Shown: positions 1 to 37,482 of the stretch, in pieces
Layout: each line of letters starts with the position of its first letter
Position numbering within the stretch: the first letter of the stretch is position 1
Source of the DNA: a virus
Length of the DNA: 37,482 bases
Virus record (IMG/VR): IMGVR_UViG_3300015360_000014
Location: 1 to 37,482 of that record
Reading direction: 5' to 3' (one strand)
Translations under genes and position numbers: made by a program
The notes under the pieces: generated by a model
The model's input: the letters and a program-made list of their open reading frames with translations, nothing else
Told to the model about the DNA's origin: nothing
The model's database searches: none

Positions 1-123
1 CATCGCCAAAGCCATAAATTATCATTAATGATTTATTTTCAACTTTGGGCATGATTTTTAGCTCCACGAATGGAATTTTCGGCTTTAGTGGTGCAGAGCG
101 TCAACGAATATCTTTCGACAATG
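1..123. repeat. Terminal direct repeat, left copy (circular overlap)
   Basis: Bases 1-123 are identical to 37360-37482. The shared stretch contains the end of the GCCANN hexamer array, a 12-bp palindrome and the last codons of the leftmost gene. Because the copy at the right end stops mid-gene while the left copy reads through, the simplest reading is an assembly overlap of a circular or circularly permuted molecule rather than two physical repeats. Confidence 0.93.
21..32. promoter_or_regulatory. 12-bp perfect palindrome ATCATTAATGAT
   Basis: ATCATTAATGAT is its own reverse complement. It lies just downstream of the stop codon of the 39-425 gene (minus strand) and upstream of the hexamer repeat and the next leftward genes across the circle junction. 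It is present again at 37380-37391 because of the terminal overlap. It could be an operator half-site pair for one of the two small Cro-like proteins; that role is inference from position and symmetry only. Confidence 0.5.
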
Positions 124-425
124 ATTTTTTCTACAGCCACACCAACTTTTGAATCTTCGGATAGCCCGACAAGCGCAACGCCTTCGTACCAACTCAATTC
201 CTTACTTTCTGGCTTGTGATAATAAAGCCTACGCGCATCCGCTATAATAACGCCAGTTTCATCAAGCTCAAGCACCTTGCCGGCGTTGATACCCTCGTTT
301 CGGCTACGGCAGATAACATATTTGCCCACATAGCGAGAATATAGGGCGCTGGGTTTAACTGATTGAGTTCCAATCATTGCCATCAGTTTCTTTGCATCAC
401 CTATTGTTAAATTATCTAAGTCCAT
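39..425 (-). CDS. Conserved phage protein, DUF6948-like
   Basis: 128 residues. The central part (GKYVICRSRNEG at about residues 34-45, then ARRLYYH at 64-70 and the EGVA/VGLSED stretch after it) resembles the DUF6948 family of small phage proteins; this is recognition by memory, not a search. A strong AAAGGAG lies 6 bases before the ATG. The function of the family is unknown to me. It is the last gene of the leftward operon before the junction palindrome and repeat, and its 3' end lies in the terminal overlap. The gene upstream stops 2 bases before this start, so the two are co-translated. Confidence 0.75.
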   Translation of the reverse strand: MDLDNLTIGDAKKLMAMIGTQSVKPSALYSRYVGKYVICRSRNEGINAGKVLELDETGVIIADARRLYYHKPESKELSWYEGVALVGLSEDSKVGVAVEKIIVERYSLTLCTTKAENSIRGAKNHAQS

Positions 426-426
426 A

Positions 427-636
427 TTACTCTCCTTTGGTTGTTAAAATTTCTGCCGCCTCACGCAATTTATCCGCCAGAGCCAAAGCCTCGTATTTGC
501 TAAACCCGTAATTCACATATTCTGGATTGCCCCTGCTGGTGGCATTGTCGGGCAGAAGAATCGACAGGATAACGCCATCACCAATATCGGGATCATTCAT
601 TGTCCTTGTAACGCGATACATTGCTGGTTTCATCAT
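427..636 (-). CDS. Small hypothetical protein with LLPDNATSRG motif
   Basis: 69 residues, function not recognised. The start is the first of two adjacent ATGs, with GAGG 6 bases upstream inside the end of the previous gene (1-base gap after its TGA). The middle carries LLPDNATSRG followed by an E/Y-rich segment and a helical C-terminus rich in Ala, Leu and Lys. A clear paralogue sits at 35502-35682, where LLPDNATSRG is conserved exactly, so both descend from a duplication of this end of the operon. No signal peptide or membrane segment is seen. Confidence 0.75.
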   Translation of the reverse strand: MMKPAMYRVTRTMNDPDIGDGVILSILLPDNATSRGNPEYVNYGFSKYEALALADKLREAAEILTTKGE

Positions 637-637
637 T

Positions 638-1009
638 TCAATCCTCGTTGTTTGGTTGTGCCCTCATTCTCTGCTTGCGTAACCAGTCGGCGTAGCGAGG
701 ACTCATTGGTATGTTGACCTCACCACCGCCTTCATCCGATAGCTTATAGCAGAACTTGTGTATAAGCTCATCGAAGGCTTGCTCGCAGTTGATTGCATTG
801 TCCACCTCATCCTTGCCGGTTCCGATGTGTTTTAAAACATCGGTTAGAAGCATGAGCAGGTCGCCCTTGTAATCGTGCATCCGGTCAAGTTCATCGGATG
901 CTATGTCGTTGTCTTGGGTCATGCTGAAAAACTCCTTTGTTTCTACTAAACCGCAATCGAAAGTAGCATCTATTCGATTGGCAACCGCCATGCTTTTTGT
1001 TATCGGCAT
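638..1009 (-). CDS. Hypothetical early protein, 123 aa
   Basis: I chose the ATG at 1009, giving a product that starts MPITKSMAV, because GGAGA lies 7 bases upstream; the reading frame is open further (to 1039) but without a better site. The product is mildly acidic with a mostly helical look, three scattered Cys, and a basic C-terminal segment (RYADWLRKQRMR). No family recognised. The upstream gene ends at 1011 (TAA, then one base, then this ATG), implying translational coupling; the downstream gene begins 1 base after its stop. Confidence 0.7.
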   Translation of the reverse strand: MPITKSMAVANRIDATFDCGLVETKEFFSMTQDNDIASDELDRMHDYKGDLLMLLTDVLKHIGTGKDEVDNAINCEQAFDELIHKFCYKLSDEGGGEVNIPMSPRYADWLRKQRMRAQPNNED

Positions 1010-1010
1010 T

Positions 1011-1217
1011 TTATTTCTCCGTATAATAAAGAACTTCACAGTCAGTAAACTGATCTACCCCGAACCCCACCCGCCCCGGCTTTTTGAGAAACTCAGCTAT
1101 CCTCGTGCTTCTGCCGCTGGCCTGTGAGCCAAAAAACGACTTTTGTTTTAACCCCACGATTTTTTTCTTGGAAGCCGGACTAAGGCAGCTAAATTTTTTA
1201 TCTCCCATGCTTATCAT
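1011..1217 (-). CDS. Small basic hypothetical protein, 68 aa
   Basis: The start ATG at 1217 has a strong AAGGAG 8 bases upstream, placed inside the end of the HTH gene, and the two genes overlap by 20 bases. The stop at 1011 leaves one base before the next ATG. The product is rich in Lys, Ser and Gly with no recognised domain. This fills what would otherwise be a gap between two well supported genes on the same strand, which is the main reason to accept it. The equivalent place in the duplicated right-hand cassette (beyond 36843) does not keep this gene. Confidence 0.55.
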   Translation of the reverse strand: MISMGDKKFSCLSPASKKKIVGLKQKSFFGSQASGRSTRIAEFLKKPGRVGFGVDQFTDCEVLYYTEK

Positions 1218-1380
1218 CGGTGTACTCCTTTAATGTGTCCAGCCATTCGGGGACGGGCATTTTCCCAAGCTCCCATTGGCTTATAATATCCTCTGTTCGC
1301 TTTGGTTTTATCCACCAGCTAAACGCTCGTTGCGTCATGCCTAGTTTGAGCCTCCAAGCCCTAAGTTCTTTTCCTGTCAT
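1198..1380 (-). CDS. Cro/XRE-like helix-turn-helix protein
   Basis: 60 residues. The pattern LRAWRLKLGMTQ (about 6-17), then a recognition-helix region and WELGKMPVPEWL (about 36-47), fits a short Cro/C1-type HTH DNA-binding domain. Its ATG overlaps the TGA of the upstream exonuclease-partner gene (ATGA), so it is translated from the same message. It is the likely small regulator of this operon or of the control region, but its operator is not known. A paralogue of 59 residues at 36843-37022 sits in the same ATGA arrangement behind a paralogue of the same upstream gene. Confidence 0.8.
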   Translation of the reverse strand: MTGKELRAWRLKLGMTQRAFSWWIKPKRTEDIISQWELGKMPVPEWLDTLKEYTDDKHGR

Positions 1381-1988
1381 GATGGTATATCCTCCTCCTT
1401 GTTACGGTCTGCCTGTTTTGCTATGGCCGACCATTCTGCGTGTTTGTGTTTAATCGCCTCTTTGACTTCTGCGCTTAGTGGTTTCAGCCAGTCTGAATAT
1501 GCAGCAACGCCTTTAGAAGCGGCGGTCTCGCCGTTGACTAATATTTTCTCTAACACGCTGTCAGGTAGCGCGGATACCTTCTCTGCCTTCTCGGTTGCGG
1601 CAATAGGCTTCACGGTGAATGGTTTTTTATTCCCGCGAGTAGCCGTTAGAGCCATCGTAATTTCTTTCGGTATATGACTCATGTGGCTGATTCGTATGCC
1701 GCCAACCTCCATTCCCGCCCATTTAACCGCAGCGTCACGGTACAGAGTTAGCTTTCTGCCGTAATAGATTTTCGTATCTGCCCCCCAATTTGCCACGATG
1801 ACACGGCACATTGATTTGCACGGCTTCCACGGCTTATCACCGTCACCCTCGTATCCGATTGATACACGCTGTTCGCCAGACTCGTTAATTTTAACATTCT
1901 TTACCGTTATAGTAATTGACCCACCAATTAAATCATCTGAGTTCATCTGATCACTTTTAGCAACGATTACGCTTTCCATATTGTTCAT
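1377..1988 (-). CDS. Exonuclease-linked conserved phage protein, possible recombination partner
   Basis: 203 residues. Residues about 15-115 carry a conserved-looking beta-rich domain: DDLIGGSITITV, then YEGDGDKPWKPCKSMCRV, then GRKLTLYRD, then VGGIRISHMSHI. I recall proteins with these stretches next to YqaJ-type exonucleases in other phages. A separate helical C-terminal domain (about 140-200: AASKGV-AY-WLKPL, then AEWSAIAK) resembles the tail found on some phage annealing proteins, and recurs alone at 37019-37225. The stop overlaps the HTH start; the start overlaps the exonuclease end by 4 bases. A role in strand annealing or protecting the exonuclease product is inference from context. 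Confidence 0.75.
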   Translation of the reverse strand: MNNMESVIVAKSDQMNSDDLIGGSITITVKNVKINESGEQRVSIGYEGDGDKPWKPCKSMCRVIVANWGADTKIYYGRKLTLYRDAAVKWAGMEVGGIRISHMSHIPKEITMALTATRGNKKPFTVKPIAATEKAEKVSALPDSVLEKILVNGETAASKGVAAYSDWLKPLSAEVKEAIKHKHAEWSAIAKQADRNKEEDIPS

Positions 1989-2722
1989 AAGTGCATCTCC
2001 TCTATAATTTTGCGCTCCGTTGGTATCAGGCGGGTATCAGGTGAGGTGAGCGCATCGCGGTATTTCTCTATAATAGCCGTAACCGTAGCCTCAAATGCTG
2101 CTGCCGCCGCTAAGATTGCCTCCTGCACCGCCACATCAGCAATAACCCTTGTCGTTAACATCGGCAGACCGCCGCAATAACTTATGAAATCAGTCCATTT
2201 GCGCCCTGTAACCATCAGCCCTGTTTGCACCTGAATTAAAAAATCATCGGGCATTTTATCGCCTATAATGGTTTCAATCTGGAATTTCTGTTTGCGTGAC
2301 TTGCACTCGACAATGCCATCGTCACCAACCAGCCCGTCCGGTGAGCATCCAATCTTAAATCCCCATTTATTATTGGTAACAAATCCAACATCGGTTACCG
2401 GTGCATATTTCTCAGCGTACAGTATCTTGGCTAAAATCTCATCGTCAATGCCGCGCAGCATGTCATCGCCAATGTAGCTCGGCTCAACATATTTAGTTAA
2501 GCGTTGCGCCGCCAACTCATACGCATGGGCGCGAACCTTATCGTTATTAGCGGCCTTGAGTGTTGACGGTGTAATTACCAGCTTCATTTCGCTGGCGGTA
2601 AGCAACCCACAACGCGCCGCGAACCACTCCTCGCTTCCTTGAATTAAATCGTAATAATATACGACAGATGCGTCTTTCTTTTCTAAAATTACCAATGATG
2701 TATTTTCTTGTTCGTTTGTCAT
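1985..2722 (-). CDS. YqaJ / lambda-exonuclease-type recombination nuclease
   Basis: 245 residues from the ATG at 2722, chosen because AAGGGG precedes it; an in-frame ATG 24 bases upstream has no ribosome site. QGSEEWFAARCGLLTAS (about 28-44) is the signature opening of the YqaJ family. The PD-(D/E)XK metal site is visible as Asp129 in CSPDG and Glu139-x-Lys141 in VECK, followed by the helix with Gln164 (IQVQTGL). Such enzymes resect double-stranded DNA ends 5' to 3' for single-strand annealing recombination. The partner gene follows with a 4-base overlap, which supports a two-gene recombination module. Confidence 0.92.
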   Translation of the reverse strand: MTNEQENTSLVILEKKDASVVYYYDLIQGSEEWFAARCGLLTASEMKLVITPSTLKAANNDKVRAHAYELAAQRLTKYVEPSYIGDDMLRGIDDEILAKILYAEKYAPVTDVGFVTNNKWGFKIGCSPDGLVGDDGIVECKSRKQKFQIETIIGDKMPDDFLIQVQTGLMVTGRKWTDFISYCGGLPMLTTRVIADVAVQEAILAAAAAFEATVTAIIEKYRDALTSPDTRLIPTERKIIEEMHL

Positions 2723-2760
2723 ACTCGCCCCTTTGTTAGTGTGCATACTTTATAGCACGA

Positions 2761-3117
2761 CTAAATACTGCCTGTCAACAGTAATTTTACATCCTCTGCA
2801 CACCGCGCTACGCCTGAGATTCCACCTGCTTCTTTGATGATGCGTAAAAAGTTTTTTTGCTTGGGAGTCGGTTTTAACCCCGGCTTTTTTATTTCCACAG
2901 CCGCAATAACTGCAATTTTCTTCCCAACCATTTCCGGTGTTATAATTATTGATTTGTAGCCCACCAAGTCGCTGGCTCCGTCTGCATCTAACCCAGCCCT
3001 TACCTTGCGTTTCCCATCCAATGTAAGAAATAATCCACGATTGTTTCTAAACAGCCGTGCATTGTGTTTGCTGGCCTCCATACGGCACAGGGGTACTATT
3101 TCGCTAGATTCGCTCAT
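2761..3117 (-). CDS. VRR-NUC domain nuclease
   Basis: 118 residues, the usual length of a stand-alone phage VRR-NUC protein. The PD-(D/E)XK core is visible: Asp50 in GASDLVG, Glu75-x-Lys77 in AAVEIKKPG, then TPKQKNFL with Gln87 and the closing GGISGVARC. These enzymes cut branched or flap DNA; the stand-alone forms are thought to act as junction or flap nucleases in replication and recombination. The ATG overlaps the stop of the helicase gene (4 bases), so helicase and nuclease are made together. Confidence 0.9.
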   Translation of the reverse strand: MSESSEIVPLCRMEASKHNARLFRNNRGLFLTLDGKRKVRAGLDADGASDLVGYKSIIITPEMVGKKIAVIAAVEIKKPGLKPTPKQKNFLRIIKEAGGISGVARCAEDVKLLLTGSI

Positions 3118-4508
3118 GCCCGTTTTCCTTTCACGCGCATCATTTGGTAAACCCAGCTAGATTTATACCCACGCTCCTTGGCGATTGCCCGTAGCTGCTC
3201 AAGCGTCTTTGCCCTGCCCACCTCCTGCCGCGCATGTGTTTTGGCTTGCGTTAGGTCAACCTCCGACAGCTCACCCTCAACCGTATCTATCTCACGCGAC
3301 TCTATCGGGTAAACAAATCCGCACTCTGGACAGGTTGGGGCGGGTTTGTGGCATAGGTAGCAAATTTCGCATTGCCTGACAGCAATGGTTTTTTCGCTCT
3401 CTTTCCGACTGCGTTTTTCCGTATCCTCAAGCGTCCATTTTCGCTCGTCACAGGGCAAACCATGCTCTTGAAGATTGTTGGCGTGGTCGAATATGAGCGC
3501 GGGGTACGGCTTATTACGCAAAACCCGCCCCCATTTTTGCATCTGCAAAGCGAGCGATTTAGTTGGTCTAAGGTCGGAAACGCACTCAACGGTTACGTCC
3601 ATGCCAACCTGCGAGGCCAAGTCGAAGCCATAAGTGAGCAATTCACAATTCGTAAGCACCCGCAACTCTCTGTTGGCATAAGCCCTGATTATCCGCTCAC
3701 GCTCATTGTCCGGCGTTTCCCCGTCCATGTGCGCTGCGGGTATCCCTGCCTCATTGAAGCTCTCTGCTACCATCTGGCTGTGCTTTACGCTCACGCAATA
3801 GACTATGTTAAGCCTACCCATAGCCAGCTTCTTATAGTGCTCCACGGCATTGCCGATAAGCACCCTGTCCTGCTCCATGAAGCTCGCAAGCTGCCCCTTG
3901 GCATAGTCACCCGCCGATATTCCTATCGCGCTCAGGTCTGGGTGCGAAGGGGCATAGACTTTGTATTCACATAGCCGTTTATTATCTATCAGCCAGCGGA
4001 TAGACTCGCCATGCACCATCTTATCAAACCAGCAACCAAGCCCCTTTCCGCTCAATTTTTTCGGAGTTGCTCCTAAACCGATGATATATGCACCTCCGGC
4101 CTTGAGCCACTTAATCAGCTTATCCATGCCAGCGCCCCCAACGTGACACTCGTCAACAATAGCAAGGTCAGGTGCTTTATTTTGCGAGCGAGCAAGTAGC
4201 GTACCAAGTGAGCATATTTGGGTTTTGCATAAAAAATTAGGCGTATACCCCGCCGCTATAAATCCATGCTCTAAATTAAATTGGTCGTAAGTCACGGACA
4301 TCTGCCTGAGCAAGTCACGGCGCGGGACAATAAACCATGTGCGGCTACCCTTTGCCTGTGCGCGGCGTACCAGTTCGCCCGCCATTACCGACTTACCGGA
4401 GCCTGTCGCCCCTTGCATCAGTACGCTTCTGCTGCCGCTACGCATGGCCTGCGCGGTCTGTTCTATCAGCCTTTGTTGGTCATCAAATAAGGTTATCATA
4501 TTCGTCAT
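3114..4508 (-). CDS. SF2 DEAD/DEAH-type DNA helicase with C-terminal zinc ribbon
   Basis: 464 residues. Walker A is GATGSGKS (33-40), Walker B DECH (119-122), motif III region GATPKK (147-152), and motif VI is in QKWGRVLRNK in the C-terminal RecA lobe. A Cys-rich cluster (CEIC-YLC-CPEC) after the helicase core forms a probable zinc ribbon. This layout is typical of phage replication/repair helicases related to the UvrB/SSL2 group. The start overlaps the primase-helicase stop by 26 bases; the ATG at 4508 and one at 4499 are both possible. It probably unwinds branched or origin DNA alongside the VRR-NUC nuclease. Confidence 0.92.
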   Translation of the reverse strand: MTNMITLFDDQQRLIEQTAQAMRSGSRSVLMQGATGSGKSVMAGELVRRAQAKGSRTWFIVPRRDLLRQMSVTYDQFNLEHGFIAAGYTPNFLCKTQICSLGTLLARSQNKAPDLAIVDECHVGGAGMDKLIKWLKAGGAYIIGLGATPKKLSGKGLGCWFDKMVHGESIRWLIDNKRLCEYKVYAPSHPDLSAIGISAGDYAKGQLASFMEQDRVLIGNAVEHYKKLAMGRLNIVYCVSVKHSQMVAESFNEAGIPAAHMDGETPDNERERIIRAYANRELRVLTNCELLTYGFDLASQVGMDVTVECVSDLRPTKSLALQMQKWGRVLRNKPYPALIFDHANNLQEHGLPCDERKWTLEDTEKRSRKESEKTIAVRQCEICYLCHKPAPTCPECGFVYPIESREIDTVEGELSEVDLTQAKTHARQEVGRAKTLEQLRAIAKERGYKSSWVYQMMRVKGKRA

Positions 4509-7500
4509 TGATGAAATATTTTGCAGGTATTCTTGTGGCGTTTTGCTTGTCGCCAGCGGAGAAATAAACGCTAGATTTTTGCCCCGAATCAGGTAGCGAG
4601 GAAAGCGTCCTGTGCCAGTTCATTTCCCACTGTGTATTTTTAAGCAATCTACCTAAATTATGATTCCTATTGCCAATATCAACAAAGCCATCTTTAACCG
4701 CTATCGAGTACATACGCAGTGTACGGTCGGCAAAGTCCGTATTGATGCGGTCATTGTATTTATGGATAGCGGATATAAGCTCACCCACCGTATAGTCGGA
4801 GAGCGCCTCTTTAACGTGTCCGGCACGGATGATGCTGGTAGAAATGTGCCGCATCAGTCTTAGGTATTCCGGCTCTGCCGCAACCGCCGTATTCATCGTC
4901 CAGTCCTGCGCCGCGATCCATTCCTCCGCCTTAGCGTCTGCTATAACCTTATCGCTGCCAAGCAGGTAAAGCCCCGCCAACATCGGAGCAAGTTGATCGG
5001 CAAGCCGCGGGACGTTTAAAACTTTTCTAGCCCCGCGCCGGAATACTTCTATATTTTTAAGTAGAGTTGGCATGCTGGCAACCGTCCTTGCGAGCAGTCC
5101 GGCTTGAAATTCTGGTGTTATCGTTGTAGCTATCTCATCTAACAGCGCGTCATAATCTTCCTGAGCCGCACGCTTTCTGTTCTTTTTTAGCGTAAGCATT
5201 GAATAGCGCGACTCATCGGCAAAGGCAGTAATGCCCGGATTGATTGCCGAAAAGCAAATGCAGAATTGCGCCTTAAATGGTTTTTGCCCAAACTTTCCTA
5301 CCGTCGCGCCGCTTGATGCTTTCCGGGCAAGCTGCAAAACCCCCTCCATAGTAGAGCGCTGATTGGGTGTTTCGCTCTCGGCTTCGTCATATATAATAGG
5401 TCTGCCATCGTAGCCCATGAGCATCCGTATGCCTGGCTCGGTGGTTCCGCCATCAACATTTAGGGCAATGGCTCCGAGCGTAGGCTTGATGATGCGGTCT
5501 AATATGGTTGAGTTATGCGTAACCACAAAATTATCCGTGACATAAAGCCTGTCTGGGTGGTCAATCAGTATACACCTGCAATCATCTTCGCCATCAATCT
5601 CTATTTTCTTTATGTTTAGATATAAAGAATCTTGCCGGTCTTTCATTCTGATGTTTATATTATAGGCTAATCTTCCTTGTTTCCTCTCCCCCTTATATGT
5701 GTAGTGAGCGTGTTTTTTACTAGCTTTTGCGATACCCCCTAACGACCTTACAAGAAACACAACGTCATCACAGAGGCGTTTTGATACAGTGCAATAGGAT
5801 AATGAGCCGCCCTCACCTACATATCCATCTGTATCCATCAAGCCGCGCAGCATCTCCATGCGGGCTGACACCGAGGCACAAAGATAGTCTTTTGGAATAT
5901 ATTTATCATGAGATTTTCTGCCTAACATACCGAGTTCTTTTATAAGTGCGCGTGTGCGCCTCCCATACCTTGAAAGGTCGCCGAATCTAAACTGGTTCGG
6001 CGCAGTCCTTTTTTCAAAAATGCCCATGTAATCAGGGAGAAGCGTTTTTATTCTTTCGACTATTTCAGGGTCAAAACAAGTAAACCCCGTTGTTCCCGAA
6101 TTCTCATTTGCAAAATGACCGTCACCAATCATGGCTCCTAGAACATATGGGTGAAGCGGCAATTTTTGCTTGTTGTTGCGCTCCATATCAACGGCGGCGG
6201 TGAGTGGAATTGCAAGGGACGCGCTCGCCCTTGTTCCCCTGTTTAGTACGTCAATTATTTGCCCAGTGGTTCTTATCCGCCATTCATTGGCGACTCTCAC
6301 TTTCCAGAGATGGTCTGTTGTTGCATAAGCTGTTCTTCCGTCAGAGAATGTTATTTTGTAAACAACTTGCCTCCCCTGCGGGAAAACACCTAGTATTTTT
6401 GCGAAGGAATTATCCGGCGTTGTCACAGTATCACCAACAGCAAGATCACCCATTCTCCTAAAGCCACTTGGTGTCAAAACTAGAGCCGAATGTGGCTGTG
6501 CCTTCCCAGAATCAGCCTCGCCCGTAATCCATAGGTGCGGTCGCCACGGTAAAATGCTGCATACTGGTGCTATCACTAACCAGCCAGCCAACAGCGAGCC
6601 AGATAGCTTCGTTTCCCATGTCGGCATCTCACATATTTTGCGTAGTTTAATGGCTTCTTTTGACCTTAACGGCGTGAGCGAAGGTCTTAACAGCCTCGGC
6701 GCGGCGATATAAACGTAATTACCTAACACGTCTTTCGTGTCGGTCGGCACACCGTCCACATATATTTCATTGCCACAGTGCAGCATTTTCCGGCCAGCAT
6801 CCATCCACGCCCCACACCCGCGCACTTTGTTTTCCTCGGTAAATACCCCGCGCTTATGGGCAATGCGGAATAGAGCATTAGCGGCTATTGCCGGTATTTG
6901 TGTCGCTGATATTTCCGTATGCCCACCGCCGAAAGAACGCTGCCACTGGTTTGTACTAGCAAGCTGCAATAGGTTGTTTAGCGTATGCGACGCTCCTGCA
7001 AGGGCAAATATCTGGCGCTTCTCGAACGGGAAGTAATAATAGGTTTCTTGGTTGTAACCCAAAACCCTGAACGGCAACCCTAAGTCGCCGCCCACTTCTT
7101 GTTGCTCTTCTTCTTCGTAGTCACCCGCCGAGGCTTGCACACCTACATCAGCCAGAGGCTCAAAGGATACCTCGGCGGGGACATCACCTTGAGCGATAAG
7201 ACTACGCTCTATTCGCTCAAGGATTTGTGAGCGGACTACAGCAATTCCCGCGCTTTGGTGCAGGTCACAGTAATCCGTGCATTTCGTATCTTCATTATTA
7301 ACAAATTCCGGCCAGATTGCAAAACCATTTACCTTGGCAGCGGCAATCTTTCCTTTATCAATTCCGGTGTTCTTATCCTTGAACGCATCGTTGTCGCACA
7401 GCAGCCAGATACGCGCCTCAGGATATTTACCGCGTAACGCCTCCGCTACTGATAGCAGGTTGCCAGCATCAAACGCGGCAAACACGGCATAATCAGGCAC

Positions 7501-8121
7501 AGCGGCATGTACGCTCGCGGCAGTACTTATGCCCTCGCAGATTAGGATCGTGTCGTGGGAGGTAGCTGGGAACGGATAAAAGCACCCCTGCTTTCTGCCG
7601 CCCTTCAAATATAATTTTTCACCCTGCTCGTCTATGGTCTGCAAGCTGGATATTTTACCGTTTATACCAAACATCGGGATAAGCAGCTTGTCACCCTCTA
7701 CGCGCAACCCCTCTATCTCAATCCCCTTGCGCTTCAAGTACGGGTGCGTGTCTATTGGTAGCTCCGCCTCTGCCCAGTGCGTCTTTGCAGTCACCGCCGC
7801 CTGCATTTCGGTTTCCTTGCGCTCGGTTTCCCTCTCGGCTTTCTCACTGGCCTGACGTGTCGCCCATGCCTCTTTTTCTTCTTTGCTGTATTCCTTCGCG
7901 GCCTTCGTGGTAAAAGTGTGCGTCACGCCTTCGCGGTATGAGCCATAGTTGCCAACGGCAAAGTCACCGTCAATTTTCAGGCGGTAGTAAATAATCTTTT
8001 TGCTGGGTTTCTCACCTACGGCATGTGAGTTATGCCACTTGTCATCGGCAACTATATCAAGCGCCGGATTAATACCATGTGACTGCATGGCCTCGGTAAA
8101 CGCTTGGATTATGTTTTGCAT
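4483..8121 (-). CDS. Phage primase-helicase (Toprim + P-loop ATPase) containing an intein
   Basis: 1212 residues from the ATG at 8121, chosen because AGGGG lies 6 bases upstream; the open frame runs 9 codons further to a GTG without a site. A Toprim-like primase domain lies near residues 190-270: Glu196 in ICEG, and Asp243 and Asp245 in LCDND. Further on is a P-loop ATPase of the phage/plasmid replicative helicase type: Walker A GEADSGKST, Walker B PIIYDEAE, and CFSAIN as a likely sensor. Walker A is split after its Lys by a 330-residue intein (541-870); without it the protein is about 882 residues. It should prime and unwind phage DNA for host polymerase. It is the core of the leftward operon, overlapping the SF2 helicase gene. 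Confidence 0.9.
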   Translation of the reverse strand: MQNIIQAFTEAMQSHGINPALDIVADDKWHNSHAVGEKPSKKIIYYRLKIDGDFAVGNYGSYREGVTHTFTTKAAKEYSKEEKEAWATRQASEKAERETERKETEMQAAVTAKTHWAEAELPIDTHPYLKRKGIEIEGLRVEGDKLLIPMFGINGKISSLQTIDEQGEKLYLKGGRKQGCFYPFPATSHDTILICEGISTAASVHAAVPDYAVFAAFDAGNLLSVAEALRGKYPEARIWLLCDNDAFKDKNTGIDKGKIAAAKVNGFAIWPEFVNNEDTKCTDYCDLHQSAGIAVVRSQILERIERSLIAQGDVPAEVSFEPLADVGVQASAGDYEEEEQQEVGGDLGLPFRVLGYNQETYYYFPFEKRQIFALAGASHTLNNLLQLASTNQWQRSFGGGHTEISATQIPAIAANALFRIAHKRGVFTEENKVRGCGAWMDAGRKMLHCGNEIYVDGVPTDTKDVLGNYVYIAAPRLLRPSLTPLRSKEAIKLRKICEMPTWETKLSGSLLAGWLVIAPVCSILPWRPHLWITGEADSGKAQPHSALVLTPSGFRRMGDLAVGDTVTTPDNSFAKILGVFPQGRQVVYKITFSDGRTAYATTDHLWKVRVANEWRIRTTGQIIDVLNRGTRASASLAIPLTAAVDMERNNKQKLPLHPYVLGAMIGDGHFANENSGTTGFTCFDPEIVERIKTLLPDYMGIFEKRTAPNQFRFGDLSRYGRRTRALIKELGMLGRKSHDKYIPKDYLCASVSARMEMLRGLMDTDGYVGEGGSLSYCTVSKRLCDDVVFLVRSLGGIAKASKKHAHYTYKGERKQGRLAYNINIRMKDRQDSLYLNIKKIEIDGEDDCRCILIDHPDRLYVTDNFVVTHNSTILDRIIKPTLGAIALNVDGGTTEPGIRMLMGYDGRPIIYDEAESETPNQRSTMEGVLQLARKASSGATVGKFGQKPFKAQFCICFSAINPGITAFADESRYSMLTLKKNRKRAAQEDYDALLDEIATTITPEFQAGLLARTVASMPTLLKNIEVFRRGARKVLNVPRLADQLAPMLAGLYLLGSDKVIADAKAEEWIAAQDWTMNTAVAAEPEYLRLMRHISTSIIRAGHVKEALSDYTVGELISAIHKYNDRINTDFADRTLRMYSIAVKDGFVDIGNRNHNLGRLLKNTQWEMNWHRTLSSLPDSGQKSSVYFSAGDKQNATRIPAKYFINDEYDNLI
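5512..6501 (-). mobile_element. Class 3 intein with LAGLIDADG homing endonuclease domain
   Basis: 330 residues inserted in frame between Lys and Ser of Walker A (GEADSGK | ST). The N-terminal splicing block has the typical ALVLTPSGFRRMGDLAVGD, but residue 1 is Ala, not Cys or Ser. Class 3 signature residues are present: Trp66 (TTDHLW), Cys310 in block F (RCILIDHPD) and Thr328 in block G (VVTHN, ending in Asn330); the next extein residue is Ser. Two LAGLIDADG motifs are visible, VLGAMIGDGH (120-129) and LRGLMDTDGYV (218-228), each with the metal-binding Asp, so the endonuclease looks intact. Removal restores a perfect GxxxxGKST loop. Confidence 0.93.
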
Positions 8122-8200
8122 AAAAGCCCCTGAATATTTGATGTGCACCCAGAGGCTAATACTTTTTTATAGCGCGTGTCAAATTAAAAAATACGGATAG

Positions 8201-8359
8201 CTAATCCTCTCCCAATTTTTGCGTCAACGCTGTCAATATATAACCCTTTGGACTCCAGCGTTCCGCGATCATCGTAGCGTCACGCAGTTCGTCGCCCCAG
8301 ATAGTCCGGTATTTAGTCGGCTGGTCGGGTGCGGTATATTTGGCTAGGAATTTTGACAT
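8201..8359 (-). CDS. Small hypothetical protein, 52 aa
   Basis: The start is placed at the ATG at 8359, which has GGAGAAAACAGC before it; the frame is open to 8404, but that longer start has no site. The product begins MSKFLAKYTAPDQ and contains a W-x-D/E stretch and a Lys-Gly-Tyr turn; no family recognised. It follows the 63-residue gene with a 16-base overlap and precedes the primase-helicase by 79 bases, the largest gap in this part of the operon. Its ribosome site lies in a 15-bp tandem repeat at the end of the upstream gene. Confidence 0.65.
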   Translation of the reverse strand: MSKFLAKYTAPDQPTKYRTIWGDELRDATMIAERWSPKGYILTALTQKLGED

Positions 8360-8535
8360 GCTGTTTTCTCCAATTCTTGTTTCTCCAATTCTTGCAATGC
8401 CCATAAAATATCTCGTGCCGTTGCTTCTGTTTCGGCCTCTGTTTTCCCGTTTTTCGGCGAATTAATCAGTTTTGCCATTAGGTATGCAGCCCTTTTCAAG
8501 TCCAGTATGTTGAGGTGGGTTTCTGTGTCGGTCAT
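8344..8535 (-). CDS. Small hypothetical helical protein, 63 aa
   Basis: AAGGGA lies 6 bases before the ATG at 8535. The product is acidic and helical, rich in Glu, Ala and Lys. Its end contains QELEK twice in a row, encoded by an exact 15-base tandem duplication (8365-8394). No domain recognised. It sits 3 bases after the lipoprotein gene, in the run of small early genes ahead of the replication set. Confidence 0.65.
   Translation of the reverse strand: MTDTETHLNILDLKRAAYLMAKLINSPKNGKTEAETEATARDILWALQELEKQELEKTACQNS
8365..8394. repeat. 15-bp exact tandem duplication
   Basis: Two perfect copies of TTTCTCCAATTCTTG (plus strand) lie end to end. They keep the frame of the 63-residue gene (QELEK twice) and both carry the GGAG that serves as ribosome site for the next gene at 8359. 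The exactness points to a recent slippage event. Confidence 0.85.
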
Positions 8536-8538
8536 AAA

Positions 8539-8901
8539 TTATCCCTTCTGGTTAATATCAAAAGCGCACTTCTTATCCGTAGCAATTATTACGAGGTTAT
8601 TGTATCGCTGACGCAGGGCGTTTACCTCTATCTGTTCAGACTGGCTCAAGTCCATGAAGAACCACGGCACAAGAAAGATTGCCCCAGCCACACCAAGAGC
8701 AACATTTTTACCTGTCTTTTCAGTCTCAGGGATTAGGCGAATAATGTCGCCTTGGATATTTGTCATCTCCATTTCTAAAGCCTTGCAGCTTTTCCGATCA
8801 TCACCGTATTGATTGGTCATGATCGGGTTTGCTGCTCGGCCTCCGCAAGCTGTAACAATGCAGAGTATCGTAAGCATGGCCGTGGTTTTGGTGGTTTTCA
8901 T
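8539..8901 (-). CDS. Small phage lipoprotein with a second membrane segment
   Basis: 120 residues from the ATG at 8901, which has GGAAGGATTGAG upstream; the open frame begins 5 codons earlier without a site. The N-terminus is a lipoprotein signal: Lys near the start, hydrophobic stretch MLTILCIV, lipobox VTAC with the lipidated Cys near residue 19. A second hydrophobic segment (VALGVAGAIFLVPWFFM) lies in the middle, followed by a helical segment and one late Cys. I do not recognise the family; membrane-altering, superinfection-related or other envelope roles are possible but not shown. Confidence 0.7.
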   Translation of the reverse strand: MKTTKTTAMLTILCIVTACGGRAANPIMTNQYGDDRKSCKALEMEMTNIQGDIIRLIPETEKTGKNVALGVAGAIFLVPWFFMDLSQSEQIEVNALRQRYNNLVIIATDKKCAFDINQKG

Positions 8902-8903
8902 TC

Positions 8904-9173
8904 TCAATCCTTCCATAATACAACAGGCCGCGCAAGGTCGGCCTCGGTGATGCCGTATAACTCCATAACAATATCCCCCTTAGAAGGTTTGGTGCTCTTG
9001 GCCACTAGGGTAGCCAGTGCCGCCCGTTCGCTTGCCGTGTAGCCCTGATCCTGCCCAAGTGAGTAGTGGGCAAGCCATAGGAATAAACCAAGCGCAATGG
9101 CTGGGACATAGAAGCGGTATAGGCGGAGATTGCGCGGCGGCTGTTTGGTGTAGACGATGCGGGGTTTGGTCAT
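8904..9173 (-). CDS. Small single-pass membrane protein
   Basis: 89 residues from the ATG at 9173, with AAGGTG 6 bases upstream; an in-frame GTG three codons earlier is less likely. A basic N-terminus (KPRIVYTKQPPRNLRLYR) precedes one hydrophobic helix (VPAIALGLFLWLAHYSL, about 25-41), which suggests a cytoplasmic N-terminus. The C-terminal half is soluble and contains SERAALATLVAKS and a GDIVMELYG stretch. Function unknown. It lies 2 bases upstream of the lipoprotein start and so may work with it at the envelope. Confidence 0.65.
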   Translation of the reverse strand: MTKPRIVYTKQPPRNLRLYRFYVPAIALGLFLWLAHYSLGQDQGYTASERAALATLVAKSTKPSKGDIVMELYGITEADLARPVVLWKD

Positions 9174-9174
9174 T

Positions 9175-9411
9175 TTAATCACCTTGTTTGCATGTTAACG
9201 GCGTTTCCTCTGGGTAGTGAATCTCCCCGCAAAGAAGGCAGCGGGTTTGCTCCAATAAATCCTCCTCTGCAAGCTCTGGTGTCGAGCCAAAGCCCATAAT
9301 GTCGCCCTCGTCATAGCCTTTGAAGGTGGCGCAGTAATCGCAATTACGGTTAGGGTTGATAAAATAATGCAGATAAGGGTCGTTAGCCGTCCGGCATATT
9401 TCAATTTTCAT
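9175..9411 (-). CDS. Small two-CxxC (zinc-binding-like) protein
   Basis: 78 residues from the ATG at 9411, two bases after the stop of the upstream gene. Two CxxC pairs, Cys24/Cys27 (CDYC) and Cys58/Cys61 (CLLC), are placed as in a zinc knuckle or treble-clef-like small protein; a further Cys at 74 is near the end. The acidic segment between them (DEGDIMGFGSTPELAEEDLLEQ) has the look of a HicB-like or double-strand-RNA-fold strand-helix, but I would not assign it. The frame is open to 9495, overlapping the previous gene, without a ribosome site there. Confidence 0.65.
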   Translation of the reverse strand: MKIEICRTANDPYLHYFINPNRNCDYCATFKGYDEGDIMGFGSTPELAEEDLLEQTRCLLCGEIHYPEETPLTCKQGD

Positions 9412-9412
9412 T

Positions 9413-9727
9413 TTAATCGCGCCTCCGTAGAAAATCATTGTCTTTTTTGAGCCGCTTATTTTCTTCAAGCGTTTCTTCCAGTAGTTTATTAACAATCACA
9501 TTGGGATAAGCCTTCTCATATTTTTTGCCGCACAATCCTTGAATAATCCTATTCGCCCGTTCGCGCACAAGATCATTGTAGTTGCTGGTTAAATCGCTTT
9601 CTAACCAATTCAGAATATAATCATGAAGCTCGATGCGGACACGCATCTTTTCATAAATCGCGGATGCCTGAGTATTGCAAGCGTCATACTCGCTATCAGT
9701 CAATCCGTAGTATTTTTCCTGTGTCAT
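9413..9727 (-). CDS. Hypothetical helical protein, 104 aa
   Basis: The ATG at 9727 overlaps the previous stop (ATGA) and has AGGAG just upstream. The product is strongly helical; the last 30 residues (LLEETLEENKRLKKDNDFLRRRD) form a probable short coiled coil. No family recognised. The position among small early leftward genes suggests a host-takeover or accessory role, which is only inference. Confidence 0.65.
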   Translation of the reverse strand: MTQEKYYGLTDSEYDACNTQASAIYEKMRVRIELHDYILNWLESDLTSNYNDLVRERANRIIQGLCGKKYEKAYPNVIVNKLLEETLEENKRLKKDNDFLRRRD

Positions 9728-9924
9728 ACTCCTAGCGCCTCCTTGACGCTGGTTAGGGCTTGGTCACATTTGGAATACCATGCGCGTTGTTGGATGATTT
9801 TGTTAGCAAGCGTGTCGTTACCTTTGGGCTTGCCAGCTCGTACCATGCGATTATAAGCCATTACCGGCTTGTATGCAGGGCAATTCGGCGTGAGATTGTG
9901 GGGTAGGCATTCTGTGTGGGTCAT
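9724..9924 (-). CDS. Small hypothetical protein, 66 aa
   Basis: The ATG at 9924 is preceded by AAAAAGGAATAAAACACC. The N-terminus MTHTECLPHN and two further Cys (15 and 53) could bind a metal but form no motif I know. The gene start shares its leader and first codons (ACACCATGAC-CA) with the genes starting at 10571 and 10770. It ends overlapping the next gene by 4 bases. Confidence 0.6.
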   Translation of the reverse strand: MTHTECLPHNLTPNCPAYKPVMAYNRMVRAGKPKGNDTLANKIIQQRAWYSKCDQALTSVKEALGV

Positions 9925-9956
9925 GGTGTTTTATTCCTTTTTGGTTGGTTAGTTGA

Positions 9957-10205
9957 TTAGTTGATTGCTGCCATTTTTTCCAGCATGGCTAGCATTTCCT
10001 CTGAAACTGGCGCGGCTTTCCCAACGGTATAGCCCGCGCTTTGTAACTGCGCCAAAACGTTGGGTAAATGCGTCGTATAAATAATGTCGCCGCCGTCCTC
10101 TGCGTTCATCTGATACCATGCCACTTTCCCGGCTTCGGTTTCAGGAAAAAAGCGGGTGAATAGCCCCGATGTGGAATATGTTAGATCGTTGTTTGTCATC
10201 GTCAT
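9957..10205 (-). CDS. Small hypothetical protein, 82 aa
   Basis: The start at 10205 (MTMTNNDL) has GAGGAG 8 bases upstream and overlaps the TGA of the 54-residue gene; a second in-frame ATG lies two codons on. The middle reads GKVAWYQMNAEDGGDIIYTT and the end is helical. Not recognised. A TTGATTAG direct repeat lies at and beyond its stop codon. Confidence 0.6.
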   Translation of the reverse strand: MTMTNNDLTYSTSGLFTRFFPETEAGKVAWYQMNAEDGGDIIYTTHLPNVLAQLQSAGYTVGKAAPVSEEMLAMLEKMAAIN

Positions 10206-10366
10206 GTGTTTAGCTCCTCTTCTAGTATCATATTGCAAACATTTGAGCTGTTAACTTTCAGATGACAGCTTACTTTGTATGCAAGCCAAAAATCAGAAAA
10301 CCCCTCGATTTTGTGTTGCGACCAGTTGCCGCTTTTATCGTGTTTTTCGTAGGTTAGGTAAAACAT
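10202..10366 (-). CDS. Small hypothetical protein, 54 aa
   Basis: ATG at 10366, with AAAGGAG 9 bases upstream, reads 54 codons to a TGA that overlaps the next start (ATGA). The product begins MFYLTYEKHDKSGNWS and has three Cys in its second half. Without this gene there would be an unexplained 165-base gap in a tightly packed operon. The strong ribosome site and coupled stop-start make it convincing despite its size. Function unknown. Confidence 0.7.
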   Translation of the reverse strand: MFYLTYEKHDKSGNWSQHKIEGFSDFWLAYKVSCHLKVNSSNVCNMILEEELNT

Positions 10367-10370
10367 GGCT

Positions 10371-10571
10371 TTAGCTCCTTTGTTGAGTTAGGCTAGCATT
10401 ATAAGCTATATAGGCATCAATCCACGCTTCACAGGCTAGAAAGTGCCGTTCCATGAGCACATCAAAGGCATCGTCATTGCGATCTTGCGCCTTTTTAGCG
10501 ATTAAGTACGTTGCTCTTTCACGTGCGCTAGCCGTACGCAAGTTTGCTTTTAGTGTTGCGATCTGTGTCAT
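10371..10571 (-). CDS. Small hypothetical helical protein, 66 aa
   Basis: The start ATG at 10571 is preceded by AAAGGATTAAACACC. The product is Ala- and Arg-rich and helical (LKANLRTASARERATYLIAK at residues 7-26). The stop falls 4 bases before the next start. The frame is open to 10646, but the longer N-terminus has no site and runs into the previous gene. No family recognised. Confidence 0.6.
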   Translation of the reverse strand: MTQIATLKANLRTASARERATYLIAKKAQDRNDDAFDVLMERHFLACEAWIDAYIAYNASLTQQRS

Positions 10572-10629
10572 GGTGTTTAATCCTTTCTGTTTGTGGGTTG
10601 TTAGGCGTGCGCGTGGTGAATGTGTGTTG

Positions 10630-10770
10630 TTAAAACTCCGAATCAAGTAAGCTGATTACTAGCGCTTCATCTCCTGCAACTAGCGCCGCCCGTATCGCTT
10701 CGTTTTCTAAAGCAATTCCTACGTCGATCAGGCGCTCGCCACAGGCCGCTATAAAATTTATGTGTGTCAT
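10630..10770 (-). CDS. Small hypothetical protein, 46 aa, first gene of leftward operon
   Basis: The ATG at 10770 has AAAGGAG 9 bases upstream and starts about 43 bases downstream of the leftward transcription start predicted from the promoter at 10820-10848. The product (MTHINFIAACGERLIDVG, then an Ala/Leu-rich acidic helix) is not recognised. The open frame to 10881 would run through the promoter, so the short form is preferred. Confidence 0.65.
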   Translation of the reverse strand: MTHINFIAACGERLIDVGIALENEAIRAALVAGDEALVISLLDSEF

Positions 10771-10819
10771 GGTGTGTGCTCCTTTGGTTTTAGGGTTGGT
10801 GTGCAAATAAACAAGACAT

Positions 10820-10848
10820 ATATTACATGCGTGATTACGCTGTGTCAA
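10820..10848 (-). promoter_or_regulatory. Leftward early promoter (sigma70 type)
   Basis: On the minus strand, TTGACA (10848-10843, perfect consensus) is followed after exactly 17 bp by TAATAT (10825-10820; 4 of 6 consensus bases). The first gene of the leftward operon begins about 50 bases further. All leftward genes from 10770 to 39 are tightly packed or overlapping and no other promoter is obvious, so this probably drives the whole operon using host RNA polymerase. Confidence 0.75.
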
Positions 10849-11063
10849 GCGCCTATTTTCAACTTTATAGTTAAAAACCATTAGCGCATTATTTTTGCTT
10901 TTGAGAATATCCCAAAAACATACTTATCACTGCTAGTTTCCGCTGATGGTGCTATTGCGTATATTATCCAATGCCTTATCACATGTCGGCGTATCCGCAA
11001 AATTGGAGAATTTATTCTATTGATACTGGGTATTTATATATTACAACTGCTTAGCATACACAG

Positions 11064-11076
11064 ATCAATGGGTTAC
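11064..11076 (-). repeat. Inverted copy of the TAACCCATTGAT element
   Basis: ATCAATGGGTTAC is the reverse complement of GTAACCCATTGAT, matching the core of the two 18-base direct repeats at 11943 and 12006. All copies lie within about 1 kb in the control region. Confidence 0.6.
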
Positions 11077-11212
11077 TAATAGTTACCAGAAATTAAAGGC
11101 GGATATGTTTTTGGCTTCCAGTATGGGTTTGCGCTCCGTATCAGTAAAAATAAAAATACCCCCCTCCTATGGGATTAGCTATTAGACTATTTATATTTGC
11201 AGATATTACTGA

Positions 11213-11260
11213 TATAATAATAATAATAATATATATAATATATATAATATAATATGTTAT
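11213..11260. repeat. A/T-only simple sequence tract
   Basis: TAA and TA/TAT units run together (GATATAATAATAATAATAAT, then ATATATAATATATATAATAT). Such tracts melt easily and are common in phage origins; here it is flanked by inverted repeats and short iteron-like motifs. Confidence 0.7.
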
Positions 11261-11335
11261 GTAGTTTCAAACCTATCCATTTTCTATCCGGAAAGTATCT
11301 TTCTTGTATCCGTAATAATTAACGGAAAAAACGTG

Positions 11336-11353
11336 CATTAACCGCGGTTAATG
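11336..11353. promoter_or_regulatory. 18-bp perfect palindrome (operator candidate)
   Basis: CATTAACCGCGGTTAATG is perfectly self-complementary over 18 bp, with a GC core in AT-rich surroundings. The form fits a dimeric repressor operator. It lies about 150 bp upstream of the first rightward gene and about 490 bp from the leftward promoter. Candidate binders in this genome are the two Cro-like proteins. Confidence 0.6.
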
Positions 11354-11413
11354 AGCGTGGAATATTAACCTTTAAACAGCTATTGATAATATACAATAGG
11401 TTATGGCAACTAC

Positions 11414-11482
11414 GCCTAAAAAGATGCCTAAATAATAGGCAACTCTGCCTAAAATGCTTAACAATTTGTATCTATTGCCTAA
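11414..11482. repeat. GCCTAA iteron-like repeats
   Basis: GCCTAA occurs at 11414, 11426, 11447 and 11477 on the plus strand, with an inverted TAGGCA at 11436-11441: five copies in 70 bases, the first ones 10-12 bases apart. On the minus strand the same bases encode repeated Leu-Gly in a hydrophobic reading frame, so a small membrane peptide is an alternative reading. No ribosome site supports that frame. Confidence 0.5.
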
Positions 11483-11501
11483 CTCATAATATTGAGCTAC
11501 T

Positions 11502-11918
11502 ATGAGCAGCATGACGTGGCAAGAGCGTGAGCAGGAAGAGATTGAGGCGGTTGCGCGTGTGACTGAGCAGATTGCCAGCACTAGGCCAGCGGCGCGTATG
11601 CCTCCACATGCCCCGCAAATGCCCATTACAAAAGCTTTGCTCCCTTCGGGTATGGACATAAGGGAACTAGCGCTTCACGCCACGCCAGCCGCAATGCAGG
11701 CGCTTTATGATATTGTCAGCAATGAGGAGCAGACTGCAACGGCTCGAATCAGCGCCGCAACGGCATTGCTTGACCGTGGCCATGGTAAGCCTCACCAGTC
11801 GCTCAACGTGCAGGGGGGCCTGACTTTCAATCTCATATGCGCTATCCCCGCCGCGCCTAACAGTATCAAAACGATAGATCATGAGGCTATATCTAGTGTT
11901 GTCACATCACCGAACTAG
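11502..11918 (+). CDS. Possible small terminase-like / DNA-packaging protein
   Basis: 138 residues. The N-terminal 20 residues are acidic and helical, then comes a Pro-rich linker. Residues about 50-95 (IRELALHATPAAMQALYDIV, then ATARISAATALLDRGHGKP) match a pattern I know from phage terminase-associated and DUF5681-type proteins. It is the first rightward gene, about 3.7 kb upstream of the large terminase, and no other small-terminase candidate is seen. The start has only a weak GAG upstream. The small-terminase role is inference. It stands alone, separated from the next gene by 290 bases holding a promoter and hairpins. Confidence 0.6.
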   Translation: MSSMTWQEREQEEIEAVARVTEQIASTRPAARMPPHAPQMPITKALLPSGMDIRELALHATPAAMQALYDIVSNEEQTATARISAATALLDRGHGKPHQSLNVQGGLTFNLICAIPAAPNSIKTIDHEAISSVVTSPN

Positions 11919-11942
11919 GTTCTATTAGTGGTATTACATGGT

Positions 11943-11960
11943 TAACCCATTGATATACCG
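11943..11960. repeat. TAACCCATTGATATACCG direct repeat, copy 1
   Basis: Exact 18-base copy of 12006-12023; the start-to-start distance is 63 bases, near six turns of B-DNA. Located just after the stop codon of the 11502-11918 gene. Confidence 0.85.
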
Positions 11961-12005
11961 CTGTATATTATTTACCATAATATACGTTATACGATAATTA
12001 TCAGG

Positions 12006-12023
12006 TAACCCATTGATATACCG
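12006..12023. repeat. TAACCCATTGATATACCG direct repeat, copy 2
   Basis: Second exact 18-base copy. A partial inverted copy of its end (CGGTATAT) is found at 12091-12098, and an inverted copy of its first half at 11064-11075. Together they suggest binding sites for one protein around the first rightward gene. Confidence 0.85.
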
Positions 12024-12053
12024 TTAGGGGGGGGGCTTAGGCAATTCCCGCCG

Positions 12054-12105
12054 AGGGGGTACACCCCCCTATGACACAAATTCGGGGGGGCGGTATATAA
12101 CCCCC
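12054..12105 (+). terminator. Two adjacent G/C-rich hairpins, possible terminator or attenuator
   Basis: Hairpin one: AGGGGG (12054-12059) pairs with CCCCCT (12065-12070) across a 5-base loop. Hairpin two: GGGGG (12086-12090) pairs with CCCCC (12101-12105) across a 10-base loop. A run of nine G (12027-12035) precedes them. There is no T tract, so a classical intrinsic terminator is uncertain. They separate the lone 11502-11918 gene from the promoter of the main rightward operon. Confidence 0.4.
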
Positions 12106-12148
12106 TCTCCAATAATTCTCCATTTGACCACATTAACAATAGTTAACC

Positions 12149-12177
12149 TTGCTACTGCCGCATCTTACCTATATAAT
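12149..12177 (+). promoter_or_regulatory. Rightward (late) promoter, sigma70 type
   Basis: TTGCTA (12149-12154, 4 of 6) is followed after 17 bp by a perfect TATAAT (12172-12177). Transcription would begin near 12184, about 25 bases before the ATG at 12209. No other strong promoter is seen before the capsid leader, so this probably drives the virion genes. Confidence 0.7.
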
Positions 12178-12208
12178 CCACCCATTATCAGTCCAGATGG
12201 AGCAACGT

Positions 12209-12685
12209 ATGGGTAAGCTAGCTGTGTGTGAGGGCGAGGTTGTGATGGTAAACAACAAGGTATCTACGATTGAGTGGTACAGCGAGGAGTTTGTGCTTAG
12301 TGACAGCGTGAAGGACATTGGGGTTGCGCGCAGCATGTTACAGGCTGGTTTAATTGCGAGTCGGTTACGTCCGAAGGTTACTGGTTTCAGGCGTGTACGG
12401 ACGTGTCAGGTGGTAAAGTTTGAGGATACGAGTGAGAAGCCAGCATCGAGTGCGTTTGATGCGCTGTTGATGGAGGCGGTGGAGTTATCGTGTGTTCCTG
12501 AACAGATAGATAAGTATGCGACTGATGAGAGCAAGGCGTACGCGCTTAAGACTGCGATAGCTCGGCACAAGGAGCGGGTAAAGTTAGCGGCGGAAGCTGA
12601 TGCCAAGGATGAGATAAAAGTGCCTAGTCGCCGTGGGCGGTCACCGCGTGTAAGTGTAAGCAAACTAGAGGAATTGGAGGACTAA
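12209..12685 (+). CDS. Hypothetical protein at head of virion operon, 158 aa
   Basis: The ATG at 12209 has GGAG 7 bases upstream; an in-frame ATG at 12197 has no site, and the frame is open back through the promoter to 12149. The N-terminal half is beta-rich with a basic segment (SRLRPKVTGFRRVRT). The C-terminal half is helical, ending in a basic SRRGRSPRVS segment and an acidic tail. No family recognised. The stop overlaps the next ATG (TAATG). A structural or packaging-associated role is suggested only by its neighbours. Confidence 0.65.
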   Translation: MGKLAVCEGEVVMVNNKVSTIEWYSEEFVLSDSVKDIGVARSMLQAGLIASRLRPKVTGFRRVRTCQVVKFEDTSEKPASSAFDALLMEAVELSCVPEQIDKYATDESKAYALKTAIARHKERVKLAAEADAKDEIKVPSRRGRSPRVSVSKLEELED

Positions 12686-13086
12686 TGGCTACTATCAATC
12701 CGACGTTTAACCGTGACGACAAGAATGGAACTGGGTTGACCAAGGTTGACCTTATTGTGTGGAGCGGGTTAGTTGGTACGACTGCTGACGTTGGCAAGCC
12801 GGTAAAGATGGCCAAGTTCAACGACAAGTGTGTGCATATTTATGGTGGTACGTTTGGGACGAGTACCTTGACGTTGCAGGGGAGCAATGACCAGCGGGCT
12901 GACCCTGACCATGCAAGTTTTTCCTCGGCGGTATGGACGACTCTGACTGACGCGCAGGGGAACGCTATTGCCAAGACTGCTGATAGTATCGAGCAGCTAT
13001 TGGAGAATCCGTTATGGATACGGCCAAGTCTGCCGAGTGGTACGGGTACGGGTATTGTAGTGGCTTTATTGGGGAGACGAGGATGA
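12685..13086 (+). CDS. Predicted virion-associated protein, beta-rich
   Basis: 133 residues. GGAGG precedes the ATG, which overlaps the previous stop. The sequence pattern VIWSG-like (DLIVWSGLVG), a V-x-I-Y-G-G-T-F-G-T strand, then LTLQGSNDQ and WTTLTDAQGNAIA is familiar from a widespread group of small phage structural proteins in which SND marks a turn of a beta sandwich. The end (WIRPSLPSGTGTGIVVALLGR) completes the pattern. It may decorate the capsid or sit in a fibre base. Assigned from memory of the pattern; the exact role is unknown. Confidence 0.6.
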   Translation: MATINPTFNRDDKNGTGLTKVDLIVWSGLVGTTADVGKPVKMAKFNDKCVHIYGGTFGTSTLTLQGSNDQRADPDHASFSSAVWTTLTDAQGNAIAKTADSIEQLLENPLWIRPSLPSGTGTGIVVALLGRRG

Positions 13087-13553
13087 GCAATAAACTGGAT
13101 GCTATTAAGGGCGACCTTAACACGCTGGCACGGCTATTGCGCTGCGTGGATGTGGCGATGGAGATGGTAGAGGAGTTTGACAAGAAGGAGCAATTGGCCA
13201 ATGATCACGTGAAGGCGGTGGAAGAGGCGGTTAAGACACTGGCCTTGGTCAACGCCGATGTATGCTCCGGTGAGGACAAGGTGGCAGCGTTGGAGGCGTC
13301 TATGCTTAAAATAACGCAGGATACGCGGGCTTCTACGGTTTTGATGCTACAGGACAGAGAGAATGAGTTAAAGAGCATCATCGCTCGCGCGAATGAGGAA
13401 GCCTGTATAAGTGACCAACAGGCGGCCAAGATAAGTGCTGAGATAGAAGACCTGATAAAAATGCGTGACACAGAGAGCGCCGCCCTTGCCACCCTTCGCG
13501 CCGAGGCTAGCAAAGTAAGGGCTGGGCTTGAGGGTGTGCTTTCTAGGGTATGA
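13083..13553 (+). CDS. Coiled-coil protein, 156 aa
   Basis: The ATG at 13083 overlaps the previous TGA (ATGA), with GGGGAGACGAGG upstream. Nearly the whole product is predicted helix with heptad-like spacing (KLDAIKGDLNTLARLLR, later KSIIARANEEACISDQQAAK and AEIEDLIKMRD). Long coiled coils of this size act as oligomerising spacers or chaperones in phage operons. No family recognised. The stop overlaps the start of a 40-codon gene. Confidence 0.65.
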   Translation: MSNKLDAIKGDLNTLARLLRCVDVAMEMVEEFDKKEQLANDHVKAVEEAVKTLALVNADVCSGEDKVAALEASMLKITQDTRASTVLMLQDRENELKSIIARANEEACISDQQAAKISAEIEDLIKMRDTESAALATLRAEASKVRAGLEGVLSRV

Positions 13554-13672
13554 CGTGGAAATATGATGAGATTGGTGTTAAATACGACCAGCCACTATTA
13601 TTATACGACGGCAGCGTGTTCAGCGCGCTTCTGGACTACATAGTGATGCTGAGGCGTAAGCGGAGAATGTAA
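13550..13672 (+). CDS. Very small protein, 40 aa
   Basis: ATG at 13550 overlaps the previous TGA (ATGA), and the frame runs 40 codons to a TAA directly followed by the GTG start of the fibre-like gene. The product begins MTWKYDEIGVKYDQP, has a hydrophobic middle (LLLYDGSVFSALLDYIVML) and a basic tail RRKRRM. The tight coupling on both sides and the otherwise empty gap support it. Function unknown. Confidence 0.6.
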   Translation: MTWKYDEIGVKYDQPLLLYDGSVFSALLDYIVMLRRKRRM

Positions 13673-15052
13673 GTGCCGACTAACTTCCCCGCGTCACTAG
13701 ATGACTTTGTCAACCCGCTAGGGACTGATGACGTATCAGTTGTTCTTCACTCGGCGCAGCACACGAATAAGAACGATGCGATAGAGGCGATAGAGGCTAA
13801 GGTTGGCATCGATGCCAGCGCAATATCCACCACCATTGATTACCTACTTAAAAACCCAGCCAGCGCCAACCCCGGGCACACACACACAGCAGCCCTAATA
13901 ACAGACTTCACTGAAGTTGCTCAAGACGCAATCGGCGCAATGGTTGACACAACGCTGGTCTACGTCGATGCCACGCCCTTACTCACAAGAGCAGCCCTGA
14001 CCGGGGACATAACTGCTCCACAGGCTTCTAACGTCACCACGCTTGCCAACACCGCAGTCACGCCGGGAGCCTATGGTAATGCGTCAAACGTTTCGCAGAT
14101 AACTGTTGACAGCAAAGGCAGGATTACATCGGCGGCGAATGTTTCAATTTCACAGCCCACCAATACGTTGCAGCAAACGATGTCCGCCGGGGCGACTACT
14201 GACATACAACTTGTTTCGACTGTCGTCACTGGCACGTCCCCATTTACCATTGCTTCCACCACGAAGGTCACGAACTTAAACGCAGACCTCCTCGATGACA
14301 AAACCACCGGCACTTCCGGCAACGTCATCCCGCTGCTCGATGGGGCGAATACTTGGTCGGCAACACAGGCTTTTGCAGCTACAACGGCGACTCAAACCGA
14401 TACTGACAATCTCCGGCTTGATGCAAATACCCTTTCTAGCACAGATTTAAACGGTAATATCAATATCGTTCCTAGTGGTACTGGCGTTACCCGCATTGGT
14501 TCGGCGTCCAATTATGTTCAAGTTGCCTCTACGGGTATTTTAACTCTGGCAGGAACCGCCGAGTATCGCATTGCATCCAACACCAAGGCTTTCGCATCGG
14601 CAGCTGCATCCAGCGCTGGGTTAGCTTTTAGCACCAGCCCGAACAGATTTAATTTTACAGACACGAGCGGGGTTGACGTATTCTTTGTTCCGTTGATTTC
14701 AGGAGCCCATTCCATTTTTGGTTACAGTGCCCCATCTACATCCCCGGCACAGATAGTGGCAGACCAGAATAATTATGTAGGAGGTGGTCAAACGGCAATA
14801 TGGCGTTTAGATAGTGACGCAGCCCGTACTATAACTGGAATAACCGCACCTTTAGCTAGCAGAGGTAAGTTTTTAAGAATTTATTATGTTGGTTCTTTCT
14901 CGATTATATTAAGTAACAATAACGCTGCGTCATTGGCAGCGAATAGATTGTTTAATACTTCCGGCGCGGATATAACCCTCACTGTCAATCAGGGCGCACT
15001 ACTATGGTACGATGACATCTCGCTTGTGTGGCGCGTAACTAAATTAGCATAA
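13673..15052 (+). CDS. Predicted virion fibre-like / minor structural protein
   Basis: 459 residues from a GTG immediately after a TAA, with GGAGAATGTAA upstream. Residues about 20-45 (VLHSAQHTNKNDAIEAIEAK) and 108-155 (ALTGDITA, then NTAVTPGAYGNASNVSQITV, then DSKGRITSAANVSI) match repeats found in phage tail fibres and collar or whisker proteins. The rest is Ala/Thr/Ser-rich beta-type sequence ending in a compact C-terminal strand region (ALLWYDDISLVWRVTKL). Its place before the terminase, far from the main tail fibre, suggests a second appendage or capsid fibre. Confidence 0.7.
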   Translation: MPTNFPASLDDFVNPLGTDDVSVVLHSAQHTNKNDAIEAIEAKVGIDASAISTTIDYLLKNPASANPGHTHTAALITDFTEVAQDAIGAMVDTTLVYVDATPLLTRAALTGDITAPQASNVTTLANTAVTPGAYGNASNVSQITVDSKGRITSAANVSISQPTNTLQQTMSAGATTDIQLVSTVVTGTSPFTIASTTKVTNLNADLLDDKTTGTSGNVIPLLDGANTWSATQAFAATTATQTDTDNLRLDANTLSSTDLNGNINIVPSGTGVTRIGSASNYVQVASTGILTLAGTAEYRIASNTKAFASAAASSAGLAFSTSPNRFNFTDTSGVDVFFVPLISGAHSIFGYSAPSTSPAQIVADQNNYVGGGQTAIWRLDSDAARTITGITAPLASRGKFLRIYYVGSFSIILSNNNAASLAANRLFNTSGADITLTVNQGALLWYDDISLVWRVTKLA

Positions 15053-15061
15053 GGATAATAT

Positions 15062-15406
15062 ATGGCAATTAAAGCACTGGTAGGAGTTTCTAACCCAACT
15101 CAATTTGGGGTAAATGCAATTATTTACCGCATCACCGACGCTAACGTTTCTTTCGAGCGCGGAGAGGTATTTGTTATATTAAAGGGCTATACCAATGACG
15201 CAGCCACTAACGCCATTGATACACGTATCTATGCTGTAAGTACTGATCCTACGCTCACAGCGCAGCAGATTGCCGACAGAGAATTTATCGGTCAGGCAAC
15301 GCCACAGCAATTACAGGACATTTATTTGCCCTCCATAGACCTGCTTTATGAGCACATCCTTAACCTACCGGAATGGGCTAACGCGACGCGCATTGAGATT
15401 CCCTAA
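15062..15406 (+). CDS. Hypothetical protein following fibre-like gene, 114 aa
   Basis: AAGGAT lies shortly before the ATG. The first half is beta-rich (YRITDANVSFERGEVFVILK); the second half is helical and contains TAQQIADREF and LPEWANATRI. No family recognised. Because it directly follows the fibre-like gene, a chaperone or companion role for that protein is possible, by analogy with other phages only. Confidence 0.6.
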   Translation: MAIKALVGVSNPTQFGVNAIIYRITDANVSFERGEVFVILKGYTNDAATNAIDTRIYAVSTDPTLTAQQIADREFIGQATPQQLQDIYLPSIDLLYEHILNLPEWANATRIEIP

Positions 15407-15409
15407 TGT

Positions 15410-15652
15410 ATGGAGCGGGTTTGCAGCGTTCCGCGCTACTTCGGATTGCAAGCATGGTTTGAAAAGAGGTTCCATCCGATATGCGTGAAGCACGATAGGC
15501 GGTATGTGGAGCGGAGGTTAAAAAAGTGGGATGTGGATTTGGTATTCTGCGTCCACATGGTGCGAAAGAGTTGGTTGTATTCGCCCGTCGCCGCTGGCGC
15601 ATGGGTAATGTTTTGGAGTCCTATAGGCTTATGGTATTGGTACACTGAGTAA
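15410..15652 (+). CDS. Small membrane-associated protein, 80 aa
   Basis: The start is close behind the previous stop (15404-15406). The N-terminal half has CSVPRYFGLQAWFEKRF followed by CVKHDRRYVERRLKKW, reminiscent of the C-x-x-HD pattern of small phage proteins annotated as phospholipase A2-like or DUF1353-like; the match is too short to assign. The C-terminal 25 residues (VAAGAWVMFWSPIGLWYWY) are hydrophobic and aromatic and would insert in a membrane. It lies just upstream of the large terminase. Confidence 0.55.
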   Translation: MERVCSVPRYFGLQAWFEKRFHPICVKHDRRYVERRLKKWDVDLVFCVHMVRKSWLYSPVAAGAWVMFWSPIGLWYWYTE

Positions 15653-15658
15653 AATAAC

Positions 15659-16993
15659 ATGACGCAAGAAATTCACATACCATACACTCCGCGCAAGTAT
15701 CAGCTTGAGTTGCACGAGTTGACGGCGAAACACCGTTTTGGTGTTGTTGTGTGTCATAGACGATTTGGTAAAACTTTATTCGCGGTTGCAACGCTCGTTC
15801 ATGCGGCTCTATCCTTTAATGGCGGCGATGGAAGATTTGGCTACATCGCTCCTTATTACAAACAGGCAAAAAAAGTAACGTGGGATTATTTCAAAAAACT
15901 TGCGTATAACATCCCAGACATAAAATTCTATGAGAGTGAATTAAAAATAGATTTCCCAAATGGGACGCAAATACACTTGTTCGGCGGCGATAATCCTGAT
16001 GCCCTGCGCGGCATGTATCTTGACGGGGTTGTTATTGATGAGGTTGCGGATTCACGACCGAATTTGTGGGGCGAGGTAATACGTCCGGCACTATCTGATA
16101 GACTTGGATGGGCATTGTTTATTGGTACATTCAAGGGCGTGGATAAACTTTACGAGCTTTATCAGTCGGCACAGGATTCACCCGGCTGGTTCACACGTCT
16201 TTATTCCGCACTAGAAACGAATATCATCGACCCCGAAGAATTAGAATCTGCTCGGCGCGATATGACCGCTGTGCAGTTTGCTAGAGAGTTTTTGTGTGAC
16301 CCTATGGCTGGCTCTGATGATGTGCTGGTTCCGATGATACTTGCTATGGAGGCTTCCAAACGCGATATACACGACGCTGCTGTCAAGGGCGCGATTCGCG
16401 TACTTGGTGTTGACGTAGCGCGAAGCCCGACTGGTGATAAAAGCGTTATTTTCCCCGTTGCTGGATTGAAGGCGTATCCGCCCCTTGTGTTTCAGGGCAT
16501 GAACAACGTAGACCTTGCACATAAAGTCATGTGGCAGATAAAGACATTCGAGCCGGATTATGTTCGGATTGATGCTGGCCGTGGGGAGGGTGTAATTGAT
16601 ACTATACGCTCGCATGGGTTTAAGGTTATGGAGGTGAATTTTGGTGGTAGCTCAACTAACCCAATATATGCTAACTGTCGTTCGGAAATGATGCACGGTG
16701 TATTGGATTGGATTGAGCGCGGCGGGTCTATCCCGAACATCCCGCAGCTTATAAATGAAATATCGTCCCCTTATGTAGGAAGCAATGACCATGGGAAGCT
16801 GGTAGTTGAAAGCAAAAAGAACATGAAAGGCAGGGGTATCGACAGCACCGATTACCTTGATGCGCTGGCTCTTGCTGTGGGTATAAAGCTCAGAGCGCCG
16901 AATAGCAATATGGTTAATAAAATTATAAATGTATCAAAGGGGCTTGTGACAAGCAGGCGGTTCGGAAAAGGACGGTTGAGTAGTCAGTATTAA
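15659..16993 (+). CDS. terL: Terminase large subunit
   Basis: 444 residues. The ATPase P-loop is CHRRFGKT (32-39), Walker B is VVIDE with Asp127 and Glu128, and the coupling region IGTFKG follows. The C-terminal RNase H-like nuclease is visible by Asp252 in VLGVDVARSPTGDKS, Asp305 in VRIDAGRGEG and the Asp cluster in DSTDYLDALALA (395-401). This is the motor that pumps DNA into the capsid and cuts it. It lacks a strong ribosome site (only GAG upstream). The portal follows after one small gene, as usual. Confidence 0.95.
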   Translation: MTQEIHIPYTPRKYQLELHELTAKHRFGVVVCHRRFGKTLFAVATLVHAALSFNGGDGRFGYIAPYYKQAKKVTWDYFKKLAYNIPDIKFYESELKIDFPNGTQIHLFGGDNPDALRGMYLDGVVIDEVADSRPNLWGEVIRPALSDRLGWALFIGTFKGVDKLYELYQSAQDSPGWFTRLYSALETNIIDPEELESARRDMTAVQFAREFLCDPMAGSDDVLVPMILAMEASKRDIHDAAVKGAIRVLGVDVARSPTGDKSVIFPVAGLKAYPPLVFQGMNNVDLAHKVMWQIKTFEPDYVRIDAGRGEGVIDTIRSHGFKVMEVNFGGSSTNPIYANCRSEMMHGVLDWIERGGSIPNIPQLINEISSPYVGSNDHGKLVVESKKNMKGRGIDSTDYLDALALAVGIKLRAPNSNMVNKIINVSKGLVTSRRFGKGRLSSQY

Positions 16994-17031
16994 CGTGTTA
17001 TCATTCATGGATATTTTGGCGGAGGGTTTAT

Positions 17032-17262
17032 ATGGGTATATTCGGGTCGCCTAAAACAGATACAGGGGCGCTTACTGAGGCTTCGGCAGCGCGTGAGCGC
17101 GAGCGCCTAGCAAGGGAGGCGGCGACCGCAAAGGCCACGGCAGATCAAAGAGCAACAAGAAAGGCGGCGGAGGCTTTAAGCGCTAGACGCGCATTTGCCG
17201 GTTCTCTCGCTGCATCGGGTGATGAAGAGCCATCAGGCAGAAGGTATTTGCAGTCTGTATGA
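17032..17262 (+). CDS. Small helical protein upstream of portal
   Basis: 76 residues with GGAGGG well placed before the ATG. The middle is a highly charged Ala/Arg/Glu helix (REREREARLAREAATAK-type composition). The end is Gly/Ser-rich (SLAASGDEEPSGRRYLQSV), a layout I have seen in small genes preceding podovirus portal genes. The stop overlaps the portal start (ATGA). Function unknown; assembly or portal-associated roles are possible. Confidence 0.65.
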   Translation: MGIFGSPKTDTGALTEASAARERERLAREAATAKATADQRATRKAAEALSARRAFAGSLAASGDEEPSGRRYLQSV

Positions 17263-18950
17263 CCGTATTGGCGCTTAAACAAGAATTTAAAGACCTAAAA
17301 GACGATCGTCAAATTTGGGATAATATGTACCAAATTATTGGCGAGTATGTGTCGCAGGTTAAGCAAAATTTTACCTCAGAACCCTCGCCCGGCCAATTCA
17401 TGATTGGTGAAATTTTCGACTCTACGGCCACCTTTGCCGCCCAAAACTCGGCATCGGCGTTGCTTGGTGCGCTATGGCCGGGCACAGCCAGAAGGTCTAT
17501 TGAAATTACGCCGCCCGATGACCTACCAATGACCACGGAATTGGCAGAATTTTATAGCAAAATGACGCAGCGCACTGTGGCGGCAATGGATGATCCTCAT
17601 GCAAACCTAATGCTAACTCTTGACGAGTACATGCTCGATCAATTGATCTTTGGCACAAGCGGGATAGGCGTGGAAAAAGGCGACAAGTCTAAGCTGATTT
17701 ACAAGCCCTATGGCGTGAAAGAAGTTTATTTTGATGAGGGTAAAAACGGAATAGTTGACCGAATATTTATTCTTTATGAATGGCGCTGCAATAGGGTGGT
17801 TGCCGAATACGGCATTGAGAATGTATCGGAAAAAACCAGAGAGAAATATAATGCTGGGAAAAATGCTAAGGTAAAAATCCTACATGCTATTCGCCCGCGC
17901 ATGGAAAAGAAGGCGGCAGCGGGTCAGCTTGCTATGGCGTTCGAGTCCATTCACATTGAATTTGATAGCGACCACATATTATTAGAAACTGGCTTTCACG
18001 AGCTTCCAATACGCATTGGCAGATTCCGCAAGTTGACCTATGAAAAGCAGGGCAGGTGTCCGTCTATGACGGCGATGCCGGATATACGCGAAGCAAACTC
18101 CTTGCGTGAAGCCATAATCCGCGCCACTGAAAAAATGCTAGACCCGCCCCTCGGTATCTTGAATGACGGTATGCTTGGTGGCTCGACCATTGATACATCT
18201 TCGGGGGCCATAAATGTATTTAATGCAGGGAACAACATCGGTGGTCAACCTCCGGTTTTCCCATTGGTTACTATCGGCAGCATGGAACCGGCGCTGCGGC
18301 GGCTTGAGGACTTAAAGCAGGTTATTGCACAGCACTTCTTCTTGGATCGCTTGCTTGATTTTAATAACCAAACAGCAATGACCCTCGGTGAGGTTCAGAT
18401 ACGTGACCAGATTCGCAACGGCTCTCTTTCTGCCCTGTATTCGCGGCAGCTTGCAGAGGTTCTCACGCCAACATTTGAACGTTCGGTAAGCGTCTTATGG
18501 CGCAGTGGTGAATATGGCGTAATAGCTGGGAGCGAAGAAGAAGCTGAGGTGATTGCTAGCGGTAGAGAACCTGAATATATACCAGAGGCGCTTTTGGGCA
18601 GACTGCAAAGGGGCGAGGATATTTATAAAATTAGCTATAAAACAAAGGCGGCATCTGCTCAAAGGTCAGAAGAATATTTGGCAACCATTGAGTTGCTCAA
18701 TCAATACCGTACCGATATGCAGATTTCTCTGGCCATTAAAAATCGCATTAATATTCATGAGGCGTATAAACAGCTTGGAATAATTCGTGGCATCGCGGTT
18801 GGAATAATTCGTGAGGATGACGCGGTTGAGGCGCTCGACCAACAGGACGCAGAAGCAGCACAGATGCAGCAAATGCTGGCGGCAGGTGTGCAGGCCGCTA
18901 GTATGGCTAAGGATACGGCGGCAGCGGGTCAGATGATGAGGCCGCAATGA
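17259..18950 (+). CDS. Portal (head-tail connector) protein, T7 gp8-type family
   Basis: 563 residues, the usual size. The start (EFKDLKDDRQIWDNMYQIIGEY), the region NSASALLGALWPGTA, the long strand region around residues 140-280 and RNGSLSALYSRQLAEVLTPT belong to the head-to-tail connecting protein family found in short-tailed phages. The protein forms the dodecameric ring at the capsid vertex through which DNA enters and leaves, and to which the terminase and tail attach. The C-terminus is Gln/Ala/Met-rich. It overlaps both neighbours by 4 bases. Confidence 0.93.
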   Translation: MTVLALKQEFKDLKDDRQIWDNMYQIIGEYVSQVKQNFTSEPSPGQFMIGEIFDSTATFAAQNSASALLGALWPGTARRSIEITPPDDLPMTTELAEFYSKMTQRTVAAMDDPHANLMLTLDEYMLDQLIFGTSGIGVEKGDKSKLIYKPYGVKEVYFDEGKNGIVDRIFILYEWRCNRVVAEYGIENVSEKTREKYNAGKNAKVKILHAIRPRMEKKAAAGQLAMAFESIHIEFDSDHILLETGFHELPIRIGRFRKLTYEKQGRCPSMTAMPDIREANSLREAIIRATEKMLDPPLGILNDGMLGGSTIDTSSGAINVFNAGNNIGGQPPVFPLVTIGSMEPALRRLEDLKQVIAQHFFLDRLLDFNNQTAMTLGEVQIRDQIRNGSLSALYSRQLAEVLTPTFERSVSVLWRSGEYGVIAGSEEEAEVIASGREPEYIPEALLGRLQRGEDIYKISYKTKAASAQRSEEYLATIELLNQYRTDMQISLAIKNRINIHEAYKQLGIIRGIAVGIIREDDAVEALDQQDAEAAQMQQMLAAGVQAASMAKDTAAAGQMMRPQ

Positions 18951-19261
18951 TTGAAATAGACGATAAGCTATTCATTGCCGCTCTTAATCACATTGCCGCA
19001 TTGCCGGAGGGGCAGGTTTTTTTTGCTGTATTGAAAGATTCCTGCCAATGGGATAAGACTTATCTGGCAAGCGATAATCCGCAAACATCGCATTATTACG
19101 CAGTCAAGCGCGGAGTGTATGGCGGCATTAGGCAGCATATACGCGCAGAGTATCTAAAGAAAATTGAGTTTGATTATATTAGAAAGGTAGCAACCAATGA
19201 CCGACCAGCAACAATTACCGTCAGAAGGCCAGCAACTTCCGGCAAGCGACCAAACAAATAA
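18947..19261 (+). CDS. Bbp19-like phage protein
   Basis: 104 residues. ALPEGQVFFAVLKDSCQW, then HYYAVKRGVYGGIRQHIRA, resembles the Bbp19 family named after Bordetella phage BPP-1, found between portal and scaffold genes. Its role is not established. The 3' end overlaps the scaffold gene by 65 bases, an unusually long overlap, with the scaffold ribosome site inside this gene. Confidence 0.7.
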   Translation: MIEIDDKLFIAALNHIAALPEGQVFFAVLKDSCQWDKTYLASDNPQTSHYYAVKRGVYGGIRQHIRAEYLKKIEFDYIRKVATNDRPATITVRRPATSGKRPNK

Positions 19262-20045
19262 CGGATTTTCCATCCCTGAAAGCTATTCCGGTAAAGAGTG
19301 GGCAAAAAATATTAAGGGTTCAGATGACCTTTGGAGTCAGCTTGCCAATGCTCAGAGCATGATTGGCAAAAAGTCCGCACCATCTGCTGATGCTCCTGAT
19401 GCTGAATGGGATGCGTTCTATACCGCATCAGGTAGGCCGGAAACTCCAGATAAATATAAATTCTCTGATATTGAGGGACTCCCAGAGGGTGTGGACTTAA
19501 ATCAATTTAAAGAAAAGGCCGCCGCCATTCTTCATTCCGCTGGTCTTAACCAGAGGCAGGCCGATAAAGTGTGGAAACAATATATTTCCTCCGAACTAAG
19601 CTCCGCCAATGAATCAAAACTCGGCAATGAAACAAAGCAAAAGGAATTAGATACAGAGTTTGACGCATTAACGAAGGAGCATTTTGGCGATAAATTTGAA
19701 GCTGCATCATCTGTCGCCACTGAAATGCTCAATGCTTCTGTACCGCAAGCCATGCGTAACGCAATAGCCGAGGCAGCACCGAAAACGCAAGTTGCTATGA
19801 TTGCAGCACTTAGCTCGGCAAGGGCAGAGATTGATGCTGTAAAGAAGAAATACGGTGCTGAGGGTAGTATGACATCGGGTGGGCAAACAAGCTCTCAAAG
19901 TATCGAGGAAACACGCGCTGAGCTTGCGGGTCTTAGAACGTCAAAAGCAGGGAAGGATTTCCTTAACCCCGACCACAAAAAAACAACAGCAAGGATTAAC
20001 GAGCTTGCTGGCGTAGTTTCCAATTATTATAAAAACCCTGCTTGA
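19197..20045 (+). CDS. Capsid assembly scaffolding protein
   Basis: 282 residues. AAGGTAG lies 7 bases upstream. The acidic, Gln/Ser-rich N-terminus is followed by SGKEWAKNIKGSDDLW and GRPETPDKYKFS (about 80-91), a pattern typical of podovirus scaffolds. Then come long helices (NQFKEKAAAILHSAGLNQRQ and onward) and a C-terminal segment, AGKDFLNPDHKKTTARINEL, of the kind that contacts the coat protein. Scaffold directs capsid assembly and leaves before packaging. It lies between Bbp19-like protein and major capsid, the expected position. Confidence 0.85.
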   Translation: MTDQQQLPSEGQQLPASDQTNNGFSIPESYSGKEWAKNIKGSDDLWSQLANAQSMIGKKSAPSADAPDAEWDAFYTASGRPETPDKYKFSDIEGLPEGVDLNQFKEKAAAILHSAGLNQRQADKVWKQYISSELSSANESKLGNETKQKELDTEFDALTKEHFGDKFEAASSVATEMLNASVPQAMRNAIAEAAPKTQVAMIAALSSARAEIDAVKKKYGAEGSMTSGGQTSSQSIEETRAELAGLRTSKAGKDFLNPDHKKTTARINELAGVVSNYYKNPA

Positions 20046-20202
20046 TTAATATAAATCAATGTGCTATTCTTCTGATGACGGGTAGCGTATAATTACGTCC
20101 ATCTGATTAGAGATAATTCTCAGATCACGTCCACCCCTAGGGTGGGTAGCGGTATCGAAAAATTTAGAGTTTTTTGAAACGCAACCTATTTTAGGAGTTT
20201 AT
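20042..20202 (+). promoter_or_regulatory. Structured leader and possible promoter before major capsid gene
   Basis: A perfect TATAAT at 20088-20093 and an alternative TTGATT (20042-20047), 17 bp, TATTCT (20065-20070) give two weak promoter candidates. Two hairpins follow: ATCTGA/TCAGAT (20101-20125) and CCACCC-CTA-GGGTGG (20131-20145). GGGTAGCG and ACGTCCA each occur twice. This is the longest non-coding gap in the virion operon, directly before the most abundant protein, so extra transcription or message processing is plausible. Confidence 0.45.
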
Positions 20203-21087
20203 ATGGTTGAATCCATTGACCGCAGTCTGAGCATTCAGTTCTCAGATGTTATCCACAAAGAAACACAGCAAATGATGGCGCGTCTGCGCCCGTACGTCAT
20301 TGTAAAACAAATGACTGGCGACATTTGGGCTTATGATGGCCTAGGCCGCATTGAGGCACGAGAAGTAACTGGCCGCAATGTTCCGGCTACGTTTGATGAC
20401 ATTACGCATAATCGCCGCAAAATCAGTCGCAAGCGCTTTGTCGTCAACCTTCCTGTTGATGCAGCCGATGTTCGCGGTTCATTGCTTGATGCAAATTCAG
20501 AATACCCAGCTACCATCGTTGCCGCCGCTATGCGTCAGTATGACCGCGTGGTGTACGGCGCAGCATTTGCCAACGTTCTTACTGGCCGTGACTTCGAAAC
20601 CACCGTTACCTTTGCCAACGATGGCGGGACAACGGTTAATGCAACTGCTGGCTTGACTTACGAAAAAATGTTGGAAATCAAACAGAACTTTATCGACAAT
20701 GACGTTGGTACTGATATGAGCGAAACGCTTTACGGAACTATTTCCGGCAAGGAAACCACTCAGCTTATGGGCGAAGAAGAACTTACTTCTGGTGATTACC
20801 GCAGCAGTTTTGTAGTTGAAAAAGGCGTTATGGCCGAGGCGCTTGGCATGAAGCTCATTACCTTTGGTGGCAGTGTTCCCTCTCCAATTCTTAATGTAAC
20901 ATCTGGGACTCGTGATCTTTTGTTCGCTTCAAGCAGGGGTATCTGTCTTGGTATCAGCAAAGAAATGTCAGTCAAAATCCAAGAGCGTAGCGATTATATT
21001 GAAACAACTCAGGTGCAGATTGTCTTTGAAATTGGTGCAGTTCGTACCGAGGGCGCTCTGATTCAAAAAGTGCAAACAACTTCATAG
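20203..21087 (+). CDS. Major capsid protein
   Basis: 294 residues with AGGAG before the ATG. The order after scaffold, size, and sequence features (HKETQQMMARLRPYVIVKQM near the start, TGRNVPATFDDITHNRRKI at 57-75, AAMRQYDRVVYGAAFANVLTG in the middle, IQERSDYIETTQVQIVFEIG near the end) fit a HK97-fold coat protein of a short-tailed phage. Arg/Tyr-rich central strands are typical. Followed closely by two small beta-rich proteins likely to decorate the shell. Confidence 0.85.
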   Translation: MVESIDRSLSIQFSDVIHKETQQMMARLRPYVIVKQMTGDIWAYDGLGRIEAREVTGRNVPATFDDITHNRRKISRKRFVVNLPVDAADVRGSLLDANSEYPATIVAAAMRQYDRVVYGAAFANVLTGRDFETTVTFANDGGTTVNATAGLTYEKMLEIKQNFIDNDVGTDMSETLYGTISGKETTQLMGEEELTSGDYRSSFVVEKGVMAEALGMKLITFGGSVPSPILNVTSGTRDLLFASSRGICLGISKEMSVKIQERSDYIETTQVQIVFEIGAVRTEGALIQKVQTTS

Positions 21088-21099
21088 GGCGGAGGATTT

Positions 21100-21585
21100 A
21101 TGTCTAAAACAGAAAATACACGCCTTGAAATACTGGAGGGTATAAAGTCAAATTATATCGCCGCCGGTGCTACGCTTGTGATGACAGCGGTTGGTCATGC
21201 GGGTAAAACTATTAGGCTGGATACAGCCGCTGGTTCTACCTGTACTCTTCCTGCTGCGACTGGTTCCGGGCGTAAATATAATTTCTTAGTAACGACTCTT
21301 GCCACAAGCAATGATCATATCATCAAGGTGGCCAATGTTACGGACACCATGACTGGGATTATTGTGTCTATGGATGACACTGCTGCGGCTGCCGTGGCAT
21401 TTGCTGCCGTAGATGGCACATCCGACACCATTACGCTCAACCGCACAACTACTGGTTCGGTAACGCTTGGTGAGAACATTCAAATTGAGGACGTTGCCAT
21501 TACCAGCACAACCAATCGCTATTTGGTGAAGGGGGTTATTTCCAATAGTGGAACGCCTGCAACACCATTCTCTGCAACAGTATAA
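21100..21585 (+). CDS. Predicted capsid decoration / virion protein
   Basis: 161 residues with GGAGG upstream. The pattern AAGSTCTLPAATGSGRKYNF, then GTSDTITLNRTTTGSVTLGE, ending SNSGTPATPFSATV, is familiar from small beta-rich virion proteins encoded next to the coat gene in many tailed phages. It is probably displayed on the capsid surface. The exact role is inferred from position and composition. Confidence 0.7.
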   Translation: MSKTENTRLEILEGIKSNYIAAGATLVMTAVGHAGKTIRLDTAAGSTCTLPAATGSGRKYNFLVTTLATSNDHIIKVANVTDTMTGIIVSMDDTAAAAVAFAAVDGTSDTITLNRTTTGSVTLGENIQIEDVAITSTTNRYLVKGVISNSGTPATPFSATV

Positions 21586-21597
21586 GGAGTATTTAAT

Positions 21598-22089
21598 ATG
21601 GCTATCGAAAATAAATATGTTTTAGCCGCTACCGCTGCTGAGAAAAAAGCCCCGGCGCTTTATACCAACGGCACGGGTAATATCGTCATGCAGGCCACAG
21701 TAGAGGTTGCTGCAGCCGATGATAATGACTCTATTTATCGTTTATTCCGCGATATTCCGGCGAACGCTGTGCCTCTCAGTATTGCAGTTTATAACACTGC
21801 GATTACGTCAGGCACGTCTTACAGCTTGGGTCTTTACAAAACCAATTTGGGTGTGGTAGTGAGCGCAGCATGTTTTGCTTCTGCACTTGATGTGTCGTCC
21901 GCTCGTGTTATCGCAACGGCCAATAACGCCGGAATGACCGCAATTAATATTGCAACTCTAGCGGCAAACCTTGGGGTTCTTAGCGGTCAGTCTGAGCCTG
22001 ATTCCGCTTACGATATAGCTTTCATAGCTGGTGCTGTTGGCAGTGCTGCTGGCACTATTCGCGTTGTTGCTACCTTCGCGTTTATCTAG
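21598..22089 (+). CDS. Second predicted decoration-like virion protein
   Basis: 163 residues with AAGGAG upstream. It is rich in Ala, Val and Thr. NDSIYRLFRDIPANAVPLSI, then TSGTSYSLGLYKT, looks like a beta-sandwich virion protein; this pattern recurs in hypothetical phage structural proteins. The tail is hydrophobic (GTIRVVATFAF). It lies between the first decoration-like protein and the tail tube genes. No enzymatic motif. Confidence 0.65.
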   Translation: MAIENKYVLAATAAEKKAPALYTNGTGNIVMQATVEVAAADDNDSIYRLFRDIPANAVPLSIAVYNTAITSGTSYSLGLYKTNLGVVVSAACFASALDVSSARVIATANNAGMTAINIATLAANLGVLSGQSEPDSAYDIAFIAGAVGSAAGTIRVVATFAFI

Positions 22090-22094
22090 CAATT

Positions 22095-22118
22095 AGGGGT
22101 GGGGTAATTCTCACCCCT
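22095..22118 (+). terminator. GC-rich hairpin, possible attenuator
   Basis: AGGGGTG (22095-22101) pairs with CACCCCT (22112-22118) across a 10-base loop in the gap between the decoration-like and tail tube A genes. No T run follows (TATAGGG), so it may reduce read-through or stabilise the upstream message rather than stop transcription. Confidence 0.4.
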
Positions 22119-22131
22119 TATAGGGAAGTTT

Positions 22132-22761
22132 ATGGCAGTGACCTCCAGCACAGATATAGGCAATCTGGCTATGGATTTGTTGGGCGCTAGTACGGTTAAT
22201 AATATTGATGTCCCAACTACCTCAACGGAGTCTTTGCTTCATCGGTGGTACGATCAATCTCGGCGTAAGGTGCTGCGTGGGCATCCTTGGAATTTTGCCA
22301 GCACCAGAGCGCAACTTGCGGCTTCCTCTACTGTGCCTCCATTTGGCTTTACTGCGTCTTTCCCCGTCCCGAATGATTTTATTCGCTTAAATAGCGTACA
22401 GGATAGCGAGGGCAATCCCGTAGCAAAAAAAGCCTACACCTTTGAAAACAGCTCTATACTTTCTAACGTTGATTCTGGGATATTGCGTATCAAATATGTG
22501 TATAACATTACTGATGTAAATTTGTTCGACCCGCTTTTCATTGACCTTTTATGTCTTGATATTGCAATTGGCATTGCCTTCAAAATCACAGATAGCAACA
22601 CCAATGTGCAGCGCATTGGTGAATTGCAAAAAATGCGTAGGGTTATTGCGATGGCTATTGACGGTCAGGAATCTCCCCCAGAAAGAAGGGAGGTCAGTAA
22701 AAGCATTGACGCAAGGCGGTCAAATGTAAATCATAATTCGCATAGGATAATTTTCGGATGA
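22132..22761 (+). CDS. Tail tubular protein A-like (T7 gp11-type) adaptor
   Basis: 209 residues. DIGNLAMDLLGASTVNNID near the start, then RRKVLRGHPWNFASTRAQLA and FPVPNDFIRLNSV, are hallmarks of the T7-type tail tube A / head-tail adaptor family. The protein joins portal to nozzle in short-tailed phages. The stop overlaps the next start (ATGA), and tail tube B follows, the conserved order. Confidence 0.88.
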   Translation: MAVTSSTDIGNLAMDLLGASTVNNIDVPTTSTESLLHRWYDQSRRKVLRGHPWNFASTRAQLAASSTVPPFGFTASFPVPNDFIRLNSVQDSEGNPVAKKAYTFENSSILSNVDSGILRIKYVYNITDVNLFDPLFIDLLCLDIAIGIAFKITDSNTNVQRIGELQKMRRVIAMAIDGQESPPERREVSKSIDARRSNVNHNSHRIIFG

Positions 22762-25310
22762 CCGAAGTAAACCTATCGTTGCCGGATTTTTCGTCCGGGG
22801 AAATAAGCCCTGAGCTTTATGGCCGCTTTGACCTAAAGCCATATTATAAAAGCGGCAGGCGCGTTGAAAATTACATAACGCAATCTACTGGTATGGCGAA
22901 ATTCCGAACTGGCTCTTATTATGTTGCAAAAACGAGGCAAGGTAAAAAAGCCAGATTGCATCGCTTCGAGGTTACGGAGTCGTTCACATATGTTCTTGAG
23001 TTTACCGACCTGTTTCTGCGCTTTCATCGGAACGGCGCTCCGATTAGGCTGGTGGCTCAGGATATAACTGGTGTCACACAGGCCAATCCTGCCGTGGTCA
23101 CCTATGCTGGCTCAGATACTTACGCCAATGGCGATAGCGTGTTCATTGATGGTGTGGTGGGCATGATTCAGGTTAATGGAAAAGAGTACGTTGTTGCCAA
23201 TTTGAACGCTGGGGCTAATACATTTGAGCTTACGGGGATCAACAGCACCGCCTACACCGCCTATGTTAGTGGCGGCACTGTGGCTGAAATTTATGAGGTT
23301 GCTACGCCATATACTGAGGCGGAGTTATTCCAACTGAAATTTGCCCAGCAAAAAGACACGCTGATGTTTATTGCGCATGAATCGCATAATCCAAGAAAGT
23401 TGGAAACCATTGGCGCAACATCATGGACGCTGACATCGCACTCGCCGGTTAGGAAAACCCTCGCAACATCACAAAACATAACCGGTGTCACACAGGCCAA
23501 TCCTGCCGTGGTCACCTATGCTGGCTCAGATACTTACGCCAATGGCGATATAGTGCGTATATCTGGCGTGGTGGGGATGGTGCAGATAAACGATGAGGAT
23601 TATACGGTTGCCGGTGTAAACACTGGTGTTAATACATTCCAATTAAGCGGTATTGATAGCAGCGGATTTAGTGCCTATAGCAGTGGCGGCCTTCTTCAGG
23701 AGATAATTTCTACCGCCGCACCGTTTTTAACTACCGGAAATTTCCCTCGTGCTTGCGGATTTTACGAGCAGAGGCTTATATATGGCGGCCCTACTAATGC
23801 ACCAAGCTCTCTTTTCTTCTCCAAATCTGCATTGCCAGATGATTTCAGCCTCGGTGAAGAGCCTGATGATGGTATCGAATATGTCATAGCCGGAGGCTCT
23901 GGCAGGATTTCGTGGCTTCGTGGCACAGAGCGATTCCTCGCTATCGGTGGTGACTCGGACGTATTACAAGCCACTGGCGGGGTTGACGGAGTTATTACTC
24001 CTACGAGTATTTCAATCAAACCCAGCAATGCTTCCGGCGTAGCCAATATTATGCCCATCGGTCAAGGTACGCAGGTGTTTTTTGTGCAGAGCAATCAACT
24101 TGTTCTGCGCTCATTCGAGTATGATTTCCAGCGCGATGGCTACGCTCCTGTTGATCGCAACCTGATTGCTTCACACATTACAAAGTCAGGATTAACCCAA
24201 ATTGAATATGAGCGGGCGCGGCCTAATATTTTATGGTCAATAAGAACGGATGGTGTGTTGGCTGGGCTTACAATCGAGGAGGGCGAGGCTATACCCGGAT
24301 GGCATAGGCATAGCACTCAAGGAAAATTTGTATCTGTGGCAGTAGAGTCAAGGGCATCTAAATATGACACAACATGGTTTTGCGTAAAGCGCGGGACAGA
24401 CCATTATATTGAGTATTTTACCGACTTCCCAATATACCCGCGCCGGGAGGATTATGTCGCAACTACCAGTGAATCAGCGGATACCGCCATGTGGCGTAAT
24501 ATGCTTTATGAGGCGCAGAAGGAATATATACATCTTGATAGCGCTTTGACCTATAGCGGTACGGCCATAGGCACGGCAGCAGCAGCGACAATGACCCCTG
24601 CGGCTGTATCGGGTGCGGCAGTTACGTTCACAGCCTCAGCGGCAGTATTCACGGCAGCAATGGTGGGGCGCGAAATCTGGCGCAAATCCGTTACCGGAGT
24701 AGAGGAGGGGAGAGCAAAAATTACTGCGTTTACTTCTTCTACGGTAGTAACCTGCGAGATAAAGGAAACATTCAATTCTGTCACCGCTATTCCGGCTGGC
24801 GAATGGTATCTAACTGCTATCGCAATATCGGGTATGCAGCATCTTGAGGGCTTGGTGGTTAGCGTTGTTGCCGATGGCGGCCAACATGATGTAAGAACAG
24901 TTGTCGATGGCTCGATTACTCTTGATAGGCAATCGAGCGTTGCTCATGTCGGGCTTCCATATACCGGATATTTGGAAACCAATGACCTTGAGGGCGGCGG
25001 GACTACCGGAAGGGCTCAAACCAAGCGTAAACATGTTACGGCTGTTGGCTTTAGGTTCTTAGATACGCTTTACGCTAAATACGGAACAGGGTATTATAAT
25101 TTGACTCAGATTGAGATGCGAACTCCTGCTATGCGTATGGATAGGCCGCCAGAATTGTTTACAGGGGACATGAAGGAATTCTACTCGAACGATATTAATG
25201 ATATAAGAGATGGCGGATGGGGAAGGCAGAAAAAGGCGATAGTTGTCCAAGACCAGCCATTCCCATGTAATTTACAGCTTATAGTACCTTATTTGAGTGT
25301 GAGCAACTGA
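22758..25310 (+). CDS. Tail tubular protein B-like (T7 gp12-type) nozzle protein
   Basis: 850 residues. The start (LPDFSSGEISPELYGRFDLKPYYKSGRRVENY) and the segment RACGFYEQRLIYGGPTNAPSSLFFS match the podovirus nozzle/tail tube B family. It carries two tandem beta modules (about 103-178 and 240-315), each opening with ITGVTQANPAVVTYAGSDTY and closing in AY-SGG; the first 67 bases of each are identical. Such modules may be exposed on the nozzle. An Ala/Thr-rich segment lies around residues 600-640. The stop overlaps the next ATG (TGATG). Confidence 0.88.
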   Translation: MTEVNLSLPDFSSGEISPELYGRFDLKPYYKSGRRVENYITQSTGMAKFRTGSYYVAKTRQGKKARLHRFEVTESFTYVLEFTDLFLRFHRNGAPIRLVAQDITGVTQANPAVVTYAGSDTYANGDSVFIDGVVGMIQVNGKEYVVANLNAGANTFELTGINSTAYTAYVSGGTVAEIYEVATPYTEAELFQLKFAQQKDTLMFIAHESHNPRKLETIGATSWTLTSHSPVRKTLATSQNITGVTQANPAVVTYAGSDTYANGDIVRISGVVGMVQINDEDYTVAGVNTGVNTFQLSGIDSSGFSAYSSGGLLQEIISTAAPFLTTGNFPRACGFYEQRLIYGGPTNAPSSLFFSKSALPDDFSLGEEPDDGIEYVIAGGSGRISWLRGTERFLAIGGDSDVLQATGGVDGVITPTSISIKPSNASGVANIMPIGQGTQVFFVQSNQLVLRSFEYDFQRDGYAPVDRNLIASHITKSGLTQIEYERARPNILWSIRTDGVLAGLTIEEGEAIPGWHRHSTQGKFVSVAVESRASKYDTTWFCVKRGTDHYIEYFTDFPIYPRREDYVATTSESADTAMWRNMLYEAQKEYIHLDSALTYSGTAIGTAAAATMTPAAVSGAAVTFTASAAVFTAAMVGREIWRKSVTGVEEGRAKITAFTSSTVVTCEIKETFNSVTAIPAGEWYLTAIAISGMQHLEGLVVSVVADGGQHDVRTVVDGSITLDRQSSVAHVGLPYTGYLETNDLEGGGTTGRAQTKRKHVTAVGFRFLDTLYAKYGTGYYNLTQIEMRTPAMRMDRPPELFTGDMKEFYSNDINDIRDGGWGRQKKAIVVQDQPFPCNLQLIVPYLSVSN
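23070..23136 (+). repeat. Intragenic 67-bp direct repeat, copy 1
   Basis: Exact 67-base match to 23484-23550. Marks the start of the first beta module in the nozzle protein. Protein-level similarity continues about 50 residues beyond the identical DNA. Confidence 0.93.
23484..23550 (+). repeat. Intragenic 67-bp direct repeat, copy 2
   Basis: Second exact copy, 414 bases downstream of the first and in the same frame (414 is divisible by 3). The identity with diverged flanks suggests recent gene conversion or strong constraint at this stretch. Confidence 0.93.
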
Positions 25311-25744
25311 TGTGTAGATTAGTACCATTTAAGGCGGAACATATAGAGGTTATGGATTTGCGTGACCATGAAAAGTCGTTGGTTGTGGATTTCGAAAGGG
25401 TGAAGGCTTTAGAAGCGGCAAGCATAGCCGTTACTGGATTAGATAAGGGGGTGGTGGTGGCCTGTGGCGGCATTACCCCGTTTCTTAGTGGCAACGCTGA
25501 GATTTGGCTTATACCGTCAATATATTTTAAGGAACACGCGCATACGGCAGTTCCTGAGATCATGCGGTGGCTATTTGAGGTCAGAGAGAATTTGCAACTT
25601 AACCGCATGGAAACGTCTTGCATAGATGACGATCTTCATACCCGTTTTATGGAGGCTCTTGGATTTGAATGTGAAGGCTTAAAAAGGAAGTTTTATATGG
25701 GGATTGATTATAAGATGTGGGGGCGGGTATGGGATTACCAGTAG
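25310..25744 (+). CDS. GNAT-like internal virion protein (T7 gp13-type position)
   Basis: 144 residues. The opening MCRLVPFKAEHI, central VACGGITPFLSGNAEIWLIPS and C-terminal MEALGFECEGLKRKFY have the layout of a small GNAT acyltransferase fold, a family commonly encoded in podoviruses where T7 carries gp13. Whether it is catalytic is unclear, since I cannot mark a clean acetyl-CoA loop. It overlaps the end of the nozzle gene and precedes the next internal protein with a 16-base overlap. Confidence 0.75.
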   Translation: MCRLVPFKAEHIEVMDLRDHEKSLVVDFERVKALEAASIAVTGLDKGVVVACGGITPFLSGNAEIWLIPSIYFKEHAHTAVPEIMRWLFEVRENLQLNRMETSCIDDDLHTRFMEALGFECEGLKRKFYMGIDYKMWGRVWDYQ

Positions 25745-26184
25745 TTTTAGCAGCGGCCAGCGGCGCGCTTTCCCTCATAGGCGGCATACAGCAGCTTCAG
25801 ACGGGAAGGCAGCAAGCGTCAGCAGCGAAAGAAGCGGCCGCGCTACGAGGCTCTGAGGCGGCTAGACAGGCCGAGCGCAATGCGCGTGGAGAGCAGCAGA
25901 ATGTTGACAGATTAATCCGCCGTCAGAAACTTGATTATCTTAGGAGCGGCGTAACGCTTGAGGGTTCCCCGCTGCTTGTTATGGAGGAAACGCGGCGCAG
26001 GGGAGCCGAAAATATTGACGAGATATTGCGGGGCGGCGCATACGCAGAGCGCTCGGCAATAGTTGAGGGCAGGACACGCGCACGGGGCTTCCTTGCATCG
26101 GGTAGGTCTGGTTTTATATCTGGCTTGTTCGGTGCTGCTGGTTCTGGCGGCGATGCTTACGAGTTGTATAATGGCCAAAATTGA
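25729..26184 (+). CDS. Internal virion protein, T7 gp14-like
   Basis: 151 residues from the ATG at 25729, preceded by GGGGGCGGG; a GTG four codons upstream is possible. A hydrophobic N-terminus (LPVVLAAASGALSLIGGI) is followed by a long Ala/Gln/Arg helix and a Gly/Ser-rich end. This hydrophobic-then-helical, Ala/Gln-rich layout is typical of gp14-type ejection proteins, which form the outer-membrane part of the DNA-delivery conduit. Assignment is by position and composition. Confidence 0.7.
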   Translation: MGLPVVLAAASGALSLIGGIQQLQTGRQQASAAKEAAALRGSEAARQAERNARGEQQNVDRLIRRQKLDYLRSGVTLEGSPLLVMEETRRRGAENIDEILRGGAYAERSAIVEGRTRARGFLASGRSGFISGLFGAAGSGGDAYELYNGQN

Positions 26185-27862
26185 GCAATATACACGGTTA
26201 CTGACTGTTGCGCGTGACGTGCCGACTCTGACTGACCCCAACGCAATAAGCAACGCAGGGGCATTGGCTCGCGCGGGGGCTAAACTTGCGGATTTTGCCG
26301 CAGATAGGTTTGATGCTCATGAGAAAGCAAACGAGGCTACCGCGCTTAATGAAGCCAGTATATCATTCCAAAAAGACCGCATTATAAAAACATCTGAAGC
26401 CCGTAAATCCAGAGAAAGCAACCCATTCGGCTTTGCGAAGCAAATGGAGGCAGACAATATCAAACTCGCCGGAGAATACGGAAATACTCTTTCATCGGAG
26501 AGAGCAAAGAAAGCATGGCGTGAGACGGTAGCGCAGCAAAATTTGCAGTATTTCAAAAGCGACTTTACATGGGAGCAGCAAAAGGCAGTGGATGTGTACG
26601 CTGCCCGTACCGAAAAAGCTGCAAATGACTTAGAGGAAATGGCCTATATCGCCGGACGCAATGGCGAGTCCCCAGATGGCATTATGAAAAACATCGGCGC
26701 AACCGTTGTGTCTGTGTCCACGTATCAGCCAAACAAAGACATGCTTTCTGAGGTAAACAAAAAGATGACAGCCAATGCAAGCATGGGCTATCTGCGCGGC
26801 TTTTCCAAAGCCGACCCTGTTAAGGCTTTTGAGTATATCAATAGCGGCGCACTTGATAAAAAACTTGGTGCGGAAAAATCAGATAAACTAAAATCAGCTA
26901 TGGCCAAGGAAGCACTGCAAGCGCTCGCAGCCGAGGACATTGATTCGGCGCGAAAATTTCTTGAAACGAATAAGATGTTTTCCCCAAAAGAAAAAGCAAA
27001 GTTCAAAGTTGCGCTTGATAAGGAATTGGAGTCCCAAAATACACAAAAGGCAACGGCATCTGCGGTTTCCACCTCTGATGCTCTTATTGGTGCAATAAAT
27101 GGCGGAACGGCGGCGGGTGTGATGGGTGACGACACTATATCTGATGACCAAAAAAAGATGATTGTTGGCTTAATGTCTGGCGACCCACAGGTAGTGGCAG
27201 AGGCGGCTGGTATTTCTGAGGCGGCTTCAGATGGCTATGAGGGGGTAAACCTCTATTCAATGGTATCTGAGATTGATGCAGTACAGGCCGAATTTGAATC
27301 AGGCAAGCAATCAAACGCGACCATCAACAAGTCAGTACAGCAGTTAAACACATTGGCTCAGGTTGCGACAATGGCTCATGCTTTTAATAAGGGCAATCGC
27401 GGCGAGGGACTAACAAAAGCCGAGTATCAGTCAGTAATAAAAAAAGTAAAATCACTTCAAGAAACATTGTATGACGGAGCCGATAAGAAGGCTCCCGCCT
27501 TTTTCCAGCGCCATGCGTTTGATGAAATATTTAAAGAGGTAGACCACCTTGGCTCGTCTAAAGAGGAAAGAGCCAGATTGCTTGGGGAAGCCCTATCAAT
27601 AGCCGAGCGCCAAGGCATTGATGTCTTTGACAGAAAGGGTGATGATGAGGCTGCAAAAATAAAGCCCGTTATGGACGAATTGACAGCCAGAAGGAAACAC
27701 GCGCCTGGAATCCGCTCATCCGCGCCAAAAACCAACATTGTTATTAAGGACGGTGAGAAAATAAATGTCGGTGGAGGAGAAGATAAAACTCCTGCCGATA
27801 GAAGCGTAAATACCCAAATTATTAAGAGAACCTATAACCCAAATACACGGGCTTTTGAGTAA
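26171..27862 (+). CDS. Internal virion protein, T7 gp15-like position
   Basis: 563 residues from the ATG at 26171, which overlaps the previous gene by 14 bases; the open frame begins 108 bases upstream inside that gene, but the product clearly starts MAKIEQYTRLLTVARDVPTL. The protein is largely helical, Ala/Lys/Glu-rich, without enzymatic motifs. By order and size it corresponds to the gp15-type ejection protein that builds the periplasmic conduit. The stop overlaps the next ATG (TAATG). Confidence 0.75.
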   Translation: MAKIEQYTRLLTVARDVPTLTDPNAISNAGALARAGAKLADFAADRFDAHEKANEATALNEASISFQKDRIIKTSEARKSRESNPFGFAKQMEADNIKLAGEYGNTLSSERAKKAWRETVAQQNLQYFKSDFTWEQQKAVDVYAARTEKAANDLEEMAYIAGRNGESPDGIMKNIGATVVSVSTYQPNKDMLSEVNKKMTANASMGYLRGFSKADPVKAFEYINSGALDKKLGAEKSDKLKSAMAKEALQALAAEDIDSARKFLETNKMFSPKEKAKFKVALDKELESQNTQKATASAVSTSDALIGAINGGTAAGVMGDDTISDDQKKMIVGLMSGDPQVVAEAAGISEAASDGYEGVNLYSMVSEIDAVQAEFESGKQSNATINKSVQQLNTLAQVATMAHAFNKGNRGEGLTKAEYQSVIKKVKSLQETLYDGADKKAPAFFQRHAFDEIFKEVDHLGSSKEERARLLGEALSIAERQGIDVFDRKGDDEAAKIKPVMDELTARRKHAPGIRSSAPKTNIVIKDGEKINVGGGEDKTPADRSVNTQIIKRTYNPNTRAFE

Positions 27863-30800
27863 TGCCAGCCATTTTCATAAAGGAATATAATACGGAGGTC
27901 ACTTTCCCCGAAGGCATGTCAGATGAGGACATGCAATCGGCGCTGGAAAGGGAGTACCCGCCACTTACCAATGGGAAGCAGCCGCGCGAGAACATCTACA
28001 ACGCCGATAAAGACGTTGTAATTAATGCACCGATTGGTGCATCGGCGGCGCAGATTGATTACCATGATGAGGTGGATAATCTTGGGGCAAATAAGGGCGA
28101 TTATTTCGGCTACGCAAAATCCGAGGTTCCTAGGGACGCTAGCTTTTATGACAAAGCATTTGAAGTTTTGGCGTTGCCAACAGAAGATATAGTTTTACAA
28201 ACAAATCGTGCCGTTACTGCGGGGGCAAGGTATTTGCGTGAGCTTGGTGTTACCAACGAAGATTCTATAACCAAATTTATAGACAAGATGTCATTAAGCA
28301 ACGAGAAGCTCAATCAATCGGTGCAGCAAAAACGCGAAAGGGCTGGTGGTGGGTTTGGTACTGATGTTTATGTCGGAGCCACCCAATTGCCATACTACGC
28401 AGCGCTAGGAAGCGCGCGAGGCGCGGCTGTTATTTATGGTCTTATCGGCGGGGCAAATTCAGAGCGAATATACCAAGAGGCTATTGCAGCAAACCCCGAC
28501 GATGAAAACGCACTTGCTAAGGCATCGGCGGCAGGCTTCACATCTGCGGCAGTTGAGGCATCTTTAGGACATTTGTTTTTTAAGAATGTAATGCCAAAGT
28601 TGGGTGAGAGATTTATTGGCAGAGTAACTAAATTGGCTTTAATCGGTGGAGCCGAAGAATCGGGCGCTAGTGTCAGCGAGGACGTAGTTACAATTGCTAC
28701 CGATATTAGGGATAAAAACGCAGAAGCTGTAATATCGGATGCTCTTTACAGCTTTGCTGTTGGTGCGTTTATTGGAACAGGAGCGACAAGTATCGCGGAA
28801 ATTCCCAATATTCAGGAAAGGCTACGGCAGGCAGGCGTTAAAAACGTAGAGCAAGTTGCGGAGGCGATTAAAGTAGATGGCGAGAAGTTTGGCTTAGAGT
28901 TAGAAAAAGCTGTAAATGACGATATATCCCTTCTTAATGATGACCCATCGACAATTGATGCCATATCAAAAGCTATGGATAATTTGGCTAGTGAAAATTA
29001 CGAAGCTATAGCCGCGGACATGCAGGGTCTTGGGTTTGAGGATGGTCAAATAAAAAGCACGATTGAAAATGTGAAGAAGATGGTGGCTCGAACTAAAGAT
29101 GTTCCAACACTTGTCGGCAAGGGGGATGTATTGCTGGCGGAGTCGCTTGCTCTTGAGGATAAGCAGACAACGAAATTGCAGGATGCTCTTGACCTGTGGA
29201 AAGAAATAACCAATCCAATCCGCGCCGTAACCAGCTTCACCAAAAAACAAATAAAGGAAACGCAAACTCAGTTGGTGGAGTTTATCAATCAATCTGATTT
29301 GGCGCACGAGGATAAGGGAAAGTTTTTAGTGGCACTGCGCGATACTCAAACATCGGCGCAATTGCTAAAAAAAATTGATGATATAGAGGCACGAATTAAC
29401 GGGCTTATTGACGCAAGCCAGCGCCGTAATTTGGTTTCCAGTATAGAAAACAAAATATCAAAGGTAAGAAAAAGCAATGTTATTGCCGTTGATTTTGCAA
29501 AAAAGGTTGAGATGCTGTTTAACGAAATTGACCTACAGAAAAGACAGCCGGGAACGATTAAGTCTTTGCAGGATACTCTCGATTTCATGCAGAAAAACCC
29601 AGATGCCAATATCCCAAATGATGTTTTGGCTAAATTACAAATACTTAATAGGCGCAAAATTGAGGATATTAGTACAGCAGAGCTTAGGTCAATCGCAGCA
29701 GAGATGGATAACCTTATACAACAGGGTAAAACCAAGCTGCGTCTTATGGATGCAAAAAAAGAGAAGCTAAAGCAGCAGAGGCTTGTCGAAATACAAAAAG
29801 ATTCAGTCCCCATCGAATCGCGTGACGCTGTGGATGGCGGTATTTTTGACAAGCTAACCACGCAGCAAAAAAACCAAAATAGTTACACGGCTGTGTTAAA
29901 TAGACTGCGTGGCCTTGGCCTCGCTACCAACCCGATGGACGTATTTTTTGATATGCTGGATGGGTCAAAATCTTACCTTGGCGCTAATTATAGAATATTC
30001 AAAAAAACCGTTGATGTTGGCTATTCTAAATACCTCGATCTAAAAAACGACGTGACCAAGGATGTAAAGAGCCTTGATAATAAGCTCAATCTTGATTCCT
30101 TCAATTATAGGCGCATCGGTGTTTTTGCTATATCCCAACAAGAGGGGGGTATGAAAAAGCTAGAGGACACTGGCTTTAATGCCGAAGAAGTAAGATCACT
30201 CCGGCTTACCAAAGAAGAAATGCAGATGTACAAATTAATGCGCTCTCATCTTGATGGTGTATTGCCTGCCGTTCAAGCGGTGATGCGTGTTGTTTACAAT
30301 AAAGATGTTGCCCAGATCAAAAATTACTTTTCGTTTCTTACCGACCACGATGCAATGAACGGTGTGGAGATACAGGATCAAATCGGCGATACCGTAGAAT
30401 TTGCAGCAAATAAAAAAAATGCTGAGCAGGGCTTCACCAAGGAGCGTACACTTGGAAAACAGGCCGTAAGGGTGGATGCCTTGCAGGTTTATCTTCGCCA
30501 CATGGATAACGCTGCTTATTTAATTGAAATGGGTGGGCATATAAAATCATTATCCGACCTTGCCAGTGACCCAGAATATAAAAAAGCAGTCGGCGATATG
30601 GGACAAGAGTCCGTTGCGGATTGGCTCAATGTGCTTGCTAGGAATGGGAGAATAAAGGGAGCCAATAGCCAGTCAGAGAGGTTTATTAATACGCTTAGGA
30701 CGAACACCGGAATTGCGATGCTTGGCTTTAAGCTATCTACCATTCTAGTCCAGCCTACTGCGCTTGCAGATGGCGCTGCGTTGGTAGGCGGCGGGTATGT

Positions 30801-31689
30801 TCTTGAAGCGATTTCGCAAGTTGCCCTTAAGCCGGAGCTGAGAAAATTCCTCATGGCCAATATGCCGGAGATTCGTCATCGGGTGGGTGACGATCCGTCA
30901 TACTCAGATTTGGGGTCGAATAAAGTGCTGAGGAGTGTCGCGGAGGCTGGCTTCTGGGCGCTAAAGAGGATCGATTTGCTTAGCGCTTCTGCTGTTGCCT
31001 CTGGTGCTTATACCAAATTTGTTGAGGAGAAAGGCGGCAAGGTTGATTTTAGTAAACCAGACCCAGATGCTATAGCCTATGCGCAGCGCATGATGCGCCG
31101 CACACAGTCGTCAGCGTTTGCAAAGGATGTCGCCCCAATTCTAAATCAGGGCAAGCTAACTGGGAATATTTCGGTTGATAAGCTCATAACGCAATTCCAG
31201 TCTTTTATGCTTAACCGCTGGTCGCTTATTAAGCACGATATGTATCAGAATGGCATTAAAGGCAACACCCAGCAGTCAGCCAATATCGCCACATGGATGA
31301 TTATAGGTACTATGTCGGCGGTAGGGTTGCGTAGGCTGAGTAAAGAAATAGTTGGCGCGATGTTTGGGGATGAGCCAGAGGATTGGGAGAACCGCATAAA
31401 GCAGGAGTTGGTGAACGAAGCTCTTGGGACAATCCCTGCGGTTTCTCAGCTTGCATCAATGTGGAATTATAGCTCCGTACCTGTGCCAGCAATCGGGGCA
31501 ATGTGGAAAATATCAACTGAATTAAAACTTGCTGGCCAATCCAAAGACCCAGCCAAAAAAGCGAGCCATAACGCCCAAGCCGCCGTCCTTATGACTGGGG
31601 TTGTCTTAGGTGTGCCCGGAGCGCTTCAGGCGCAGCAAATCATAAGCGCTGCCTCAAAGAAAGATAAAAAGAAGAAACCCGCCGATTGA
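27862..31689 (+). CDS. Large internal virion / ejection protein, T7 gp16-like position
   Basis: 1275 residues. The N-terminus (FIKEYNTEVTFPEGMSDED) carries the short beta-helical motif (F-P-[ED]-G-x-S-x-E-D) often starting giant internal proteins of podoviruses. Hydrophobic segments are seen around 175-200 and 290-310. A long helical, Lys/Asp/Gln-rich middle follows, and then a C-terminal region (TNTGIAMLGFKLSTILVQPT and onward) of the type conserved in gp16-like ejection proteins. I see no clear transglycosylase or peptidase motif, unlike T7 gp16. It probably enters the cell to pull DNA in. Confidence 0.75.
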   Translation: MPAIFIKEYNTEVTFPEGMSDEDMQSALEREYPPLTNGKQPRENIYNADKDVVINAPIGASAAQIDYHDEVDNLGANKGDYFGYAKSEVPRDASFYDKAFEVLALPTEDIVLQTNRAVTAGARYLRELGVTNEDSITKFIDKMSLSNEKLNQSVQQKRERAGGGFGTDVYVGATQLPYYAALGSARGAAVIYGLIGGANSERIYQEAIAANPDDENALAKASAAGFTSAAVEASLGHLFFKNVMPKLGERFIGRVTKLALIGGAEESGASVSEDVVTIATDIRDKNAEAVISDALYSFAVGAFIGTGATSIAEIPNIQERLRQAGVKNVEQVAEAIKVDGEKFGLELEKAVNDDISLLNDDPSTIDAISKAMDNLASENYEAIAADMQGLGFEDGQIKSTIENVKKMVARTKDVPTLVGKGDVLLAESLALEDKQTTKLQDALDLWKEITNPIRAVTSFTKKQIKETQTQLVEFINQSDLAHEDKGKFLVALRDTQTSAQLLKKIDDIEARINGLIDASQRRNLVSSIENKISKVRKSNVIAVDFAKKVEMLFNEIDLQKRQPGTIKSLQDTLDFMQKNPDANIPNDVLAKLQILNRRKIEDISTAELRSIAAEMDNLIQQGKTKLRLMDAKKEKLKQQRLVEIQKDSVPIESRDAVDGGIFDKLTTQQKNQNSYTAVLNRLRGLGLATNPMDVFFDMLDGSKSYLGANYRIFKKTVDVGYSKYLDLKNDVTKDVKSLDNKLNLDSFNYRRIGVFAISQQEGGMKKLEDTGFNAEEVRSLRLTKEEMQMYKLMRSHLDGVLPAVQAVMRVVYNKDVAQIKNYFSFLTDHDAMNGVEIQDQIGDTVEFAANKKNAEQGFTKERTLGKQAVRVDALQVYLRHMDNAAYLIEMGGHIKSLSDLASDPEYKKAVGDMGQESVADWLNVLARNGRIKGANSQSERFINTLRTNTGIAMLGFKLSTILVQPTALADGAALVGGGYVLEAISQVALKPELRKFLMANMPEIRHRVGDDPSYSDLGSNKVLRSVAEAGFWALKRIDLLSASAVASGAYTKFVEEKGGKVDFSKPDPDAIAYAQRMMRRTQSSAFAKDVAPILNQGKLTGNISVDKLITQFQSFMLNRWSLIKHDMYQNGIKGNTQQSANIATWMIIGTMSAVGLRRLSKEIVGAMFGDEPEDWENRIKQELVNEALGTIPAVSQLASMWNYSSVPVPAIGAMWKISTELKLAGQSKDPAKKASHNAQAAVLMTGVVLGVPGALQAQQIISAASKKDKKKKPAD

Positions 31690-31720
31690 TATTAGCCACT
31701 AAAAGTGATAAAGGATATAT

Positions 31721-33292
31721 ATGTCAGTAACCGTACCATCGGCCACAAAATTCAGGTATCAGGGCAATGCCGTAACGGATACGTTTGCCTATTCAGCGCG
31801 TGTATTTGCCACTGCCGATATAGCCGTCGATATTATCACCAGAGCTACAGACGCACTGGTTGAAACACTTGTTCTTGCGTCCGGCCACTACACCGTTACC
31901 ATTGCTGCAAACGGCACAGCAAGCATTGTAGTGGCTGCGGGGAAGATACCAAGCGGGACACAGGATATACTTGTTCGCCGCGCCGTGGCTAGAGCGCAAT
32001 CCGAGGTTCTCCCAACTGGCACAGTTTTCCCCACGCAAGCCGTTGAGTCGGCGCTTGATAAGCTCACGGTAATATCTCAGGATATACAGGAAGAAGTTGG
32101 CAGGGCAATAAAACTTCCTGTAACATCATCCTTAACAAGTGTGGTGCTTCCTAATCCCGGGGCCGATAGGGTGATTGGCTGGAACGCTACCGCGACTGAA
32201 CTAGAAAATAAAACCCCCAATACCAGCGCTTACTTATCCGTATCGCCATTCATGCAGACAGTATTGGATGATACTACGGCGGCGGTGGCAAGGACTACTT
32301 TAGGCTCGACTACGGTTGGGGATGCTGTGTTTGTTGCTACTACAGCCGCTGTGGCGAGGACTGCGCTTGGCGTAGGCTCTAATCTTGCAAGCGAAGTGGC
32401 TATCGCCTCGGCCACCACAACTGACTTAGGCACGGCGGCTACGAATGTGGTTTTAATCAACGGCGTGGTGACGATTACGGGCTTTGGCTCGGCTGCGCTC
32501 ACCTCAACGCCAATTTACTTTATCCGCTTCTCCGGCATCCTCACGCTCACCCATAACGCCACGACCCTTATAATCCCCGGAAGTGCAGATATCACCACGG
32601 CGGACGGCGACACGGCGGTTGTGCAATATCTTGGCTCTGGCAACTGGAAGGTGTTGAGCTATGCGAGGGCGAGTGGATTGGCGACTGTAAGCGCTGCTGC
32701 GCCCGCAGCCCCTGCGGTTCCTTCGTTGCGTATTATAACCACAAGTGGAACGTATACACCTACCTCTGGCATGAGGTCTTGTTTTGTTGAAATAGTAGGC
32801 GGCGGTGCTGGCGGCGGGAGCTCTGGCGGCTCAATCTGCGGTGGTGGTGGTGGTTCTGGTGGGGAATCTCGCAGAATGATAAGCGCAGCGACCATCGGCG
32901 CTTCCCAAGTAGCAACGATAGGCGCGGCTGGGGCTGGTGTTAGCAGCGCAGATGGTACGAATGGCGGGACAACATCACTTGGCTCTTTGTTAAGCGCAAC
33001 GGGCGGAACAGGCGGCGGCGTGGGCAGCGCGTCGTTAGGCGGTGTTGGGGGGGTTGGATCAAGTGGTGATATTAACATAAACGGGGAACGGGGCTTTCCG
33101 GGCGCGGGACCGTCTTCCGATGCGGGAGGCCGTCCGGGGCGCGGCGGGGATAGTTCTTACGGTAAAGGCGGCGCACCACAAGGAAATCAAACGCTCGCAG
33201 GTAATGGTTATGGTACAGGCGGCGGCGGCGGCAACAATGGTGCGGGTTCGGCTGGCGCAGCGGGTGTTATAATAATCACTGAATATTTCTAG
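31721..33292 (+). CDS. Tail fibre: T7 gp17-type N-terminus with glycine-rich tip
   Basis: 523 residues. Residues 1-150 (RYQGNAVTDTFAYSARVF, ASGHYTVTIAANGTASIVV, PSGTQDILVRRAV, FPTQAVESALDKLT) match the T7 tail fibre N-terminal domain that plugs into the tail. A middle region follows with repeats ending in ARTTLG/ARTALG. The last 180 residues are extremely Gly-rich (GGGAGGGSSGGSICGGGGG and onward), ending in GAAGVIIITEYF, as in tip domains folding into stacked polyglycine helices. This is the likely receptor-binding protein. Ribosome site AAAGGAT. Confidence 0.88.
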   Translation: MSVTVPSATKFRYQGNAVTDTFAYSARVFATADIAVDIITRATDALVETLVLASGHYTVTIAANGTASIVVAAGKIPSGTQDILVRRAVARAQSEVLPTGTVFPTQAVESALDKLTVISQDIQEEVGRAIKLPVTSSLTSVVLPNPGADRVIGWNATATELENKTPNTSAYLSVSPFMQTVLDDTTAAVARTTLGSTTVGDAVFVATTAAVARTALGVGSNLASEVAIASATTTDLGTAATNVVLINGVVTITGFGSAALTSTPIYFIRFSGILTLTHNATTLIIPGSADITTADGDTAVVQYLGSGNWKVLSYARASGLATVSAAAPAAPAVPSLRIITTSGTYTPTSGMRSCFVEIVGGGAGGGSSGGSICGGGGGSGGESRRMISAATIGASQVATIGAAGAGVSSADGTNGGTTSLGSLLSATGGTGGGVGSASLGGVGGVGSSGDININGERGFPGAGPSSDAGGRPGRGGDSSYGKGGAPQGNQTLAGNGYGTGGGGGNNGAGSAGAAGVIIITEYF

Positions 33293-33302
33293 GGGAATAA
33301 TT

Positions 33303-33500
33303 ATGCACTTAGCAATCGTCAATAACATAACAAATATAGTCGAAGATGTTGTAGTTCCTCCCGTTATCCCGCAAGATTGGGTAGCTCCTGCTGGGCGCAC
33401 AGCTATCGAAACCGCAGTTGGGGGTATTGGAGATACTTGGAATGGTACGCTTTTTAGTAACCCTGCCGCGCAGGTCGACGCACCACCCGGTGACTCATAG
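33303..33500 (+). CDS. Small fibre-associated protein, 65 aa
   Basis: GGGGAATAATT precedes the ATG, 10 bases after the fibre stop. The product starts MHLAIVNNITNIVEDVVVPPV and includes WVAPAGRTAIETAVGGIGDTW; the N-terminal pattern (strand-turn-strand with V-x-N) is common in tail-fibre assembly or fibre-companion proteins. The role is inferred from its place directly after the fibre gene. Confidence 0.55.
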   Translation: MHLAIVNNITNIVEDVVVPPVIPQDWVAPAGRTAIETAVGGIGDTWNGTLFSNPAAQVDAPPGDS

Positions 33501-33531
33501 ACTTTCGACGCAGGTGAAATAAATATAAGTT

Positions 33532-33615
33532 ATGAATAGTATTTGGGGCGACACAGATAAGCTGGAAGCACACAGAATATCTCAGGCCACGTTACGTGCA
33601 GTAATTGCAATGTAG
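33532..33615 (+). CDS. Possible 27-codon peptide gene
   Basis: ATG at 33532 reads 27 codons (MNSIWGDTDKLEAHRISQAT and on) to a TAG six bases before the next candidate start. The only upstream site is a distant AGGTGA. It fills a 127-base gap, but support is weak; the gap may simply be non-coding. Confidence 0.3.
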   Translation: MNSIWGDTDKLEAHRISQATLRAVIAM

Positions 33616-33627
33616 GGCGCATGGCCT

Positions 33628-34077
33628 ATGGTATTGGTACACGGATTAGAAATTTTCTACATCATCCTCGGCGCTCTCTGCTATCGCTTCCGTGGTCAGG
33701 CCAAGGACAGCGTGGGGACGTTCCTAGGACGGTTGCCGTGGTGTTTGCTGGTCGCCCTAATCACCTTCCAGCATTGGTGGCAGATGCCCATTATTATTGG
33801 GTTGGCTTACGTTGGAGTGATGTTTGGTTATTTCGGGGGCAAGTTCGACCTAGCTGATAAAAATAATCGCCATTGGGAAAACTACCTGAGATTAAGTGTG
33901 CGCGGGGGTTTCATCATATTTCCCGTATACTTGCTCATGGGGCATTGGTTAGCTGTGCTTGCGGGAAGTCTATTTGTGGTGTACTATTTCATAGGCTTAT
34001 CTACAGGCGGTAGCAAGTTCCCGCTTATCGGTGATTTGCTTATCGGCGCAACGATTATGGCGGGATTACTATGGTAG
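33628..34077 (+). CDS. Multi-pass membrane protein in lysis region
   Basis: 149 residues with four or more hydrophobic helices: an N-terminal one (LEIFYIILGALCY), then LLVALITF, IIIGLAYVGVMFGYFGG, GGFIIFPVYLLM and LAVLAGSLFVVYYFIGL. The short conserved stretch GGKFDLADKNNRHWENY lies in a loop. It could be a holin or an accessory membrane protein, as it begins the gene group leading to the endolysin; no holin family is recognised with certainty. The stop overlaps the start of the next gene by 7 bases. Confidence 0.6.
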   Translation: MVLVHGLEIFYIILGALCYRFRGQAKDSVGTFLGRLPWCLLVALITFQHWWQMPIIIGLAYVGVMFGYFGGKFDLADKNNRHWENYLRLSVRGGFIIFPVYLLMGHWLAVLAGSLFVVYYFIGLSTGGSKFPLIGDLLIGATIMAGLLW

Positions 34078-34355
34078 ATAAACGTCAAAGGGCTTATGAC
34101 GCAACTGTAATAGGGCGGTTCTGGCACGAATCAAAGATGTGGGTTCACCTAGGTATATTGGCAATCGGGGCTGCGCTTGCATGGCAGACATTCGCTCAGG
34201 ATATTGAAACCAATACGGTTAATATAAGAGAAAACTCCGATAGTATTAAAATTCTTACGCAAGCTATGGCGCAACAAGCAATTATATCTGGGCGGATAGA
34301 GCAGAAAGTCGATTATATCCGTGAGGATGTATCGGTAATGAAGAGAAAACAATGA
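34071..34355 (+). CDS. Single-pass membrane protein with coiled coil, lysis-associated
   Basis: 94 residues. A basic N-terminus, one hydrophobic helix (WVHLGILAIGAALAWQTFA, about 24-42) and a C-terminal heptad-rich helix (NIRENSDSIKILTQAMAQQA). This arrangement occurs in small phage proteins beside endolysins. It may act as a holin-like or endolysin-anchoring protein; that is inference. The stop overlaps the endolysin start (ATGA). Confidence 0.6.
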   Translation: MVDKRQRAYDATVIGRFWHESKMWVHLGILAIGAALAWQTFAQDIETNTVNIRENSDSIKILTQAMAQQAIISGRIEQKVDYIREDVSVMKRKQ

Positions 34356-34807
34356 GGCTTACCCCCAACTTCGCACTGTCTGAGTTCATCGAATCGCCCA
34401 CGGCGAAAAATCTAAACATCCCCAATAACCCTACCGTCAAGATAGTAGACAACCTGACCATGCTTTGCGTGAATATTCTCGAACCGGTACGCACCAGATT
34501 CAAGTCCTCGGTCTTTATCATATCCGGCTATCGCTGCCCTGAGCTTAACAAGGAGGTGGGTGGTGCGAAGGATTCCCAGCACTTAACAGGCATGGCGGCA
34601 GACATCAGGGTCGGCGGCATACGCAATGTGGACGTTTGGCATTATATTCATGATATGCTACAATTCGACCAATTAATTGCCGAGAGATTACGAGAGGATG
34701 AAGGAGCGGCGGGTTGGATTCATGTGTCCTATTCGCCGATACTTCGCAAGCAGGCATTGTCGTTTGATGGTAAGCACTACCACGATGGCCTTGTTTTTTT
34801 TAACTAA
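34352..34807 (+). CDS. Endolysin, peptidase M15 family
   Basis: 151 residues. The M15 metallopeptidase zinc site is clear: His77 and Asp84 in SQHLTGMAADI (the SxHxxGxAxD motif) and His124 in WIHVSY, with an acidic group just before it as probable catalytic Glu/Asp. SGYRCPELNKEVGG precedes the motif as usual. It should cleave peptide cross-links of peptidoglycan. There is no signal peptide, so export or access depends on a holin. Coupled to the upstream membrane protein by ATGA overlap. Confidence 0.93.
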   Translation: MRLTPNFALSEFIESPTAKNLNIPNNPTVKIVDNLTMLCVNILEPVRTRFKSSVFIISGYRCPELNKEVGGAKDSQHLTGMAADIRVGGIRNVDVWHYIHDMLQFDQLIAERLREDEGAAGWIHVSYSPILRKQALSFDGKHYHDGLVFFN

Positions 34808-34817
34808 TGGAGGATTT

Positions 34818-34988
34818 ATGTTTAAAGGTTGGAAAACGTTTACCTATGCTGCCGGTACGATGCTGGCGGTGCTTATGGTTCCACAGGTGCAAGAGCTTAT
34901 CGCTCAATATCCTACGATCTCGGTTATCATTAACGGCGCTGTTATAGCGGCTCTGCGGTTTATCACCACTACCCCGGTGATTAAATAA
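34818..34988 (+). CDS. Small membrane protein, 56 aa, holin-like candidate
   Basis: The ATG at 34818 is preceded by a perfect GGAGGA. The product has one or two hydrophobic helices (FTYAAGTMLAVLMVP and SVIINGAVIAALRF) and ends RFITTTPVIK, an ending I associate with small phage membrane proteins of the lysis region. It is the best holin candidate by size, placed between endolysin and spanins; there is no direct evidence. The stop overlaps the inner spanin start (TAATG). Confidence 0.6.
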   Translation: MFKGWKTFTYAAGTMLAVLMVPQVQELIAQYPTISVIINGAVIAALRFITTTPVIK

Positions 34989-35200
34989 TGCCACTCTCAG
35001 TTTACCTCGCTTTCTTCCTAGTTGGCGCGGTAGCCGTCGCCTGTTTCGCTATCTTTAAATTGGGTAGGAAACAGGCGGCTGTAGACATCGCCAGCGAGAA
35101 GGTTGAACAAGCGCGGGAGGCGCTAGAACGTGCAAGAATTGCTAAGGACGTTAGGGCTGGCGGCGATTTGCCTGATGACAAGCTGCACTTCCGCGATTAA
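34988..35200 (+). CDS. Inner-membrane spanin (Rz-like)
   Basis: 70 residues. An N-terminal transmembrane helix (YLAFFLVGAVAVACFAIF, about 6-23) is followed by a periplasmic coiled coil (QAAVDIASEKVEQAREALER). The outer-membrane lipoprotein gene lies partly inside this gene in another frame, the arrangement typical of Rz/Rz1 pairs. It should span the periplasm with its partner and fuse the membranes at the last step of lysis. It is short compared with lambda Rz but within the range seen. Confidence 0.78.
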   Translation: MPLSVYLAFFLVGAVAVACFAIFKLGRKQAAVDIASEKVEQAREALERARIAKDVRAGGDLPDDKLHFRD

Positions 35201-35324
35201 CGACTGCTCGTGGGTGGCTGACATCAAGGCATCCCGCAAGGATGTTTTGACCAAGGGAACGGCTGACCAGATAAAATGGCATAATGTATTGTATGAAAAG
35301 TTTTGCGCTAATCCTATTAATTAG
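35130..35324 (+). CDS. Outer-membrane spanin lipoprotein (Rz1-like), overlapping
   Basis: 64 residues from a GTG with GGGAGG 9 bases upstream. A lipoprotein signal is visible (LLRTLGLAAICLMTSC; lipobox MTSC, lipidated Cys19). The mature part (about 46 residues) has two more Cys. The first 71 bases overlap the inner spanin gene in a different frame. It forms the outer-membrane half of the spanin pair. The mature part is not proline-rich as in lambda Rz1, but the position and lipobox are convincing. Confidence 0.75.
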   Translation: MQELLRTLGLAAICLMTSCTSAINDCSWVADIKASRKDVLTKGTADQIKWHNVLYEKFCANPIN

Positions 35325-35379
35325 CCTCTCCGGCTGCACCTGCTACGGAGCCCCATACTTAATATCTGAGACGTTATGA
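35293..35379 (+). CDS. Possible third tiny lipoprotein, 28 codons
   Basis: ATG at 35293 reads MKSFALILLISLSGCTCYGA and on to a TGA at 35379. The sequence is a textbook lipoprotein signal: Lys2, hydrophobic core, lipobox LSGC with Cys15, leaving a 14-residue mature peptide. It overlaps the end of the Rz1-like gene in another frame. No ribosome site is seen, so expression would need coupling to the upstream gene. The signal is too complete to dismiss, but the gene is unproven. Confidence 0.45.
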   Translation: MKSFALILLISLSGCTCYGAPYLISETL

Positions 35380-35400
35380 GCATCCTGCTTTACTGTTAAG

Positions 35401-35518
35401 CTACGCAGCGGTCTTTTCCGGATTGTTTTTGTGCCATTCCTTTTGAGTAGCAGCGACTTTCTCCTTATTTGCTTGGTACCAGACCCTGCGCGTACTCTTT
35501 TCTATTCTGTGACGACAT
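35401..35518 (-). pseudogene. Frame-disrupted small gene, NKEKVAA-type
   Basis: ATG at 35518 with AGGAG 7 bases upstream begins MSSQNRKEYAQ, then the frame breaks. A second frame continues as VWYQANKEKVAATQKEW, ending at the TAG at 35403-35401. Removing one base of the GGG at 35484-35486 (plus-strand CCC) would join them into a 38-residue product. The WYQANKEKVA-type repeat is common in the N-terminal parts of phage HNH-type proteins. Either a sequencing error or a real frameshift. Confidence 0.55.
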
Positions 35519-35682
35519 CGCAAATCTCCTGCGCCAGCTTAATGGCGTCTTCTTTGTTAAACCAGTAGCACGCATATTCAGCCTTGCCCCTGCTGGTGGC
35601 GTTATCAGGCAGCAACATGTCCAACCTAATCCCGTCGGGATCTGTTGCTTTGGTCAAGTAGTACATTGGGGGGCTTTTCCAT
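35502..35682 (-). pseudogene. Frame-disrupted paralogue of the LLPDNATSRG gene (427-636)
   Basis: From the ATG at 35666 the frame gives 54 codons beginning MYYLTKATDPDG and containing LLPDNATSRG and EYA-YWFNKEDAI, clearly paralogous to the 427-636 product. That ATG has no ribosome site. The ATG at 35682 has GGAGAG 6 bases upstream and overlaps the previous TGA (TGATG), but is out of frame by one base. Dropping one base of the six-C run (35668-35673) would give MEKPPMYYLTK, matching MMKPAMYRVTR of the paralogue. The gene is therefore either recently broken or carries a sequence error. Confidence 0.65.
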
Positions 35683-35879
35683 CACATTCTCTCCAACCCA
35701 GAGCACACTTCAATCATCGGAGCACCGCAATCTTGGCAAAGGCTGTCCTCTCCAAATATATTTCGACCGTCTGGTACCCCACGTGCACCGCTGGCATTTT
35801 CTGTGCGCGGCGAGCTTTCTAAAATCATCCACTCCTCATCACGCTCGGCAGCAGCCTTTAATATTTCATCTTGTTCCAT
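35682..35879 (-). CDS. Small CxxC protein, 65 aa
   Basis: The ATG at 35879 is preceded by AGGGAGATAGCT. The acidic helical N-terminus (MEQDEILKAAAERDEEWMIL) is followed by a linker and a single zinc-type pair CQDCGAPM (48-55), with another Cys at 59. This resembles the first half of a DksA/TraR zinc finger (CxxCGxxI), but the second CxxC is missing, so it may be truncated or a different small zinc protein. The frame is open to 36029 without support. The stop overlaps the next gene's start. Confidence 0.6.
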   Translation of the reverse strand: MEQDEILKAAAERDEEWMILESSPRTENASGARGVPDGRNIFGEDSLCQDCGAPMIEVCSGLERM

Positions 35880-35889
35880 AGCTATCTCC

Positions 35890-36165
35890 CTATCTGGTTT
35901 CGTAATAAAGTTTCCGAACTTGTGCCCTATCGCTACCGTAAACCCTAACATGCTCCTCGTATTCCCTGTCCTCAATATTTTTATATCTCTCGTTGCGGTA
36001 GTACCTGATGGCATCTTGCTGCGCCTCATATTCGGTAGGGAAGTATCTATCGCCCTCGACTTCTTGGCTATCTATTACCCAGATGAATTGGGTGACGATT
36101 TTACGAATCTCAAACTCAACCGAATCTATTTCGTTTGTGGTGTCTACCAATGTGAAGTGGGACAT
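35890..36165 (-). CDS. Hypothetical acidic/Tyr-rich protein, 91 aa
   Basis: ATG at 36165 with GGGAGG 6 bases upstream. The product has a beta-rich first half (SHFTLVDTTNEIDSVEFEIR, then TQFIWVIDSQE) and a charged Arg/Glu/Tyr-rich helical second half. No family recognised. It opens the leftward group 36165-35401 and is transcribed away from the rightward small genes at 36211, so the 45 bases between them must hold at least one promoter; I see no strong consensus there. Confidence 0.6.
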   Translation of the reverse strand: MSHFTLVDTTNEIDSVEFEIRKIVTQFIWVIDSQEVEGDRYFPTEYEAQQDAIRYYRNERYKNIEDREYEEHVRVYGSDRAQVRKLYYETR

Positions 36166-36210
36166 GAATCCTCCCTAGTTATAAATTAACTTGCTTAACG
36201 TATAGCACTC

Positions 36211-36321
36211 ATGTGGATTAATAGCGGAAAATTACCGGAGCCAATATTACACCATAAGCGGTTGGTGGTTTGGAAAAAGAGCGACATCGTGGAATACGGT
36301 AAGGCGCATGGAAATAAATAA
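36211..36321 (+). CDS. AlpA/excisionase-like half HTH peptide, 36 aa
   Basis: ATG at 36211 encodes MWINSGKLPEPILHHKRLVV followed by WKKSDIVEYGKAHGNK. The order W-I-x-SGKLP-P-I, then R-VVW-KSDI, matches the recognition helix and wing of AlpA/MerR-type small DNA-binding proteins, but the first helix-turn is absent and an in-frame stop lies just upstream. There is no clear ribosome site. It may be a remnant of such a regulator or a minimal form. Confidence 0.4.
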   Translation: MWINSGKLPEPILHHKRLVVWKKSDIVEYGKAHGNK

Positions 36322-36505
36322 AATCCTCCGATTTCCCACCAAGCCAGAACGCATAGAGTATTATCATGGACTCTATAATCAGGCCGTCGAGGGATTGCGT
36401 GTTGTCAGGACGACATTGCCCATAAAAGGCGGTGACCGGCGCAAGTATGTACAGGCAGTGAGGAATCTCGAAGCCGCGATAGAGGGGTATTATAGAGCTT
36501 TATGA
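36308..36505 (+). CDS. Small hypothetical helical protein, 65 aa
   Basis: ATG at 36308 with TAAGGCGC just upstream. The product is basic and helical (ERIEYYHGLYNQAVEGLRVV, then RKYVQAVRNLEAAIEGYY). No family recognised. First of three tightly coupled rightward genes; the stop overlaps the next ATG (ATGA). Confidence 0.6.
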   Translation: MEINKILRFPTKPERIEYYHGLYNQAVEGLRVVRTTLPIKGGDRRKYVQAVRNLEAAIEGYYRAL

Positions 36506-36687
36506 CAACCAGCCGCACCTTCAGTCTATCCCACGCCGAGCTTCACGATATGGTTGCCCGTGAGCGCATCATGAAGAAGCCGAAGTTCGTGCCGGTGGAG
36601 AAGAAGCCAAAAACGAAATTCGAGTTTGGATTATTTTTACCAGTAGAGAAAAGACGTGACGAACTTATGCAGGAATTGGCGAAATGA
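36502..36687 (+). CDS. Small basic hypothetical protein, 61 aa
   Basis: The start overlaps the previous stop and the stop overlaps the next start, both as ATGA. The first helix is SHAELHDMVARERIM; the middle is Lys/Pro-rich (KKPKFVPVEKKPKTKFEF), likely extended and nucleic-acid- or protein-binding. No family recognised. Confidence 0.6.
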   Translation: MTTSRTFSLSHAELHDMVARERIMKKPKFVPVEKKPKTKFEFGLFLPVEKRRDELMQELAK

Positions 36688-36857
36688 AAAAACTAACATT
36701 TGAAGTCTTTTACAAAAAACGTCCGAATATCCCAAAGGAATTGACGGTATTCTGTCGGCCAGATACTAAGGTCGCATTGATAAAAACTGGATATGCGATT
36801 GGCATATCTCCAGAGCCTACCGCGAAGCCTAAGAGCAAATCTTTATCTCCGCTTTAG
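36684..36857 (+). CDS. Small hypothetical protein, 57 aa
   Basis: ATG at 36684 overlaps the previous TGA. The frame encodes MKKLTFEVFYKKRPNIPKEL, then TVFCRPDTKVALIKTGYAIG, then a Lys/Ser/Pro tail. The first half looks like a small beta-rich fold. The stop at 36857 lies inside the 3' end of the oppositely oriented HTH gene, so the two genes overlap tail to tail by 15 bases. Confidence 0.6.
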   Translation: MKKLTFEVFYKKRPNIPKELTVFCRPDTKVALIKTGYAIGISPEPTAKPKSKSLSPL

Positions 36858-37022
36858 GTCGGTCAACTCCTTAAGTGTGTCCAGCCATTCGGGAATGGGC
36901 TTAATGCCCGTTTCCCATGCGATGATAACGCCGCGGGTGCGCTGCGGTTTAACCCAGCGACCGAAATCTATCTGATTCATATCCATGCTCTTTCGCCAGT
37001 TTTTAAGTTCTTCTTTGGTCAT
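36843..37022 (-). CDS. Second Cro/XRE-like HTH protein, paralogue of 1198-1380
   Basis: 59 residues. LKNWRKSMDMNQIDFGRWV, then IIAWETGIKPIPEWLDTLKE, aligns along its length with the 60-residue HTH protein at 1198-1380 (shared W-R, WVKP-RT/WIKP-RT and PEWLDTLKE). The ATG overlaps the previous TGA (ATGA), the same arrangement as the paralogue. Two related Cro-like proteins could bind the same or competing operators. Confidence 0.75.
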   Translation of the reverse strand: MTKEELKNWRKSMDMNQIDFGRWVKPQRTRGVIIAWETGIKPIPEWLDTLKELTDLKRR

Positions 37023-37225
37023 AGTGGTAAATCCTCCTCCTTGTTTTTATCTACTTCCTTAGCTATCGCAGACCATGCTTTGTGCATGTGTTTGATATTC
37101 TCTTTCACTCCCGGGGCTAGCGGCTTAAGCCATGCTGTATAAGCATCCACGCCTTTACTTGCTGCCTCCGCTCCGTTTTCAATTATTATCTCCACGGTTT
37201 TATCTGGTATTTTTGCGCCATTCAC
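37019..37225 (-). CDS. Stand-alone C-terminal domain paralogue of exonuclease-partner protein
   Basis: 68 residues from a GTG at 37225. The region AASKGVDAYTAWLKPLAPGV, followed by KHMHKAWSAIAKE and NKEEDLP, aligns with the last 65 residues of the 203-residue protein at 1377-1988; the large N-terminal domain is absent. The ribosome site for the GTG is weak. A better ATG with AAGGAG lies at 37268 but in another frame; removing one A of a six-A run would join them. So this is either a free small domain or the end of a shortened gene. Confidence 0.6.
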   Translation of the reverse strand: MNGAKIPDKTVEIIIENGAEAASKGVDAYTAWLKPLAPGVKENIKHMHKAWSAIAKEVDKNKEEDLPL

Positions 37226-37268
37226 GAGCAGCTGCTGCGGCTTTCTCTTTTTTATTCAGTGACTGCAT
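37200..37268 (-). CDS. Possible 22-codon leader peptide gene
   Basis: ATG at 37268 has a strong AAGGAG 8 bases upstream and reads MQSLNKKEKAAAAAREWRKN, then TR and a stop, overlapping the start of the next gene. NKKEKAAAAAREWRKN resembles NKEKVAATQKEWHKNN of the broken gene at 35401-35518, which argues that this frame is itself genuine. It may be a remnant of a small gene or a translational leader for the GTG start at 37225. Confidence 0.4.
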   Translation of the reverse strand: MQSLNKKEKAAAAAREWRKNTR

Positions 37269-37297
37269 CACACGTCTCCTTTGTTAAATTGTTTTTA

Positions 37298-37375
37298 GCC
37301 AGAGCCATCGCCAAAGCCAGAGCCATAGCCAAAGCTAGAGCCAGCGCCAAAGCCATCGTCATCGCCAAAGCCATA
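37298..37375. repeat. GCCANN hexamer tandem repeat, 13 units
   Basis: Thirteen consecutive six-base units of the form GCCANN (variants GCTAGA and GTCATC), with third-position classes AGA, ATC, AAA, ATA. On the minus strand a 40-codon frame (37374-37252) reads Ala alternating with Leu or Met, but it has no ribosome site. The array extends into the terminal overlap. It lies between the end of the leftmost gene and the next leftward genes. Confidence 0.85.
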
Positions 37376-37482
37376 AATTATCATTAATGATTTATTTTCA
37401 ACTTTGGGCATGATTTTTAGCTCCACGAATGGAATTTTCGGCTTTAGTGGTGCAGAGCGTCAACGAATATCTTTCGACAATG
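37360..37482. repeat. Terminal direct repeat, right copy (circular overlap)
   Basis: Identical to 1-123. The unique genome therefore ends at 37359 and continues at position 1. The 12-bp palindrome recurs here at 37380-37391. Confidence 0.93.
37398..37482 (-). CDS. Partial 3' copy of the 39-425 gene
   Basis: The last 28 codons of the DUF6948-like gene, duplicated only because the contig ends overlap. It is not a separate gene; the intact copy is at the left end. Confidence 0.85.
   Translation of the reverse strand, partial: IVERYSLTLCTTKAENSIRGAKNHAQS

What the first reader, a model, noticed from the sequence alone, without database searches (positions are those of the whole stretch)
5512..6501. 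Class 3 intein splits the Walker A loop of the phage primase-helicase
The intein begins with Ala instead of Cys/Ser and carries Trp66, Cys310 and Thr328 in the places of the class 3 (WCT) signature, so splicing should start from the internal block F Cys. Insertion is between Lys and Ser of GxxxxGKST, so the ATPase cannot work until splicing. Two LAGLIDADG motifs with both Asp present suggest active homing. Class 3 inteins are the rarest class, and a P-loop site in a Toprim primase-helicase makes it a useful example.
Basis: partly seen in the sequence, partly recalled or inferred. Interest (0 to 1): 0.8.

Follow-up and report, generated by a model that had tools for sequence, protein, structure and literature searches.

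The report
Phage class 3 intein in primase-helicase
A self-removing protein segment (intein) sits inside the ATP-binding loop of a phage DNA-replication enzyme; it is real and described correctly, but hundreds of similar arrangements are already in public phage genomes, so it is an ordinary new example.

Summary
ORF 4483-8148(-) is a Toprim-type phage primase-helicase in which residues 550-879 (window 5512-6501) are a 330-aa intein between Lys and Ser of the Walker A motif GEADSGK|ST. Four intein-free phage primases, and the part of a syntenic IMG/VR relative that could be aligned across the site, lack this segment and read straight through the P-loop. Ala1, His64, Trp66, Cys310, Thr328, His329 and Asn330 fall on class 3 (WCT) positions of the solved mycobacterial DnaB1 inteins. 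The splicing domain groups with class 3 inteins (100/100 support) apart from class 1, and the model (pLDDT 93) is Hint plus LAGLIDADG. The class 3 mechanism is well supported; splicing and homing are untested. What fails is the claim of rarity. The intein matches 781 phage records, 77 of 80 nearest IMG/VR relatives sit directly after a Lys, a 2020 survey counted 1701 class 3 inteins, and class 2 is rarer. Lys|Ser/Thr in a P-loop is called the classic site. The nearest relative (L030) has the same site in a homologous helicase with a different N-terminal module. New member of a known kind; low interest. Side finding: a candidate naturally split class 3 intein in a Zoogloeaceae MAG.

The parts
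4483..8148 (-). precursor ORF, 1221 aa from the GTG (probably 1212 aa from ATG at 8121): primase-helicase interrupted by an intein
   Evidence: Toprim_3 and LAGLIDADG hits; PHROG 35358 DNA primase E 6.5e-127; start by alignment with L026
6502..8148 (-). N-extein: Toprim primase module and the start of the helicase, ending in Walker A GEADSGK
   Evidence: Toprim_3 at residues 201-276; alignment with intein-free homologues
5512..6501 (-). intein, 330 aa, AQPHSALV...VTHN
   Evidence: exact gap in four homologues; 781 phage records match; AlphaFold model pLDDT 93.3 matching inteins in PDB
6295..6330 (-). splicing block B: residues 58-69 AYATTDHLWKVR region, with His64 (B:10) and Trp66 (B:12)
   Evidence: alignment to 6bs8 and 6rix; His64 and Trp66 invariant in A2 and A5
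6118..6141 (-). first LAGLIDADG motif LGAMIGDG (residues 121-128, Asp127)
   Evidence: Asp in 75 of 80 relatives
5824..5850 (-). second LAGLIDADG motif LRGLMDTDG (residues 218-226, Asp225)
   Evidence: Asp225 in 80 of 80 relatives
5560..5583 (-). splicing block F: residues 307-314 DCRCILID, Cys310 (F:4) the predicted first nucleophile
   Evidence: aligned with Cys118 of Msm DnaBi1 (PMC6195587); Cys in 80 of 80 relatives
5512..5532 (-). splicing block G: residues 324-330 NFVVTHN (Thr328, His329, Asn330)
   Evidence: THN invariant in A2 and A5
4483..5511 (-). C-extein: starts with Walker A Ser (+1 nucleophile), STILD..., rest of the helicase
3114..4508 (-). neighbouring DEAD/ResIII-type helicase overlapping the precursor gene's 3' end; anchors synteny with L026

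Best explanation
The 330-aa segment is a full-length class 3 intein with a LAGLIDADG homing endonuclease, lodged at the Walker A Lys|Ser site of a phage Toprim primase-helicase. Predicted splicing: Cys310, helped by His64 and Thr328, attacks the Lys-Ala1 bond to give a block F branched thioester; the Walker A Ser (+1) takes over the N-extein; Asn330 cyclises; the acyl shift leaves an intact GEADSGKST loop and an active enzyme. The precursor cannot form a normal P-loop, so ATPase activity should wait for splicing. The endonuclease is predicted to cut intein-free alleles of the same P-loop, so that the intein is copied into them. Shown here: boundaries, intein-free homologues, WCT signature, class 3 grouping, fold. 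Inferred: splicing chemistry, endonuclease activity, inactivity of the precursor.
For: Exact 330-residue gap at 550-879 in four intein-free primases 30-38% identical to the mature protein; the empty site is also present in syntenic L026. W66, C310 and T328 align with the Trp67, Cys118 and Thr137 of Msm DnaBi1 given in PMC6195587. Cys310, Thr328 and His64 are conserved in 80/80 of the nearest IMG/VR relatives and Trp66 in 77/80; +1 is Ser/Thr in 80/80. The splicing-domain tree puts it among 31 class 3 rows, split from 5 class 1 phage inteins at 100/100. The model (pLDDT 93.3) matches PI-SceI, TliVMA and the class 3 DnaB inteins 6bs8, 6rix and 6riy. Intein GC3 is 0.41 against 0.54 in the extein (0 of 10000 random extein codon samples as low), consistent with acquisition.
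Against: No splicing, cleavage or homing data. Position B:7 is Thr (TTDH), as in class 1 inteins; this is a minority state among relatives (8 of 80). The intein is short (330 aa; only one of the compared relatives is as short) and lacks a stretch of about 19 residues found in its relatives between the second endonuclease half and block F, so endonuclease activity is uncertain.
Confidence: 0.95

Rival explanations
1. Class 2-like splicing: with no nucleophile at position 1, the +1 Ser attacks the N-junction directly and Cys310 is dispensable.
For: Ala1 and a +1 nucleophile are shared with class 2 inteins; PMC5222942 notes that class 3-signature inteins could in principle use either route.
Against: The complete WCT triplet and grouping with class 3; three class 3-signature mini-inteins tested in PMC5222942 absolutely needed Cys F:4; class 2 was known only from KlbA (PMC3196547).
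Confidence: 0.02
2. Decayed intein: it no longer splices, so the primase-helicase gene is dead or needs help from another phage, as for the Arth_1007 pseudogene intein.
For: A precedent exists (PMC3196547); the intein is shorter than its relatives.
Against: All catalytic positions are intact, unlike the Arth_1007 intein, which lost His B:10 and Cys F:4; the reading frame is open throughout; the model has no low-confidence segment.
Confidence: 0.03
3. The intein splices but its endonuclease is inactive, so it is fixed rather than mobile.
For: A stretch of about 19 residues is missing before block F relative to relatives.
Against: Both motif Asp residues and both LAGLIDADG helices are kept; both Pfam endonuclease models score above their curated cut-offs.
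Confidence: 0.25
4. A normal inserted domain of this primase family rather than an intein.
For: None found.
Against: All intein-free homologues are continuous through the P-loop; the same element sits in terminases, SNF2 helicases, DnaB-like and other P-loop proteins.
Confidence: 0.003

Closest known systems
Class 3 P-loop intein of mycobacterial DnaB (Msm DnaBi1, PDB 6bs8; Mch DnaB1, 6rix/6riy)
   Same: Ala1, WCT triplet, insertion in the P-loop with the P-loop Ser as +1 nucleophile (PMC6195587)
   Different: those are mini-inteins without endonuclease, in DnaB; B:7 is Asp there and Thr here
IMG/VR intein in L030 (UViG_3300034073_002909)
   Same: 54-58% identical intein, same AQPHSA start, same site in a homologous helicase domain
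   Different: N-terminal module has no Toprim hit and matches other PHROG primase/helicase profiles; about 19 extra residues before block F
Phage class 3 P-loop inteins (TaPaz TerL, N1M2 TerL, YC primase-helicase, PhiPA3 SNF2 helicase and others)
   Same: AQP start, WCT, LAGLIDADG, insertion after the P-loop Lys, about 35-40% identity
   Different: host proteins are terminases and other helicases
Mycobacteriophage TerL1-a inteins and the 'classic' P-loop site (PMC5050341)
   Same: insertion between the invariant Lys and Thr of Walker A
   Different: host protein is the terminase; class of TerL1-a itself was not checked here
Class 1 phage P-loop inteins (Salmonella vB_SenS-Ent2 helicase, Klebsiella JD001 helicase)
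   Same: P-loop insertion, LAGLIDADG, THN end
   Different: begin with Cys, lack Trp B:12 and Cys F:4, separate branch in the tree

Membership tests
Class 3 inteins | no Cys/Ser/Thr at position 1 | tested here: met
   Ala1, junction fixed by intein-free homologues
Class 3 inteins | Trp B:12, Cys F:4, Thr G:5 | tested here: met
   W66, C310, T328 by alignment to 6bs8/6rix, A2 and A5
Class 3 inteins | His B:10, His G:6, Asn G:7, +1 Cys/Ser/Thr | tested here: met
   H64, H329, N330, Ser880 of the precursor
Class 3 inteins | common descent with other class 3 inteins | tested here: met
   31 class 3 rows on one side of a 100/100 branch against 5 class 1 rows; the tree is midpoint-rooted, so this shows a split rather than a rooted clade
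Class 3 inteins | splicing absolutely dependent on Cys F:4 through a block F branched intermediate | not testable with these tools
   needs a bench splicing assay
Inteins (Hint fold) | Hint splicing domain | tested here: met
   AlphaFold model matches PI-SceI, TliVMA and DnaB inteins in PDB
LAGLIDADG homing endonucleases | two LAGLIDADG motifs with acidic residues | tested here: met
   LGAMIGDG and LRGLMDTDG; PF14528 and PF05204 above cut-off
LAGLIDADG homing endonucleases | site-specific cleavage of the empty allele | not testable with these tools
   bench assay needed
Class 1 inteins | Cys/Ser nucleophile at position 1 | tested here: not met
   Ala1
Toprim phage primase | Toprim domain and homology to phage DNA primases | tested here: met
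   PF13362 E 2.3e-8; PHROG 35358 E 6.5e-127

The most novel reading that the evidence does not exclude
Splicing of this intein is conditional and gates phage replication: Cys308 lies two residues before the catalytic Cys310 (CxC, in 20 of 80 relatives), so oxidation could block splicing and hold the primase-helicase inactive, as a different Cys pair does in Msm DnaBi1 (PMC6195587).
Probability: 0.06. Interest if true: 0.5.

Novelty: new member of a known kind. Interest (0 to 1): 0.2.

Why it matters
It adds one well-formed example to a large phage family of P-loop class 3 inteins. Together with L030 it gives a pair in which related inteins (54-58% identity) sit at the same site of helicase domains that are themselves only 30-39% identical and carry different N-terminal modules, which is useful for studying spread between phages. 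It does not change what is known about inteins.

Tried and rejected
Single-protein scans of viral contigs with the intein and with the precursor found no relatives, because the degenerate patterns were too specific; alignment queries worked. Considered and rejected: a normal inserted domain, a class 1 intein (Ala1), and rarity as the point of interest. The TOPRIM intein of mycobacteriophages (PMC5050341) is a different site: the paper places it at the TOPRIM active site, not the P-loop. The class 3 origin paper (Tori and Perler 2011, PMC3133030) is not held, so its statements were taken only from papers that cite it. No tRNA genes in the window.

Full report
Observation. The real start is probably ATG 8121 rather than the GTG, because the syntenic homologue L026 begins at that point. 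Pfam finds Toprim_3 in the N-extein and LAGLIDADG_3 and Hom_end in the insert; PHROGs give DNA primase at E 6.5e-127.

Boundaries. Four phage primases without the insert (Microcystis phage Mwe-JY13, Aeromonas phage ST4, Pararheinheimera phage KLER1-1, Bdellovibrio phage phi1422), 30-38% identical to the mature protein, each lack exactly residues 550-879 in the alignment, and their P-loops read GKSGAGK|STV, GAAGSGK|STM, GPSGSGK|SWV and GERATGK|STL. The IMG/VR contig L026, with the same primase-helicase gene order, also has an uninterrupted GESQAGKSTILEE; its primase ORF has a frame break further downstream, so only the part across the site was aligned. Joining the window's own flanks gives GEADSGKST.

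Class. PDB sequence matches are gp41-1 and the class 3 DnaB1 inteins 6bs8, 6rix and 6riy. The residue alignment to 6bs8 puts W66, C310 and T328-H-N on the Trp67, Cys118 and Thr137-His-Asn of Msm DnaBi1 described in PMC6195587. In nine phage relatives A1, H64, W66, C310, T328, H329 and N330 are invariant. Among the 80 nearest IMG/VR relatives Cys, Thr and His are present in all, Trp in 77, the residue before the intein is Lys in 77 (Gly-Lys in 68), and +1 is Ser or Thr in all. A splicing-domain tree puts 31 class 3 inteins, the window included, on one side of a 100/100 branch and five class 1 phage inteins on the other; it is midpoint-rooted. The structure model (pLDDT 93.3) matches full-length LAGLIDADG inteins and the class 3 DnaB inteins. 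One departure: B:7 is Thr, not the Cys or Asp that are commoner here; 8 of 80 relatives share it.

Mobility. Both LAGLIDADG motifs keep their Asp. The intein is lower in GC (0.444) and GC3 (0.41) than the extein (0.502 and 0.54); no 990-nt extein window and none of 10000 random extein codon samples is as low. The nearest intein, L030, is 54% identical by BLAST and 58% in the pairwise alignment, and sits at the same Lys|Thr site of a homologous helicase domain (39% identity before the site, 30% after), but that protein has no Toprim hit and a different N-terminal module. The intein being more alike than its host suggests movement between homologous sites, though stronger constraint on the intein would look similar. 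About 19 residues found in relatives between the endonuclease and block F are missing here, so endonuclease activity should not be assumed.

How common. The intein matches 781 of 50,697 phage records at E <= 1e-5, 732 of them over at least 80% of its length; some of the weaker matches are class 1 inteins, such as Salmonella vB_SenS-Ent2. PMC5050341 calls insertion between the P-loop Lys and Thr classic; PMC7891396 counted 1701 class 3 inteins, 82.5% with LAGLIDADG. Class 2, known only from KlbA when PMC3196547 was written, is rarer. None of the best-covered homologues of this primase in the phage collection was annotated or aligned with an intein at this site, so this Toprim primase subfamily may be new as a host protein, but the site and kind are not.

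Verdict. A correctly recognised class 3 intein, new member of a known kind, interest 0.2. Splicing, homing and precursor inactivity are inferred.

Side finding. One genome-contig hit, L124 (Zoogloeaceae MAG), carries an N-terminal splicing half at the end of a 1770-aa phage polyvalent-type protein (PBECR3 and ddrB-ParB domains) and a C-terminal half with CIRI...PTHN|T about 3 kb downstream on the same strand, in its own ORF with an ATG near 8398. This looks like a naturally split class 3 intein, of which PMC7891396 reported the first; a literature search found no further natural one. No phage record matches the joined exteins, so an uninterrupted homologue has not been shown, and the two halves have not been shown to belong to one protein.

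Noticed in passing
L124 5001-5321 and about 8398-8541 (JAITRP010000105.1, Zoogloeaceae MAG): Candidate naturally split class 3 intein: N-half (AQPLSS...DHLW) ending a 1770-aa polyvalent phage-type protein, and a C-half (QCIRIAHPSRLYVTNDLIPTHN|TYGS) about 3 kb downstream in a separate ORF on the same strand. L125, from a second Zoogloeaceae MAG, has a similar N-half and stop before its contig ends. Natural split class 3 inteins are reported as very rare (PMC7891396).
   Followed up: partly
L101 (match 3001-4032); also L051 and L062: Inteins with the full Trp/Cys/Thr class 3 signature that begin with Cys (L101) or Ser (L051, L062) instead of Ala: possible intermediates between class 1 and class 3, testable by mutating residue 1 versus the block F Cys.
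   Followed up: no
window 5512-6501 residue 61; 80 IMG/VR loci: Position B:7, described as Asp (DxxH) in the class 3 Msm DnaBi1 intein, is mostly Cys in this set (33 of 80), then Asp, Gly, Ser and Thr.
   Followed up: partly
L030 1489-5085: Same P-loop intein site in a homologous helicase whose N-terminal module has no Toprim match: swapping of N-terminal modules around an intein-bearing helicase domain.
   Followed up: partly
window 27862-31689 (+): 1275-aa protein in the structural region with only weak family matches (PHROG 9880, unknown function).
   Followed up: no
window 12149-33500 (+): Structural block with terminase, head-tail connector (PF12236) and capsid (PF19821) genes on the + strand; the replication genes lie on the - strand. 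The window is a whole virus record of 37,482 bases, host unknown.
   Followed up: no
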